Made by a program: the position numbers and the translations under genes. This document shows, piece by piece, positions 1 to 46,134 of a DNA stretch of 46,134 bases; positions within the stretch are counted from its first letter, which is position 1, and each line of letters opens with the position of its first letter. The DNA lies in the IMG/VR virus record IMGVR_UViG_3300032291_003206, positions 1 through 46,134 of that record, one strand, 5' to 3'. This DNA is from a virus. Below the pieces are notes generated by a model. It was not told the origin of the DNA. It did not search any database and saw only the letters and a program-made list of their open reading frames with translations.

Positions 1-12
1 AATATATGCGGA

Positions 13-195
13 TTATTTTTTTAATGTAGTGTTACCTTTTTGATTTGGGGGATAATATACACAGTGTTTACATCCATTACCACAGCAATATCCTCTACTC
101 TTATGATATTCTTCGGTAAAAACAAATAAACCTTTTTCGTTGTAATAATAATGAGAAGGGAGAAGTTTAGGGGGTTTCTTTTCGTTTTCTTTCAT
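13..195 (-). CDS. DUF5522-like small cysteine-rich protein
   Basis: A 60-aa protein with a compact motif in its second half: a VFTEEYH stretch, then GYCCGNGCKHCVY with four cysteines and a histidine that could hold a metal. From memory this matches the DUF5522 family, small proteins of unknown function that are widespread in Bacteroidota. The usual family ending is CRHCPY, so the central motif is well kept. The start ATG lies inside the 3' end of the HNH gene upstream (29-base overlap), which suggests translation coupled to that gene. It is the last gene in this direction before the window edge. I cannot assign a function. Its presence in a phage suggests capture from the host lineage. Confidence 0.75.
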   Translation of the reverse strand: MKENEKKPPKLLPSHYYYNEKGLFVFTEEYHKSRGYCCGNGCKHCVYYPPNQKGNTTLKK

Positions 196-748
196 TTGTT
201 ATTTTTTCACATATATCTAAAAAGTAATTTTGGTTGAAATGATTTTTCATTAGGTTTATGTCTTTATGTATCCATTGTATGTTACCAACAACATAACCTT
301 TATCTGAATCTATCCTATCAATAGATGCAGTCGCCTCATAATTATCTTTCTTTGAGTTTGAAAAATATATTGGGATTTTACTTAAATTACATTTAAAATC
401 TTGTTCGACTAAAACTTGATTAATATATTCAATAGTCACATCAAATATTATATTTCTACTGATTGCGTTTCTTCTTATCCTACCATAATACTTACCACTT
501 ATGTTTTCAAATCCTCCCCACAGAGGGTTAGTTACACCAGGTCTCGGGTTATTGCATTTTAAACATCCTTTGGACTTTCCATTTAATAATGTCCAACAAG
601 AAACATAATTTTCGACACCACATTCACATAAACACAAAATTTGTGCCTCTCTATTTAATTCTATGTTTTCATTTATAATAGTATATTTACCAAATTTTTG
701 ACCCTCCGTAAACTTTCCAAAATATTTTGATGTTCCTTTTTTTCCCAT
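167..748 (-). CDS. HNH-type homing endonuclease-like protein
   Basis: A 193-aa protein. The N-terminal third has a zinc-ribbon pattern (CLCECG near residue 40 and CLKC near residue 63). The C-terminal half has the signature of phage HNH proteins in which an ASIDRIDS segment is followed by GYVVGNIQWIHKDINLMKN. In that family these residues belong to the beta-beta-alpha metal nuclease fold. It probably cuts DNA at a specific site and spreads by homing. It lies just downstream of the ribonucleotide reductase gene, a common place for phage homing genes. The RNR terminator separates them, and the gene has its own ATATTTAT element four bases before its ATG. It differs in architecture from the two other HNH genes in the window. 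The catalytic histidines are not the canonical DHIIP type, so activity is uncertain. Confidence 0.75.
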   Translation of the reverse strand: MGKKGTSKYFGKFTEGQKFGKYTIINENIELNREAQILCLCECGVENYVSCWTLLNGKSKGCLKCNNPRPGVTNPLWGGFENISGKYYGRIRRNAISRNIIFDVTIEYINQVLVEQDFKCNLSKIPIYFSNSKKDNYEATASIDRIDSDKGYVVGNIQWIHKDINLMKNHFNQNYFLDICEKITNERKRKETP

Positions 749-752
749 ATTA

Positions 753-760
753 ATAAATAT
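753..760 (-). promoter_or_regulatory. ATATTTAT promoter-like element, HNH gene
   Basis: An exact copy of the recurrent 8-mer (coding strand). Only four bases separate it from the ATG at 748. It sits just downstream of the RNR terminator stem, so it marks the start of a new transcription unit. Confidence 0.5.
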
Positions 761-762
761 AC

Positions 763-796
763 AAAAGGTGTGTGAAAATCAAATCACACACCTTTT
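763..796 (-). terminator. Intrinsic terminator after ribonucleotide reductase
   Basis: A perfect 13-bp inverted repeat (AAAAGGTGTGTGA against TCACACACCTTTT) with an 8-base loop, about 20 bases past the RNR stop. On the minus strand the stem ends in TTTTGTAT, a short U-tract. The sequence reads similarly on the other strand, so it could also work in that direction. Confidence 0.75.
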
Positions 797-816
797 CGTA
801 ATATATTTTTTATTTA

Positions 817-2670
817 TTACACAATTTCGCAAGCACCCGCGGAACAAGCGGCTTCACCTCTTAAATCCGTATCATCATCCATTTCTACAATCTTAGATAA
901 GTCAACATCGTGTAATGTTTCCATCAATTTATCATAATCCTCTTTGGTACAATCCTCAAAAGGGGCTTGTTTATAACTATGATTAGAATAGGGTAATACA
1001 GAAAGTCCGTTATAATATTCTCTGTTTTCCCACATCCATTCACCAACCGCAGGCCATTCGTGTTCTCTAACCGAAATTGTTGCAGATACGTTATGTGAAT
1101 TACTTCCCGTTCTGTGTCCAGGTTTAATCCACTCTGAATGAACTTTCTTAACTCTCTCCAACAATTGGATTGGTGATTCGTTTCTCAAAATTGACCCTTC
1201 CGGTGCTTTCTGTGGAATACCGATTACCGCAGTGTCGTGAGGACGGAAATACTCATCTTCAATAAGTTCAGGATGATTGTTTTTCAAATATCCGTAGATT
1301 GCTTCATTCTTTCCAACTCTAACTCTTCTAATGTAATAGTCATTGTGCCAAGCGTGAATACCTGATGATGTTCCAAGTGTAAGTGAAGTTGTTCCAGCAG
1401 GTTTAACAGTAGTTGTTCTTGCCGCCTTGTTAATTCCCAATAATCCCGCAACTCTTTCATTCTCAGCCTTCACAACTTTAGCACCTGTCTTCATATCCAA
1501 ACCTAATACTGCACCCGAACCAATCCCTGTCATTGAAATGCCAATCAAGGCATCCTTTTCAGTTGTTCTTTGCCATATTGGTCTTAGGTAATGGAAATTT
1601 GTATATCCTGCTTGTAATGTTGCAATAAACGTTGCGGCTTTTACTCTTGACTCATAATCTTCTTGGTTTACAACATTTGATACATTTATTTCAACTAAAT
1701 TACAAAATTGAAATGGGCGAAGTGCAATCTCACAACAAGGATTAGTTCCCCAATCTTTATCATTTGTAAAGTAGATTCCAGGTTCTCCCGCACCACTCGC
1801 TTCAATTCTTTTCCACAAGTCCATAAAGTAATCTTTAGTAATCTTGTGTCTTACAAGTGCTGCAGAGTTGTTTGCTCTTCCTCTTTGTGGATTTGTTTCC
1901 CACCAAGCACCAGACTTACAACTAATCATCTCGTCATCTGTTGCCGAGAATAAGGAAATAAGAGCAGCTCTGCGAATCCCCCCTGCTAAGACCGCGTCAG
2001 CAATATGACAAACCATATCGTGAACCTCAATCGGTCTCAACTTATCACCATCTTGTTTCGCTTCTAATATACCTTCAAGTTTAATCAAACACTCTTTAAG
2101 TGGTTGAGGTCCAGGTGCTTTACCACCTGATGTTACAAGTCTAGCACCTTTTGCTCTGATGTCTGAAAAATCAAACTCAATCTTTGAACCACCGAAGAAG
2201 TATGATTTAACCAATACTTTAACAGCATCAGCCCATCCTTCAATTGAATCCGCAACCAACCATCTTCTTGTTCTTTCATTTGGTTTTCTGATTTCAGGTA
2301 ATTCATCTACGTGATGTTTTTGAACTGAATATCCAACCCCTGTTCCACCTAACAATAAGAACATAATCTCTGAGAATACTCTCCAATCATCAACCGGAGC
2401 ATACGCACAATTATAAATTCTGTTTGGTGAAATCTCAATTGGTTTTCCCGCAAACTGCATTGACCTCATAGATGGTAATACTTGTTTATTGTAAACAAAC
2501 TGATAATTGTCTCTTATCTCTTGTTCTAAATGAGGATACGACTTGATGTGCATCTCCATATTTCTTGTTACTAATTCGTACCAAGTCTCTCTTCTCTTTT
2601 GTTCAGGTATATACTTTGCATACTTCATATACACCGTAATCTCTGATAAAATTCTGTTTGAAATTTCCAT
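817..2670 (-). CDS. nrdJ: Class II (adenosylcobalamin-dependent) ribonucleoside triphosphate reductase
   Basis: A 617-aa enzyme making deoxynucleotides from ribonucleotides with coenzyme B12 as radical source. It fits the monomeric Lactobacillus leichmannii-type RTPR. NCAYAP (C88) gives the first disulfide cysteine. GGTGVGYS (108-115) is a conserved loop. NPCCEI holds the likely radical cysteine C312 and Glu314. C323, eleven residues on as in the family, is the disulfide partner. The C-terminus ends CSAGAC, a C-x4-C pair that re-reduces the active site. No ATP-cone is seen, and no NrdB-like subunit is encoded nearby, as expected for class II. It is shorter than the roughly 740-aa bacterial enzyme. 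The second Cys (C313) of NPCCEI replaces the usual Gly. It lies in the replication group after the helicase and has a terminator behind it. The upstream gap of 120 bases holds a hairpin but no clear ATATTTAT element. Confidence 0.92.
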   Translation of the reverse strand: MEISNRILSEITVYMKYAKYIPEQKRRETWYELVTRNMEMHIKSYPHLEQEIRDNYQFVYNKQVLPSMRSMQFAGKPIEISPNRIYNCAYAPVDDWRVFSEIMFLLLGGTGVGYSVQKHHVDELPEIRKPNERTRRWLVADSIEGWADAVKVLVKSYFFGGSKIEFDFSDIRAKGARLVTSGGKAPGPQPLKECLIKLEGILEAKQDGDKLRPIEVHDMVCHIADAVLAGGIRRAALISLFSATDDEMISCKSGAWWETNPQRGRANNSAALVRHKITKDYFMDLWKRIEASGAGEPGIYFTNDKDWGTNPCCEIALRPFQFCNLVEINVSNVVNQEDYESRVKAATFIATLQAGYTNFHYLRPIWQRTTEKDALIGISMTGIGSGAVLGLDMKTGAKVVKAENERVAGLLGINKAARTTTVKPAGTTSLTLGTSSGIHAWHNDYYIRRVRVGKNEAIYGYLKNNHPELIEDEYFRPHDTAVIGIPQKAPEGSILRNESPIQLLERVKKVHSEWIKPGHRTGSNSHNVSATISVREHEWPAVGEWMWENREYYNGLSVLPYSNHSYKQAPFEDCTKEDYDKLMETLHDVDLSKIVEMDDDTDLRGEAACSAGACEIV

Positions 2671-2722
2671 TTTTTAAGTTTTTGTTTTTATAAAAAAATT
2701 CGTCGATTTTTATATTAAATAT

Positions 2723-2745
2723 GAGGTCGCGGGTTAAGCGACCTC
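2723..2745 (-). other. G+C-rich hairpin between helicase and RNR genes
   Basis: A perfect 8-bp stem (GAGGTCGC with GCGACCTC) and 7-base loop, the most G+C-rich spot in its surroundings. It follows the helicase stop by about 45 bases and precedes the RNR start by about 50. Neither strand has a real U-tract after it, so an RNA-processing, stability or leader role is as likely as termination. Confidence 0.5.
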
Positions 2746-2791
2746 GATTTTGGATTAAAAAAATAAGTTTTTTTTTCGAAAAAGTAGATAT

Positions 2792-4171
2792 TTAGTTTGG
2801 GCTATTTTGTTCTCTCTGTTTTCTTTTTTCCATTAATTCTTTAACTCTATCTCTTTTTCTTTCCTCTTGTTGTTCTTCAAACCCAAGGAATGTAACTGAA
2901 CTCTCAATGTCAATATCCAGTAGTTCATTATTGAATTTACAGTTCTCAAATACAACACCGTCTTTACCAAGTCTAGATTTGGTAATTGCTATTGTCGCTA
3001 AATTCATTTCTTTTTGTTGGAGTGTTTTCGCGATTGAAATGATAACGTGTCCTACTTGTGCTTTTTTGATTGAGCCACCCATTTGGTCTGTTGTCACAAC
3101 TTCAGATGAAATTGAACTTCTGTTTCCTTGGGTTGCTGTCCAACCAACAAGATTAAGTTCGTGACACATAGCCTCAAAAGCCCTCATAACTGAACCTTCA
3201 CTCTTCCATTCGTCTCCTAAATTTTTATCAGGAACTACACAATCAATATAGTCTAAAAGTATCAAATCAATTTTAATACCATCCGCAATCATCTTCCTAA
3301 CCTGACTCTTAATCTGAAGCATTGTATGAGTATCTGATGGTAGTTTTTTAAGAACCAATCTATTTGGCATTGTGTTCTTAATTTCTTCTATTTTAGATAA
3401 TACAGTTTCTTTATGTTGATTCAAACTATCGGGTGCAATTCCTGTCCAAAGTGTAAAGTGTTTTCTCTGAATAATTTTTGGATTATCTTCAAAAAATATC
3501 TGAAGAACATTGTACCCCAAATTGTACGCGGTGTTTGCAATCTTAGTTAAAATAGTTGACTTACCTACCCCTGTTGGTGCAAGTATTACACCTATTTCTC
3601 CTTTAGCCAAACCACCTTTTAATAACTTATCAATACCAGGTATACCCATTGGGATTGGATGTCTATAATCCTCTTCCAACACAGTTTCCAACCCTGAGAA
3701 AATATCTGACAACCCATCTTCGATTTGTCCAACTTGGAGAGCCTCTCTAACTAATCCTTCAACTTGGTCGTAAGATTCAAAGTCCCCTTCTTTTATAATT
3801 TTTGTTGCTTTATCCATCGCTTTCTGTAACTCTTGTTGTTTACAGAACTTCAATGCTTTTTCTTGAACAAAGGAACTACCTTCATAAGTAACATCCTTAA
3901 CTTGTGTTACCGTATCCAATACAATCTTCTGAACTAACTCTTGTGAGACTTCTGATTTTACAATTTGTTCTAATGTTTCGAAGGATGGTGTTGCTTCATA
4001 TTTTCTATAATATTCTTTAACAAATTGTGCAATAATTTTGAAATATTTGTTATCAAAGTAAGCACTATCAAGTACTGATAGTATTGAGTTTGAGAAATTT
4101 TTATCAACAATAAGTTGATTTAAAAGTTGTAACTGAAATGTGTTACCGAGATAATCGAAATTTTTTTTCAT
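2792..4171 (-). CDS. DnaB/gp41-like replicative DNA helicase
   Basis: A 459-aa RecA-fold helicase. The N-terminal 150 residues are helical, like the DnaB/gp41 N-domain. The motor follows: GLAKGEIGVILAPTGVGKS contains Walker A (198-205), LILLDYID (303-310) is Walker B, and TATQGNR near 345-351 resembles the sensor/H3 region of DnaB. T4 gp41 is similar in size (475 aa). It would unwind the fork 5' to 3' as a hexameric ring ahead of the polymerase. The last 25 residues are strongly charged. It lies in a replication run (FEN nuclease, two small proteins, helicase, RNR), with an ATATTTAT element 28 bases before its ATG. No separate primase gene is visible in the window. Confidence 0.9.
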   Translation of the reverse strand: MKKNFDYLGNTFQLQLLNQLIVDKNFSNSILSVLDSAYFDNKYFKIIAQFVKEYYRKYEATPSFETLEQIVKSEVSQELVQKIVLDTVTQVKDVTYEGSSFVQEKALKFCKQQELQKAMDKATKIIKEGDFESYDQVEGLVREALQVGQIEDGLSDIFSGLETVLEEDYRHPIPMGIPGIDKLLKGGLAKGEIGVILAPTGVGKSTILTKIANTAYNLGYNVLQIFFEDNPKIIQRKHFTLWTGIAPDSLNQHKETVLSKIEEIKNTMPNRLVLKKLPSDTHTMLQIKSQVRKMIADGIKIDLILLDYIDCVVPDKNLGDEWKSEGSVMRAFEAMCHELNLVGWTATQGNRSSISSEVVTTDQMGGSIKKAQVGHVIISIAKTLQQKEMNLATIAITKSRLGKDGVVFENCKFNNELLDIDIESSVTFLGFEEQQEERKRDRVKELMEKRKQREQNSPN

Positions 4172-4199
4172 AAATTAATGTGGGTATACCCTTGAATTG

Positions 4200-4207
4200 A
4201 TAAATAT
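4200..4207 (-). promoter_or_regulatory. ATATTTAT promoter-like element, helicase
   Basis: Exact 8-mer, 28 bases upstream of the helicase ATG and just past the stop codon of the preceding gene, so the helicase may be expressed separately from the genes before it. Confidence 0.4.
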
Positions 4208-4210
4208 CTT

Positions 4211-4660
4211 TTAAGCTAACTGATAGTCCAAATATTTGTAAGAAAGTTTGTAATCTGAAAAAATGTCAGTTAGCTCTCTTAGAATATTTTTCAAATATGG
4301 TCTTACATCAACTGTATAACGTACTTTTGGTGGGAACATTTTTCCATCAAAAATTCTGTGACAAATTGTCTGTTCACCAAGTTTTACGTAAATATTGAAA
4401 ATTTCAGGTCCATCGGTAAAAGAGGTGTCCATAACCGACACGTCGTGAATAATCGCGTCTTTGTTATCAATCATATAACTTACGGTTTTCATTTTCAAGT
4501 CATACTCAAGTTCTTCTTTTATTGACTTCATAAAATGATAAAGGTCTAAGGAATTTTTTGCTTTAGGATTAAATCCTCTTACATTGAAAAATCTTTGAAC
4601 GATGATGTTTTCATTTAGAGTTAATAAAAACTCTAGTTTAGTGCTTTCTTGCTCTTTCAT
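4211..4660 (-). CDS. Hypothetical protein with two internal repeats
   Basis: A 149-aa protein I do not recognise. It seems to be two copies of one module of about 55 residues. Residues 12-64 and 91-147 share the same order of features: a beta-like strand, an RFF/RIF core (QRFFNVRGFNPK against HRIFDGKMFPPK), a D-x-(Y/R)-x-(F/Y)-(M/L)-K segment, then I-x-x-EL and a Tyr-rich end. No signal peptide or membrane segment is present. It lies between the 58-aa gene (11-base gap) and the replicative helicase, so a replication accessory role is plausible by position only. A duplicated fold could act as a small binding or clamp-like protein. That is speculation. Confidence 0.75.
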   Translation of the reverse strand: MKEQESTKLEFLLTLNENIIVQRFFNVRGFNPKAKNSLDLYHFMKSIKEELEYDLKMKTVSYMIDNKDAIIHDVSVMDTSFTDGPEIFNIYVKLGEQTICHRIFDGKMFPPKVRYTVDVRPYLKNILRELTDIFSDYKLSYKYLDYQLA

Positions 4661-4671
4661 TTTTTTATTTT

Positions 4672-4848
4672 TTATTTTTGGTTATTTTTTTCTTCTTTAA
4701 ATGGATAATATGGAACACCGTTAACTTTAATCGAATCAATCTTAAACCCGCTTTTACCTAAGATTTCCGCTTTTTTTAATACATTGGTTGAGTAATAAAC
4801 ACCTTCAACCAAAACAGTGTCTTCATCTATTCTTTTGAATGTTTTCAT
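4672..4848 (-). CDS. Small hypothetical protein (58 aa) coupled to FEN nuclease
   Basis: A 58-residue reading frame beginning MKTFKRIDEDTVLVEGVYYS and ending in a Lys/Asn-rich tail. Its ATG overlaps the TGA of the FEN-nuclease gene as ATGA, the classic arrangement for translational coupling, and 11 bases separate its stop from the next gene. These junctions, rather than any recognised domain, are why I consider it real. It looks like a small mixed alpha/beta protein with a KVNGVPYYPF segment near the end. There is no signal peptide and no cysteine. Function unknown. Position suggests a DNA-replication accessory. Confidence 0.7.
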   Translation of the reverse strand: MKTFKRIDEDTVLVEGVYYSTNVLKKAEILGKSGFKIDSIKVNGVPYYPFKEEKNNQK

Positions 4849-5840
4849 ATTTTTCTTTTTTCTTTTCTAATTAATTTTAAGAACGGTTTTAAAAATTGAA
4901 CCCAAGCATTATCATCTTTGGGTAAGTATTTGAATAGCCCATCTTCCATCATCATTCTCATAAGATTTTTATATCCCCTATCTGTTGGGTCTATATTTTC
5001 TTTATAAACTTGTTCAACTAATTCTTTTGCATCTTCTGTAATTAGTGGATTTCCGAGGTCAACAATCTTTAGATTTATATTGTAAAACTCTTCTCCAAAG
5101 ATACCATTTTTTGACTCACCGGTCAAAATTTTGCCGATAATTTTTGGAACTTTCTTTTCTTGTTTGATAAGTCGTGCATTATCTAAAATTTCGTTGATAG
5201 TGCACGACTTATCCTGCAATATAGGGAATAATTTAACCAAAGTCTTTTCACCAAGTCCATCAATACCTGATATGTTGTCCGACTTATCACCAACAAATAC
5301 TTTTGTAAGTAATACATTTTGATGGGGAATATCAACTTTGTTAAGTGATATCTTATCACCGAATTTATAGTATTCTTTCTTAATGGGGGAGTAAATTTGG
5401 ACTCTTTCTGATATGAGCTGGGTTAAGTCCTTATCCGCAGAGAAGATGGTTATATTCTCATCTAATGCAATCTTACAGTATTGTCCGATTAAATCATCTG
5501 CTTCATTATTGGGGACTTCAACCTGTCTTACAAATACTTCTTCCAAGTATTGTTTAACTCGTTGTCTTTGGTGTAGGTAAGACTCGTATTGTTCCTCACT
5601 CATCTCATTTCTTCTTTGTGACTTGTAGTTTGGGTATAACTCTTTTCTAACTGATGTGTTGGATTCGCTATCCCAACATACTATGACCTTATCATAGTTA
5701 AAATCCTCCAAATGTTTTCTGATTGTGTTTATGAAGTGATATATACCTCCTATATGTTCGTTCTTATTAAAAAGGTCTCTAACTCCATTGTATCCTATCA
5801 TATAGAGGTTGTTACCATCTATCAGTAAAGTTTTTGTCAC
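4845..5840 (-). CDS. 5'-3' exonuclease / flap endonuclease (T4 RNase H-like)
   Basis: A 331-aa nuclease of the FEN-1/T5 exonuclease/T4 RNase H family, which removes RNA primers and 5' flaps on the lagging strand. The acidic metal-binding residues are in family order: D8 in LLIDGNN, D57 in VCWDSES, E113/D115/D116 in NNEADD, D136 and D138 in SADKD, and D185/D188 in VGDKSDN. The helix-hairpin-helix-like GIDGLGEKT follows at 192-200. The basic YPNYKSQRR (69-77) matches the helical-arch region. T4 RNase H is close in size (305 aa). It is the first gene of a run ending at the helicase and overlaps the following 58-aa gene by four bases. The C-terminus is Lys/Arg-rich. Confidence 0.9.
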   Translation of the reverse strand: MTKTLLIDGNNLYMIGYNGVRDLFNKNEHIGGIYHFINTIRKHLEDFNYDKVIVCWDSESNTSVRKELYPNYKSQRRNEMSEEQYESYLHQRQRVKQYLEEVFVRQVEVPNNEADDLIGQYCKIALDENITIFSADKDLTQLISERVQIYSPIKKEYYKFGDKISLNKVDIPHQNVLLTKVFVGDKSDNISGIDGLGEKTLVKLFPILQDKSCTINEILDNARLIKQEKKVPKIIGKILTGESKNGIFGEEFYNINLKIVDLGNPLITEDAKELVEQVYKENIDPTDRGYKNLMRMMMEDGLFKYLPKDDNAWVQFLKPFLKLIRKEKRKI

Positions 5841-5908
5841 TTCATTAAATTAGGTGTGAAAAATATTGTTGACTCTTAAAATATAGTTATTAAAGATATC
5901 TAAGTCAA

Positions 5909-6418
5909 TTACTGATAAACATAAATTAAACAACCACCTTTAACCATATTAATTAATTTAGTATTAATATTATAAGGAGTTTCAAAACATCCTTCAGAAT
6001 ATGATGTTTTTTCTGTAATGTTAGAATGAAAAACTATTGACCTAAATTCAGCATTGTTGTTTAATATCCCATCAACACCTTTTATTTTCATAGAATATCC
6101 CCATCTACCATAATATGAATTTAAAGTAATAAAACCACCTATTGATGATTTTTTTGAACCTACTTCGTTTGAAAATTCAGTTGCATATTTTTTACCACTA
6201 TTAAATGCGTGACTTACTTTCGATTTTAAAACCATTTCCTTGTTTATCATATTATAAACATATAGTCTATCTTCCGTTATTGGTTTTGAATAATCAATCA
6301 ATACTACATAGTCTTTTTTAGGTGGATTGTATATTAATTGTACTTTTTCTGCAAAATTATATGTTGGTTCTATTTGTTGAATAATAAAAATAGATAATAT
6401 GAGTAGAATTATTTTCAT
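5909..6418 (-). CDS. L,D-transpeptidase-like (YkuD_2 type) secreted protein
   Basis: A 169-aa protein with a hydrophobic N-terminal segment (residues 2-14), likely a signal peptide or anchor. The rest matches the YkuD_2 murein L,D-transpeptidase catalytic family, common in Bacteroidota: VLIDYSKPITEDRLYVYN, then HAFNSGKKYATEFSNEVGS (70-88), a GYSMKI-GVDG segment, IVFHS with catalytic-type H131, and SEGCF with the nucleophile-type Cys144. Family members usually have SFGCPAL at this place, and here it is EGCFETP. It would act on peptidoglycan stem peptides in the periplasm, either cross-linking or cutting them. Unlike most of its neighbours it is not a replication gene. It has its own ATATTTAT element eight bases upstream and a terminator just before that. 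Candidate roles are lysis control, wall modification or superinfection exclusion. Confidence 0.8.
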   Translation of the reverse strand: MKIILLILSIFIIQQIEPTYNFAEKVQLIYNPPKKDYVVLIDYSKPITEDRLYVYNMINKEMVLKSKVSHAFNSGKKYATEFSNEVGSKKSSIGGFITLNSYYGRWGYSMKIKGVDGILNNNAEFRSIVFHSNITEKTSYSEGCFETPYNINTKLINMVKGGCLIYVYQ

Positions 6419-6426
6419 AGATATCT

Positions 6427-6434
6427 ATAAATAT
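6427..6434 (-). promoter_or_regulatory. ATATTTAT promoter-like element, L,D-transpeptidase
   Basis: Exact 8-mer eight bases upstream of the ATG at 6418, directly downstream of the terminator that closes the HNH gene. Terminator and new start are back to back. Confidence 0.5.
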
Positions 6435-6444
6435 TTAACAAATT

Positions 6445-6470
6445 AAAAACCCCTCTTTTAGAGAGGGGTT
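6445..6470 (-). terminator. Intrinsic terminator after RHH-HNH cassette 1
   Basis: A 9-bp perfect stem (AACCCCTCT with AGAGGGGTT), 5-base loop, followed on the minus strand by TTTTT. It starts six bases after the HNH stop codon. Confidence 0.85.
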
Positions 6471-6475
6471 AGTTT

Positions 6476-7093
6476 TTAATTTAGTATCTTATTACTTTTT
6501 TTTAAGTTTTCCTCCGCCCATAATGGTTGGAGATTTGTGTAATGACAGAGTTTGTAAAGTTCTTCTTCTGTCTTTGCGGATGATAATGGAATAATGTGGT
6601 CAATGTGCCATTCCGTTCTGTTTTCCCAACTCATTCCTGAAACAAACTTGTTTTCCAAATGTTCCTTTAATTCTTGTGGAGAACAACCGACAATTTCAGA
6701 GGTTCTTTTTGATTTATACTTTAAATATCTATTAACAGAATGTCTCATTTTTTCAAGTAAGGCAAATAAAATATCCTCTCTTCTTCTATTTTTTAAATAT
6801 TCATTTATGTAACCCGGATTATTATCCCAAAATCTTTTTCTTGTTGCAATTACTTTATCAAAGTTCTCCACTTCCCACACTTTTCTATAGTCTTGGTAAT
6901 ATTTTTTATTCTCAGAGTTCCACTTACGGTTGTATTCTTTAATCTTTTCTTTATTCTGTGATTTATATTTTTTACTTTCTATTCTTTGGCATTCTCTACA
7001 ATAACTTCTAACCCCACATTTAACTTTAGACATTTTATTGAATTCACACAATTCTTTTTCTTCTTCACACTTACTACAAACTTTTGTTTCCAT
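6476..7093 (-). CDS. HNH endonuclease with N-terminal zinc finger (cassette 1)
   Basis: A 205-aa protein. The N-terminus carries a CxxC-type zinc finger (C6, C9, C32, C35), a long Lys/Tyr-rich helical middle follows, and the C-terminus is an HNH nuclease domain: WHIDHIIPLS with H163, D165 and H166, then NLQPLW (N187) and the final N-x(4)-K-x-N. It probably makes a specific DNA break and spreads by homing. It starts inside the end of the small RHH gene upstream (20-base overlap) and lies between uvsX and the transpeptidase gene, with its own terminator. A second HNH protein at 37891-38481 has the same cysteine spacing and the same RHH partner, so the two are paralogous cassettes. Confidence 0.9.
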   Translation of the reverse strand: METKVCSKCEEEKELCEFNKMSKVKCGVRSYCRECQRIESKKYKSQNKEKIKEYNRKWNSENKKYYQDYRKVWEVENFDKVIATRKRFWDNNPGYINEYLKNRRREDILFALLEKMRHSVNRYLKYKSKRTSEIVGCSPQELKEHLENKFVSGMSWENRTEWHIDHIIPLSSAKTEEELYKLCHYTNLQPLWAEENLKKSNKILN

Positions 7094-7235
7094 TTTTTAT
7101 ATATTCTTTCAATAGTTTATTAACTAGGGAAGAAAGATTTATTGATTTATCTTTAAAGTATTGTGGTAATTCAGGGTCAACCGAAACACCTATTTTAACT
7201 TTCTTTTCAATTTCTTTAATTTTCTTTCTTCCCAT
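7074..7235 (-). CDS. Small ribbon-helix-helix-like DNA-binding protein (cassette 1)
   Basis: A 53-aa basic protein. After a Lys-rich start (MGRKKIKEIEKK) comes a beta-strand-like KVKIGVSVD, then two helices (ELPQYFKDKS and NLSSLVNKLLKEYI). That order is typical of the ribbon-helix-helix (CopG/Arc) fold, a dimeric DNA binder often used for autoregulation. The stop codon lies 20 bases inside the following HNH gene, so the two are translationally coupled. The ATG is preceded by ATATTTAT at a 5-base gap. A protein with the same opening (MGR-K), length and neighbour occurs at 38459-38617. Likely role: repressor of its cassette, or a DNA-targeting helper of the nuclease. This is inference. Confidence 0.75.
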   Translation of the reverse strand: MGRKKIKEIEKKVKIGVSVDPELPQYFKDKSINLSSLVNKLLKEYIKNGNKSL

Positions 7236-7240
7236 ATATA

Positions 7241-7248
7241 ATAAATAT
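7241..7248 (-). promoter_or_regulatory. ATATTTAT promoter-like element, RHH-HNH cassette 1
   Basis: Exact 8-mer five bases before the RHH start codon, preceded by AG on the coding strand as in cassette 2 (GATATTTAT in both). This is the likely promoter of the cassette and a candidate operator for its RHH protein. Confidence 0.5.
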
Positions 7249-7260
7249 CTATAAATTAAT

Positions 7261-7286
7261 AAAAAGTGGAATTATTATAACTTTTT
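7261..7286 (-). terminator. Weak A+T hairpin after uvsX
   Basis: AAAAAGT and ACTTTTT form a 7-bp inverted repeat with a 12-base loop just past the uvsX stop. Almost all pairs are A-U, so the stem is weak. It is accepted only because of its position between uvsX and the next promoter-like element. Confidence 0.3.
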
Positions 7287-7287
7287 T

Positions 7288-8280
7288 TTATTCCGGCATC
7301 TCTTCTTCTCCTGTTTCTTCTAAAGTTATTTCACCATCACCACTCAATATCGCATTCCAATATTGTGAATACTCTTTTTTATATTTATCAATTTCTTCTT
7401 TTGTATCTGAAATATACCCTTGAGGTACTGCAATAATTTTACCGTCCTTCCACGCAATCCCATTAACGTGGTTTTTTAAGATAGACACTTTTGTTCTAAC
7501 CGCATAAGAAATTGTTCTCCCATTTTTTGTTGCAGTAATATGACTAACTCCGGAACTTTTTTGATTACCAAATAAGAATACCAAAGACGCCGCCAAAAAT
7601 AATGCTTGACCACCTTTAGGTTGTATCGTAGGTTGACCGAAGGGTGAGTCCGGAAGCTGAACCCAAGGTTGTACTATTACAGACATAGTATTTATATATG
7701 GGTAATCTTCTTTTTTTGATTTTGATATTCTTGAATGAAGACCTCTACCAATTTTATCCGCCAATACTCTCGCGTCGTGCATTGTGCCTCCTCCTCCATC
7801 AAAAGTTTGTTTACAAGGGATACTTCCAATTGAATCTATGAAGAACGCTAAATTGTATGGTAAATCCCCCTTCTCTTGAGCATCTAACAACTCGTTTATA
7901 TAATCCGTTAATTGTTCTATATAATCAAACGAATCATTAAATAAAAAATCCCCATCCCAAGTTCCATCTTCATTTTTTTGTGCCTGTAATCCCAACTCAA
8001 CACTATGTTCGAAACTCCACTTCTTCTCTGTAATGATGAATACGGGTAAGTGTCCTTTCTTTTGAGCATCCGCAGCAGCAAGTATTAATGCTGTTGTCTT
8101 TCCAGCGTTTGAATGTCCTAAAAGCATATTAATCCCCCCCAATACAGGACCTGGTAATCCGCAAGCATCATAAAATGCTTGTCCGCAGTTATAAAACTCG
8201 GTTTCTTTATATTTTGTTTTTGTTGAGAATTTATCCTTTATACTTGATAAGGATATTTCTTTTTTCTTAATTCCTGCCAT
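7288..8280 (-). CDS. uvsX: UvsX/RecA-like recombinase
   Basis: A 330-aa RecA-fold strand-exchange ATPase. Walker A is GHSNAGKT (55-62), preceded by GGINMLL. Walker B is LAFFIDS (144-150). A Gly-rich GGGGTMHDARVLADKIGRGL segment and a VIVQPW/PKGGQALFLAAS region correspond to the DNA-binding loops and the second subdomain of UvsX. The C-terminus is acidic (GEEEMPE), like RecA proteins. I chose the ATG at 8280 (MAGIKKK) and not the upstream in-frame start at 8364. The longer form would run 71 bases into the preceding phosphoesterase gene and add an unrelated hydrophobic stretch. It works with the gp32-like SSB in recombination-dependent replication and repair. It may be cotranscribed with the GT2/LpxH-like genes. 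Confidence 0.92.
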   Translation of the reverse strand: MAGIKKKEISLSSIKDKFSTKTKYKETEFYNCGQAFYDACGLPGPVLGGINMLLGHSNAGKTTALILAAADAQKKGHLPVFIITEKKWSFEHSVELGLQAQKNEDGTWDGDFLFNDSFDYIEQLTDYINELLDAQEKGDLPYNLAFFIDSIGSIPCKQTFDGGGGTMHDARVLADKIGRGLHSRISKSKKEDYPYINTMSVIVQPWVQLPDSPFGQPTIQPKGGQALFLAASLVFLFGNQKSSGVSHITATKNGRTISYAVRTKVSILKNHVNGIAWKDGKIIAVPQGYISDTKEEIDKYKKEYSQYWNAILSGDGEITLEETGEEEMPE

Positions 8281-8293
8281 AAATTTTACTATT

Positions 8294-9037
8294 TTACATT
8301 CTAAATATAGTAAAAGTATTTGAATTATCCAATAGTATTGCAGTTCTATTTTCAACCCAATCACCAGAATTTAGGTAATGACCATCATCAGTCATCGTGT
8401 TTGAAGGTTGATGTATGTGTCCGCAGATAACACCATAACATCCTTTTTTGTGAGCCATTTTTACGGCTTCGGATTCAAAATCATTTATAAAGTTTGTTGC
8501 TGTTTTAACCCCATTTTTAATTTCTTGTGATATTGATTTATATGGTAATTTCCTCCAAACTCTATATCTATTATACCACCTGTTTAACCATAACGCCATA
8601 TCATATCCAACCGAACCAATCTTTGCCAACCACTTATATTTAGTTATAAAAACATCTATCTTATCTCCGTGAAAAATATAATAATGTTTCTTAACAAAAA
8701 AATCATCCGTTGTATTATCATATAACTCCAAAACATAATCTTCCCTAACCTCAATCTTATCCAAATCAATATCCATAAATTCGGTTAAGAATTCGTCGTG
8801 GTTTCCCCTAATCCATATAATCTTTGTTTTTTTTGATAACTTCAGTAGTTTTGTAATAACTTTTGTGTGAGAGTTCTTCCACTTGGAGCCTCGTTTAAGT
8901 GCCCACCCATCAACAATATCACCATTTAATATTAATAACTCGGTGGGATGAGAATCTATAAACTCAATGAACTCTTTGGCTTTTGAGTCCTTTGTTCCAA
9001 GATGTAAATCGGAAACAATTATTGCCTTATATTTCAT
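8294..9037 (-). CDS. LpxH-like metallophosphoesterase
   Basis: A 247-aa calcineurin-type phosphoesterase resembling UDP-2,3-diacylglucosamine hydrolases (LpxH family, lipid A pathway). All metal motifs are present: SDLHLG (D10, H12), NGDIVDGW (D40), GNHDEF (78-83), FHGD (122-125), GHIHQP (206-211), then YLNSGDWVE. LpxH cleaves UDP-diacylglucosamine at the inner membrane. The middle insert (WLAKIGSVGYDMALWLNRWY, 136-155) is amphipathic, like the membrane-facing cap of that family. I prefer the ATG at 9037. An in-frame TTG three codons upstream is less likely, because the ATG overlaps the stop of the 30-aa gene as ATGA. Together with the neighbouring glycosyltransferase it suggests envelope-lipid or LPS modification. 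Other substrates are possible. Confidence 0.85.
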   Translation of the reverse strand: MKYKAIIVSDLHLGTKDSKAKEFIEFIDSHPTELLILNGDIVDGWALKRGSKWKNSHTKVITKLLKLSKKTKIIWIRGNHDEFLTEFMDIDLDKIEVREDYVLELYDNTTDDFFVKKHYYIFHGDKIDVFITKYKWLAKIGSVGYDMALWLNRWYNRYRVWRKLPYKSISQEIKNGVKTATNFINDFESEAVKMAHKKGCYGVICGHIHQPSNTMTDDGHYLNSGDWVENRTAILLDNSNTFTIFRM

Positions 9038-9126
9038 ATCCCGCAAAGTAATTTTATAAGGATTATTAATGTTGCCGCAGTTGATACAACAATAAACTCA
9101 AAATTAATATCTACTTTTTTTTTCAT
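9034..9126 (-). CDS. 30-aa single-span membrane microprotein
   Basis: A 30-residue frame: a short polar N-terminus (MKKKVDINFE) followed by about 20 mostly hydrophobic residues (FIVVSTAATLIILIKLLCGI), a plausible single transmembrane helix with its basic end in the cytoplasm. Both ends interlock with neighbours by ATGA overlaps: its ATG with the glycosyltransferase stop, and its TGA with the phosphoesterase start. Two such junctions in a row are hard to explain unless the frame is translated. It may anchor or regulate one of its partners at the inner membrane. Too short for homology by eye. Confidence 0.65.
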   Translation of the reverse strand: MKKKVDINFEFIVVSTAATLIILIKLLCGI

Positions 9127-9821
9127 ATCCAATAATTAAAATCCTGTTTAAAAAAATCATCATTATTCCTATTCCACCAACACATAACCATAAGTTTCAT
9201 CATATACCATAAACCTTTCTTCTCAAATCTTCTAGAAGGAGTATAAACAAAAAGATTCTCCACTCTAAATTTACTTGGAGAAATCTTAGAGCTAAGATGA
9301 TAGTCCTCAGCAATTTTATCCTCATTGTTAAATCCTTTTAATTCATTAAATGTATCTGTCTTAAATAACATAAACCCACCTAATGCAAATGGTGTCGTCT
9401 TTGAACTAAACCATTGTACAACATTAAATATTTTGTAAATCCAATCAAACTTACCATCTAATGTCTTAAACTTACAGGTTAACAAATCATACCTTCCTAC
9501 AATCATTTCATTCAAACATTTAACAATTAAATCATCTTGTTTAATATGAATATCGGCATCTAAAAATAATATATATGGAGTATCCACCAATTTTGCACCA
9601 TTATTTCTAGCCCTTGCAGGAAACCCTCCTTCCGTTATTTGAATTTGTTTTGAATATTTTTTTTGATATTTCTTTAATAAAAGAATACTTTCTTCGTTAT
9701 CTGAAGAGTCTGCAATTATTATTCTGAATTTTTCTTTTTGAGATAATAACAATAATAGGGTTTCTATTATAAGAAACCCCTCATTTTTGCAAGGAATTAC
9801 AATTGTTAAATTTTTATTCAC
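9123..9821 (-). CDS. Family 2 glycosyltransferase
   Basis: A 232-aa GT-A fold enzyme. The N-terminus is the classic GT2 pattern LTIVIPCKNEGFLIIETL, followed by IIIADSSDNEES, ARARNNGAKL and LFLDADIHI with the D88-A-D90 metal/sugar-nucleotide motif. A GGFMLFKTDTF segment and an EDYHLSSKI segment fit the acceptor side. I place the start at GTG 9821 (MNKNLTIVIP). The in-frame upstream extension to 9860 would run through the terminator hairpin at 9841-9864. The GTG is preceded four bases away by ATATTTAT, the same spacing as several ATG starts. No membrane span is obvious, although the C-terminus is Trp/Met-rich. The stop overlaps the 30-aa gene. Sugar and acceptor are unknown. The context suggests surface glycolipid. 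Confidence 0.88.
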   Translation of the reverse strand: MNKNLTIVIPCKNEGFLIIETLLLLLSQKEKFRIIIADSSDNEESILLLKKYQKKYSKQIQITEGGFPARARNNGAKLVDTPYILFLDADIHIKQDDLIVKCLNEMIVGRYDLLTCKFKTLDGKFDWIYKIFNVVQWFSSKTTPFALGGFMLFKTDTFNELKGFNNEDKIAEDYHLSSKISPSKFRVENLFVYTPSRRFEKKGLWYMMKLMVMCWWNRNNDDFFKQDFNYWI

Positions 9822-9825
9822 ATAT

Positions 9826-9833
9826 ATAAATAT
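9826..9833 (-). promoter_or_regulatory. ATATTTAT promoter-like element, glycosyltransferase operon
   Basis: Exact 8-mer four bases before a GTG start. In this copy it reads TATATTTAT after the U-tract of the terminator, so terminator and promoter abut. This site decides the start of the glycosyltransferase. Confidence 0.5.
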
Positions 9834-9864
9834 TAAAAAAAATAGTGAGGAAATCCCCACTATT
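9834..9864 (-). terminator. Intrinsic terminator after the acidic 111-aa gene
   Basis: On the minus strand AATAGTGGGG pairs with CCTCACTATT (one G-U) around a 4-base loop, followed by eight T residues. It is strong and well placed, 16 bases after the stop at 9880. Confidence 0.88.
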
Positions 9865-9879
9865 TTTTATTTTTTAAAT

Positions 9880-10215
9880 TCAATCTTCATTGTATTCGTA
9901 CACATTGTCTGAATCCTCTTCATCATATTCTTCAGTATCCGTTGATGGTTCTATTTCATTGATGATATCTTCTAACTTACTAAAAGTTTCTTGGAACTCA
10001 GAGTATAATTTTCCCAAATTAAACCCAATCTCTATATTACTTAAATCACCACTTCCTGTAATGTCATCAATTTTTTCTATTGGATTATCCCATCTAATAA
10101 TTCTACTTAAAGTTTCATATTGTTCTTTGGTTAAAGTCACATAATAATCTTTTTCAATCACCCCTACTGTAGGTTCGACTTTCATTTTTTTTACGGTATT
10201 TTTCTTTTTTGACAT
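9880..10215 (-). CDS. Hypothetical acidic-tailed protein
   Basis: A 111-aa protein I do not recognise. It has a basic start (MSKKKNTVKKMK), a central helical/beta section with YYVTLTKEQYETLSRIIRW, a coiled-coil-like FSKLEDIINEIE, and a strongly acidic end (DTEEYDEEDSDNVYEYNED). Such a tail can mimic DNA or bind basic proteins. The gene follows the thioesterase by 21 bases and ends at a strong terminator. It may be cotranscribed with the SSB-thioesterase genes despite the terminator between those two. Confidence 0.7.
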   Translation of the reverse strand: MSKKKNTVKKMKVEPTVGVIEKDYYVTLTKEQYETLSRIIRWDNPIEKIDDITGSGDLSNIEIGFNLGKLYSEFQETFSKLEDIINEIEPSTDTEEYDEEDSDNVYEYNED

Positions 10216-10236
10216 TTTTTAATTTTTTATATTAAT

Positions 10237-10641
10237 TTATTTTGTTTCATCAATAAGTTTTTGCACTTTGTTCTTACATTTTTCCGATATCGGAATTGGA
10301 TTACCTTCTTCATCAATCATAACAAATCTTATATTAGTTTTTAACACAACAATTTGATTACCTGTATATACATTATGAGCCCTTGCCTCCATATATAATG
10401 TAATTGATGTTGTTCCTATAGAATTTGGGTGACCATATATTTTTAAAAGTTGCCCTTCTCGTGCAGGTTTTTCAAAATTACATTTATCAATTGAGACAGT
10501 AACCATTCTTGGCGAATCACAGAGTTGCATCGAATATCCTGCTGCCGCCGCGTCTATCCAAGCCAATAACTTTCCACCGAATAAATTTCCGTGAAAACCC
10601 AAATCTGATTTTTTTATTGGATGAGTATTTAATAATTCCAT
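10237..10641 (-). CDS. Hotdog-fold acyl-CoA thioesterase
   Basis: A 134-aa single hotdog domain of the YciA/acyl-CoA thioesterase type, which hydrolyses acyl-CoA to free fatty acid and CoA. The signature lies at the start: DLGFHGNLFGGKLLAWIDAAAAGYS, with HGN at 17-19, the GG turn and Asp30 as in the family's N-x-x-GG-x(6)-D pattern. TVSIDKCNFEKPAREGQLL and the SITLYMEARA strand follow, completing the five-stranded sheet. Length is normal for the family. It lies between the SSB and an acidic protein, with a terminator hairpin ending ten bases before the ATG. A metabolic enzyme in a replication block is unusual and could serve membrane or fatty-acid remodelling. The substrate cannot be read from sequence. 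Confidence 0.85.
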   Translation of the reverse strand: MELLNTHPIKKSDLGFHGNLFGGKLLAWIDAAAAGYSMQLCDSPRMVTVSIDKCNFEKPAREGQLLKIYGHPNSIGTTSITLYMEARAHNVYTGNQIVVLKTNIRFVMIDEEGNPIPISEKCKNKVQKLIDETK

Positions 10642-10650
10642 TTTTAGTTA

Positions 10651-10678
10651 AAAAAGGGGTAGACCCTATGTCTACCCC
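10651..10678 (-). terminator. Intrinsic terminator after SSB gene
   Basis: A 9-bp perfect stem (GGGGTAGAC with GTCTACCCC), 5-base loop, then TTTTTT on the minus strand. The tract ends about ten bases before the thioesterase ATG, so it separates the SSB from that gene or attenuates readthrough into it. Confidence 0.88.
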
Positions 10679-10697
10679 GAATAAAATTTTTAATAAA

Positions 10698-11543
10698 TTA
10701 GAAAGGTAGGTCTGAATCAACTTCAGAATCTGCTTGTAGGTCTTGGAATGTTACTCCTTTTGACCCACCCAACGTAGTTGTAGATTCCTCACTATCTCCA
10801 TAAACATATCCACCTTTTTCGCTATCCCACTTTGGTGTTTTACCTTGTGCAATCGCTTCCAAATATTCGACAGGTTTCTTTGAATAAACGTCAGTCCAAG
10901 AAAGTTCGTCTGAGACCCATTCTTTCATTTGGTCTTTGTCTTCAGATAATGGTGCAGCGTCATCATACATAATTGTAGATACGGATGTGTATTCTTTTCC
11001 TTTTGGAGTTTTTGATTTTGTAAGTTCAATAATCAAATCTCTTCCTTTTTCAGCATCTGTAATATCTCCTTTTTGTCTCCAAATCGGAATGATTTTATCA
11101 AGAATACCTTCGTTTTTATAGTTGTGTTTAAATCTCCAAAACTTTGGTCCGTCTTGTTCGTTATCACGGTCAATAACTTTTACGATATAAAACTTGCGGG
11201 ATTTATATTGTTTGGCAAGTTCTTTATCAGATTCTTTACCTGTTGACATAAGTTCTTCATACACTTCATTAAGTGGTGAACGTTCGTTGTCATTTTTTCC
11301 TGGGTCATAGAATTTTTGCCATTGTCCTCCAACTTGGATTTCGTGATACCAAGCTTCCTTAAATGGTGATGAACCATCTTTTGTAGGGATAATTCTAATT
11401 TTTCTTTGACCTGATTTTTCCTTATCAGAAAGAAGAAGAGCAAAATACTTTTTCATTCTTTCGTCTTGAGACATCTTAGATTGGGCCCCGCCCGAACTTT
11501 GATTTTTTTCATACTGTGCCAATACGGCGTCGAGTGCACTCAT
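10698..11543 (-). CDS. gp32-like single-stranded DNA-binding protein
   Basis: A 281-aa protein with the outline of T4-type SSBs. It has a basic N-terminal segment (MSALDAVLAQYEKN), a core with RKIRIIPTKDGSSPFKEAWYHEI, KFWRFKHNYKNEGILDKIIP and GRDLIIELTKSKTPKGKEYTSVS, and an acidic C-terminal tail ending DSDLPF. That tail resembles the protein-recruiting tails of gp32 and bacterial SSB. T4 gp32 is 301 aa. There is no cysteine at all, so the zinc site of T4 gp32 is missing. It coats ssDNA and recruits UvsX, helicase and polymerase. It forms its own unit with terminators on both sides. Confidence 0.88.
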   Translation of the reverse strand: MSALDAVLAQYEKNQSSGGAQSKMSQDERMKKYFALLLSDKEKSGQRKIRIIPTKDGSSPFKEAWYHEIQVGGQWQKFYDPGKNDNERSPLNEVYEELMSTGKESDKELAKQYKSRKFYIVKVIDRDNEQDGPKFWRFKHNYKNEGILDKIIPIWRQKGDITDAEKGRDLIIELTKSKTPKGKEYTSVSTIMYDDAAPLSEDKDQMKEWVSDELSWTDVYSKKPVEYLEAIAQGKTPKWDSEKGGYVYGDSEESTTTLGGSKGVTFQDLQADSEVDSDLPF

Positions 11544-11610
11544 AAAATTTAATTTTAATTGTTTAATTTATATTACAAAGATAGTAATTGTTGGGAAATA
11601 TGTCAAATTA

Positions 11611-11633
11611 AAAAGGGACTTTATGTCCCTTTT
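11611..11633 (-). terminator. Intrinsic terminator overlapping a stop codon
   Basis: AAAAGGGAC pairs with GTCCCTTTT around a 5-base loop, then TTTTT on the minus strand. The stop codon of the upstream gene (11621) lies in the loop, so the last codons form one arm of the stem. Confidence 0.85.
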
Positions 11634-12280
11634 AATCTTTTAAATTCTTTTTCTTCATCGTCGACCGGATAAAACGTGTCTTTAATTTCACTGTCGGTTA
11701 TATCTGTAACATCGTCAGTTGTTAAAACATATTCATTTTTTCCCGTTTTTTCCATATCAGATTGTTTGTCAGTAAAAAAATCTGATAATTTTTGGTTAAA
11801 CGGATAAGAATCATAACTTCTTAATTCTAATTTTTCTTGTGGAGTTTTTTCTCTATACTTCTCTATTTTGTTTTCTAAAGAGTTTAACTTATTAACAATT
11901 TTATCCATTTCTGAAAGTTTGGATTCTAAATTAGAAAGTTGTGAAAACAAATTTTTAAAATACTCTTCCTGTTTCTTTTCTATATTTTCTTGAGATGTCA
12001 CTAAATCAGTAATTTCCAACTCTTCTGTTTCTTCACCTTTTTCTTCAGACTTACCTTTTTCATCTACTTTTTCTACGTCCTCGTCTTTTTCTACATCTAT
12101 AACTTCTGGTTGTGCTTCAGGAGTTGTCGCAGCACCTTCAGGTCCGGTTGGTGGAGGAGGGGGTGGTACGTTACCTTCAGGTCCGGTTGGTGGAGGAGGT
12201 GGAACTTCCTGTTCTGTCAAGTATTTGTTAATACTTCTATGTCTATTAATTTCATCCAATATTTTTTTATCTACTGCCAT
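11621..12280 (-). CDS. Hypothetical proline-rich, coiled-coil virion-type protein
   Basis: A 219-aa protein. Residues 1-22 are helical (KILDEINRHRSINKYLTE). Two poly-proline repeats follow (PPPPPTGPEG), then a very acidic linker (about 60-95), a predicted coiled coil (about 98-145, with LSNLESKLSEMDKIVNKLNSLE) and a charged C-terminus with DDVTDITDSEIKDTFYP. I know of no function. It is the last gene of the baseplate group, starting two bases after the 74-aa gene and closed by a terminator that overlaps its stop. The coiled coil and the tail-gene position fit an elongated virion or assembly protein. Confidence 0.75.
   Translation of the reverse strand: MAVDKKILDEINRHRSINKYLTEQEVPPPPPTGPEGNVPPPPPPTGPEGAATTPEAQPEVIDVEKDEDVEKVDEKGKSEEKGEETEELEITDLVTSQENIEKKQEEYFKNLFSQLSNLESKLSEMDKIVNKLNSLENKIEKYREKTPQEKLELRSYDSYPFNQKLSDFFTDKQSDMEKTGKNEYVLTTDDVTDITDSEIKDTFYPVDDEEKEFKRLKGT
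12134..12199. repeat. Direct repeat encoding the proline-rich segment
   Basis: Two identical 27-base copies (12134-12160 and 12173-12199) at a 39-base period inside the proline-rich coding segment. They encode the two PPPPTGPEG units and are a likely site of length change. Confidence 0.85.
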
Positions 12281-12282
12281 TT

Positions 12283-12507
12283 TTAATCTTTTAATAATTG
12301 TTTTATACCTTTGGTTGTTTCTACTTTAATTTGTCTATTTACGGTTACTTGATGTCCGGCTCTTTCAATTAGACCGTCTTTTTCTCTTACAATATAACAG
12401 TCACCTGTAACTAAATCACAAACTTCTTTGTTACCATTACCTAAATCATTTTCACTGTATTGACCATTTTTTCCCAAGTATTTGTCTAAATTTTCTTTCA
12501 AATTCAT
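12283..12507 (-). CDS. Hypothetical 74-aa protein of the baseplate group
   Basis: A small soluble-looking protein I do not recognise. It has a Lys-rich helical start (MNLKENLDKYLGKNG), a middle with CDLVTGDCYIVREKDGLIERAGH holding two cysteines five residues apart, and a basic end. The Cys-bearing beta hairpin could be a small structural module. It has its own ATATTTAT element 15 bases upstream and is followed two bases later by the 219-aa gene, so the two form a bicistronic unit after the giant hub-like gene. Confidence 0.7.
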   Translation of the reverse strand: MNLKENLDKYLGKNGQYSENDLGNGNKEVCDLVTGDCYIVREKDGLIERAGHQVTVNRQIKVETTKGIKQLLKD

Positions 12508-12522
12508 AAAATATATTTCTTA

Positions 12523-12530
12523 ATAAATAT
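12523..12530 (-). promoter_or_regulatory. ATATTTAT promoter-like element, 74-aa/219-aa unit
   Basis: Exact 8-mer 15 bases upstream of the ATG at 12507, in the short gap after the stop of the 2332-aa gene. Confidence 0.45.
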
Positions 12531-12547
12531 ATCAACAATCAAATAAA

Positions 12548-15500
12548 TTAAAATCTAAACGAAAATGAAAATGATTCTTTATAGAAAGTTGTCCTATCAG
12601 TTGCCTCTACAACAAGATTAAAAAGAGCCAACGTTCCCGTTGATTGATAATTTACTGTTGCATAATCTTCTAAAATATCTGTTAAGTCGTTTTGCCCTAT
12701 ATAAATTCCTTTTGTACCTAAACCGGAGGAAGGTTGGAATGTAAATATATTATAACTAGATAAGTCGGTTCTATTCAAGTTTATAACTTGTAGGGTTTGG
12801 TTACCTCTAACAATACTCACAGTCATTTTAGTGGCGAGTTCATTTATTGTGAAAGTAGTGTACTGAGGTAATATGTTTAGAACGAAGTCTTCAAAATTTC
12901 TAGATACCAAGTCAACATCAGTTTTAGATGAAAATACGGGTTGAGATGACTGTGGTCTTGGAGTTGCGGAAGGTGTTGGTTGTGGTGGAGTTGCGGAAGG
13001 TGTTGGTTGTGGTGGTTGTGATGTTGTGTTTAATCCCAAAATAATCTCCGTCGACTTATTCAAATCTACATTAATTCCTGCGGATTTTGCAGATTTTAAC
13101 CCATTTTCCAAATTTGTTCTAATAGTGTTGAATGGTTCTATATTCTTAATTTGGTTCCAATTCAAACTTTGTTGTTCGGGCCAATAATTTACAAAGTATT
13201 CATACAAACCAATTCTTCTAATTTGGTCTATACGACTTACTAACCTATCTCTCATAAAAACTATGAACTCATTTACTGAATCAAACATCGCTAAAGGTTT
13301 GGAAACAGTTTTACCGACTTCATCAACGTTGACACAACAATAGGTTTTTTTCTTCGGTTCGGGTGATAATTTTTTATCTAAAGAATATGTTACAAAGTTA
13401 TTATTAAATGATTTAAACGCGTTGGATTTAAATGTCTTTGAATAGCACATAGAATATATAACCGACTGTAAAAATTCATCTGTTGTAACTGATTTAATTG
13501 CATCTGCAAAATCTTTTTGGTTTATTGATGTTTCGGTTGCTTGTTCTGAAATATATCTTTGTGTTTGTGTATAGAATGTATTTGCAGAACAACTATTTTC
13601 AGGTGCTTTAGAAACATCAGGATTAACCGAAATTGTTCCGGCTTGTGCTCCGCTTGTATTTGAAGTTTGTTTATTGTCTTGATTTCTCTTTAATACTGAT
13701 TTTTCTATTTGAGTTAATAGATTCCTATTAATACTTTGTAAGAAAGAATCAATTGCCGGTAAATCAAATAAACTTTGTCTTGTTCCTGTAAACGAAGTTT
13801 TAAAATCACCAGGCGTAATATTGTGGGTTACGTCAGTTATAAAATAAGCACCATTAAACATTGGTACGTGTCTTAGGTTAAAATACATTGTTGGTTGTAA
13901 CAAAGCATTTCCCAAACACTGAACTTCGCACCCATAACTTCTATTATTGTAATAATTCCATAAACTAACATTTTGAGTTGCAACATCTCTACCTGTTGCT
14001 TGTTGAATCATTGTATATAAGGTATCTAAAGACTCTGCGGTTGCTTTACCTGGACTTTGACTTATACTAAACGAGTTGAACACATTTTGGTTTCTTATAC
14101 CGATGTCAACGACAAACCCTACACATCTGTTTGATAATCCCCAATCCTTTTTATTTGTCCAATCCTCCACCAATGGATTATCATTTCTTTCGAGTTGGAA
14201 TGAATCATTTCTAAATAAGAAGTTTTTGGACTTATCCATATCCAAATAGTTGGCAGGTTTACCAACGTAGAAAGCAACCATTTTTGGTCCACTATTTCTA
14301 TAATCAACATTTAAAAAAGTACCCCACATATTATCAGCAAAATCCAAACTTCCATCGGGCTTTGCAATTTGTAACCCATCTACATTCTGTACATTGTAGA
14401 AATTAACGTAAGCAGGAAGATTCATAACAGTGAAATTATTTTTTCTTAATATTCCTTCTATAAATGTTTGGACATCCTGTTGTAAAGTTATTGACTTCTT
14501 ACTTAACATTGATTTGAGGTCAAAAATATCTAAGTATATTACGTCTCCTATATTTCTTGACGCTCTATCCAAGAATAAAAAGTCCTCGAAGAAAGTTTTA
14601 GATTTAAAGTCTCCACCAGCAATCCATTTATCGTTTAGTGCTTTAAATATTTCCCACAATTGAACTTTTGTTTGGTCTCCATCCAATTTACTTTGTACTT
14701 GTCCCTCAGGTACTTCACTATAATTAGGTAACTCTTTCCTAACCTTACTTAGTAGGTTGTCTATAATGTTATTTTGTAAATTATCACAAATGTTTAAGTA
14801 TTCTGAAATTTTTGATTTGAATTTGGTGTTAGTTATTTTTGGGTCTTGTAGTTTTTGTGTTGCATACATTTTTATAATTGGTGACAATTCTTTAACATTT
14901 TGTTCATTGAACTCTATGTTGTTATCAATAAAGAAATCTGTTATGTATGAACCGTTATTTTTATATTGTAATTCCGCAATAGTTGAAAAACCAATATGTT
15001 TTTGTAATGCGGTCCAAGCAACAGAATTTGTGATTTTTGAATTGACCAAGGAGTTTGTAGTATTATTTGATGTTGAAGGTAAAGAATTTGCAACATAGGG
15101 TTGGTATCTTTTTGCCAAATTCACACTTAGTGTTACGCCGCTTGTTGTGTTGTTCTGAGCAGGTGCGTTACTTGCTGGGTCATATAAAAGAAAGTTATCA
15201 AATTTTAATCTGTTATAGTTTGAAGGATTTCCATATCTAAAAATTACGTCATAATCTAAAAACTGTAAAATTACTTGTTTAAAATTTGTAAATTGATTGA
15301 AAATAGTATCCAAAAATAAGGTCTCAACAGAGGTTGAATTTGCGGGTGATTGTACCCTCATTAATTTACGAAATAGAAGTTGGAAATTTCTATATTCAAC
15401 ATATTTCTCTCCGAGGGTTTCATCAAACTTTAATGTAGAATTATTCTTAACCGCCATCTTAGTTTGTGCGTTTGAAAAACTCAAAAATTCATTTTCAAAA

Positions 15501-18500
15501 GAATCTAAAATATCTGATTCAAACACGGAGAATATTTCCTCTATTTTTGAATAGTTTGTTTTATTTGATATTTTGAATGGGGATAAATTATCTGCAGTAC
15601 CTTCAATGACATTAAAGTATTCATCGTAGTTTGGTTTTTTTGTTTGGGAAACATCGAAATATCCATAGTTTGGTGCTGACCAAAAACACCTTACTGAACC
15701 ATTATATATTGAAGTATTTCCGGTAAAATTCACACCTGATACAATACTACCGTTTTGACTAATAGAATTAATAACTTCATTAACTTGTCCTCCAAATGAT
15801 GGTAATACAAAATAATTATTAGTGTCTTCACTAACTAATGCACTCCAAGTTGTATTATTACAAATTAAATTATCCTTAGATAAATTCAAATTACTTTGAG
15901 TGAAGTTATACAACTTCAATTTGGTATTTAATTGATTTTGAATGTCTGCCGTACTGTAATCTGTGAATAAGTCGTTACCTGTTAAAAAGTTATAAAAATC
16001 GTTATATACTTTTGGAAAGAATCCGCTTTGAACTTTTTGTTCTGTTGCGGTTGAATTTTCCAATTGTATCGTTTTTCCTGTAACACCGTTAATTGTTAAT
16101 AGATAATCCCTGTTTGTGTTTCCACTTGCTGGGTCGTAAAGATTTTTATAATCTATATCTTTCCAAATTGTATTTGAATCTAATATGTCTTGACCTGTTT
16201 CGATATAATTTTTATATCTATGCCAAACGGAACCTATTTTTAAAATCCAAGAATAAGGTAGTTTATGAATACCTCCAAATTTTTTTAAGGTCGATGCAAT
16301 ATAATCTAACTCATCCAAATTCGTATCTTTAGTTTTATACCTTTCTTTTAAACTTGCCAACGGTAATGAGTTAATGAAAAGATATGCCGCGGCTCTAAAA
16401 GGATTTTCTTCATTATTTTTATTTTTACTAACACCTTGTAATATTGAATTTACAAAAAATGGTGTATTAAAAATTGAGGTTGTTGTTACTACAGGTAATA
16501 AATTATTTATTGGATATGTTATAATAGAAGTTGAATTTGTGGGTACTGTGTGATAAACATATCCTTCTGTAGGTATAAATCCTTTAGGTGCTCTGTTATA
16601 ATAGAAATTAGGTAAAAATCCTGATTGGTCTGTAGAAAGTGTTACATTACTATTACTAAGAGGATATTGAGAATTAATATATGAAAAATTAGTTACAGGT
16701 CTATTACTTATATAATCATTCAAATCAGTAAAGTTTGATATTATATTTCTCGCCTGATAAATTTTCAAAGATTTATTAGTGTTGTATATTAGATTACCCG
16801 ATGATTTGGAATAATCCAAAAGATTGCTAGAAGACCATTGTGAGTTTGTAAAAGGGTAATAATCTGTTATATTTGGTTCATTTGTTTGGGTTGACTTAAT
16901 AATTGTTTCTAGTTTAGTAGAATCCAATTTAGTTGTTGGTATTTTTCCAACATTTGATGTTGTTAATAATGAAAAAGAATTATCGGTTAAACTTTGTAAA
17001 TAAGTTGTTATAAATTGGTCTTGAATAAACTTAATATAACTTGGACTTGAATTGGCTGGTGCGATATTTTTAAAGAAATTAACATAGTTAGTTGAAGTAA
17101 ATGTGGAATTTTTTAATTTAGAATTAAGGTATGGGTTACTTTGTCCAATCCCTTGAATCATATTTTTTGTTTCCACGTCAACAATCAAATCAATTATATT
17201 GTTGAGTTCGGCGTTTTTGTTTTTAAATCTTGCCAATCCTTCATATCTCGACGTAACAAACTGTCTTTCCCAAATCTCATAAAAGAATTTTACTTCTTCT
17301 TTGTTCGCATATGCGATATTATCGTTTGGAAATTCAATTGCGTTTATATTTAAAAAACTTGTAAATTGTTCTGCAGATGAAGGGGTTGGTGAACTAGGTG
17401 CTGAAAACCTTTGTTCCAAACCTTTTAAATATTCTTCAATGAACTCAACCTCAGGCCACTTATCGTAAAGATATCCTTTGGTCTGATTTATTATTTTAGG
17501 GTCACCAACATAAACTATTTGATATTTTCCTTTCTTATCATCATTTGTTTCTTGAAATACTTGAGGCCAAGGGTAAACAGGTATTTGTCCTGTTGAAGTA
17601 TCTGAAGCAACGTTTGCGGTTGAAACAACGTTTTTAGTATCTGAACCAATGTTATTTGTTAAAACCGCACTCTTTCTGATTGGGTCATACTTAACATCCC
17701 AAGCCTTTGTATGGACATCGTCGATTAATCTTATAAAGGCCTCCGAAGAGGCCATAATAACACCCACAATATTTCTCACTGTGGGAGCAAATCCTAATCC
17801 AATATTTGGGTCTTCAATTTTTTTTGCTAAATCATCAGTAATTTTCTTTTCATATTCCTGAAGAATCTTGTTGGTTTGTGCCAACATATCTTGAATCTGA
17901 ATATTAAATCTTCCTGCACCATCAAAAAAGAAAAACCTTTGTTTAAGTAAATCAGTATTATTTTTTTTATTTACCTCCGTGATAAAAACCTCACCAGGTG
18001 GTGGTAGTGGTCCAACTAAAGAATTGGTCACTTCTTTTACAGGATTTCCAGGTAAAGTTGAACCATCAAAAATATATCTAAACTCCTCTTGAACTTTTTT
18101 TATTTGGGCCTCATTAGGAGTATAAAAACCGTACTGTTGAGTTGTTTTATACCAATCTACGTCATCTGCGGCTGTTGTTCCTGTTATGTTATTAATACTA
18201 ATAGTATTTGTAATAGAATTGGTACCATCTTTACCTAAAGTTGGATTTGAATCTAAAAGGTCCACATATTTTTTTATGTCACTTTCTAATTTGGTAACTA
18301 ATTCAGGTACTTTTTGATTATCTATTTCTTTTTTAAAAACATAGAAAGACTGACCCGTTTGTTTTATAATTAAAGCCTTCGGGTTTATATATTTTGTAAA
18401 AAAAGAAGTGTTTGATGTAACAACCGCACCGTTTAATTTATCAAGGTTTTCTTTATATTTTCTTATATTTGTTAAAGCCTCAACATCACTTTTTGGTTCA

Positions 18501-19546
18501 TATCCTTCAATAACATTTTGTTCAAACAACTCTAATCTATTCATAAGTTGCTGAAGAGTTAGTTCAGGAAATTTTTTATCAATTAATCCTTTTTGTTTGT
18601 ATTCCGCATATACCTCTAAAATTTTTTGGTACCCTTTTTCAACAACCATTTGTTGAACCACAGCATTTTTACTATTAGTTGCGTTAGGTGCAGAAACAGA
18701 TTGTTGCGATGCTGAGTTTTGTAATGTTTGTGATGTTGGTTGTGAACCAGGAGAATTGCTTATGTCAAATCTTGACGAATACATATGAGGTAATGCAAGT
18801 AAATGACCTAAACTTATTTCGCTCAATATATTAAACTTATACCCTTTTAATTTTAATATAATTTGATAGTTTCCACTGAAACTATTAAATGAAGCATTAA
18901 AACTTTCCAAATTCAATTGGTATTTTATTGCCTGTCCATAGTAACCTTTGAGTGTTAAATAAAATGGTGGATAAGGTAGATGAAAAAACGCAGAGTATGG
19001 TGAGTCTTCTCCCAATTGAAACAAAGCCCTACCCTGTACATCTTCTAAATATATATCGACTTCAGGGATGAATGATGAAGAAATTCTTATGTTAATATTT
19101 GTAATACCTAACAATCCGGTATCTATTGAACCATCTTTACCATCTACTGTACTCTGAAGAGTAGAATACCCTTTTTCTCCACCTATCGGTGGAATATATT
19201 CTCTTCTTTGTTGATTTATTCCTTGGCCTTTGGTTGTTCGTAAACCAGTCAACTCATCGTAATATTGTGTGGTAAAATCTTTTCCGTTTTTTTGTTTTAG
19301 GAAATTAATTTTTGCAATTTCAACAATTTGTATATTGTCAGGTGATGCTCCAATCGCCAATTTAGTTCTAGGTAATAATTCTGCCTCAAGATTGGCAAAC
19401 ATTACCATATCTTCGTGGTCTACGAGTCTTTCTGAAATAACACCATCACTTATAGTTTTATTAGGGTCAACTAAAATAATGTTATTATAATCGAGTTCAA
19501 CAAGTATTCTTCCACTTCTATCTCCTCTTATTGTTTCAAAAGCCAT
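12548..19546 (-). CDS. Giant baseplate hub-like structural protein
   Basis: A 2332-aa protein, among the largest phage tail proteins. Residues about 150-250 (VDIYLEDVQGRALFQLGE, FYLTLKGYYGQAIKYQLNLE, SGNYQIILKLKGYKF) look like the first beta domain of a hub. Near 1860-1950, YGCEVQCLGNALLQPTMYFNLRHVPMFNGAYFITDVTHNITPGDFKTSFTGTR matches the late-control/gp27-type hub pattern, where a ring-forming domain ends with ITDVTH. In between lies a long Asn/Ser/Thr/Tyr-rich region I cannot assign. A proline-rich linker with a repeat (PSATPPQP) near residue 2180-2195 leads to a C-terminal beta domain. It has no obvious enzyme domain. It is the last large gene after the gp53-like and 1663-aa proteins, so it is probably part of the baseplate hub or wedge. 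Confidence 0.75.
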   Translation of the reverse strand: MAFETIRGDRSGRILVELDYNNIILVDPNKTISDGVISERLVDHEDMVMFANLEAELLPRTKLAIGASPDNIQIVEIAKINFLKQKNGKDFTTQYYDELTGLRTTKGQGINQQRREYIPPIGGEKGYSTLQSTVDGKDGSIDTGLLGITNINIRISSSFIPEVDIYLEDVQGRALFQLGEDSPYSAFFHLPYPPFYLTLKGYYGQAIKYQLNLESFNASFNSFSGNYQIILKLKGYKFNILSEISLGHLLALPHMYSSRFDISNSPGSQPTSQTLQNSASQQSVSAPNATNSKNAVVQQMVVEKGYQKILEVYAEYKQKGLIDKKFPELTLQQLMNRLELFEQNVIEGYEPKSDVEALTNIRKYKENLDKLNGAVVTSNTSFFTKYINPKALIIKQTGQSFYVFKKEIDNQKVPELVTKLESDIKKYVDLLDSNPTLGKDGTNSITNTISINNITGTTAADDVDWYKTTQQYGFYTPNEAQIKKVQEEFRYIFDGSTLPGNPVKEVTNSLVGPLPPPGEVFITEVNKKNNTDLLKQRFFFFDGAGRFNIQIQDMLAQTNKILQEYEKKITDDLAKKIEDPNIGLGFAPTVRNIVGVIMASSEAFIRLIDDVHTKAWDVKYDPIRKSAVLTNNIGSDTKNVVSTANVASDTSTGQIPVYPWPQVFQETNDDKKGKYQIVYVGDPKIINQTKGYLYDKWPEVEFIEEYLKGLEQRFSAPSSPTPSSAEQFTSFLNINAIEFPNDNIAYANKEEVKFFYEIWERQFVTSRYEGLARFKNKNAELNNIIDLIVDVETKNMIQGIGQSNPYLNSKLKNSTFTSTNYVNFFKNIAPANSSPSYIKFIQDQFITTYLQSLTDNSFSLLTTSNVGKIPTTKLDSTKLETIIKSTQTNEPNITDYYPFTNSQWSSSNLLDYSKSSGNLIYNTNKSLKIYQARNIISNFTDLNDYISNRPVTNFSYINSQYPLSNSNVTLSTDQSGFLPNFYYNRAPKGFIPTEGYVYHTVPTNSTSIITYPINNLLPVVTTTSIFNTPFFVNSILQGVSKNKNNEENPFRAAAYLFINSLPLASLKERYKTKDTNLDELDYIASTLKKFGGIHKLPYSWILKIGSVWHRYKNYIETGQDILDSNTIWKDIDYKNLYDPASGNTNRDYLLTINGVTGKTIQLENSTATEQKVQSGFFPKVYNDFYNFLTGNDLFTDYSTADIQNQLNTKLKLYNFTQSNLNLSKDNLICNNTTWSALVSEDTNNYFVLPSFGGQVNEVINSISQNGSIVSGVNFTGNTSIYNGSVRCFWSAPNYGYFDVSQTKKPNYDEYFNVIEGTADNLSPFKISNKTNYSKIEEIFSVFESDILDSFENEFLSFSNAQTKMAVKNNSTLKFDETLGEKYVEYRNFQLLFRKLMRVQSPANSTSVETLFLDTIFNQFTNFKQVILQFLDYDVIFRYGNPSNYNRLKFDNFLLYDPASNAPAQNNTTSGVTLSVNLAKRYQPYVANSLPSTSNNTTNSLVNSKITNSVAWTALQKHIGFSTIAELQYKNNGSYITDFFIDNNIEFNEQNVKELSPIIKMYATQKLQDPKITNTKFKSKISEYLNICDNLQNNIIDNLLSKVRKELPNYSEVPEGQVQSKLDGDQTKVQLWEIFKALNDKWIAGGDFKSKTFFEDFLFLDRASRNIGDVIYLDIFDLKSMLSKKSITLQQDVQTFIEGILRKNNFTVMNLPAYVNFYNVQNVDGLQIAKPDGSLDFADNMWGTFLNVDYRNSGPKMVAFYVGKPANYLDMDKSKNFLFRNDSFQLERNDNPLVEDWTNKKDWGLSNRCVGFVVDIGIRNQNVFNSFSISQSPGKATAESLDTLYTMIQQATGRDVATQNVSLWNYYNNRSYGCEVQCLGNALLQPTMYFNLRHVPMFNGAYFITDVTHNITPGDFKTSFTGTRQSLFDLPAIDSFLQSINRNLLTQIEKSVLKRNQDNKQTSNTSGAQAGTISVNPDVSKAPENSCSANTFYTQTQRYISEQATETSINQKDFADAIKSVTTDEFLQSVIYSMCYSKTFKSNAFKSFNNNFVTYSLDKKLSPEPKKKTYCCVNVDEVGKTVSKPLAMFDSVNEFIVFMRDRLVSRIDQIRRIGLYEYFVNYWPEQQSLNWNQIKNIEPFNTIRTNLENGLKSAKSAGINVDLNKSTEIILGLNTTSQPPQPTPSATPPQPTPSATPRPQSSQPVFSSKTDVDLVSRNFEDFVLNILPQYTTFTINELATKMTVSIVRGNQTLQVINLNRTDLSSYNIFTFQPSSGLGTKGIYIGQNDLTDILEDYATVNYQSTGTLALFNLVVEATDRTTFYKESFSFSFRF
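12960..13013. repeat. 27-bp tandem duplication in the hub-like gene
   Basis: Two perfect adjacent copies (12960-12986 and 12987-13013) encode a duplicated Pro/Ser/Thr/Ala linker unit. Their identity at the DNA level implies a recent slip event. Confidence 0.9.
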
Positions 19547-19582
19547 ATTCTTTAATTAGAAAATATAATGCATTTAATTTTT

Positions 19583-19906
19583 TTATCTACCCCAATAGAA
19601 AAAATGATTTTCTAAAGCCCCTTTGTAGTCTTGTAAACTCGTGATTAACGGAAACGGAACAACCAAAATTGCACCGTCAGGAATAAAATTTTCTAAACCC
19701 CCGTATTGAGGGTTTGCTTGAAGTATTAACCACCCAAAAAATGGTGAGTTATAATACTCTTGAGAAATTTTATCAAGTCTACTTTGACCTACTTTATAAA
19801 CGTACGCTTTATCAGTTGGTTTCTGAGGTAAATTAACAAACGGAACAACTGTTTGTTGCCCATTTATAAAAAAATCATTATATCTGTTATAATATTGAAG
19901 TGCCAT
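19583..19906 (-). CDS. gp53-like baseplate wedge protein with LysM-type fold
   Basis: A 107-aa protein with the pattern of T4 gp53 and tail protein X. It reads YVYKVGQSRLDKISQEYYNSPFFGWLILQANPQYGG, then IPDGAILVVPFPL. That is the LysM-type layout of a strand, a turn with R-x-D-x-I, a WLI-x-x-AN helix and a P-x-G-x-x-(L/I)-x-x-P strand. In T4, gp53 joins neighbouring wedges of the baseplate. The ATG shares one base with the TAA of the 1663-aa gene (TAATG), so they are translationally coupled. The C-terminus (LENHFFYWGR) is aromatic. Context between two giant baseplate proteins supports the call. Confidence 0.85.
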   Translation of the reverse strand: MALQYYNRYNDFFINGQQTVVPFVNLPQKPTDKAYVYKVGQSRLDKISQEYYNSPFFGWLILQANPQYGGLENFIPDGAILVVPFPLITSLQDYKGALENHFFYWGR

Positions 19907-22900
19907 TAGTTTAGTTTTACTTTACATATTACAAGCTGACCTATTAATTGTGACCAATATTCCGTTGAAGAATTTTGGTTATTCGGTGTGCTCAATGCTT
20001 CAATTATAAGTTTTCTCTGTGGAGCTTCTCCGGGTTCAACTAGTGGGTCTGTTGTGAAAGTAAATTCATACTTTTTAGTACGTGCCAAATTGAATGGGTC
20101 GTACTTAAGATAAGTTTTAAGTTTATCTGTTTCTAAAAAGTTAAAAAAGTCTTCTGTTATTTTGTTTTCCGATTGGAACACTCCCTTAACTGTTGCTTGA
20201 TTCCAATAACCATCAAATTCTGTTTGTATATCCGACCTACCGGAACCTAATACTGAACTGTTATTTATTATGTTACCTATTAAAGCCTGTCTAAATGTTT
20301 GATATTTTGTTGAATCTAAAATGTCTTGACTAAGTAACGTATAACTTCTTTTAAGTATTACATCGTCTCCTAACTCTATTGTAAAGGCATCGAATACGTC
20401 AGAAGGTGCTGGATTACCTTTACCATAAATCAAAAGTCCTTTAAAATCTTTTAATGAACTTCTAAAATCAATTGTTGATTCTGTTAAATTAGTAAAATCT
20501 TTAACATTATCTCTTATTATAGTTGTATCTCCTTTTAATTCATCATATGTTGTTTGATTAGTATATTTTTGTGTGTCTGAAATATTACTTGTTCCTGAGA
20601 TAACATATATTTTAACAAAACCTGTTGACTGTTTAACTCCGTCGGTTCCTGTCTCATTAGCAGGGACACCTTGTAAAACAACGTTATTTTGAGCAACAGT
20701 ATTTATCCAATTTTGTTCAACCGTTACTAATTGTTGTGTTATTGTTGTTAAAGCACTTATAAAACTATTTTTCTTTTCATTTAAGTACTTAACATAGTTA
20801 TCTTTCAATGCTCTTATCACCTTATCTGAAAAACCTTTAGATGGGGACCCTTTAATAAATTCTATAAGTCCTTCATTTTCATTTTTAACATTTGAAATAA
20901 AATCGTCAAATATTTTATTTATTCTTGATTCCAAATTTTTTGGTTTACCGACTATCCTAACTTCACTTGCACTATCAAAATTCATTGTACCTTCAGTATA
21001 ATTTCTTTCTGATGTCCAAATTTGTCTTATAGCATTATTATATTGTTTAAAAACCTCTTTGTTCTTATTTAATACCGTATTAAAATAAGTTTGAGTATTA
21101 TCAATAAACTTATTCATATAAACTTGGTAATTAATTGTACCAAATTCACCGTCTGTTGTTGCACTTGTTGAAGTGATTGTTCCGATTGTTCCGTTTGCAG
21201 GACTTGCATTTGGTTGTTGAACTTGGTTTACGGTTGCCGGTGGCACCTGAATATTAAAATAATCAAGTAATTCTTTATCGATAACTTTATAACTTGTATC
21301 TGTTACATCAGCTCTATCATCATACATTTCTGTATTTGCATAGTAATTGAAAGAAAGTGCGTTTTGTAGTTTATCTACTGCCGAGGCCAGTCCTTGTCCA
21401 CCAACAAATTTAAATGACAATGAGACCGTCGCAATCATTGGTTGAACACCAATACCCTCAGGATTTAAATCCAATCCTTCATAACTAAGTTGTAGACTAT
21501 CAGGTATTATTTTTGTATGAAAGAAATCACCAACTCTCAAAACCAATACAGGTGGTGCACCAAAGGCTGTGTTTGTTGCATTTGTGTACTGTAACTGACC
21601 ATCCTTTTGTATTATTGGTATAGTATCACCAGGTCTCATACATTGTTGTAAAAATGTTAACCTTGCATTGAGTCCTTCAGGTGTTATAGAGTGAAAAGCA
21701 GGATTGAAAAATTTTAATTTATCTCTTAGGTTATCATAAACCATAGGAGTTTCTTCTTTTATTACTTCAAAATAATCACATTCCGAAAGTAGACTTCTAA
21801 GGATTCTTTTTGATATATTATCTCTAATAACTGTTCTTGTAACCTCTTCAGGTATTCTTTCATTTTCTTGGTAACTTTCCGGAACGTCTACAAGTTCGGT
21901 TTTTTTTGTTGACTCTTTTCCTTTTATCACCTCACTCTGTTCTAAAGTTTGTTCTATTGATGAAATGATTGCCCTTCTACAAGCCATTGCATTAACTGTG
22001 TAAATTTCTTTTGACTTTCCTGAACCATCTCCTCCATCTTTATCAGAACAACTATATGTGTTACCTGCCTCAAATGACCCTTTTTGTGCATTGAACAATT
22101 CTACATTCGCATTTTCTCCTTCCCCTTTACCATCTTCTATTAAGAATCTTGGATTTGGAATTAATTCTCTCAAGAAATTTTTAAAGGAGGTTATCCTTCT
22201 ATTGGATAGAGCATCATTATATGTTACGCTTGCGGGTGCGGAAGCACTACCATCAATTTTAACCTTTACATTACCTTGTGAAAAGTTTGTAAGTAACTTT
22301 TCAACGAGTGGTTTTAATTCATTTTTTAAATAGTTGTAATTTGATTCAACAACCGTTGAAAAAAATACTTGCGTGTCTCCGTTATATGCAGGGTCAGAAT
22401 TTATCTGTCCTTGGTATACCGCATAATCGGCGTTATAGTTGGAATTTGTTTGTGTTTTTCCTGGTACGTCGTTAGGGAAATAAACTGCTTTATTTCTAAA
22501 TGTATTTAACTTATCAATATCTTCTGTTGGTGGATTTGTTTTAGATACAGTATCTGAAGTTCCGTCTTCTCCCGTTGTAAGTTCTTTTTTCAAATATCTG
22601 ATTCTCTCTACACTACTTTCTCTATATTGGATTTCTTTTTGTATTTCAAATATGTCGTTAGGATTGACAGTATAATATTTTTTCGCTAATTCGTATAAAT
22701 CATACTTTCTACATCCAGCAAAGAAAGAATCTATTATTGAGTCGATTCTTTGTTTGTTTGTTTCTTTTTCTAAAATTTTATTAACAATAATATTGAGTGT
22801 TGATGGATGGTCGACAACTATTTTCCAATTTAATGTACCTGACCTAGATGTGTTATTATATGTATAAACGGGTTCAGGTCTTCCTAAAAAATCTGTTGCC

Positions 22901-24897
22901 TTCCAATTGGAAGACACACTTTCCGTGAATTTTAAATCATATGGTGGGAACCACATAATTCTACCTCCATTAGGGCCTCTTTCACAAACAGGTAAATCTG
23001 ATACAGTGTATCCAGGTCTATTCGATGTTCTCCAAGCTAAATTCTCTAATGAGAACATATATTTCTTAACGTGACCACTTTCACCACCACCACCAATTAA
23101 GTTTGTAGAATCTTGTCCACCTTCCCTTTTATTAGGTACAATGTTTAAGTTATAAGTTTTATCTAAAACAGAATAAGAAAATCTTCTACCTTCTGTTGTC
23201 ATACCATCTGTTTTTTGTAAGTCATTGTATTGTAGATATGGTGTATCTTTTGTAAAAATTCTACAATATTCCGCACCTTTTTCTTGTCCAATCTCCCCAA
23301 TATAAGCCAATACTTTAGAACCTTTTGTTATTTCTTTATATCCATCATTGAATACCTTACTGACTTGGTCTATTGCGTTTCCTACGTGTTGTAATCTTTT
23401 TCCTCCTCTTGGTTGTGAATCTATTATTCTTTGTGTCTCATCAAGTATTGACCCCTGTGTAAATCTAAGATTAGTTGATTGTGACGAAGTAAATGTAGAT
23501 TCTTTATAGTCTGGGTCATCTTTAATTATTTCACCTCCAACTCCTACTTTCTTACCCGCATTTCCTTTGAATTTTGGAGAGACCCAAGTAGTTCCTCCTT
23601 CTATTCCACCACCATTTATATAACTAGGTGCACTAGCCCCAAGTTTTATTTGTTTAGAGACCTCCCCTTCATAAAGTTGTGCAAGTTCAGTTGCCCCATA
23701 TACGGGTGCTTGAACTTCTTGATTAAACTCATTGATTGGTAAATCTCCGCTTGGTGAAAAAATTCTTGATGGTTCTGATGTTATTGAACCGACATAATAG
23801 TTACTGTTATTTGTAAGACTTGGGAAAAGAACTCCCGCAACTCTTTCAATTACATTTCTATCATATTCAGGTTTAAATTTATTAAAATCAAGACTGTAAA
23901 ATAGTCTCGATTTCTGACCTGCACCTGTATTATTTAAAAATAATTGTGAACCTGTCTTACCAGCACCTAATAAAGCTCCTACAACCTGACCAAAAACTGT
24001 TTGTCCAACGGTGTCTCTATAAGCATTTTGTAATTGTTGAATTGTTGTGGGTTGACCGGGATTTATACTAGGGTCAAAATATGAACCCGGTATTGGTGAA
24101 ACGGGAAAGTATGTTCCCGCTAATCTCAAAGCCAAATCAGCCGCTGCTGTTACAGGATTCGCCAATACAGTAATTTGATAGTTTGGTTGAATCAGTGGTA
24201 CACTTCCGTTGATAAGTCCTATTATTGGGGAACCTGTATTTGCATTCAGAACATTTATTCTTCCTAATGTTCTTCTTCTTATTTCTCTTGCAATTCTTTC
24301 TTCAAACTCTCGCCTCAAAACCCTAGCACCTAATTTGGCGATGAAAGAATCTTGAGATAAACTACCATTAGAACCTCTTGGGTTATTTGATAATAGTATG
24401 TTTACGGGATTATAGAATGACGCAACAAATGTTGTTGGGTATGGTTGTGCGTTAGATGTGTTAGTTGAATTTATAATTAATACATCTCTTGAACCAATTC
24501 CAACCGCAGAGTCTACAAGTGCTGGACCGTTACCATATGGGTTTAAAGGTTTCCATTCTCTTGAAAAGACGGACGCTTGTTGAATTATATTAGCATCCTG
24601 TACTCCATATTCACCTTCATTCGAGTTTGTATTTTGTAATGTATTTGGGTCTCTAACCTGAACATAACCTCCTTGTGAACCGTATTGGTTTAAAGGATAC
24701 AATTGATTTGCGAATGTTGGTTGGTCTATTAGACTATCGGGACTATCAATTACTGAATAATCTGATTGAACAATAGCATAATTAATTGGTGGTTGAACTC
24801 TTCTTGGTGACTTTGGATATGGCGCTAAATTTCTAGTTACCAATCTAGTTCTAAACCCATCCGTATTTGGAAAATCTAAGGGACTATTTGCCATCAT
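19906..24897 (-). CDS. 1663-aa baseplate structural protein with OmpA-like domain
   Basis: A very long virion-type protein. Around residues 645-710 it has IMWFPPYDLKFTESVSSNW, FLGRPEPVYTYNN and VVDHPSTLNI. Near 1130-1230 it has LRVGDFFHTKIIPDSLQLSYE, ATVSLSFKFVGGQGL and LSFNYYANTEMYDDRA. I know both pieces from large phage tail proteins without an assigned role. Between them, residues about 845-915 (KNELKPLVEKLLTNF, VKIDGSAS at 879-886, YNDALSNRR at 893-901) match the OmpA-like peptidoglycan-binding fold, with the N-x-x-LS-x-x-R helix kept but the Asp of the usual GHTD missing. The gene follows the tape measure, has a CTATTTAT element 11 bases upstream, and is coupled to the gp53-like gene. 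It is probably a baseplate component that contacts the host wall. Confidence 0.75.
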   Translation of the reverse strand: MMANSPLDFPNTDGFRTRLVTRNLAPYPKSPRRVQPPINYAIVQSDYSVIDSPDSLIDQPTFANQLYPLNQYGSQGGYVQVRDPNTLQNTNSNEGEYGVQDANIIQQASVFSREWKPLNPYGNGPALVDSAVGIGSRDVLIINSTNTSNAQPYPTTFVASFYNPVNILLSNNPRGSNGSLSQDSFIAKLGARVLRREFEERIAREIRRRTLGRINVLNANTGSPIIGLINGSVPLIQPNYQITVLANPVTAAADLALRLAGTYFPVSPIPGSYFDPSINPGQPTTIQQLQNAYRDTVGQTVFGQVVGALLGAGKTGSQLFLNNTGAGQKSRLFYSLDFNKFKPEYDRNVIERVAGVLFPSLTNNSNYYVGSITSEPSRIFSPSGDLPINEFNQEVQAPVYGATELAQLYEGEVSKQIKLGASAPSYINGGGIEGGTTWVSPKFKGNAGKKVGVGGEIIKDDPDYKESTFTSSQSTNLRFTQGSILDETQRIIDSQPRGGKRLQHVGNAIDQVSKVFNDGYKEITKGSKVLAYIGEIGQEKGAEYCRIFTKDTPYLQYNDLQKTDGMTTEGRRFSYSVLDKTYNLNIVPNKREGGQDSTNLIGGGGESGHVKKYMFSLENLAWRTSNRPGYTVSDLPVCERGPNGGRIMWFPPYDLKFTESVSSNWKATDFLGRPEPVYTYNNTSRSGTLNWKIVVDHPSTLNIIVNKILEKETNKQRIDSIIDSFFAGCRKYDLYELAKKYYTVNPNDIFEIQKEIQYRESSVERIRYLKKELTTGEDGTSDTVSKTNPPTEDIDKLNTFRNKAVYFPNDVPGKTQTNSNYNADYAVYQGQINSDPAYNGDTQVFFSTVVESNYNYLKNELKPLVEKLLTNFSQGNVKVKIDGSASAPASVTYNDALSNRRITSFKNFLRELIPNPRFLIEDGKGEGENANVELFNAQKGSFEAGNTYSCSDKDGGDGSGKSKEIYTVNAMACRRAIISSIEQTLEQSEVIKGKESTKKTELVDVPESYQENERIPEEVTRTVIRDNISKRILRSLLSECDYFEVIKEETPMVYDNLRDKLKFFNPAFHSITPEGLNARLTFLQQCMRPGDTIPIIQKDGQLQYTNATNTAFGAPPVLVLRVGDFFHTKIIPDSLQLSYEGLDLNPEGIGVQPMIATVSLSFKFVGGQGLASAVDKLQNALSFNYYANTEMYDDRADVTDTSYKVIDKELLDYFNIQVPPATVNQVQQPNASPANGTIGTITSTSATTDGEFGTINYQVYMNKFIDNTQTYFNTVLNKNKEVFKQYNNAIRQIWTSERNYTEGTMNFDSASEVRIVGKPKNLESRINKIFDDFISNVKNENEGLIEFIKGSPSKGFSDKVIRALKDNYVKYLNEKKNSFISALTTITQQLVTVEQNWINTVAQNNVVLQGVPANETGTDGVKQSTGFVKIYVISGTSNISDTQKYTNQTTYDELKGDTTIIRDNVKDFTNLTESTIDFRSSLKDFKGLLIYGKGNPAPSDVFDAFTIELGDDVILKRSYTLLSQDILDSTKYQTFRQALIGNIINNSSVLGSGRSDIQTEFDGYWNQATVKGVFQSENKITEDFFNFLETDKLKTYLKYDPFNLARTKKYEFTFTTDPLVEPGEAPQRKLIIEALSTPNNQNSSTEYWSQLIGQLVICKVKLN

Positions 24898-24908
24898 CCT
24901 TTTTTATT

Positions 24909-24916
24909 ATAAATAG
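24909..24916 (-). promoter_or_regulatory. CTATTTAT variant of the promoter-like element
   Basis: One-base variant of the 8-mer, 11 bases upstream of the 1663-aa gene. It is followed on the coding strand by an AAAAAAGGATG stretch, where AAGGA could serve as a ribosome-binding site. Confidence 0.35.
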
Positions 24917-24934
24917 ACTTAAGATAATTTATTT

Positions 24935-26647
24935 TTAATATCCTTTTGAGGTTCTTCCTTTTTCTTCGAAGTGTTTCTCAATTATTTTTACTATATCTTG
25001 TTTAAATTGTGATGAGTTAACTAAACTTGTTAATTGTTGTTGTGTTACTGCGTCATCGGCTTTAATATTGAACGTATAATCTCCTTTAAGATTAACATCA
25101 GATTTACTATATGACGACCTTGTTTTTGATTCGGGTTCACCAATCATTTTTTGAGTTGGTTCTATTCCGTATTTTTTTACTAACCTTTCTGAAATTGTTT
25201 TGTCTGTCAATTTTTCACCCGCTTGAGAAACCGCCTCTCTCATTTTTTCCGCAAGTAATTCTTTTGTCTCATTATTAACTATACCTAATTTATCACCCAA
25301 GTTAGACATTGCTTCGGTAAAAGATACTCCTTTGTTTAATTGGTCAATGAACCCTCCCGATTCTTTCATATATTTTGTCAAAACATCTCTTGATATATTA
25401 GAATCTGCGAATTTGTCACTCATACTACCTAAAACACCTGTTATTGTTCTATATAACCCTTCTTCCTCTTCTAAAATTTTTCTTTGTGATGCTGGTCCAT
25501 AAATTACCGCATCTCTTATTGATTTTACATCAGCATTGAGTATTTCAGATACAGTTAATTGATTTCTCAATAAATCTTCGGTTGTTTTGGGACCTTCTTT
25601 TTGTTCTTTTACAAGTTTTTTTATTTCATCGTTTGTAAGTTCAGATAATTTTCTTTGTTCACCGCCCATACTAACTTCATATTCACCACCCTCACCCATT
25701 TTTGCAATGTTTGCCAAATACATTCTATCTTCTTCGGGTATATCAATTGTTGGGTCAATTTGAGAATATATTTCATCAACTTCTCTAGCAGCAAGTGACA
25801 TTTTTCTTAATTCCTCAACATTTATACCTGTAACTGTCGATAACTCTTTTAGTTTCATAATTGCACCAGGATTAATTTTGAATGTTTTTGATGCTTCGTC
25901 AAAATAAGAAAATTGTTTAACCGCTTGTGCTAATCCATTTTGTAAACCTTGTGGGTCATTTATTGATGCATTCATCAATTGGAATGGGTCTACTAAATTA
26001 CCTACAGAAACACCCAATCTTTGAAAACCTGAAGCAACTTCAATCGCCTTTTCAGGGTCCAACACTCCTTCAGCAAATGATAAAGTTTGTCTCATATCTA
26101 CTCTTAACATACTTGCTTGTGCTGCCATTTTTGTTAATCCTTGAACTCCTCCTTCAAAATTAAACCTATTTAATTGGTCAGAGTTGTTAACAACATTTTG
26201 CATCACAGATTCCATATTCAATCCGACACTATTAACATAATTGATTGAAGTTTCAAGTTGTTTACCAACCTTTGTAAAATTAACACCTACATCCGTGAAC
26301 TTACCTACAATGTCATCAACACTTCTACCTATTAGTTTACCGACCGAAAAAAGTTTTTCTACATCTTCTGAAGATGCTAATACGTTTTTTCTTGTTGCTG
26401 CAGCAACTTCTCCTATTGTATTCAAAACATCCTGTGATGAACCACCAAGTCTAGTAATTCTTGGTAATGAATCCGCAACCGCTTGATTTATTTCTACGAA
26501 TCTGGTTCTTGTCGAACCAAAGGTATTACTCAAAGAAAGACTCAGATTTCTCAGTTCATCAACCGCCTTCTTAATTGTCTCCATATTTAATGAAATACTC
26601 TCACTAAGTTTTTCACCAAATTCACCCAATGTTTCCTTATCTGCCAT
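24935..26647 (-). CDS. Tail tape measure protein (gp29-like position)
   Basis: A 570-aa, mostly helical protein. The first 150 residues are heptad-rich (LSESISLNMETIKKAVDELRNLSLSLSNTF), followed by long Ala/Val/Asn-rich helices and a C-terminal section with DVNLKGDYTFNIKADD and TQQQLTSLVNSSQFKQDIVKIIEKHFEEKG. It directly follows the gp26-like/41-aa pair, the place where tape measure genes sit after tail chaperones. T4 gp29 is 590 aa. If it is the ruler, 570 residues at about 0.15 nm each would predict a tail tube in the range of 85 nm. It starts a new unit, with a terminator and a CTATTTAT element just upstream. Confidence 0.75.
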   Translation of the reverse strand: MADKETLGEFGEKLSESISLNMETIKKAVDELRNLSLSLSNTFGSTRTRFVEINQAVADSLPRITRLGGSSQDVLNTIGEVAAATRKNVLASSEDVEKLFSVGKLIGRSVDDIVGKFTDVGVNFTKVGKQLETSINYVNSVGLNMESVMQNVVNNSDQLNRFNFEGGVQGLTKMAAQASMLRVDMRQTLSFAEGVLDPEKAIEVASGFQRLGVSVGNLVDPFQLMNASINDPQGLQNGLAQAVKQFSYFDEASKTFKINPGAIMKLKELSTVTGINVEELRKMSLAAREVDEIYSQIDPTIDIPEEDRMYLANIAKMGEGGEYEVSMGGEQRKLSELTNDEIKKLVKEQKEGPKTTEDLLRNQLTVSEILNADVKSIRDAVIYGPASQRKILEEEEGLYRTITGVLGSMSDKFADSNISRDVLTKYMKESGGFIDQLNKGVSFTEAMSNLGDKLGIVNNETKELLAEKMREAVSQAGEKLTDKTISERLVKKYGIEPTQKMIGEPESKTRSSYSKSDVNLKGDYTFNIKADDAVTQQQLTSLVNSSQFKQDIVKIIEKHFEEKGRTSKGY

Positions 26648-26661
26648 AAAGTTCTTTTAAT

Positions 26662-26669
26662 ATAAATAG
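26662..26669 (-). promoter_or_regulatory. CTATTTAT variant of the promoter-like element, tape measure
   Basis: One-base variant, 14 bases before the ATG and immediately after the U-tract of the preceding terminator. Confidence 0.4.
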
Positions 26670-26698
26670 AAAAAGGGACCGTTTTTTTAGTCCCCTTT
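26670..26698 (-). terminator. Intrinsic terminator after the tail chaperone pair
   Basis: On the minus strand AAAGGGGAC pairs with GTCCCTTTT (one G-U) around a 10-base A-rich loop, then a T-tract. The stem contains the last codons and stop of the 41-aa gene. Confidence 0.75.
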
Positions 26699-26812
26699 AT
26701 TTTCTTCTACCCATTTATCCAAAAGATATTTTCTAATGTATATTGGTAATCTTTCAAAATCTTGATACGATATATTCATACGTGTGTTTAAATAGTAAAA
26801 CTCATCCATCAT
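26687..26812 (-). CDS. 41-aa partner of the tail chaperone (possible frameshift extension)
   Basis: A 41-residue frame, beginning MMDEFYYLNTRMNISYQDFE with RLPIYIRKYLLDKWVEE after it: compact, helical, aromatic-rich, and without cysteines. It starts 14 bases after the stop of the gp26-like gene, in the +1 (equal to -2) frame. That frame stays open upstream past the chaperone stop and past a TTTTTT run at 26846-26841. The gene could therefore be read as a C-terminal extension by frameshifting, as with the G/GT tail chaperones, or start by itself from AGAAAAGG just before the ATG. It ends at a terminator right before the tape measure gene, exactly where the T part is expected. I am confident that it is coding, less so about how it is made. 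Confidence 0.65.
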   Translation of the reverse strand: MMDEFYYLNTRMNISYQDFERLPIYIRKYLLDKWVEENKGD

Positions 26813-26825
26813 ACCTTTTCTATAA

Positions 26826-27569
26826 TCAGAAGAAAGGGCGAAAAAAGTCCACCCCAAAACCAACATTAACCGTTAGTTTTTCTCCTGATGGGGTTGTTAC
26901 AACTTTTTTCATATCTAATCTTGGTTCATTTTCATCCATAAACTTTCTTATGAATTTAGAATCTGCAATCGGCATTTGTTCAACAAACTTAGCAATTTCT
27001 GCTCTATCTGTTACACCATTCATCTCTCTTATTTGAGCTTCCAATTTCCAAGTAACTCTTGGTACAACTCTACCAGTAGGATAACTATCCATTCTTTTTT
27101 GTAATTGAATGCTTTCACCATAGGTTAATGGTTTTAGTTTTACCGTCACGTTTGAGTTGGGAAGAGTTGTCATAAAACAACCATCCTCAGTTGGTTCTTG
27201 TCCTTTTATTATGGACATTTGGTCTAACATAACGGTTCCTTGGAATGGTTTTTTTGTTTGTGGGTCTGTCAAATTAAGTATCATTTCGGGACCAAAAGAA
27301 GTGTTTCTCAAAAAGATTAAAATAGCCTCTATGTCACCGTCAAGTAATTCTTCAACTCTTACGTCGGGTTCATATAATTTATTTCTCAATAAATTTGTTG
27401 TCATATCGTCTCCCGCACCTAATAATATATTTTCATCAAATGCTGTCATATAACCAACTCTGACTGATTTTTTTTTGTTTTTATAAAAAAGTCCTTCAGA
27501 TGGTAGAGGCACCACATCGTGTGGTAATGTTAAATTCATTTGTCCGTATTCTCTTGCTTTGTCATCCAT
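26826..27569 (-). CDS. gp26-like baseplate hub / tape-measure chaperone protein
   Basis: A 247-aa protein resembling the T4_baseplate (gp26) family. It opens MNLTLPHDVVPLPSEGLFYKNKKKSVRVGYMTAFDE after 11 residues, then LLRNKLYEPDVRVEELLDGDIEAILIFLRNTSFG, a TLPNSNVTVKLKPLTYGESIQLQKRM section, and PSGEKLTVNVGFGVDFFRPFF at the end. In this family the P-L-P-S-x-G start and the final phi-phi-D-F-F are typical. By gene order (tube, this gene, 41-aa gene, tape measure) it takes the place of lambda gpG-type chaperones. The start ATG comes three bases after the U-tract of a terminator hairpin, so expression may depend on readthrough from the tube gene. Confidence 0.82.
   Translation of the reverse strand: MDDKAREYGQMNLTLPHDVVPLPSEGLFYKNKKKSVRVGYMTAFDENILLGAGDDMTTNLLRNKLYEPDVRVEELLDGDIEAILIFLRNTSFGPEMILNLTDPQTKKPFQGTVMLDQMSIIKGQEPTEDGCFMTTLPNSNVTVKLKPLTYGESIQLQKRMDSYPTGRVVPRVTWKLEAQIREMNGVTDRAEIAKFVEQMPIADSKFIRKFMDENEPRLDMKKVVTTPSGEKLTVNVGFGVDFFRPFF
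26841..26846 (-). other. Candidate +1/-2 ribosomal frameshift site
   Basis: A run of six T on the coding strand (codons GAC TTT TTT CGC in the chaperone frame), 13 bases before its TGA. Moving to the +1 frame here (TTT TTC GCC) joins the chaperone to the open frame holding the 41-aa gene with no stop between. No strong stimulatory hairpin is obvious just after it. Inference from layout. Confidence 0.35.
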
Positions 27570-27572
27570 AAT

Positions 27573-27609
27573 AAAAAATTAACCGTAAAGTTTATGTCTT
27601 TACGGTTAA
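27573..27609 (-). terminator. Intrinsic terminator after tail tube gene
   Basis: A perfect 12-bp stem (TTAACCGTAAAG with CTTTACGGTTAA), 7-base loop, then TTTTTT on the minus strand. The next gene's ATG begins three bases after the T-tract, leaving no room for a promoter in between. Confidence 0.88.
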
Positions 27610-27645
27610 ATATAGGAAAGTAAAAAATATAATAAATGGAATAAA

Positions 27646-28134
27646 TTAATAAACTAACACACAACGGTCAGGTCTTAAACTTACAGTAATATCAGCAAGA
27701 GCGTCTTGGTTGTAAGCTAAGGAACCAAAGTTAGCACTTGTCATAAATGTTCCGTACATAATCCATTTTTCTACAACTACACCTGTTGGGTCCAACATCT
27801 CCAAATCGATATCTTTTTTATATCCTGCAGCATATCCCATACGACCTGTAACAGATTCAGCGTGTAAACGAACCCATTCCATTAACGCCTGTGCGGCTGA
27901 CGGTCCAATTGGGTCTCTGAATTTTACGGTTATTTCATCCCAGTTAAAACGACCCGCAACATAAGTTGAGGTGTTTAAAAAAGGTATTTCTGTTGAGTTA
28001 ATTTTTATCGATGGTCTGCTTGTACTTTCCACAAACCACTCATTGATACCCAAACTAGATGGGAATCTCAAAATAAACCTATTCTGCCTTTTGGGTTCAT
28101 AGGGTATCGGCATTTTCATCAGTAAATCAGCCAT
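27646..28134 (-). CDS. Tail tube protein (gp19-like)
   Basis: A 162-aa protein with the T4 gp19/phage tube outline. It has RQNRFILRFPSSLGINEWFVESTSRPSI (strands of the tube barrel), GRFNWDEITVKFRDPIGPSAAQALMEWVR (the hallmark strand-turn-helix, with W-x-(P/E)-I-T-V-x-F-R-D), and a C-terminal DLEMLDPTGVVVEKWIMYGTFMTSANFGSLAYNQDALADITVSLRPD. T4 gp19 is 163 aa, so the length matches almost exactly. Stacked hexamers form the inner tube through which DNA passes. It lies three genes before the tape measure and two after the sheath, and is followed by a strong terminator, as expected for a highly expressed structural gene. Confidence 0.93.
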   Translation of the reverse strand: MADLLMKMPIPYEPKRQNRFILRFPSSLGINEWFVESTSRPSIKINSTEIPFLNTSTYVAGRFNWDEITVKFRDPIGPSAAQALMEWVRLHAESVTGRMGYAAGYKKDIDLEMLDPTGVVVEKWIMYGTFMTSANFGSLAYNQDALADITVSLRPDRCVLVY

Positions 28135-28171
28135 ATTATTGTTTTTTTAATTAAATTTATTTTGTTTATTT

Positions 28172-28179
28172 ATAAATAT
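28172..28179 (-). promoter_or_regulatory. ATATTTAT promoter-like element, tail tube
   Basis: Exact 8-mer 37 bases upstream of the tube ATG, continuing as ATATTTATAAATA on the coding strand. It therefore also contains the T4 late-type TATAAATA. This is the only site where both orientations overlap fully. Confidence 0.5.
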
Positions 28180-28221
28180 TACAAAAAGTTTTTTGTCTTT
28201 ACTTTTTATTTCTAATTATTT

Positions 28222-28236
28222 ATTCTAGACTAGAAT
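28222..28236. repeat. 15-bp palindrome in the tube leader
   Basis: ATTCTAG-A-CTAGAAT, a perfect odd-centred palindrome with an extra CTAG following, about 90 bases upstream of the tube gene. There is no U-tract, so it is not a terminator. It could be a protein-binding site or an RNA 5' hairpin. Confidence 0.5.
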
Positions 28237-28242
28237 CTAGTA

Positions 28243-28250
28243 ATAAATAT
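28243..28250 (-). promoter_or_regulatory. Second ATATTTAT element upstream of tail tube
   Basis: Exact 8-mer immediately next to the stop of the HAD-like gene and upstream of the palindrome. The tube gene may have two starts, or one of the two is a chance match in A+T-rich DNA. Confidence 0.3.
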
Positions 28251-29075
28251 TTAATATTTCTTTTTTATACCTCCTGCGGTTGAATATGTTTTAACCATAT
28301 TATCGTGTTTATCTTCAAAATGTTTTTTCATCAATTCTACGTTTCTTAAATCATCATCAGAAAAACCAATTTCAGGTATAACTGGTGTGAATTTATTTCC
28401 CATATCTTTTTTGATATATATTTTTTTGTTCAAAAGAGCGGCCATTGCTTTTATATAAGAAACAAAATCTTCCATAGCCCTAACCTTTGCCTCCTCAGGA
28501 TTTGTTGCCGACTTTTCATCCCCAAAAGAAACGGGGTTATATCTGTTAAGTTCCAAATATGATTTTATTAATTCTTCATCAGACATATCTTCTTCATCTA
28601 CAAAAGTTCTATATTTTCTTAAATTTTTAACAAGTTCATTTTTGTCTATTCCATTAAAACCTGTTATAATATAATTATAAACCGCTTGTTTTAATGTTTC
28701 AGGAGAATGACCACGGGCAGTTATTATGGCGAAAATTGAACCATTATTAATTGCTTCTTTAAAATCATCGAATGCAGGTCCTGGAACCGCTTTTAATGAA
28801 TCAATTATAAATTTTTTATTTCCTTCAACTCTGAAATTTCTAAAAGGATTTTCTGCAAAACCCACTATTGTTTCTCCATTATAATCAAATTCATTTTTAC
28901 CAATTTGATTTCTATATTCTGCGAAATCTTTGGTACTCATACCTACTTCATTTCCTTCATCATTAATTAAAACTATTTCAGTAGGCATAGAAACAATATT
29001 ATCGTCCCAATCGAACGCATAATATTTCAAATCTGGAGTTCCTTCATTCTTAAAACCTTCACGTAATTTTTTCAT
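28251..29075 (-). CDS. HAD-superfamily phosphatase-like protein
   Basis: A 274-aa protein of HAD type, the fold of phosphatases and nucleotidases. Motif I is FDWDDNI (D22 nucleophile, D24), followed by an STKDFAEYRNQIG cap region. Motif II is IITARG (T119), a Lys in the TNPEEAKVRA segment (K197) is a motif III candidate, and motif IV is GFSDDD (237-242). All four are in order, so the enzyme may be active. The start is set at ATG 29075 (MKKLREGF). The in-frame extension to 29108 passes through the sheath terminator. It lies between sheath and tube, where T4 has no gene, so it may be a virion-linked or tail-assembly phosphatase, or nucleotide metabolism. Substrate unknown. Confidence 0.8.
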   Translation of the reverse strand: MKKLREGFKNEGTPDLKYYAFDWDDNIVSMPTEIVLINDEGNEVGMSTKDFAEYRNQIGKNEFDYNGETIVGFAENPFRNFRVEGNKKFIIDSLKAVPGPAFDDFKEAINNGSIFAIITARGHSPETLKQAVYNYIITGFNGIDKNELVKNLRKYRTFVDEEDMSDEELIKSYLELNRYNPVSFGDEKSATNPEEAKVRAMEDFVSYIKAMAALLNKKIYIKKDMGNKFTPVIPEIGFSDDDLRNVELMKKHFEDKHDNMVKTYSTAGGIKKKY

Positions 29076-29078
29076 AAT

Positions 29079-29106
29079 AAAAAAAAGGGGTGGTGTTACC
29101 CACCCC
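29079..29106 (-). terminator. Intrinsic terminator after tail sheath
   Basis: A 7-bp G+C stem (GGGGTGG with CCACCCC), 6-base loop, then eight T on the minus strand. The T-tract ends three bases before the HAD-like ATG, the same layout as after the tube gene. Confidence 0.88.
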
Positions 29107-29123
29107 AAAGGTACAAATTTTTA

Positions 29124-32100
29124 TTAAACATCTTCAAAAGATGCTCCTGTAGGAGTTATCAAAAACTCGATGTTTATGAATTCCAATGCTCTTGTTGGTT
29201 TTAGATAAATTTTACCTGTTAATGTATTTCTATCTAAATCTTCAGGAGATGAAGAAACTGTTACACGGAAATCATACAAACCTCTATCTCTTCTGATACC
29301 ATCTAAAATAGGGTTTACACTATCCAAGAATTGTTGTCTAACTATTTCATCGTTTTGTTCGAACAAAAGTCTAACAGCAACCGCAGAAATTAGTTTTCTT
29401 GCCTGTAGTAATAATCTACGAACATTTAATCTATTAAGTGCTGAGTCAGCGATTTGTAAAGTTTTATTACCCCAAATAACCGTACCAACATCTGAGAAAG
29501 TTGCAATTGGGTTCAATCTACCCAAGTACAATGTATCTCTATCTTCTTGTGTCAATTTATATCTTGCTTTTACAGAATTAACCAAACCTCTTGTATAACC
29601 CGCCGATGCGAACCAAGGGAATGCGATATTATCAGTAAGAGCCAAGTTTCTACAAACTTCACCCGTTGGAGGTAAATAAATTTGTGTATTATTTACTGTA
29701 TCTCTAACAAGTATCCAAGGGTAGTAAGATGATGTGTAGTTTGAGTCAATTCCTGTTTCTTCTAAATTATCTACCGCCTCTTGAGGTAAGATTCTATCGG
29801 TACTACTACTTGAATCAGGTGTGAACATTTGGAAATCAGGTGTTGTTACTATATAAACTGAATCCGCTCTATCGAACTGAATCATATTGATTGCGTGTTC
29901 ACAAACATTTGAATGGTTAACATAATCAATACCCGCAGTTGCAAAAATATTAATATTAGTTGACTCAGGATTATTGAAAGTATCAATACCAAGTATGTAA
30001 GCGTAATAGTCTGTGTTTGCGTAATCAACAGTATTTTTATTTACCACTATTTGTTTGAAAGTTCCGTCTCCATTAGCGGTTGGGAATCTAGTACTTGCCA
30101 CCGCACCTTGTAAATAACCTGAAGAACCTAATTTGAATCTATCTTGGTTAGTTCTATATTCTCTATAAACATCCCATCCATCAAATCCTCCTGCAAAACA
30201 TACTGTGAATTTACGTGAATATAAAAAATAGTAAGGACTTGTTTGAGAATCAGGTTCAGAACTGAATGATGCCGAACCGACCTCGAAAGCAGTTTGACCA
30301 CTTGTAAAATACGAATTTGAAATTGTAATTACAGTAGCACCTGAGTCCATATGATATCCTCTTGTTAACCAATTCCACTCGGCAGATTCTGTTACAGTTG
30401 CCCAATTAGCTGTTGGATTTTGTTTACCTTTATATTGTACGAAAGAATCATCAACACCTAAAAGAGTTGAAAAACCTAAGTAAGTTCTTCTAACATTATC
30501 ACCCGCGGAAGATACTATGTTATCACCACCTGTTGCACTTCCAAAAGGAGGATTATAAATTGTTTCACCCGCTAAATCATATTTGGTCTTATAGACAGGT
30601 ACCGGTGGTATATTATTTGTGTTAGAATAAACTCTTTGAGTATAACCTCTAAAACCACAAGGTAATGCATCTGATGGATATTCATTAGCCATCTCAACCA
30701 TAATGTATCTTGATATCAGTGAAAATTCACCGTTTGAAGACCCTATTTTTTTAGCGACAAAGTTGTTAGATAAAATATCCAAATTACAATTAGTAAACTT
30801 TTCAATAACAACCGGATTTCTATCAGTATCAAAGAAACTCCTTACTAAAACATCAAAACTATTATTATTGAAAGATATATTTGCAATAGAGACTTTTATT
30901 TCTGTATTAGCCGCCGTTCCATCAGAAATCGATATAAATCTGAACAAGTCAAAAACCTCGTTACCTCTTAATTCAGAAACCAAAAATGGTGTAGAAGGTG
31001 TTGTATATTGTTCCAAATTCCAAGCGATAGATTGTGTACTTCTACTTCTGGCATCAGGTAATGCAATTAATTCACAATCTATCCCGCGGATGTAACCTTT
31101 ATTATATAAATAGTTTAACGCTCCTGGGTAAACCTCCTCAACATAAATAGGTACTTGAGTTCTACTTTTTCCAAAGTTATCAACACCTAAAACTTTACTT
31201 ATATATTTGCTTGAAGTTTCTTCTAAAGAAACTTCAAATTGGAAGTTAGTATTATCTGAAGTATATCCTGATAATAAAAATACTGAAAAAGGATTTTTAT
31301 TAATATAAGAATATGCACCCGTACAAACTAATTGTAAATCATCACCAACAAAATTACCTGAACCATCTTCACTTCCAGGAACTTCATAAATTGGACCGTG
31401 TTGAGTTGAACTATATAAAGAAATTCCTCTTGAACGAATTGTTGCAATAACTAAATTATTATAATTTTCATAAGCCGTACCCGAGAAGGTATATACTTTA
31501 CCGGATAAACCACCAATGAAATCATTATTTCCTACATTAGTTAAACTTGTTACAACATAATAGAAAGAATATCCTGAATACGAATTACCGTTATAGTTTA
31601 TGAAATTGGCGTAATACCAAGTGTCATTCTCCGCAGCGGTTAGGTCGTTGTTATCGAAATTTAAATTTTCAACTGAGTATGCGTTTTGTATATTTGAATA
31701 TTGAGAAGAAAGATTATCATAATCCAATTGATTTATTGCACCATATATAACACAGGTTGTTGCAGAAGTTGCGGGGGAATCCATAATTGAATCCAAGTAA
31801 TCGTTAAAATCTTGTTGAAGAGTTGATGTAGAACCATCTTCTTTTGTATACTGAGTTTGTAAATTATTTTGAACATCTACGGGTAGAGAGCCTCCAACAA
31901 ATTGAATTGTATTTCCCGAACTGGTACCTGTAAAAAGAGCATTCCAAGTACTACCCACTGCCGGATTTTGACCAATAGTTGTTCCGTCAACGTTTGCAGT
32001 TAATTTAATACTCCAAGAAGGACCCGCATCATATCCTGACAATCCTAAAACTCTTGTCACAAATAATTGATTTGATTGTTGTAAATATGATTTTGCAATA

Positions 32101-32345
32101 TATGCCGCTTCATATTTAGGTATTTGTGTATTCACAAATTTTGTTGGTTCTGTGCCACCAAAAAAAGCTTGGAATTCATCATAGTTGGTTATAAAAATAG
32201 GTTCGAACGCTGGACCTCTTAAGGTCTCACCAACCAAACCTAATGTAGTAACCCCTACACTCTGAGCGACAAATGTTAAGTCAGTTTCTGAGGTATACAC
32301 CCCCGGTGAAACGAAGACTTTTTGATTAACTTGAGTAGTTGCCAT
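29124..32345 (-). CDS. Tail sheath protein (gp18-like)
   Basis: A 1073-aa contractile sheath subunit. The N-terminus is typical: VFVSPGVYTSETDLTFVAQSVGVTTLGLVGETLRGPAFEPIFITNYDEFQAFFGG, the segment that links subunits. The conserved C-terminal domain has LNRLNVRRLLLQARKLISAVAVRLLFEQNDE, QFLDSVNPILDGIRRDRGLYDFRV and TGKIYLKPTRALEFINIEFLITPTG. T4 gp18 is 659 aa, so about 400 residues are extra. They lie in the middle (roughly 140-640), an Asn/Ser/Tyr-rich beta region probably displayed on the outer surface. An ATATTTAT element lies 33 bases upstream and a strong terminator behind, making it a single-gene unit. Confidence 0.93.
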   Translation of the reverse strand: MATTQVNQKVFVSPGVYTSETDLTFVAQSVGVTTLGLVGETLRGPAFEPIFITNYDEFQAFFGGTEPTKFVNTQIPKYEAAYIAKSYLQQSNQLFVTRVLGLSGYDAGPSWSIKLTANVDGTTIGQNPAVGSTWNALFTGTSSGNTIQFVGGSLPVDVQNNLQTQYTKEDGSTSTLQQDFNDYLDSIMDSPATSATTCVIYGAINQLDYDNLSSQYSNIQNAYSVENLNFDNNDLTAAENDTWYYANFINYNGNSYSGYSFYYVVTSLTNVGNNDFIGGLSGKVYTFSGTAYENYNNLVIATIRSRGISLYSSTQHGPIYEVPGSEDGSGNFVGDDLQLVCTGAYSYINKNPFSVFLLSGYTSDNTNFQFEVSLEETSSKYISKVLGVDNFGKSRTQVPIYVEEVYPGALNYLYNKGYIRGIDCELIALPDARSRSTQSIAWNLEQYTTPSTPFLVSELRGNEVFDLFRFISISDGTAANTEIKVSIANISFNNNSFDVLVRSFFDTDRNPVVIEKFTNCNLDILSNNFVAKKIGSSNGEFSLISRYIMVEMANEYPSDALPCGFRGYTQRVYSNTNNIPPVPVYKTKYDLAGETIYNPPFGSATGGDNIVSSAGDNVRRTYLGFSTLLGVDDSFVQYKGKQNPTANWATVTESAEWNWLTRGYHMDSGATVITISNSYFTSGQTAFEVGSASFSSEPDSQTSPYYFLYSRKFTVCFAGGFDGWDVYREYRTNQDRFKLGSSGYLQGAVASTRFPTANGDGTFKQIVVNKNTVDYANTDYYAYILGIDTFNNPESTNINIFATAGIDYVNHSNVCEHAINMIQFDRADSVYIVTTPDFQMFTPDSSSSTDRILPQEAVDNLEETGIDSNYTSSYYPWILVRDTVNNTQIYLPPTGEVCRNLALTDNIAFPWFASAGYTRGLVNSVKARYKLTQEDRDTLYLGRLNPIATFSDVGTVIWGNKTLQIADSALNRLNVRRLLLQARKLISAVAVRLLFEQNDEIVRQQFLDSVNPILDGIRRDRGLYDFRVTVSSSPEDLDRNTLTGKIYLKPTRALEFINIEFLITPTGASFEDV

Positions 32346-32378
32346 TATTTAATAATTTCTGTTAGATTTATTTTAATG

Positions 32379-32386
32379 ATAAATAT
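32379..32386 (-). promoter_or_regulatory. ATATTTAT promoter-like element, tail sheath
   Basis: Exact 8-mer (AATATTTATC) 33 bases upstream of the sheath ATG. The 120-base gap also holds the divergent plus-strand signal for the lone RHH gene. Confidence 0.5.
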
Positions 32387-32421
32387 TCAATAGAAAACGA
32401 AAAAACTTTACTTTTAAGAAA

Positions 32422-32429
32422 GTATTTAT
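32422..32429 (+). promoter_or_regulatory. GTATTTAT variant, plus strand, lone RHH gene
   Basis: One-base variant of the 8-mer on the plus strand, 37 bases upstream of the RHH ATG at 32467, divergent to the sheath element about 40 bases away. Confidence 0.35.
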
Positions 32430-32466
32430 AAACAGTAGGATTTATTTCTGCCTTTTTTCTTCCTAT

Positions 32467-32628
32467 ATGAAAAAAGAAATTAAAAATATTAAAATATCGA
32501 AAGAGTCACACGAAGTTTTAAAAAAATTTTGTGAGATAAACGGACTTAAGATTCATAAGTTCTTAGAAAACTTAATTTTTGAAAAGTGTAAAATAAAAAG
32601 AGACATATATGGAGATAAATTAAACTAA
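32467..32628 (+). CDS. Lone ribbon-helix-helix-like small protein
   Basis: A 53-aa basic protein on the strand opposite its neighbours. It has a Lys-rich beta-strand (KKEIKNIKISKE) followed by two helices (SHEVLKKFCEINGLKI and HKFLENLIFEKC), the order of the RHH/Arc fold. It has no nuclease partner beside it, unlike the two RHH proteins in the HNH cassettes. Its 3' end overlaps the convergent neck-gene stop by nine bases. It sits in the divergent gap upstream of the tail sheath gene, so it could regulate late tail transcription, but it may also be a relic of a cassette that lost its nuclease. Confidence 0.65.
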   Translation: MKKEIKNIKISKESHEVLKKFCEINGLKIHKFLENLIFEKCKIKRDIYGDKLN

Positions 32629-33660
32629 CTTACATTCTAAAATTATATTTCCATAATCATTCGAATTAGTCTTATTAACCTCTATCTCAAGAACATCATT
32701 AGTATTTAATTGAATTGATGTTATATCTGTACCATAAAAGTCACCATTAATATAAACATCATAAGAACTTATATTATTAGTCTTAAGAATTGTAACATCA
32801 ACTCTATACTCAATTGTTTTTGTCACTAAAAATTCAGAATTAGGGTATTCAAAATTCAATTGGAATGTGTTAGGATTTTCAGGTGATTTTTTAACTTTCT
32901 TTTTAGAAGTTGTAGTATCAATTTCCATAATCTGTAGAACCCTATTGATTGCCGGTTTAACCTGAAACTCCTCTTCATCTATAAGATACCCTAACATTGT
33001 AAAATCATAATTTTGAATAAAAAACTTTCTTTTGTCTATCTCCATAACTGACTCATCAGATATGTTAGTTGAAATGATTGGTACGTATTGTCCCTTAATA
33101 AAAGTGTATGCTTGTCTAGAAGAAAACTTTTGCATCACAGTCTTGTTGAACGTGTTTAGTTCTCTCATCCTGTTACAAATTATTTTTACACTATAATTTA
33201 TATCAACAGGAACTGGTTGAGGTATTGTGTAAACATCCGCACCTTTCTGATTACCATTCCACGTTGGGACTACCGCAAAATAAAATTGTTTTCTATTTGG
33301 AATTGTATATTGTGTAGAAGGATTAGTTCCAAACTTTACTTCAGGTTGTCTAACTAATGTCACAAATGGGGGTTCGGTATTACGGTCACTATCTTGAAAT
33401 TTCCAAGTCTCAGTAAATTGAGCCCAATTTTGTGTTGTTAAAATAATATCTACAGTTGGTACAACTTGACCATCCGCAAATATCTTTAATTCATTTTTAA
33501 CAAAATCTAACATACCTCTATCCAAATCTGCGTGTAATACTGATTTTGGAAGATACGTTCCGTCTTTGGTGATGAATTGAGACAACTCTCTTCTTCTGTC
33601 CGATAAAATTTTATCTGGAACAAGGGGAAGTGTTTTTTTTATTTGTTTTGGAAAACTCAT
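32620..33660 (-). CDS. Virion neck/tail-completion candidate (346 aa)
   Basis: A 346-aa protein of unknown name. It has a charged helical start (MSFPKQIKKTLPLVPDKILSDRRREL), then a region with VVPTVDIILTTQNWAQFTETWKFQDSD and FVTLVRQPEVKFGT, and YTIPQPVPVDINYSVKIICNRMRELN, YDFTMLGYLIDEEEFQVKPAINRVLQ. A C-terminal small beta domain (ISSYDVYINGDFYGTDITSIQLNT) looks like an add-on fold. Proteins with this VPVDINYSVKIICNRMRELN pattern recur in T4-type phages near the neck genes, and here it sits in a three-gene run before the sheath. I infer a neck or tail-terminator role. The start shares one base with the preceding stop (TAATG). Confidence 0.7.
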   Translation of the reverse strand: MSFPKQIKKTLPLVPDKILSDRRRELSQFITKDGTYLPKSVLHADLDRGMLDFVKNELKIFADGQVVPTVDIILTTQNWAQFTETWKFQDSDRNTEPPFVTLVRQPEVKFGTNPSTQYTIPNRKQFYFAVVPTWNGNQKGADVYTIPQPVPVDINYSVKIICNRMRELNTFNKTVMQKFSSRQAYTFIKGQYVPIISTNISDESVMEIDKRKFFIQNYDFTMLGYLIDEEEFQVKPAINRVLQIMEIDTTTSKKKVKKSPENPNTFQLNFEYPNSEFLVTKTIEYRVDVTILKTNNISSYDVYINGDFYGTDITSIQLNTNDVLEIEVNKTNSNDYGNIILECKLV

Positions 33661-34082
33661 TATTGTTCGGTTATATAAATCTTATTTTTTAAATTTACCA
33701 TCTCCACACCAGATGCATTATAAACAGGCTCCTCATTATTTTTCAATACGAAGGTGTCGTGTTTGTATGGGTTATAAGTTACAATTTCATTACTTGATGG
33801 TTCAGGAATATCCTCACAAGGAAATAAACAAAAATCTTCAAGAACTCCAATAACAAATGCGTGAACATTTTTTCTTTTTTCAAATCTAACTTTTTCTTTA
33901 CCTCCTTCTCTAACCCTAAATTCTACATCACTTAATTTAACAAAATCTGCGTGTCCAACCACAATTCCGTTTTTTTGAATTGAAAACGTTTGTTTATGTA
34001 GGTTATAATAAACCTTCACTCTCTCACCAATCATATTGGTGAGTAATTTTTTGTTTTGCTCTTCTGTTATTAAAATTATCAT
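33660..34082 (-). CDS. Hypothetical 140-aa neck-cluster protein
   Basis: Unknown protein starting MIILITEEQNKKLLTN, a hydrophobic strand followed by a helix, with KVYYNLHKQTFSIQKNGIVVGHADFVKLSDVEFRV, a conserved-looking section, then EKRKNVHAFVIGVLEDF. The residues NLHK, HAD and RKNVHAF may form a His-rich pocket. There is no signal peptide. It is held between two structural candidates by overlaps at both ends (ATGA with the gene before, TAATG with the gene after), so it is probably made in the same amount and at the same time as them. Role unknown. Confidence 0.7.
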   Translation of the reverse strand: MIILITEEQNKKLLTNMIGERVKVYYNLHKQTFSIQKNGIVVGHADFVKLSDVEFRVREGGKEKVRFEKRKNVHAFVIGVLEDFCLFPCEDIPEPSSNEIVTYNPYKHDTFVLKNNEEPVYNASGVEMVNLKNKIYITEQ

Positions 34083-34591
34083 AATCCATTAAATTCATTA
34101 TTATTTACAAATGTTGCGGTAACGGTTCTATAAAAAGGTTTGTAACCACCATAAGTATGTTTATTATCAGAAACTACCCTACCATCATCCACCACACTAT
34201 AATATCTAACTTTATCTTCTGTTTCATAGTATGCCAAGTAATCCCCTAAAGATATTGAAACTTGTAGTTCATCTAAATATCTTTGGTATACGGAAAAAAC
34301 TAAGTTACCTGGCTCACTCTGAAGTACCTTAGAATTACCTAACTTTTGATTAGTCGGTGCAGCAATTTTTACATATCCTTTAAGTTCAATTGGAGGCATA
34401 AACTTTATACCGTCTTTAACAGTTTCTCCATAAACATCATCTGTTTTTGTTTTATATTTATCTACACGATATAATATAACAGTGAAATTCATATCTCCTT
34501 CGAGCCACTCCGAACCCATTTCAACATCCAAATTGTAATCTTCTCCACCGAAGAATTTACCTAATCTTGTTATAGGAACTAACTTTTGCAT
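34079..34591 (-). CDS. Virion neck / head-completion candidate (170 aa)
   Basis: A 170-aa beta-rich protein: MQKLVPITRLGKFFGGEDYNLDVEMGSEWLEGDMNFTVILYRVDK at the start, a central YVKIAAPTNQKLGNSKVLQ, and a C-terminal SISLGDYLAYYETEDKVRYYSVVDDGRV...GGYKPFYRTVTATFVNNNEFNGL. The ending looks like phage head-to-tail joining proteins of about the same length. It is the first gene of the three-gene run, divergent from the SNF2 gene, and its ATG is four bases from an ATATTTAT element. I infer a connector role from position and beta composition. No family name is assigned with confidence. Confidence 0.7.
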   Translation of the reverse strand: MQKLVPITRLGKFFGGEDYNLDVEMGSEWLEGDMNFTVILYRVDKYKTKTDDVYGETVKDGIKFMPPIELKGYVKIAAPTNQKLGNSKVLQSEPGNLVFSVYQRYLDELQVSISLGDYLAYYETEDKVRYYSVVDDGRVVSDNKHTYGGYKPFYRTVTATFVNNNEFNGL

Positions 34592-34595
34592 ATTG

Positions 34596-34603
34596 ATAAA
34601 TAT
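34596..34603 (-). promoter_or_regulatory. ATATTTAT promoter-like element, neck unit
   Basis: Exact 8-mer four bases before the ATG at 34591 in the 55-base divergent gap. The plus-strand SNF2 gene on the other side has no exact copy. Confidence 0.5.
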
Positions 34604-34646
34604 TTGAATTATTAGTATTATTAGTATTAAAACTTTATTGTATTGA

Positions 34647-36398
34647 ATGGAAGTAACACTTGAGTCAAAAGCAATGTCAATTTTGGAAAATTATGAAGGG
34701 GCAAACAATTATATTTTAGAACTAAAAAGAAAATCTAAAATAAATAAAAAGTTTTACCCGACACGAAGTCAATCAGAATATATTATTAATAACCACACCA
34801 AAACTCCTAAGGTTGCGAGAAAATGGGTTATTTTAGATTCTTATTTTGCACAAAAGATGGCAGATGATAATCTTTATACCCAAGTTCCTGACAAAGTGTG
34901 GGTTGAAAAGTTATTAGCCGAAAAAGATAAAGCATACCATATTTGGGGTAAAGTTTTTGAAAATGAAGAGTTTAGAGAATTTTGGTTACCTAAAGCATCA
35001 ATTATTAAAGACAACACTGTTAAAGATGTTACAATTGATTATGAAAAATATTCACACAGACCTCCGTTAAATCACCAAAAAGAGTCAATTCAAAAACTTG
35101 TTGAAAACAAAAAATTTATATTGGCTGATGATATGGGGTTGGGTAAAACAACCTCCACAATTATTGCTGCACTTGAAACCGGTGCTAAAAAGGTAATGAT
35201 TATTTGTCCTGCAACACTCAAGATAAATTGGAAAAGAGAAATTGAAAATTATACCGACAGGTCAATTTATATTGCCGAGGGAAAAAACTATTCAACCGAA
35301 TCAGATTTTGTAATTATAAATTATGATATAATTAAAAACTTCCACAACCCAAAAAACAAAGAAGATTCACAAATTCTTAAATCAAACTTTGATTTGGTAA
35401 TCATAGATGAAGCCCATTACATTAAAAATGCACAAGCCCAAAGAACTAAACTAATTAATGATTTGGTAAAAGATATAGATAGATTATGGTTACTTACGGG
35501 AACACCAATGACTTCTCGACCAATTGATTATTATAATCTTCTGAGTTTATCAGATTCACCTGTTGCCAAAAATTGGATGGCCTATGTTATCAGATATTGT
35601 AATGGATATCAGTTCAGAGTTGGTAATAGAAAAGTTTGGAATGTGATGGGTGCTAGTAACCTTGAAGAGTTAAGAGATAGAACTCAAAATACAATACTTC
35701 GTAGATTGAAAGAAGATGTTTTGGATTTACCTGATAAAATTATAACCCCCATTTATTTGAGGTTAAAATCAAAATTATATGAGGACGTAATGGGAGAATA
35801 CTACAATTGGTATGAAAAAAATCCTGAAGAGAGTAAATCACTAACCGTTCAATTCACAAAATTAACAAAAGTAAGACAAATAATTGCAGATGAAAAAATT
35901 AGTCAAACTATTGAACTTGCAGAGAACATCATAGAACAAGATAAAAAAGTTATAATATTTTGTAATTTTACTGACTCGTTAAACAAGATTGTTGAGCATT
36001 TTGGAAAGATTGCAGTTAAAATAGACGGTTCTAACTCAAAAGAACAAAGACAACATTCAGTGGACGAGTTTCAAAATAACCCAAAAGTTAAAGTATTTGT
36101 CGGTAATATTAAAGCCGCGGGTGTTGGTATTACTTTAACATCTGCTGAGGTTGTGATAATGAATGATTTGTCTTTTTTACCTTCGGACCACGCACAAGCG
36201 GAAGATAGGGCTTATAGATATGGACAAAAAAATAATGTTCTTGTATATTATCCAATTTTTGAAAACACAATTGAAGGTGTTATTTATGATATCATTAATG
36301 AAAAAAAGAGAGTTATCGCAACTGTAATGGGTGATTTCCAAAATCCTTCTGACGCTGCGGAAGAAATAATGAATAGAATAAATAAGGTTAATCGATGA
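34647..36398 (+). CDS. SNF2-family helicase/ATPase
   Basis: A 583-aa superfamily 2 translocase. After a 140-residue N-terminal part come HQKESIQKLV, Walker A ADDMGLGKT (160-168), ICPATLKINWKREI (motif Ia), DEAH (254-257), LLTGTPM (283-289), then the second RecA lobe with VIIFCNFTDSLNKIV, GVGITLTSAEVVIMND and QAEDRAYRYGQ (motif VI). The DDMGLGKT and QAEDRxxRxGQ pair is SNF2/SMARCAL1-like more than UvsW-like. It would move along duplex or forked DNA, with possible roles in fork reversal, recombination or protein removal. It opens the plus-strand island, divergent from the neck unit. No nuclease domain is fused to it. Confidence 0.9.
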   Translation: MEVTLESKAMSILENYEGANNYILELKRKSKINKKFYPTRSQSEYIINNHTKTPKVARKWVILDSYFAQKMADDNLYTQVPDKVWVEKLLAEKDKAYHIWGKVFENEEFREFWLPKASIIKDNTVKDVTIDYEKYSHRPPLNHQKESIQKLVENKKFILADDMGLGKTTSTIIAALETGAKKVMIICPATLKINWKREIENYTDRSIYIAEGKNYSTESDFVIINYDIIKNFHNPKNKEDSQILKSNFDLVIIDEAHYIKNAQAQRTKLINDLVKDIDRLWLLTGTPMTSRPIDYYNLLSLSDSPVAKNWMAYVIRYCNGYQFRVGNRKVWNVMGASNLEELRDRTQNTILRRLKEDVLDLPDKIITPIYLRLKSKLYEDVMGEYYNWYEKNPEESKSLTVQFTKLTKVRQIIADEKISQTIELAENIIEQDKKVIIFCNFTDSLNKIVEHFGKIAVKIDGSNSKEQRQHSVDEFQNNPKVKVFVGNIKAAGVGITLTSAEVVIMNDLSFLPSDHAQAEDRAYRYGQKNNVLVYYPIFENTIEGVIYDIINEKKRVIATVMGDFQNPSDAAEEIMNRINKVNR

Positions 36399-36405
36399 TA
36401 TTTAT
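36398..36405 (+). promoter_or_regulatory. ATATTTAT promoter-like element, plus-strand neck gene
   Basis: Exact 8-mer on the plus strand, starting at the last base of the SNF2 stop codon and 17 bases before the ATG at 36423. It shows that the element follows gene direction and is not a strand-biased A+T artefact. Confidence 0.5.
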
Positions 36406-36422
36406 AATAAATAATTATCGAT

Positions 36423-37550
36423 ATGTCAGTAATCCAAGAACCAGAAAGAAGTCAAATATATACGAGGATTAAACACCTTTTGGGTGCACCACTTAGAAGT
36501 GTTGAAATCGAGGATGAGATGCTCGATTCACTAATGGAGTTATCAATACAGGACTATGAACATTATGTTCAAAATTGGTTAATCGACACTAATTGGGTTA
36601 ACCTTGTTAATTTAGATATGACTCAAAAATCTGTCGCAAACGCATTGATAACTAAAACTTTTGATTTTGAAAAACAATTTCAATTTGCATATTCTAAAAT
36701 AGTTGGTCTACAACAAGTTGGTCCTTGGGCATTAAAAAAAGATTACTTCACATTAGTTTCTGGTCAACAAACATACGAAATTCCTGCAGGAAGAGAAATA
36801 AACGAATTATTGTGGTTTAGTAACCAACCTTGGACTGTATTCGGTCCTTATGGACTTTGGGGTTTTGGTTACGATGGTATTGGTCTTGGTGCCAATCAAG
36901 CAGGATACGCTCAGTTCGGGTACCAAGGGTCGTTTTTTATGATGTCAGGTTTTGACTACTTAGTTAGAGCACAGGAAGCAAATATACTAAATAGAATTCT
37001 TGGGGGTAGTTTAACTTATAGAGTTACCGCACTACCCGATGGAAAAAAATTGGTTCATTTAAGTAATACACCTGGTGGTAGATTTAATTGGGCTAATTAC
37101 AGTTCTTATGTTGGAACACAAGTTTGGTATTGGTATTATGAAGTAGAGGGTGCAGATAGAGCGAAATGTCTTAAGATGAATCCTGATATTATTAAATTAC
37201 CTTCAGATGTTCCTTTAGAAGCAATGACTTGGGAGGACCTCAATGAACCGGCAAAACAATGGGTTAGAAGATGGTTTACTGCATATGTTAAAGAAACATT
37301 AGGTAGAGTTAGGGGTAAATATAGTGGTAACTTAAAAACACCAGACTCCGAAATTCAAATGGATTATACATCTTTATTAACTGAAGGTAAAGATGAAAAA
37401 ACTAAATTAATGGATGAATTAATTGGAGAAAACGGATTTTTATCAAGATTAAGACCTGAAAAAGTTATGGAGAGAGAGGCACTAATTGCCGAGAACTTAA
37501 ATAAACAACTTAAGTTCAGGGCAATGCCAAGACAGATTTATGTAATTTAA
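36423..37550 (+). CDS. Neck protein (gp13-like)
   Basis: A 375-aa protein similar to T4-type neck protein gp13. The start IYTRIKHLLGAPLRSVEIEDEMLDSLMELSIQDYEHYVQNWL is the helical domain. The C-terminus has AKQWVRRWFTAYVKETLGRVRGKYSGNLKTPDSEIQMDYTSLLTEGKDEKTKLMDEL and ends FRAMPRQIYVI, a pattern I know from gp13 homologues in many T4-like phages. The middle (130-180) is rich in Gly, Phe and Tyr and may be an exposed insert; T4 gp13 is shorter (309 aa). It joins head and tail after DNA packaging. It is on the plus strand, while the neck candidates and tail genes are on the minus strand. Confidence 0.82.
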   Translation: MSVIQEPERSQIYTRIKHLLGAPLRSVEIEDEMLDSLMELSIQDYEHYVQNWLIDTNWVNLVNLDMTQKSVANALITKTFDFEKQFQFAYSKIVGLQQVGPWALKKDYFTLVSGQQTYEIPAGREINELLWFSNQPWTVFGPYGLWGFGYDGIGLGANQAGYAQFGYQGSFFMMSGFDYLVRAQEANILNRILGGSLTYRVTALPDGKKLVHLSNTPGGRFNWANYSSYVGTQVWYWYYEVEGADRAKCLKMNPDIIKLPSDVPLEAMTWEDLNEPAKQWVRRWFTAYVKETLGRVRGKYSGNLKTPDSEIQMDYTSLLTEGKDEKTKLMDELIGENGFLSRLRPEKVMEREALIAENLNKQLKFRAMPRQIYVI

Positions 37551-37584
37551 TTTACAAAATCAATTTATTTTTTACAATTTCTAT

Positions 37585-37920
37585 ATGTCGATTATAAAAT
37601 CATTTCCTACCCAAAAATGGGTTAATAATATTTGGGTTGTAACTTCCGAAACCTCAATCGTATCTGAAAATGAGTACTCAACAGATGGAGAGTCTTGTAT
37701 CGTAGTTAAAGGAGTGTCTAGTTGTAACATAACATTAAATCACGAAACAACAGAACACGTAGTTATTAAATGTCTCACTAAGACCATCATTAAACCAAGT
37801 ATTGGTAAAATTGATGAGGAGTATGATGAAATCGAATCCGATAAAGGTGCTTGTATTGAATTCAGATGTATTGAAAAAAATTGGTATGTTTTAAGTTCGG
37901 ACGGTTTGAAATTCTCCTAA
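37585..37920 (+). CDS. Hypothetical small beta-rich structural-type protein
   Basis: A 111-aa protein I do not recognise. It is beta-rich with four cysteines (SCIVVKGVSSCNITL, VIKCLTK, ACIEFRCIEKNWYVLSSDG) and an acidic loop (KIDEEYDEIESDKG). The ending NWYVLSSDGLKF is seen in small phage decoration- or fibre-type proteins, which suggests a virion role. It follows the gp13-like gene by 34 bases on the plus strand. Its last 30 bases overlap, tail to tail, the end of the HNH gene of cassette 2, so that cassette may have landed right at its 3' end. Confidence 0.65.
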   Translation: MSIIKSFPTQKWVNNIWVVTSETSIVSENEYSTDGESCIVVKGVSSCNITLNHETTEHVVIKCLTKTIIKPSIGKIDEEYDEIESDKGACIEFRCIEKNWYVLSSDGLKFS

Positions 37921-38481
37921 CTTATTTCTTTTAGAAGAATTTTCAAAACCCCATAGCGGTTGTAAATTTGTGTAATAACAAAGTTTATTTAAATCTTCAG
38001 TAGTTTTGGCGTAGTATAAAGGTATGATATGGTCTATATGCCATTCACCATAATTTTCCCAACACATTCCCGGTTTAAATTGTTGTTTAAGATATTTTTT
38101 AAAATTAGGTAAATCAATACCTAACATAACTAAAGTTTTATTGTCTTTGTGAAGTTTATTTGATTTAACAAATTGTGATATCCTACTACGTAAATTAGAA
38201 GAAACTCTTAACATTTCATCAACCCTCTTTTTATTTTTTAAATTTTCAATTATTTGAGGTTTTTTATGTTCATAATATTTTTTATTACGAATCAACTCTT
38301 TTTTTGGATTTTCGGAATATCTTTTTTTTCTTTTTTCTTTGTAATACTCCGAATTATTCAAATAGGTTAATTTTTGGCAATCTCTACACTCTCCCCTCAA
38401 TCCAGATTTATTTCTTTTTGAAATATTAAAGTCTGAATATTTTTTTTCTACGTTACACCTACAACAAATTTTTGATTCCAT
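37891..38481 (-). CDS. HNH endonuclease with N-terminal zinc finger (cassette 2)
   Basis: A 196-aa paralogue of the HNH protein at 6476-7093. The zinc-finger cysteines are at the same positions (C6, C9, C32, C35), a Lys/Tyr-rich helical middle follows, and the nuclease end reads WHIDHIIPLYYAKT (H148, D150, H151) and NLQPLW. It starts 23 bases inside the RHH gene upstream and lies just downstream of the DNA polymerase gene, a classic homing location. The C-terminal tail overlaps the 3' end of the plus-strand gene before it. It likely nicks or cuts a conserved phage target and copies itself into relatives that lack it. The paralogues differ mainly in the helical middle, which may set target choice. 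Confidence 0.9.
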   Translation of the reverse strand: MESKICCRCNVEKKYSDFNISKRNKSGLRGECRDCQKLTYLNNSEYYKEKRKKRYSENPKKELIRNKKYYEHKKPQIIENLKNKKRVDEMLRVSSNLRSRISQFVKSNKLHKDNKTLVMLGIDLPNFKKYLKQQFKPGMCWENYGEWHIDHIIPLYYAKTTEDLNKLCYYTNLQPLWGFENSSKRNKLGEFQTVRT

Positions 38482-38617
38482 AATATTCTCTAACTAATTT
38501 TTCTATTATACGGGAAGGCATTATTTTTTCTTCTTTTATTTTATTGTATAAAACTCTATCAAGACTAATACTAACCTTAATTTTTTTTTCTTCTTTGTTT
38601 TTTTTAGGTCTCCCCAT
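38459..38617 (-). CDS. Small ribbon-helix-helix-like DNA-binding protein (cassette 2)
   Basis: A 52-aa basic protein beginning MGRPKKNKEEKK, then KIKVSISLD (strand), two helices (RVLYNKIKEEKI and SRIIEKLVREYYGI). It is of RHH type and matches the cassette 1 protein in opening, length and layout. I chose the ATG at 38617 and not the longer in-frame start at 38692. The longer form would run through the ATATTTAT element and the end of the polymerase gene and add residues with no family fit. It overlaps the HNH gene by 23 bases, so they are coupled. Likely a repressor or helper of its nuclease. Confidence 0.75.
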   Translation of the reverse strand: MGRPKKNKEEKKIKVSISLDRVLYNKIKEEKIMPSRIIEKLVREYYGIKNLL

Positions 38618-38621
38618 AATG

Positions 38622-38629
38622 ATAAATAT
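38622..38629 (-). promoter_or_regulatory. ATATTTAT promoter-like element, RHH-HNH cassette 2
   Basis: Exact 8-mer (GATATTTATC) four bases before the RHH ATG, matching the signal of cassette 1 including the leading G. Confidence 0.5.
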
Positions 38630-38654
38630 CTTAATTTTATTAAAAGTAGTATTT

Positions 38655-41417
38655 TTACATAAATTTTTCCCACCCTGGCTCCGCCAAATCATAAATGTAG
38701 TTTGGGCTTAACCCAACTCTATCCCAAAACAATATCTCTGAATCTGTTATTGTTAATAAATCTTCAACATTATCTTGGTCTTCAGGTTCAAACGGGACAC
38801 CATTTATGAGTTCACATTGCTGAGTTGTAAATATTCCTCTGTCTTTTGGTTCATCAACAAGTAACCCATCTCTAACTTCTTGTCCAAAACAAATAAGGAG
38901 AGGTTCAATTCTTTTATTGAATGTTGTTATCGCTCTTGGTACATTATACTCACCAGTCATATTTGGATTCGATTCAATCTTACTTTGTTCCAACATATAA
39001 CAATTGATTTGAACATATCCTTCGGGAATTGGTTTTCCGTGAGCCAACATATACTCTTCTTGTAATTTTTTTGTTGGTTTGGTTATTTTTTGAACATCTC
39101 CATTTGATGCCTTTGTTCCATTATTAACATAATATATAACATCTCCAAGATTAACATTTAATTTGTTTTGGAAGGCGAGTTCCATATGCGCCATCATAGA
39201 CATTGCACCGCCAGACTTTGTTTTCTGTGTTGACCTTTTCTTGTAATCCTCCATAGTAAGTTTAACTTTTGCTCTCTGTGCAATTTTCATAAGGGGGATT
39301 TGTTTATCATAAATCTTTTGCAAGTATTCATAATAATATTCAACAAACTCTTTTCCCTTACCTTCAAGAAGAAGTTTCACCGCAACATCCAAAAAGTCCT
39401 CAATATAAAGTGGTAGTTTTTTAGATTTAATTGAATTACCTGTAAGTTTAATTTTACCATTAGATTCCATAACTGCATAATTCTTTCTTGCAAGATTAAT
39501 ACAACTATCCCAAGTCCCATCACAATCTAACGCCATTTCCCCTCTTTGAAATAAATCATTAAATTCTGCTACATCGGCGTAATATCCTCTATATTCTTTA
39601 CCTTCTTTAACTTTCCAATTAAGTCCTTTACCAATATACACTCTTTTTTCAACACCTTCAGGTATTGAGAAGTTCATACCGTCTGTATCACAAACAAGGG
39701 CAGTATATCCTTTTTTTGAAAAAAACTTCAACATCTGACGTAGATATTGCCTACCGGTACAGGTAATTTGTTCCCCACAATTCATATCCCCCCACGCATA
39801 TACTTGTGGGGCAGATAACGCACCAAATTTTGAATTGATGAAAATTTTAATTGGAAGTTGTTTATTACCGTATGATTCCGACTTTTTTTTATCTGTTTCA
39901 TAATACTGTTCCGCAAGTTGTTTGTATTTTATACGGGTATCACGGAAATATTTTAACATTCCTTTCATTGCACCTGTTATGTCACAGTCTGGGAATACAT
40001 CGTGAACAAGTTGAATTGAAGGATAAAGAGAACTGAAGTCAAGTTTTAAAACATTCTTTGAATACCCCACTTTTAACAATCTCGAAAGTCCTCCCACAAA
40101 ATCTGTTTTCTTTTGTTTTTCAGGTATTGCAAGTCCATTCTTATAACTCCACGCCAACATCAACATCTTCCAAAGAGTTGCAGTTCCCATAGTTGAAACC
40201 CTCTCATAAGTGGTAGGAATCATAGATGCAAGAAGGAAAGATGCTTGGTTAAATTCTTGGTCAACTTTTAAGGTTTCGTCCAAGTCATCATCAAGATACA
40301 TCTCAACAAGTTTATCACCTGTCATTTTTTTATATACATCAGGAAACTTGATATCGAGGTCAGCATATTCACTCGCCTTTTTGTAATTACCGTTTTGAAC
40401 ATTTAACCAATACTCTTCTTTTTCAGTGTACATCTTTCCAATATCAGTGTGTTCAATATAAACCCTATCATTTGCTTCCGCATTGATATATTTGGTGATG
40501 TATTTAAGTCCTGCGGATTTGATACTTGAATTAATGGCCTGTGCTCTACGAACGGCGTGAATAATGTCAATTACATTATACCCCCAAATTGACGTTTGAA
40601 GATAATCTTCAACTTCATTTGCAAGTTTCAAAATAGTTTCTCTTCTTGTATATGAGTGTTCGGGATGAAGTGATTTACAGACGTGTTTAGCATTAATACC
40701 AAGGATTCTACATCTTTCAAATATCCAATGCCAATCGAAGTTTGCAGAATTATAACCGCCAATTATACTTGGTTTGATTTGGTTAATAACATTAAAAAAT
40801 TCAATTATCCCTTCCTTTTCCTTACTTTCATCAATACATTCAATAACCCTATGATAACCTTTGTTGGTTTTAATTCCAATCATAAAGATTCTACCATCTT
40901 TTGGTTCAAGGGAAGTAGTTTCCAAGTCAAATACAAGTCGGGTAACATCATCATAGTCTTCGAAACCCTTGAATAATCTTTTTTCTTTTTGAATAAGATA
41001 TTGCTCCACGGGAGGTAGTATAAGAATCTTTTCTTTTCCTTTTTCTCCATATGGGTCAATCCCACCATCACGAAAGAATTGAATAAGAGAACGATATCCC
41101 TTTAGTGATTTAACAAGAAATGTTAAACCATTTTTCATTCTTTCGTTATCACCCGATTCAAGTTTGTCAATAACAATTCCAAACTTGGACATCGCTTCTT
41201 TTTGTAATCCTTTAGAATCTTGATAGAAGTTTAACCCACGTAAGTCTCCCACCCACGCGAAGGGTATAAATGTATCTTTTCTAATTTCTTTTCCTTTACC
41301 GGGGATTTCTTTAATCTTGAAAATTGATTCTGATGCGTAGTCGTATTCAATTGCCACTATAAATTCTTCGGGGTCATTTCCGTGTAGAAATGATTCAATC
41401 ACTTGAGGTTCAATCAT
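38655..41417 (-). CDS. Family B DNA polymerase (gp43-like)
   Basis: A 920-aa replicative polymerase with proofreading exonuclease. Exo I is VFDLETTSLEP (D164, E166), Exo II GYNSANFDW (221-229), and Exo III is near EYADLDIKF. The polymerase motifs are KLDFSSLYPS (D460), the KLPIKIFINSKFGALSAPQVYAWGD helix and CDTDG (D577, D579). T4 gp43 is 898 aa. The order and spacing are complete, so it should be active. Its ATG is 60 bases from an ATATTTAT element. It is on the same strand as most replication genes but 30 kb away from the helicase block. It is followed by the RHH-HNH cassette 38 bases beyond its stop. Confidence 0.96.
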   Translation of the reverse strand: MIEPQVIESFLHGNDPEEFIVAIEYDYASESIFKIKEIPGKGKEIRKDTFIPFAWVGDLRGLNFYQDSKGLQKEAMSKFGIVIDKLESGDNERMKNGLTFLVKSLKGYRSLIQFFRDGGIDPYGEKGKEKILILPPVEQYLIQKEKRLFKGFEDYDDVTRLVFDLETTSLEPKDGRIFMIGIKTNKGYHRVIECIDESKEKEGIIEFFNVINQIKPSIIGGYNSANFDWHWIFERCRILGINAKHVCKSLHPEHSYTRRETILKLANEVEDYLQTSIWGYNVIDIIHAVRRAQAINSSIKSAGLKYITKYINAEANDRVYIEHTDIGKMYTEKEEYWLNVQNGNYKKASEYADLDIKFPDVYKKMTGDKLVEMYLDDDLDETLKVDQEFNQASFLLASMIPTTYERVSTMGTATLWKMLMLAWSYKNGLAIPEKQKKTDFVGGLSRLLKVGYSKNVLKLDFSSLYPSIQLVHDVFPDCDITGAMKGMLKYFRDTRIKYKQLAEQYYETDKKKSESYGNKQLPIKIFINSKFGALSAPQVYAWGDMNCGEQITCTGRQYLRQMLKFFSKKGYTALVCDTDGMNFSIPEGVEKRVYIGKGLNWKVKEGKEYRGYYADVAEFNDLFQRGEMALDCDGTWDSCINLARKNYAVMESNGKIKLTGNSIKSKKLPLYIEDFLDVAVKLLLEGKGKEFVEYYYEYLQKIYDKQIPLMKIAQRAKVKLTMEDYKKRSTQKTKSGGAMSMMAHMELAFQNKLNVNLGDVIYYVNNGTKASNGDVQKITKPTKKLQEEYMLAHGKPIPEGYVQINCYMLEQSKIESNPNMTGEYNVPRAITTFNKRIEPLLICFGQEVRDGLLVDEPKDRGIFTTQQCELINGVPFEPEDQDNVEDLLTITDSEILFWDRVGLSPNYIYDLAEPGWEKFM

Positions 41418-41477
41418 AAACTATATTTTTAGAGTGGTGTATTTGCTCCAACAACTTGTTGGATTTACCTTACCTCT

Positions 41478-41485
41478 ATAAATAT
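41478..41485 (-). promoter_or_regulatory. ATATTTAT promoter-like element, DNA polymerase
   Basis: Exact 8-mer 60 bases upstream of the polymerase ATG, in the gap after the fibre gene. It is the most distant of the set, so it is less certain. Confidence 0.35.
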
Positions 41486-41515
41486 AAAAATACTATATCA
41501 AATTGTCAAAATTTA

Positions 41516-43270
41516 TTATGCCTTTCCTCCGTCATTTATGGTCCAATTGTAAGTATCTATTATATATTGTCTTGCAGCTTCTCCATCACCCGTATACTGT
41601 ATACCTCCAAAATCTGCAATAACGTTTGATTGTAATGGTATTCCGGCCCAATAATTTAATATATTATCATATTGGGCAGATGGATAAGTTTTATCATTCA
41701 TAAATTCTTGTAAACTCCCAACATTATATATATTCCATCCATCAAATTTAGAGTCAAATGCAGTCGCACCACTAAACATTGCTCTCATACTTGTTACCGC
41801 AGATAGTGAAGAATCCTCCCTCTCCCAATTCTCTAAATTAAAATTAAATGTTCTTGCACCACTAAACATTTCATCCATATTTGTAACACTTGAAACATTC
41901 CAAGAAGATATGTTTTGATTAAATCCGTCACAGTTTTTAAACATTGAGTTCATACTTGTAACTCCGCTTGTATTCCAAGAACTAATATCTCCGTTAAATA
42001 CGGTACAACCTTCAAAAGTACTGGACATATCAGTAATATTTGAAGTGTCCCAATCAATAGTTCCATCCGCAGTAGTACAACCATTAAATAGGTCTTGTAA
42101 TGTATCAATATTGGTGTATATATTATTTATATCCCAATCACTAATTGGGGATAAATTGGTTAATGAACTACACCCTTGGAAGAATCCTGTTAAAGAATTA
42201 CTTGTTACTAATATAGGCCCTCCATTCGCAAAACTTGTTAAATTAACACAACCACTTAAAACTGAAGTATTACCTGAAATTACTATGTCACCCCACTCGG
42301 TTATAGTTCTTAAATTTGCCCTATTTTCAGAACTAACACCAGCATTACCATAACTGAATCCTTTTATACTTCCAACAACAATTGTAACTTCATATAATGA
42401 ATTATTACCATAAGTGTGTACTTTAGCACCATCGTTCCAATCAGTAATTGTATCACTTGTACTATCACCCCAGTTTACAGTGAAACTATAATCACCTGTC
42501 GAAACCAAAGGTAACTCAGCAACTGTTGGGTCACCATTAGGTGATTGGAATGTCATTCTTAATATTGGTAGTGGTGTTAGACTTGGTGTTGGGGTTGGTG
42601 TGGATGTTCTTGTTGGTGTTATGGTTACTGTTGGTGTATTTGTTCTAGTTACTGTAGGAGTTATTGTTTGAGTAGGAGTGTTAGACGGTGTTTGAGTATT
42701 AGTTGGTGTTATGGTTACTGTTGGTGTATTTGTTCTAGTTACTGTAGGAGTTATTGTTTGAGTAGGAGTGTTAGACGGTGTTTGAGTATTAGTTGGAGTT
42801 TGCGATGTCGTGTTTGTTGGTGTTTGGGTTGGAGTTTGGGTTGGAGTTGGTGTGGTTGTTCGTGTTGGTGTTTGTGATGGGGTCGGAGTAATTATTACAG
42901 GGCAACATTGCTCAACACTACTTATCGAATCTAAAACAAAAATATTCAAATCTTCCATAATTGGTAAGATTTCAACCCCGTTTGTCTTGATTGTAAATTC
43001 ACCTCTATATTTACCACTTTTGTTGGTGTCTTTTGTTCTAAATTGATATTGAATATAATACTCAGTATTTCCATTAGTATCCGTAAATTCAACTAACTGA
43101 GCAGGAGAGTTTTGTATTTTAGTAACTCCTGATTTCAAATCATACATTGAAAAAAAAACACCGTGAATCGAAAGTTTCGATATAATTGATTGAAAATCAG
43201 GTCTTCCATCATTGATGAATAAAACCTTCAATAACGGTAAATTCGCACCATTTTTAATGTAAAAATCCAT
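41516..43270 (-). CDS. Tail-fibre-like adhesin: Thr-Pro stalk and BspA-like (DUF285) repeats
   Basis: A 584-aa modular protein. Residues 1-115 form a beta domain ([32 protein letters not shown]) like the attachment domain of phage baseplate or fibre proteins. Residues about 127-234 are almost pure Thr/Pro with Gln, Asn and Ser. Residues 235-290 have a PKD-like strand set ([18 protein letters not shown]). From about 320 to 545 are repeated units of the BspA/DUF285 surface-protein type ([30 protein letters not shown] and similar). No signal peptide is present, as expected for a virion part. It probably binds a host surface molecule. The stalk is a natural O-glycosylation target, and the two genes upstream look like glycosyltransferases. 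It starts four bases after an ATATTTAT element. Confidence 0.82.
42612..42791. repeat. Two perfect 90-bp tandem copies in the fibre stalk
   Basis: Bases 42612-42701 and 42702-42791 are identical over 90 bases, encoding two 30-residue Thr/Pro/Gln units. Lower-grade repeats flank them. DNA-level identity implies a recent duplication and likely stalk-length variation. Confidence 0.95.
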
Positions 43271-43274
43271 ACAA

Positions 43275-43282
43275 ATAAATAT
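43275..43282 (-). promoter_or_regulatory. ATATTTAT promoter-like element, fibre gene
   Basis: Exact 8-mer four bases before the fibre ATG, in a 16-base gap after the fusion enzyme's stop. Confidence 0.5.
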
Positions 43283-43286
43283 GGCG

Positions 43287-45692
43287 TTATGATTCTTTTC
43301 TTAGACCTCCATCGTAGTGTTCAAACCTATCGTGTTCTACCGGTGTCATTAATAATAAACCACCATTTAATTCTCCTCTCTTAGTTAATTGGAAGTGATG
43401 ACTCATCCAAGTATTTTCGAATGGATGTGCCCAAGTTGTATCTAAAAACATTTTTTTGTTCCCTGTTCTACTAAGTAATTGAGTCCAATTACAATAATAA
43501 ATTTCACCGTCAACATACGGTAACCCATCGAGAGATTTTATATTATTAAATTTTGTTCGAGGCGCATTCGGGTCCGTTCCTAATTTTGGTAACTGTGGTT
43601 TTTCAGGCCAAAATTCTTCTCGAACACTTTGTGGTACATTATACCAAGACCACTGTGTACCGTTATCACCATAAAACTCAGAAAAATTAAATTTCAAAAA
43701 ATCAAAATTTTCTTTTTTTGTAATTCTTAAAACTTTATTATAAAAATCATCGATATATCTATTAAATCCATTTCTACAAGTTTCATTGGGTTTGTTTTGA
43801 AAAAACATATCGTCTTCGGAAAATATGTAATAGTCCAAATCTGTTTCTTTGTCAAAATGCTCGGCAATCCATTGTCTACCACCACAAATACCTAAATTAT
43901 CTTTTTTTATGTGCTCAAATTCATACTCCTCACACAAACTAATATACTCTTCTGTTGTAGACTCATCGGTTGAATTATTTAAAAGATATTTTTTAGTTCT
44001 TTTAAGAATATTGATATCGTACTCTTCCATAGACTTCAACAACGTCCTGAATTGGTTAGGAGAGTTAAAAGTTATAACGTATAAGCCCACCTTGTTAATA
44101 TCTAAGTTATTTATTTCTATATTTTTTCTTTCACTTTTAACAATCAACCTATCCTCTTTTGTATCCTCAAAGAATTTCCCCATTAAACCATTGTATTCAA
44201 TTTCAAAATAATTTATAAGGTCTGAATTCTTATAACACATAATAGTAAAAATACTTTCTTCAGTTCCCATATATCCATCTCCTAATGTAGAAATTAATAG
44301 ATTGTAATATATTGAATTGATATTACTAATTGACTCTTTTGGTCCTCCAAAAAATCCACCTCTAGCAACTTTATTTACTTTGTCACCTGATAATAAATTA
44401 ATTTTTTCATAATTGAATCCGTGAATTTCTGTAACTGCGTCGTAAGGAAAACAAATAAAAGAAAACTTTGAAACATATTTTTCTAACTTTTCTATAACTT
44501 TATCGTGTGTAAAATACCCAGGATGAACTGTGTTTGTCAATCCCGCGTCAATCCAAAAAAGATATTCCGAATTAAATTTATCTAAAATCTTCGCATCGTG
44601 AAGAAGAAACATTTTAGACATAACTAAAGGGTTATACATTTCAAGTTTAGCTTGAGTTGAATCCGACAACCAACCTACTTGATTCGACCAATCAGGATTG
44701 TTCCTAATTTTTTGAATCAATTCAAAATAATCGTTTTTTTTGAACCAATCTAAATCTCTTCTAACAAATTGAGTGTTTTTGTTTTTTCTTTTTTCGTAAA
44801 CAAATTTTTCTAATTCTTCGTCACCATATATTATAAGATTTTCCTCTACTTGTAGTAGTTGTTCAAACTTATCCAAATAATGTTGAAAAGACCGAGACCA
44901 ACCCTCTCCTAAATTATCTCTACCTAAATTCCATAAACCAGTTACTAATGTAGTTTTTGAATATGGTTTTGTCTGTTCAAAATGTTTTTTAGTAACTACA
45001 ATATTTTCAGGGTTAATTTCTTTTTTTAACTTTGATAGGTCCCATAGTGCAAGTACTTTTCTATTACCACTTTCAAAACTATCAACAGTGACATTTTCTT
45101 CTAATATCATCTCAGGCATAGTAAAATTAAATGGGGGTGACATCAAATTTACAGGGTAAAAACGACCATAATTAACCCCTTCATTTTCTCTATCAACATC
45201 ATTACCACTACACATATCCCAACCTTGGTTTGTTTTTTTCGCCCAAGTGGTACTCAACAAGTATTTACAGTTTGACTTTAATATATTTTTTATAACTTTA
45301 ACACCATCTTCTAATGGTAAATGACCTATAACATTTCTAACAATCAATAAATCACCATATGGTATTTCATCTTCTATTAGGTCAAACTCAACAAAGTTAA
45401 TTTTAGAACTTCCATAAGTTAAGTTATTAATCTCAACCGCCTCAGAAACAATATCACCCCCAATGTAATATTCAAACTCATTAACAATTTCTTTCATCCA
45501 ATTGAAATCACCACAAGGAATGTCTACAACACTTCTTATATTCTTATCTTTTACTAAATTTAAAATCTCTTTTCTTAATTTATCTGTTTGTTCTATGGTA
45601 CTACCAGGTCCTGACCTACTTTCTAAACTACCAAAACCAAAATTTTCGTAGATACCTGAAAAAATATCTTTATATGTTTTTTTATTGGTCAT
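43287..45692 (-). CDS. Methyltransferase / HtrL-YibB-like / GT-A three-domain fusion
   Basis: An 801-aa protein with three parts. (1) Residues 15-215: class I SAM methyltransferase with [13 protein letters not shown] (54-66, SAM-binding motif I), YYIGGDIV (75-82) and [12 protein letters not shown] (119-130). (2) Residues 245-490: an HtrL/YibB-like putative glycosyltransferase region ([19 protein letters not shown]-type helices, FWIDAGLTN 379-387, GGFFGG 445-450, GTEESIFTI 476-484). (3) Residues 535-790: a GT-A-like domain ([30 protein letters not shown] and SEDDMFF 625-631 with a D-D-type metal site). Such fusions are known from bacterial surface-sugar clusters. It probably acts on cell-surface or virion glycans, adding a sugar and methylating it. 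It sits between another GT-like gene and the fibre gene. No membrane segment is seen. Confidence 0.8.
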
Positions 45693-45717
45693 AATGTTAA
45701 TTTTTTTTTAATATAAA

Positions 45718-46134
45718 TTATTGAAGTTCTTCTAAAATTTTATAAAAAGATTTATTTTTTTCAAAATGGTCCTCACTCAAACCAGGAATAGGAGCATCCT
45801 GATGATACCAAGTATCAAACTCCAAAACTTTAAAAAGTTCAGGATTATTTCTGTACATAACTTTCATTATGTCTTCTTCGTGATATAAAATATTATCGTT
45901 AATTGTTATTTTATAGACATATTTTTCAAATAAGTTTACAACGTTTTCCCAAAGATTATAATCCCCCCCAAATATACCTCCAATAATGTGCATTGAATTA
46001 TCATAATTCGTAAAATGAATAGAGTTAACGGTTCCTGACCAATAATTTCTAAAATTCTCTTTACCTATCAAAACAAATTTGTTTTCACTAAATTTATTTA
46101 AGTTATTTAATAAATTATTATTGAATAAAGTAGA
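45718..46134 (-). CDS. HtrL-YibB-like glycosyltransferase, partial (5' end beyond the window)
   Basis: The frame is open to the window edge, so the true start lies outside. About 138 residues of the C-terminal part are visible. The segment MHIIGGIFGGDYNLWENVVNLFEKYV, followed by HEEDIMKVMYRNNPELF, resembles residues 440-500 of the fusion enzyme next to it (GGFFGG, then EES-x-x-T-I-M and NSDLI). They are therefore probably relatives, with an acidic pair (here EED) at the equivalent place. The end has FDTWYHQDAPIPG. Twenty-five bases separate its stop from the next gene, which suggests one operon. A TTG at 46071 could be read as a start, but the coding sequence runs through it and the family needs more N-terminal sequence. 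Confidence 0.65.
   Translation of the reverse strand, partial: STLFNNNLLNNLNKFSENKFVLIGKENFRNYWSGTVNSIHFTNYDNSMHIIGGIFGGDYNLWENVVNLFEKYVYKITINDNILYHEEDIMKVMYRNNPELFKVLEFDTWYHQDAPIPGLSEDHFEKNKSFYKILEELQ

Follow-up and report, generated by a model that had tools for sequence, protein, structure and literature searches.

The window, by which we mean the whole 46,134-nucleotide stretch of viral DNA analysed here, carries a pair of minus-strand genes that we call unit 1. The leading gene (7074-7235) encodes a 53-residue CcdA/Arc-like protein of ribbon-helix-helix (RHH) type, MGRKKIKEIEKKVKIGVSVDPELPQYFKDKSINLSSLVNKLLKEYIKNGNKSL, which we propose to be an autoregulator. Its 3' end shares 20 nucleotides (7074-7093, minus strand) with the 5' start of the following gene (6476-7093), which encodes an HNH nuclease of 205 residues. 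On the same strand lie a uvsX-like gene upstream (7288-8280; PHROG 2.6e-11) and, next downstream, a gene with a YkuD_2 L,D-transpeptidase domain (5909-6418; 1.9e-37). The initial annotation had already described a 53-residue frame ending 20 nucleotides within the HNH gene, in a unit placed between uvsX and an unrelated enzyme, and both statements are confirmed. The YkuD_2 gene separates unit 1 from an exonuclease gene, a position that YkuD_2 does not occupy in most relatives.

The short RHH frame is kept in more than 100 loci, and its codons 1-46, which lie ahead of the overlap, have a median dN/dS of 0.14; for these reasons we take it to be a genuine gene. Its proposed strand-helix-helix layout is upheld by family-level profiles, on which our assignment of the fold rests: the protein exceeds the gathering score of Pfam CcdA, an RHH antitoxin family (23.1 versus 22.4 bits), and matches a PHROG of Arc-like repressors (8e-4), while 12 of 13 RHH members have CcdA matches with E values of 0.1 or lower. 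The AlphaFold monomer is of middling confidence (pLDDT 74; helices 22-29 and 34-47) and its top Foldseek match, the RHH protein CdbA, falls below significance (E 3.6). The NCBIfam CcdA profile aligns residues 12-43 with CcdA 2-33, so that residues 14, 16 and 18 correspond to CcdA 4, 6 and 8. The Pfam alignment spans CcdA positions 1-37 of 71, plus 5 residues. The part of CcdA that binds CcdB comprises residues 37-72 (table in PMC4803016), and this toxin-neutralising region is missing from the RHH protein, which at 53 residues is minimal, as in Arc.

The nuclease has an N-terminal CxxC..CxxC finger, a series of 15-residue helical repeats and a C-terminal WHIDHIIPL..TNLQPLW..N..K motif, and matches PHROG 1035, labelled endonuclease VII (3e-22); PADLOC and NCBIfam runs on it returned nothing informative. 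The nuclease motif is intact, with D165, H166, N187, N196 and the four cysteines invariant. The repeats between finger and HNH domain vary in number, giving protein lengths of 173-261 residues, and might measure the distance to the target, like a ruler.

Behind the HNH gene lies a terminator hairpin (6448-6470) that fits both strands. The unit had been credited with a terminator of its own: the terminator consensus is real (4 sites observed versus 0.3 expected in the region), but its fit is bidirectional, and in most relatives the nuclease gene leads directly into the exonuclease gene.

The window's own record holds only one further copy of the HNH nuclease, in unit 2, behind the DNA polymerase gene. 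There a minus-strand RHH gene (38459-38617; 52 residues, beginning MGRPKKNKEEKKIKVSISLD; HMM E 2e-23) shares 23 nucleotides with the gene for a nuclease of 196 residues (37891-38481, minus strand). Another putative nuclease, of a different family (PHROG 3322), is encoded at 167-748 on the minus strand; it has ATATTTAT 5 nucleotides ahead of its start and is preceded by no RHH gene.

The putative operator box and the start element

Two elements stand ahead of each RHH gene, all on the minus strand. In unit 1 the putative operator, AATAATTCCACTTTT, occupies 7262-7276, within a longer conserved box, GTTATAATAATTCCACTTTT (7262-7281), and is followed by the start or promoter element ATATTTAT at 7241-7248. 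In unit 2 the putative operator is AAAAATACTACTTTT (38642-38656), with ATATTTAT at 38622-38629. The unit 1 operator has no other exact copy in the window and the unit 2 operator is likewise the sole copy, so each RHH protein looks dedicated to its own unit. A one-mismatch copy of the unit 1 operator at 10631-10645 on the plus strand, over the start of the gene at 10237-10641, is probably due to chance. The span earlier named for a gel shift, 7236-7260, excludes the likely operator.

The ATATTTAT element is indeed present where the initial annotation placed it. It is not private to the unit, however, and we rejected that reading: it occurs on the coding strand within 70 nucleotides upstream of 11 of the 31 genes of the window (at positions such as 753, 4200, 6427, 7241, 12523, 28172, 36398, 38622 and 43275) and appears general to this phage. 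It may serve this T4-like phage as a promoter element with short leaders, comparable to the T4 late TATAAATA.

What kind of element is the box? A half-site ACTTTT (or ATTTTT, GCTTTT) precedes an ATATTTA-like element in all 222 leader instances, a set that includes many loci fetched twice, at a distance of 18-20 nucleotides, or 10 in one clade (18-19 in 204 of 222); the sequence to the left of the half-site differs between classes. At sites other than uvsX the box generally takes the form of an inverted repeat, AAAAGT-N3-ACTTTT (4.81 of 6 pairs versus 2.32 when shuffled), and locus L399 carries the exact reverse complement of the unit 2 operator with the same strand class. A protein-binding site would be expected to show such a dyad and such an inversion; a core promoter hexamer would not. 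The L198-type clade at uvsX has lost 9 nucleotides between box and ATATTTA, and the box is therefore not simply a -35 element. A palindrome shared by the uvsX boxes of all classes is not supported; these boxes show weak dyad symmetry only (3.4 of 6 pairs), and the dyad is clear only at the other sites.

Occupied and empty sites among relatives

The close relatives are metagenomic contigs from IMG/VR, of which we scanned 80 loci from uvsX and 80 from the polymerase end. At the uvsX/exonuclease junction, RHH is present in 21 of the 80 loci and 59 have neither RHH nor HNH; none of the 80 has an HNH gene lacking the upstream RHH frame. Many of the unit-free loci pass from uvsX to the 5'-3' exonuclease gene within 3-40 nucleotides, and in others methyltransferases or other genes follow uvsX. 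Exceptions at the uvsX site are a contig end (L151), a nuclease broken by a stop (L112) and an RHH gene followed by an intein-bearing C5 methyltransferase (L158). The polB end has both genes in 6 of 80 loci and neither in 74. Further units sit at the 3' end of a helicase gene, in the vicinity of homologues of the window gene at 41516-43270, and elsewhere; contigs of 309-318 kb have three to five units apiece.

A fixed site that is occupied in some relatives and empty in others is the pattern of free-standing homing endonucleases. Judged from these contigs, the RHH and nuclease genes are a mobile unit, gained and lost jointly at the uvsX and polB sites. The earlier idea of a self-contained two-gene homing unit is borne out to this extent, both genes being missing in most relatives, and homing itself is its presumed activity. 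A search of phage genomes for small RHH genes upstream of HNH genes, suggested along with that idea, finds such pairs recurring across IMG/VR relatives at several sites. The distribution has bounds: the RHH protein has no match at E 0.1 among INPHARED annotated phages, where HNH relatives are all below 60% identity and the four regions inspected are without this RHH. It is also missing beside most of the distant phage HNH relatives and beside all 52 HNH relatives found in cellular genomes.

The uvsX-exonuclease junction is a hotspot in its own right: Dam-like and Dcm-like methyltransferases and other genes (MGKIIRLTE...) occupy it in L084, L088, L095, L117, L130 and L158, mostly in phages without the unit. 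In L158, L213 and L214 a nuclease-free RHH gene at uvsX is followed by a C5 methyltransferase gene split by an intein with LAGLIDADG motifs, and L213 retains a METK remnant of the lost nuclease. In L412, L413, L325 and L326 a truncated HNH frame of 53 or 43 residues stands behind an intact RHH gene, the nuclease decaying before the controller. Locus L424 has an orphan RHH gene of KVSVALD class with a matching operator and a 4-nucleotide overlap with an apparently resident gene beside a primase-like gene; this is perhaps a domesticated controller. Small RHH-like frames outside the profile also lie directly ahead of HNH nucleases, at 814-969 of L461 (the 642-kb phage LR756502) and before position 3005 of L063; RHH-nuclease pairing may have more than one origin.

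Nuclease exchange and co-variation with the box

The gene behind the RHH leader varies. In the same redundant set of leaders it encodes an HNH nuclease in 202 of 222 instances, a NUMOD3/PD-(D/E)XK-like nuclease in 13 and neither in 7; the PD-(D/E)XK assignment relies on a TnsA-like Pfam match of 26.3 bits, against a cut-off of 26.5, and on a motif judged by eye. In three large genomes RHH overlaps a LAGLIDADG nuclease. Nucleases of PD-(D/E)XK-like type also occur without RHH at the same uvsX site (L258-L260), and in L195 the one behind RHH begins METNNCTKCEE, resembling the HNH start, as though the leader had been grafted onto it. Among the HNH units themselves, RHH and HNH distances hardly correlate (0.12, uvsX set), RHH is the better conserved (mean distance 0.21 versus 0.44), and 119 pairs of units have RHH proteins at least 95% identical yet HNH proteins at most 60% identical. 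The putative RHH controller is thus exchangeable, found ahead of no fewer than three unrelated nuclease folds.

Overlaps range from 8 to 53 nucleotides and keep the same relative frame (2 modulo 3) in 215 of 215 HNH and PD cases. We considered a frameshift fusion of RHH and HNH and rejected it. Despite the constant frame, no plausible slippery site was seen by eye in the overlap, which makes an overlap for coupled translation the simpler reading.

Does the box follow the RHH protein or the nuclease? In the uvsX set, distances correlate at 0.69 between RHH and box, as against 0.05 (not significant) between HNH and box and -0.04 for HNH and box given RHH. When synonymous distance (dS), the spacer and the remaining residues of the protein are controlled for, the box retains a partial correlation of 0.45 (p 5e-4) with residues 14, 16 and 18, compared with 0.09 for the core residues 13, 15, 17 and 19, 0.08 for helix A and 0.01 for helix B. 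The spacer, lying between box and gene and hence more tightly linked, tracks the strand less (0.20). Units at different genome sites that share a residue triplet tend to have similar operators (0.742 versus 0.685, permutation p 0.008), also with uvsX excluded (0.870 versus 0.699, p 2e-4). These distance tests are of Mantel type with phylogeny unmodelled, and their p-values are optimistic because the sequences are related and leaders move as blocks. The KVSVAL class illustrates the trend, with AATATTCACACTTTT or near variants at uvsX, polB, helicase and two further sites. For the triplet KGS, however, the box at uvsX differs from the boxes elsewhere, and residues beyond 14, 16 and 18 must therefore matter. 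These three residues are predicted to face the DNA, and their co-variation with the box is a statistical one.

The initial annotation had suggested that the RHH partner limits nuclease production or helps choose the target. The former suggestion gains support in silico, since the box co-varies with the predicted DNA-facing residues of RHH and not with the nuclease. The latter is not supported: RHH does not track the nuclease, three nuclease folds share this kind of RHH, and the leader with its box is present in 0 of the 59 uvsX loci without a unit.

A putative controller and its known counterparts

Because of the coupling between box and RHH, the exchange of partners and the patchiness of the unit, we consider it likely that RHH is a dedicated autoregulator of a homing nuclease, most probably a repressor, and not a target selector or a typical antitoxin. 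The two genes would be transcribed together as a mobile unit that has a switch of its own, with a leader that runs from the operator to the ATATTTAT start element and then to RHH, whose end overlaps the nuclease start. RHH dimers would contact the operator with residues 14, 16 and 18 of the beta strand, most likely shutting off the promoter next to it; once accumulated, the protein would hold transcription of both genes low, so that the nuclease would be made only in a short or weak burst, for example on entry of the unit into a new genome. Translation of the overlapping genes is probably coupled. The nuclease alone would choose and cut the target, the unit then inserting alongside, and the RHH controller would serve as a replaceable head for nucleases of different fold. 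What the sequences show is the unit, its patchy presence, the co-variation of box and RHH and the exchange of nucleases; DNA binding by RHH, repression in preference to activation, the timing, the translational coupling and homing activity are what we infer.

Could the pair instead work like a type II toxin-antitoxin system, RHH inactivating the nuclease by binding it, as CcdA does CcdB, for protection or addiction? The order of genes, antitoxin then toxin with an overlap, the Pfam CcdA match above threshold and the discussion of CcdA-like/nuclease pairs of moraphages in such terms would all suit this. We nevertheless think it improbable: the match is confined to CcdA 1-37 plus 5 residues, leaving out the CcdB-binding part (37-72), and the partner specificity of an antitoxin is contradicted by the RHH-HNH correlation of 0.12, by the three unrelated folds and by the 119 pairs combining near-identical RHH with divergent HNH. 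Moreover, each partner occurs alone, the PD-(D/E)XK-like nucleases at the same site in L258-L260 and the RHH genes in L158, L213 and L424. It is very unlikely that RHH is a specificity subunit that leads the nuclease to the target or keeps it from cutting the donor's own site. The genes are adjacent and co-occur almost obligately at uvsX and polB, and the box sits at the insertion junction, but its absence from all 59 unit-free uvsX loci means that it cannot mark recipients; one operator class serves units at five genome sites, RHH does not follow the nuclease, and the 52 cellular HNH relatives and most distant phage relatives do without RHH. Least probable is that RHH is a resident phage gene behind uvsX after which nucleases merely insert. 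Its better conservation than HNH and the nuclease-free loci (L158, L213, L214, L424) could be read so, except that RHH is missing at 59 of 80 uvsX and 74 of 80 polB loci, that RHH-nuclease pairs recur at polB, helicase, the 41516 gene and other sites, and that several nuclease-poor loci look secondarily reduced (the METK remnant in L213, the truncated HNH in L412 and L325).

An autoregulator need not repress, and RHH bound to the box might activate or time the unit. The box lies upstream of ATATTTA at an activator-like distance (18-19 nucleotides, or 10), and co-variation is neutral on the sign of regulation. We hold activation to be unlikely, given that operon-first RHH proteins with a box at their own promoter mostly autorepress (CcdA, ParD, RelB, Arc) and that the nearest precedent is the autorepression of I-TevI, I-TevII and I-TevIII at phage promoters. 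More speculatively, and with low probability in our view, the RHH leader may work as an 'immunity head' that selfish nuclease units carry with them. The RHH of a resident unit would then repress units newly arriving in a co-infected cell if they belong to its own operator class, and not others, and competition between units would drive co-varying RHH/operator classes, like the immunity groups of temperate phages. Sharing of a residue class showed no clear difference within genomes (5 of 40 pairs) and between them (79 of 507 pairs at RHH identity below 70%), so there is no clear avoidance within genomes, which counts against a simple form of this idea.

The autoregulator that we favour bears on the question of how a selfish nuclease avoids harming its carrier phage; a 2010 review of T4 counted transcriptional and translational control of homing nucleases among largely unknown areas. 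If the reading is right, the carrier would be spared by a repressor that is distinct from the nuclease and can be exchanged, its readable code lying in three strand residues and an operator of 15 bp. This suggests that such control can be built in modules, whatever the fold of the nuclease. The many natural RHH/operator variants would also offer sets of small repressor/operator pairs.

How do these units compare with known systems? With CcdA, Arc and other RHH autorepressors they share the RHH profile, the operon-first position and a box at the unit's own promoter, the 53-residue length included, but the toxin-binding tail is absent and the gene that follows encodes a homing-type nuclease whose fold varies. 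Free-standing phage homing endonucleases (seg, mob and others near essential genes) are described as single genes (PMC10448857). Like them, our nuclease genes lie between essential replication genes, here uvsX, polB and helicase, and are patchily present; unlike our units, they are described as promoterless or as using middle or late promoters, with no dedicated regulator gene (PMC10448857). In T4, the expression of I-TevI, I-TevII and I-TevIII is limited by operator binding over their own phage promoter (PMC2988022), a restraint on a homing nuclease like the one proposed here. There, however, the nuclease is itself the repressor, is intron-encoded and has an operator resembling the homing site (PMC2988022), whereas the units described here have a separate putative RHH regulator and an operator that is missing at the empty site. 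In contrast to an I-TevI-type autorepressor, the box correlates with RHH and not with HNH, and the leader is missing at unit-free loci.

The closest parallel is a single paragraph of November 2025 on moraphages, which reports pairs of a CcdA/HicB-like antitoxin and a PacI-like putative homing endonuclease and offers regulation as one suggestion (PMC12619734); our search for RHH, CcdA, CopG or Arc proteins with homing nucleases in the literature found nothing else comparable. These pairs likewise join a CcdA-like small protein to a nuclease in large Bacteroidota phages, with several copies per genome (PMC12619734), and the PacI of the comparison is an HNH-type enzyme. They are probably units of the same kind, although that report contains no operator, empty sites, nuclease exchange or discrimination between regulation and benefit (PMC12619734). 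The pairing was thus mentioned in passing in 2025 (PMC12619734), and what appears to be new is the putative operator, the exchange of one nuclease for another and the evidence for mobility.

Follow-up and report, generated by a model that had tools for sequence, protein, structure and literature searches.

The window, i.e. the whole stretch of DNA analysed here, is a viral record of 46 kb (46,134 nucleotides; contigs of its relatives reach 321 kb), and all features described below for it lie on the minus strand. The gene at 26826..27569 codes for a 247-aa protein that belongs to the T4 gp26 family, with matches to PF12322 (T4_baseplate; E=1.4e-8, 35.1 bits against a curated cut-off of 24.5) and phrog_150 (E=2e-14), and is assigned as the short tail chaperone (G, or TAC-N). 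Direct reading of the sequence places its stop at a TGA (26828-26826), in agreement with the original prediction of a gp26-like gene ending at 26826. An AlphaFold model of this short form (pLDDT 87) resembles the predicted folds of viral proteins that carry the annotation T4-like baseplate hub protein (SP-15, TM 0.80), and a fold search of the PDB gave no significant match among solved structures.

The upstream neighbor is a tail tube protein (27646..28134; phrog_4542, E=8.5e-28), while the downstream one is a 570-aa protein (24935..26647) that has no family match in Pfam or PHROGs and occupies the position where Flavobacterium phage immuto and SP-15 have their annotated tape measure. The previously noted order of tube, chaperone, extra frame, and tape measure is borne out, with the tube identified by phrog_4542 and the tape measure by position, and is common to the window and its relatives; the chaperone with its extension thus lies between the tube and tape-measure genes, as in G/GT systems, the downstream gene being assigned from its placement in immuto and SP-15. 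A hairpin that overlaps the extension's stop codon (26671..26698; AAGGACTGA..TCAGTCCTT) lies between the chaperone and the putative tape-measure gene and looks like an intrinsic terminator; its fold z-score is -3.2 in the window and -3.9 to -6.9 in three relatives, the motif is conserved in the alignment, and it is also found in the related loci L029 and L078 (3870-3910). Further along, the tail sheath protein (29124-32345) has 1073 aa, of which the C-terminal third alone matches sheath families well, which suggests large inserted domains. Between the sheath and tube genes lies a 285-aa protein (28251-29108) that contains the motif YYAFDWDDNIV and has no Pfam match. A 584-aa protein (41516-43270) shows strong matches to the DUF285 (Mycoplasma) repeat (E=2e-51), which is unexpected for a phage. 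The regions upstream of the genes in the window are A/T-rich and nearly all devoid of Shine-Dalgarno motifs, a pattern that would fit a Bacteroidota host.

An open extension frame overlapping the chaperone gene

The +1 frame relative to the chaperone (equivalent to -2) is open from 26872 to 26687, being preceded by a TAA (26875-26873) and closed by another ending at 26687. Direct reading confirms the earlier description of this frame as running past a T6 stretch (26846-26841) and through the chaperone stop to the end of a 41-aa frame, and it holds the segments FYYLNTRMNISYQDF and LPIYIRKYLLDKW. Both frames are open at 26829..26872, within which a shift must fall, and a +1-frame stop in certain relatives (GTA G) narrows this interval to 26829-26849. 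The extension (T, or TAC-C; 26687..26839) begins past the shift with ALSSDYRKGMMDEFYY and comprises 50 residues and a stop in the +1 frame, rather than the 41 residues first proposed, which are counted from an ATG at 26812 that is not conserved in relatives. The extension alone has no match in Pfam or PHROGs.

Conservation in close relatives

A scan of IMG/VR yielded 80 loci with 68-100% identity; a further 80, partly on the same contigs, came from a second scan started from L078. Pooling the two gave a close-relative set of 74 distinct genes with the full region. The +1 frame, the exact spacing, and the end point of the extension are kept in 74/74, which makes the arrangement more than a chance juxtaposition. 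The original prediction had pointed to preservation of both the T run and the frame relation in relatives as a check: the frame relation held throughout, while the T6 run is broken to TTC TTT in 7/74. That the single frame break joining two open frames stems from a sequencing error or a decayed fusion gene is refuted by the same relatives, as the identical break recurs in >150 contigs and in isolates (Flavobacterium phage immuto, SP-15), leaving this explanation a next to negligible probability.

Among 25 representatives, variability of the extension by +1-frame codon position is concentrated in the third position (0.31 vs 0.16 and 0.08). Synonymous and nonsynonymous differences in this frame number 3605 and 3224, a ratio equal to that of the chaperone (20504/18473), as against 518/7081 and 1132/6479 in the other two frames of the extension. 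Together, the period-3 variation and the chaperone-like ratio indicate that the extension is a real protein segment and evolves as such in the +1 frame. Across the same representatives, codons 243 and 245-247 are codon-identical in every case, as compared to 4.9% of degenerate codons elsewhere.

The extension could instead be a separate small protein whose translation begins at 26812, through reinitiation or coupling following termination at the chaperone stop. The ATG ATG at 26812-26807 in the +1 frame would allow such a 41-aa product in the window phage alone, and in the distant loci L186 and L191 the tail domain has an ATG of its own, immediately behind the chaperone stop. Against this, the ATG ATG reads CAAATA or similar in close relatives, with the methionines replaced (GGACAAATA, GQI, and similar); the open +1 stretch lacks any ATG in 17/74 and any ATG, GTG, or TTG in 6/74; the codons ahead of the chaperone stop are constrained in both frames; and Shine-Dalgarno use is absent from the window, with AGAAAAGG, earlier suggested as the ribosome site for this ATG, not being kept as a site in relatives. 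Reinitiation is accordingly rejected for the family and is quite improbable as a general account. What persists is a G/GT-like configuration, namely an other-frame extension that overlaps the end of the short chaperone and is conserved without a start of its own (frame in 74/74, six of them startless).

The slip site and the direction of the shift

The string TTT CGY CCT TTC TTC is invariant in 74/74, and its first two codons form the proposed +1 slip site (26838..26843), which in the window is TTT (26843-26841) followed by CGC (26840-26838). TTT/CGY is the only re-pairing site common to all 74 genes: a P-site tRNA on UUU can re-pair one base forward with UUC, TTT followed by C being kept in every one of them. 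In several relatives (L002, L024, L042, L080), the sequence GTA GA puts a TAG in the +1 frame, and the shift therefore has to come after codon 240. In two (L029 and L080), GGA replaces the TGA of the chaperone with everything else retained, placing the stop codon outside the signal. CGC and CGT make up only 5/526 and 31/526 of the arginine codons in the window, and this rarity might in principle render the A-site codon slow; in distant relatives, however, the slip codon is followed by TGG, CTT, CTA, or CAC rather than CGY, limiting the rare-codon idea to the window clade. A classical -1 heptamer (X_XXY_YYZ) does not account for the window clade, as its extension lies in the +1 frame.

The original prediction had left the direction as +1/-2. 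Both shifts reach the same frame, the T6 run is present in the window and most relatives, and phage Mu uses -2 for its chaperone (PMC5009743). However, GAT TTC TTT CGY in 7/74 would put tRNA-Phe on UCU, thereby removing both the -2 re-pairing and the long T run, and in LR756508 (AAC TTT CTA) and immuto (AGC TTT CTT), which lack a T run altogether, TTT and the following C are still kept. The signal is hence not of the Mu type, its re-pairing being impossible in several relatives, and a -2 shift is improbable, with a +1 shift at TTT/CGY, at the end of the T run, being favored. The homopolymer also raises the prospect that RNA polymerase, not the ribosome, slips on it. Transcriptional slippage normally requires longer runs; the one here is only six long and is interrupted (TTCTTT) in some relatives without loss of the extension, making this origin highly improbable.

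A conserved hairpin upstream of the slip site

Upstream of the slip site lies a hairpin (26851..26894) that ends 7 nt before the slip codon, with outer arms at 26894-26889 and 26856-26851 (RCCCCA/UGGGGU) and inner arms at 26875-26871 and 26865-26861. Codon 226 is ACC or GCC, always with C at the wobble position, and codon 239 is always GGG, even though these third bases could vary freely; this yields a CCCC/GGGG pairing whose two strands are both invariant in 54 representatives. Across these, 93.9% of the cells of the stem (outer and inner 5-bp) are paired, as compared to 35-49% when the arms are slid, and double-changed paired cells number 22 versus 5.5 in shuffles, with 0/500 shuffles as high. 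RNAalifold recovers the outer stem; the window RNA folded alone prefers a different fold over the conserved hairpin. The comparative data thus indicate that the hairpin is conserved with compensating changes, and it may act by pushing the ribosome forward. On the downstream side, the consensus energy is only -1.2 kcal/mol, lending no support to an RNA structure there. A Shine-Dalgarno role for the conserved GGGG was also considered and is not favored, because the window genes lack such sites and the GGGG pairs with an equally invariant CCCC.

Taken together, comparison establishes two coding frames with a fixed overlap, no alternative start, and a conserved site and hairpin. We propose, with a probability of roughly 0.88, that one gene gives rise to two tail-assembly chaperones via a ribosomal +1 shift at a real, conserved recoding site. 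The original proposal of a G/GT-type frameshift built on a gp26-type protein is thereby strongly supported by the constancy of the frame (74/74), the coding pattern, and the distant relatives described below. As regards the slippage, its efficiency, the roles of the rare codon and hairpin, and the function as chaperones, we infer the following course. The majority of ribosomes would terminate at the TGA at 26828-26826 to produce the 247-aa short form (G). In a minority, the peptidyl-tRNA-Phe on codon 243 (UUU), with the rare CGC in the A site, would slip one base forward and re-pair with UUC, after which GCC CUU UCU UCU GAU... would be read to give a 293-aa long form (GT) with a 50-aa tail, for which the predicted tryptic junction peptide in the window clade is ...VNVGFGVDFFALSSDYR. 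The hairpin, re-forming directly behind the ribosome, probably favors the forward movement. G and GT would then coat the tape-measure protein, with the tail domain recruiting tube subunits as in lambda gpG/gpGT.

Distant relatives and the T4 proteins

The +1 arrangement extends to LR756508 (TTT+CTA), Microcystis phage Mel-JY01 (TTTTTT+TGG), SP-15 (TTT+CAC), LIS04, GXN1 (TTT+CGT), and Flavobacterium phage immuto (TTT+CTT TGG). It is found in 75/77 distinct sequences of the immuto/LR756508 type, and TTT followed by C or T is present in nearly all distant +1 relatives. The two exceptions among the 77 are the aforementioned L186 (2690-2750) and L191 (2700-2760), in which the tail domain is a separate ORF just past the chaperone stop, with its own ATG and an extra N-terminal segment, constituting an alternative to frameshifting. 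In cyanophage-type gp26 loci the extension lies in the -1 frame, with an in-frame T_TTT_TTC in 75/79 and T_TTT_TTA or T_TTT_TTG in the other four, and Vibrio phage Bakedbeans, Agrobacterium phage Atu_ph07, and LR756511 likewise show -1 on T_TTT_TTC. In Pseudomonas phage Cygsa01 the frame is likewise -1, a clear heptamer is missing, and TAATG might serve as a start, such that reinitiation is possible there. In nearly all distant relatives, the shift falls at a conserved FF/FL motif. A scan of the alignment of a very diverse chaperone set found no conserved stretch with which to search further.

Within T4, gp26 matches PF12322 over residues 1-206 of 208 and gp51 over residues 1-201 of 249. In profile comparisons, cyanophage long forms align with gp51 up to and including the C-terminus (99.4%, E=4e-21) and with gp26 over the short part only, and the tail domains alone of cyanophages and gp51 give a match of 97.2% (E=4e-11). 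Between the window and immuto clades the match is 99.8%, and between the immuto clade and the cyanophages 94.6%, whereas the direct match of the window clade to gp51 is weak (1-22% probability), so that the link between them runs through intermediates. In the tree, the T4 gp26 and gp51 rows group together (98/92), and the 19 +1 rows all cluster with the two separate-ORF rows, adjoining two -1 rows. A single switch of shift direction would be the simplest reading of this tree, which is unrooted and has long deep branches.

Relationship to known frameshifting systems

Frameshifted tail assembly chaperones of the lambda type were reportedly treated by Xu, Hendrix, and Duda in 2004. As with lambda gpG/gpGT and other frameshifted chaperones, the window locus would yield a short and a long product from one gene, with the shift near its 3' end and the gene placed between those for the tube and tape measure; however, lambda shifts -1 and the window +1, and the likeness concerns arrangement, with no kinship of sequence being claimed. 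The prfB-type, antizyme-type, and proposed HSTV-2 +1 shifts (PMC5009743) similarly involve a P-site tRNA that slips +1 in front of a slow A-site codon. The window clade differs in having no A-site stop codon, and the relatives with GGA for the downstream TGA keep the rest of the signal. T4 gp26 (short) and gp51 (short plus tail) belong to the same G family (PF12322), with gp51 being equivalent to G followed by some 48 aa alignable to the cyanophage -1 extension; T4 uses two genes where a single gene with a +1 shift would serve in the window. The gp26 of cyanophages (Kyanoviridae) shares homologous G and T domains and shifts at the same FF motif as the window clade, but does so by -1 on a classical heptamer, in contrast to +1 at TTT/CGY with an upstream hairpin.

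The abstract of the 2022 study by Vladimirov and colleagues is said to name genes 26 and 51 for T4. According to the papers that cite it (PMC12846349, PMC10885494), this study identified the tail chaperones of T4-like phages and put forward that phages of the T4 group have the short and the fused form as separate genes (Vladimirov, Gautam, and Davidson, 2022, Virology 566:9-15). The same citing papers state that certain T4-like phages have two chaperone genes, one short and one fused (PMC10885494), and that poly-T -1 signals are known from T4-like phages (PMC12846349). By these accounts, together with the abstract, the two-form chaperone system of T4-like phages is already known, as very likely is the 26/51 split, and the earlier statement that T4 is not known to have a G/GT system is outdated. 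In a 2016 review, G-T frameshifting was held to be widely conserved "except T4", with the shift being -1, -2, or +1 depending on the phage, and very likely +1 in halovirus HSTV-2 (PMC5009743). Control of tail length by short and long chaperones is nearly universal in long-tailed phages, T4 still being the exception in that review. No report of the +1 direction, the TTT/CGY site, or the hairpin in gp26 relatives was found in the literature within reach, in which Vladimirov et al., 2022 is represented through the papers that cite it.

The window locus and its relatives appear to represent a +1 version of a known chaperone strategy in a large group of T4-like phages. More tentatively, and with some doubt on our part, UUU/CGY might be a distinct kind of +1 signal, operating without an A-site stop and driven by a hairpin directly behind the ribosome in phages lacking Shine-Dalgarno sites, which, inside a single chaperone family, would have taken the place of an earlier -1 heptamer at the same FF codons, the direction evolving with the two-product output kept. 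As the branches of the T4 gp26 family use +1 shifts, -1 shifts, or split genes, they allow one to ask how the direction of recoding changes while both products are maintained, and the +1 site and upstream hairpin together make up a short, almost unvarying stretch that lends itself to testing. The long chaperone form is missed in the annotated records examined; in cyanophage loci (L096-L175, L088, L095), the -1 extension is either unannotated (S-CAM8) or recorded as a small "baseplate hub assembly catalyst" (S-RIM8).
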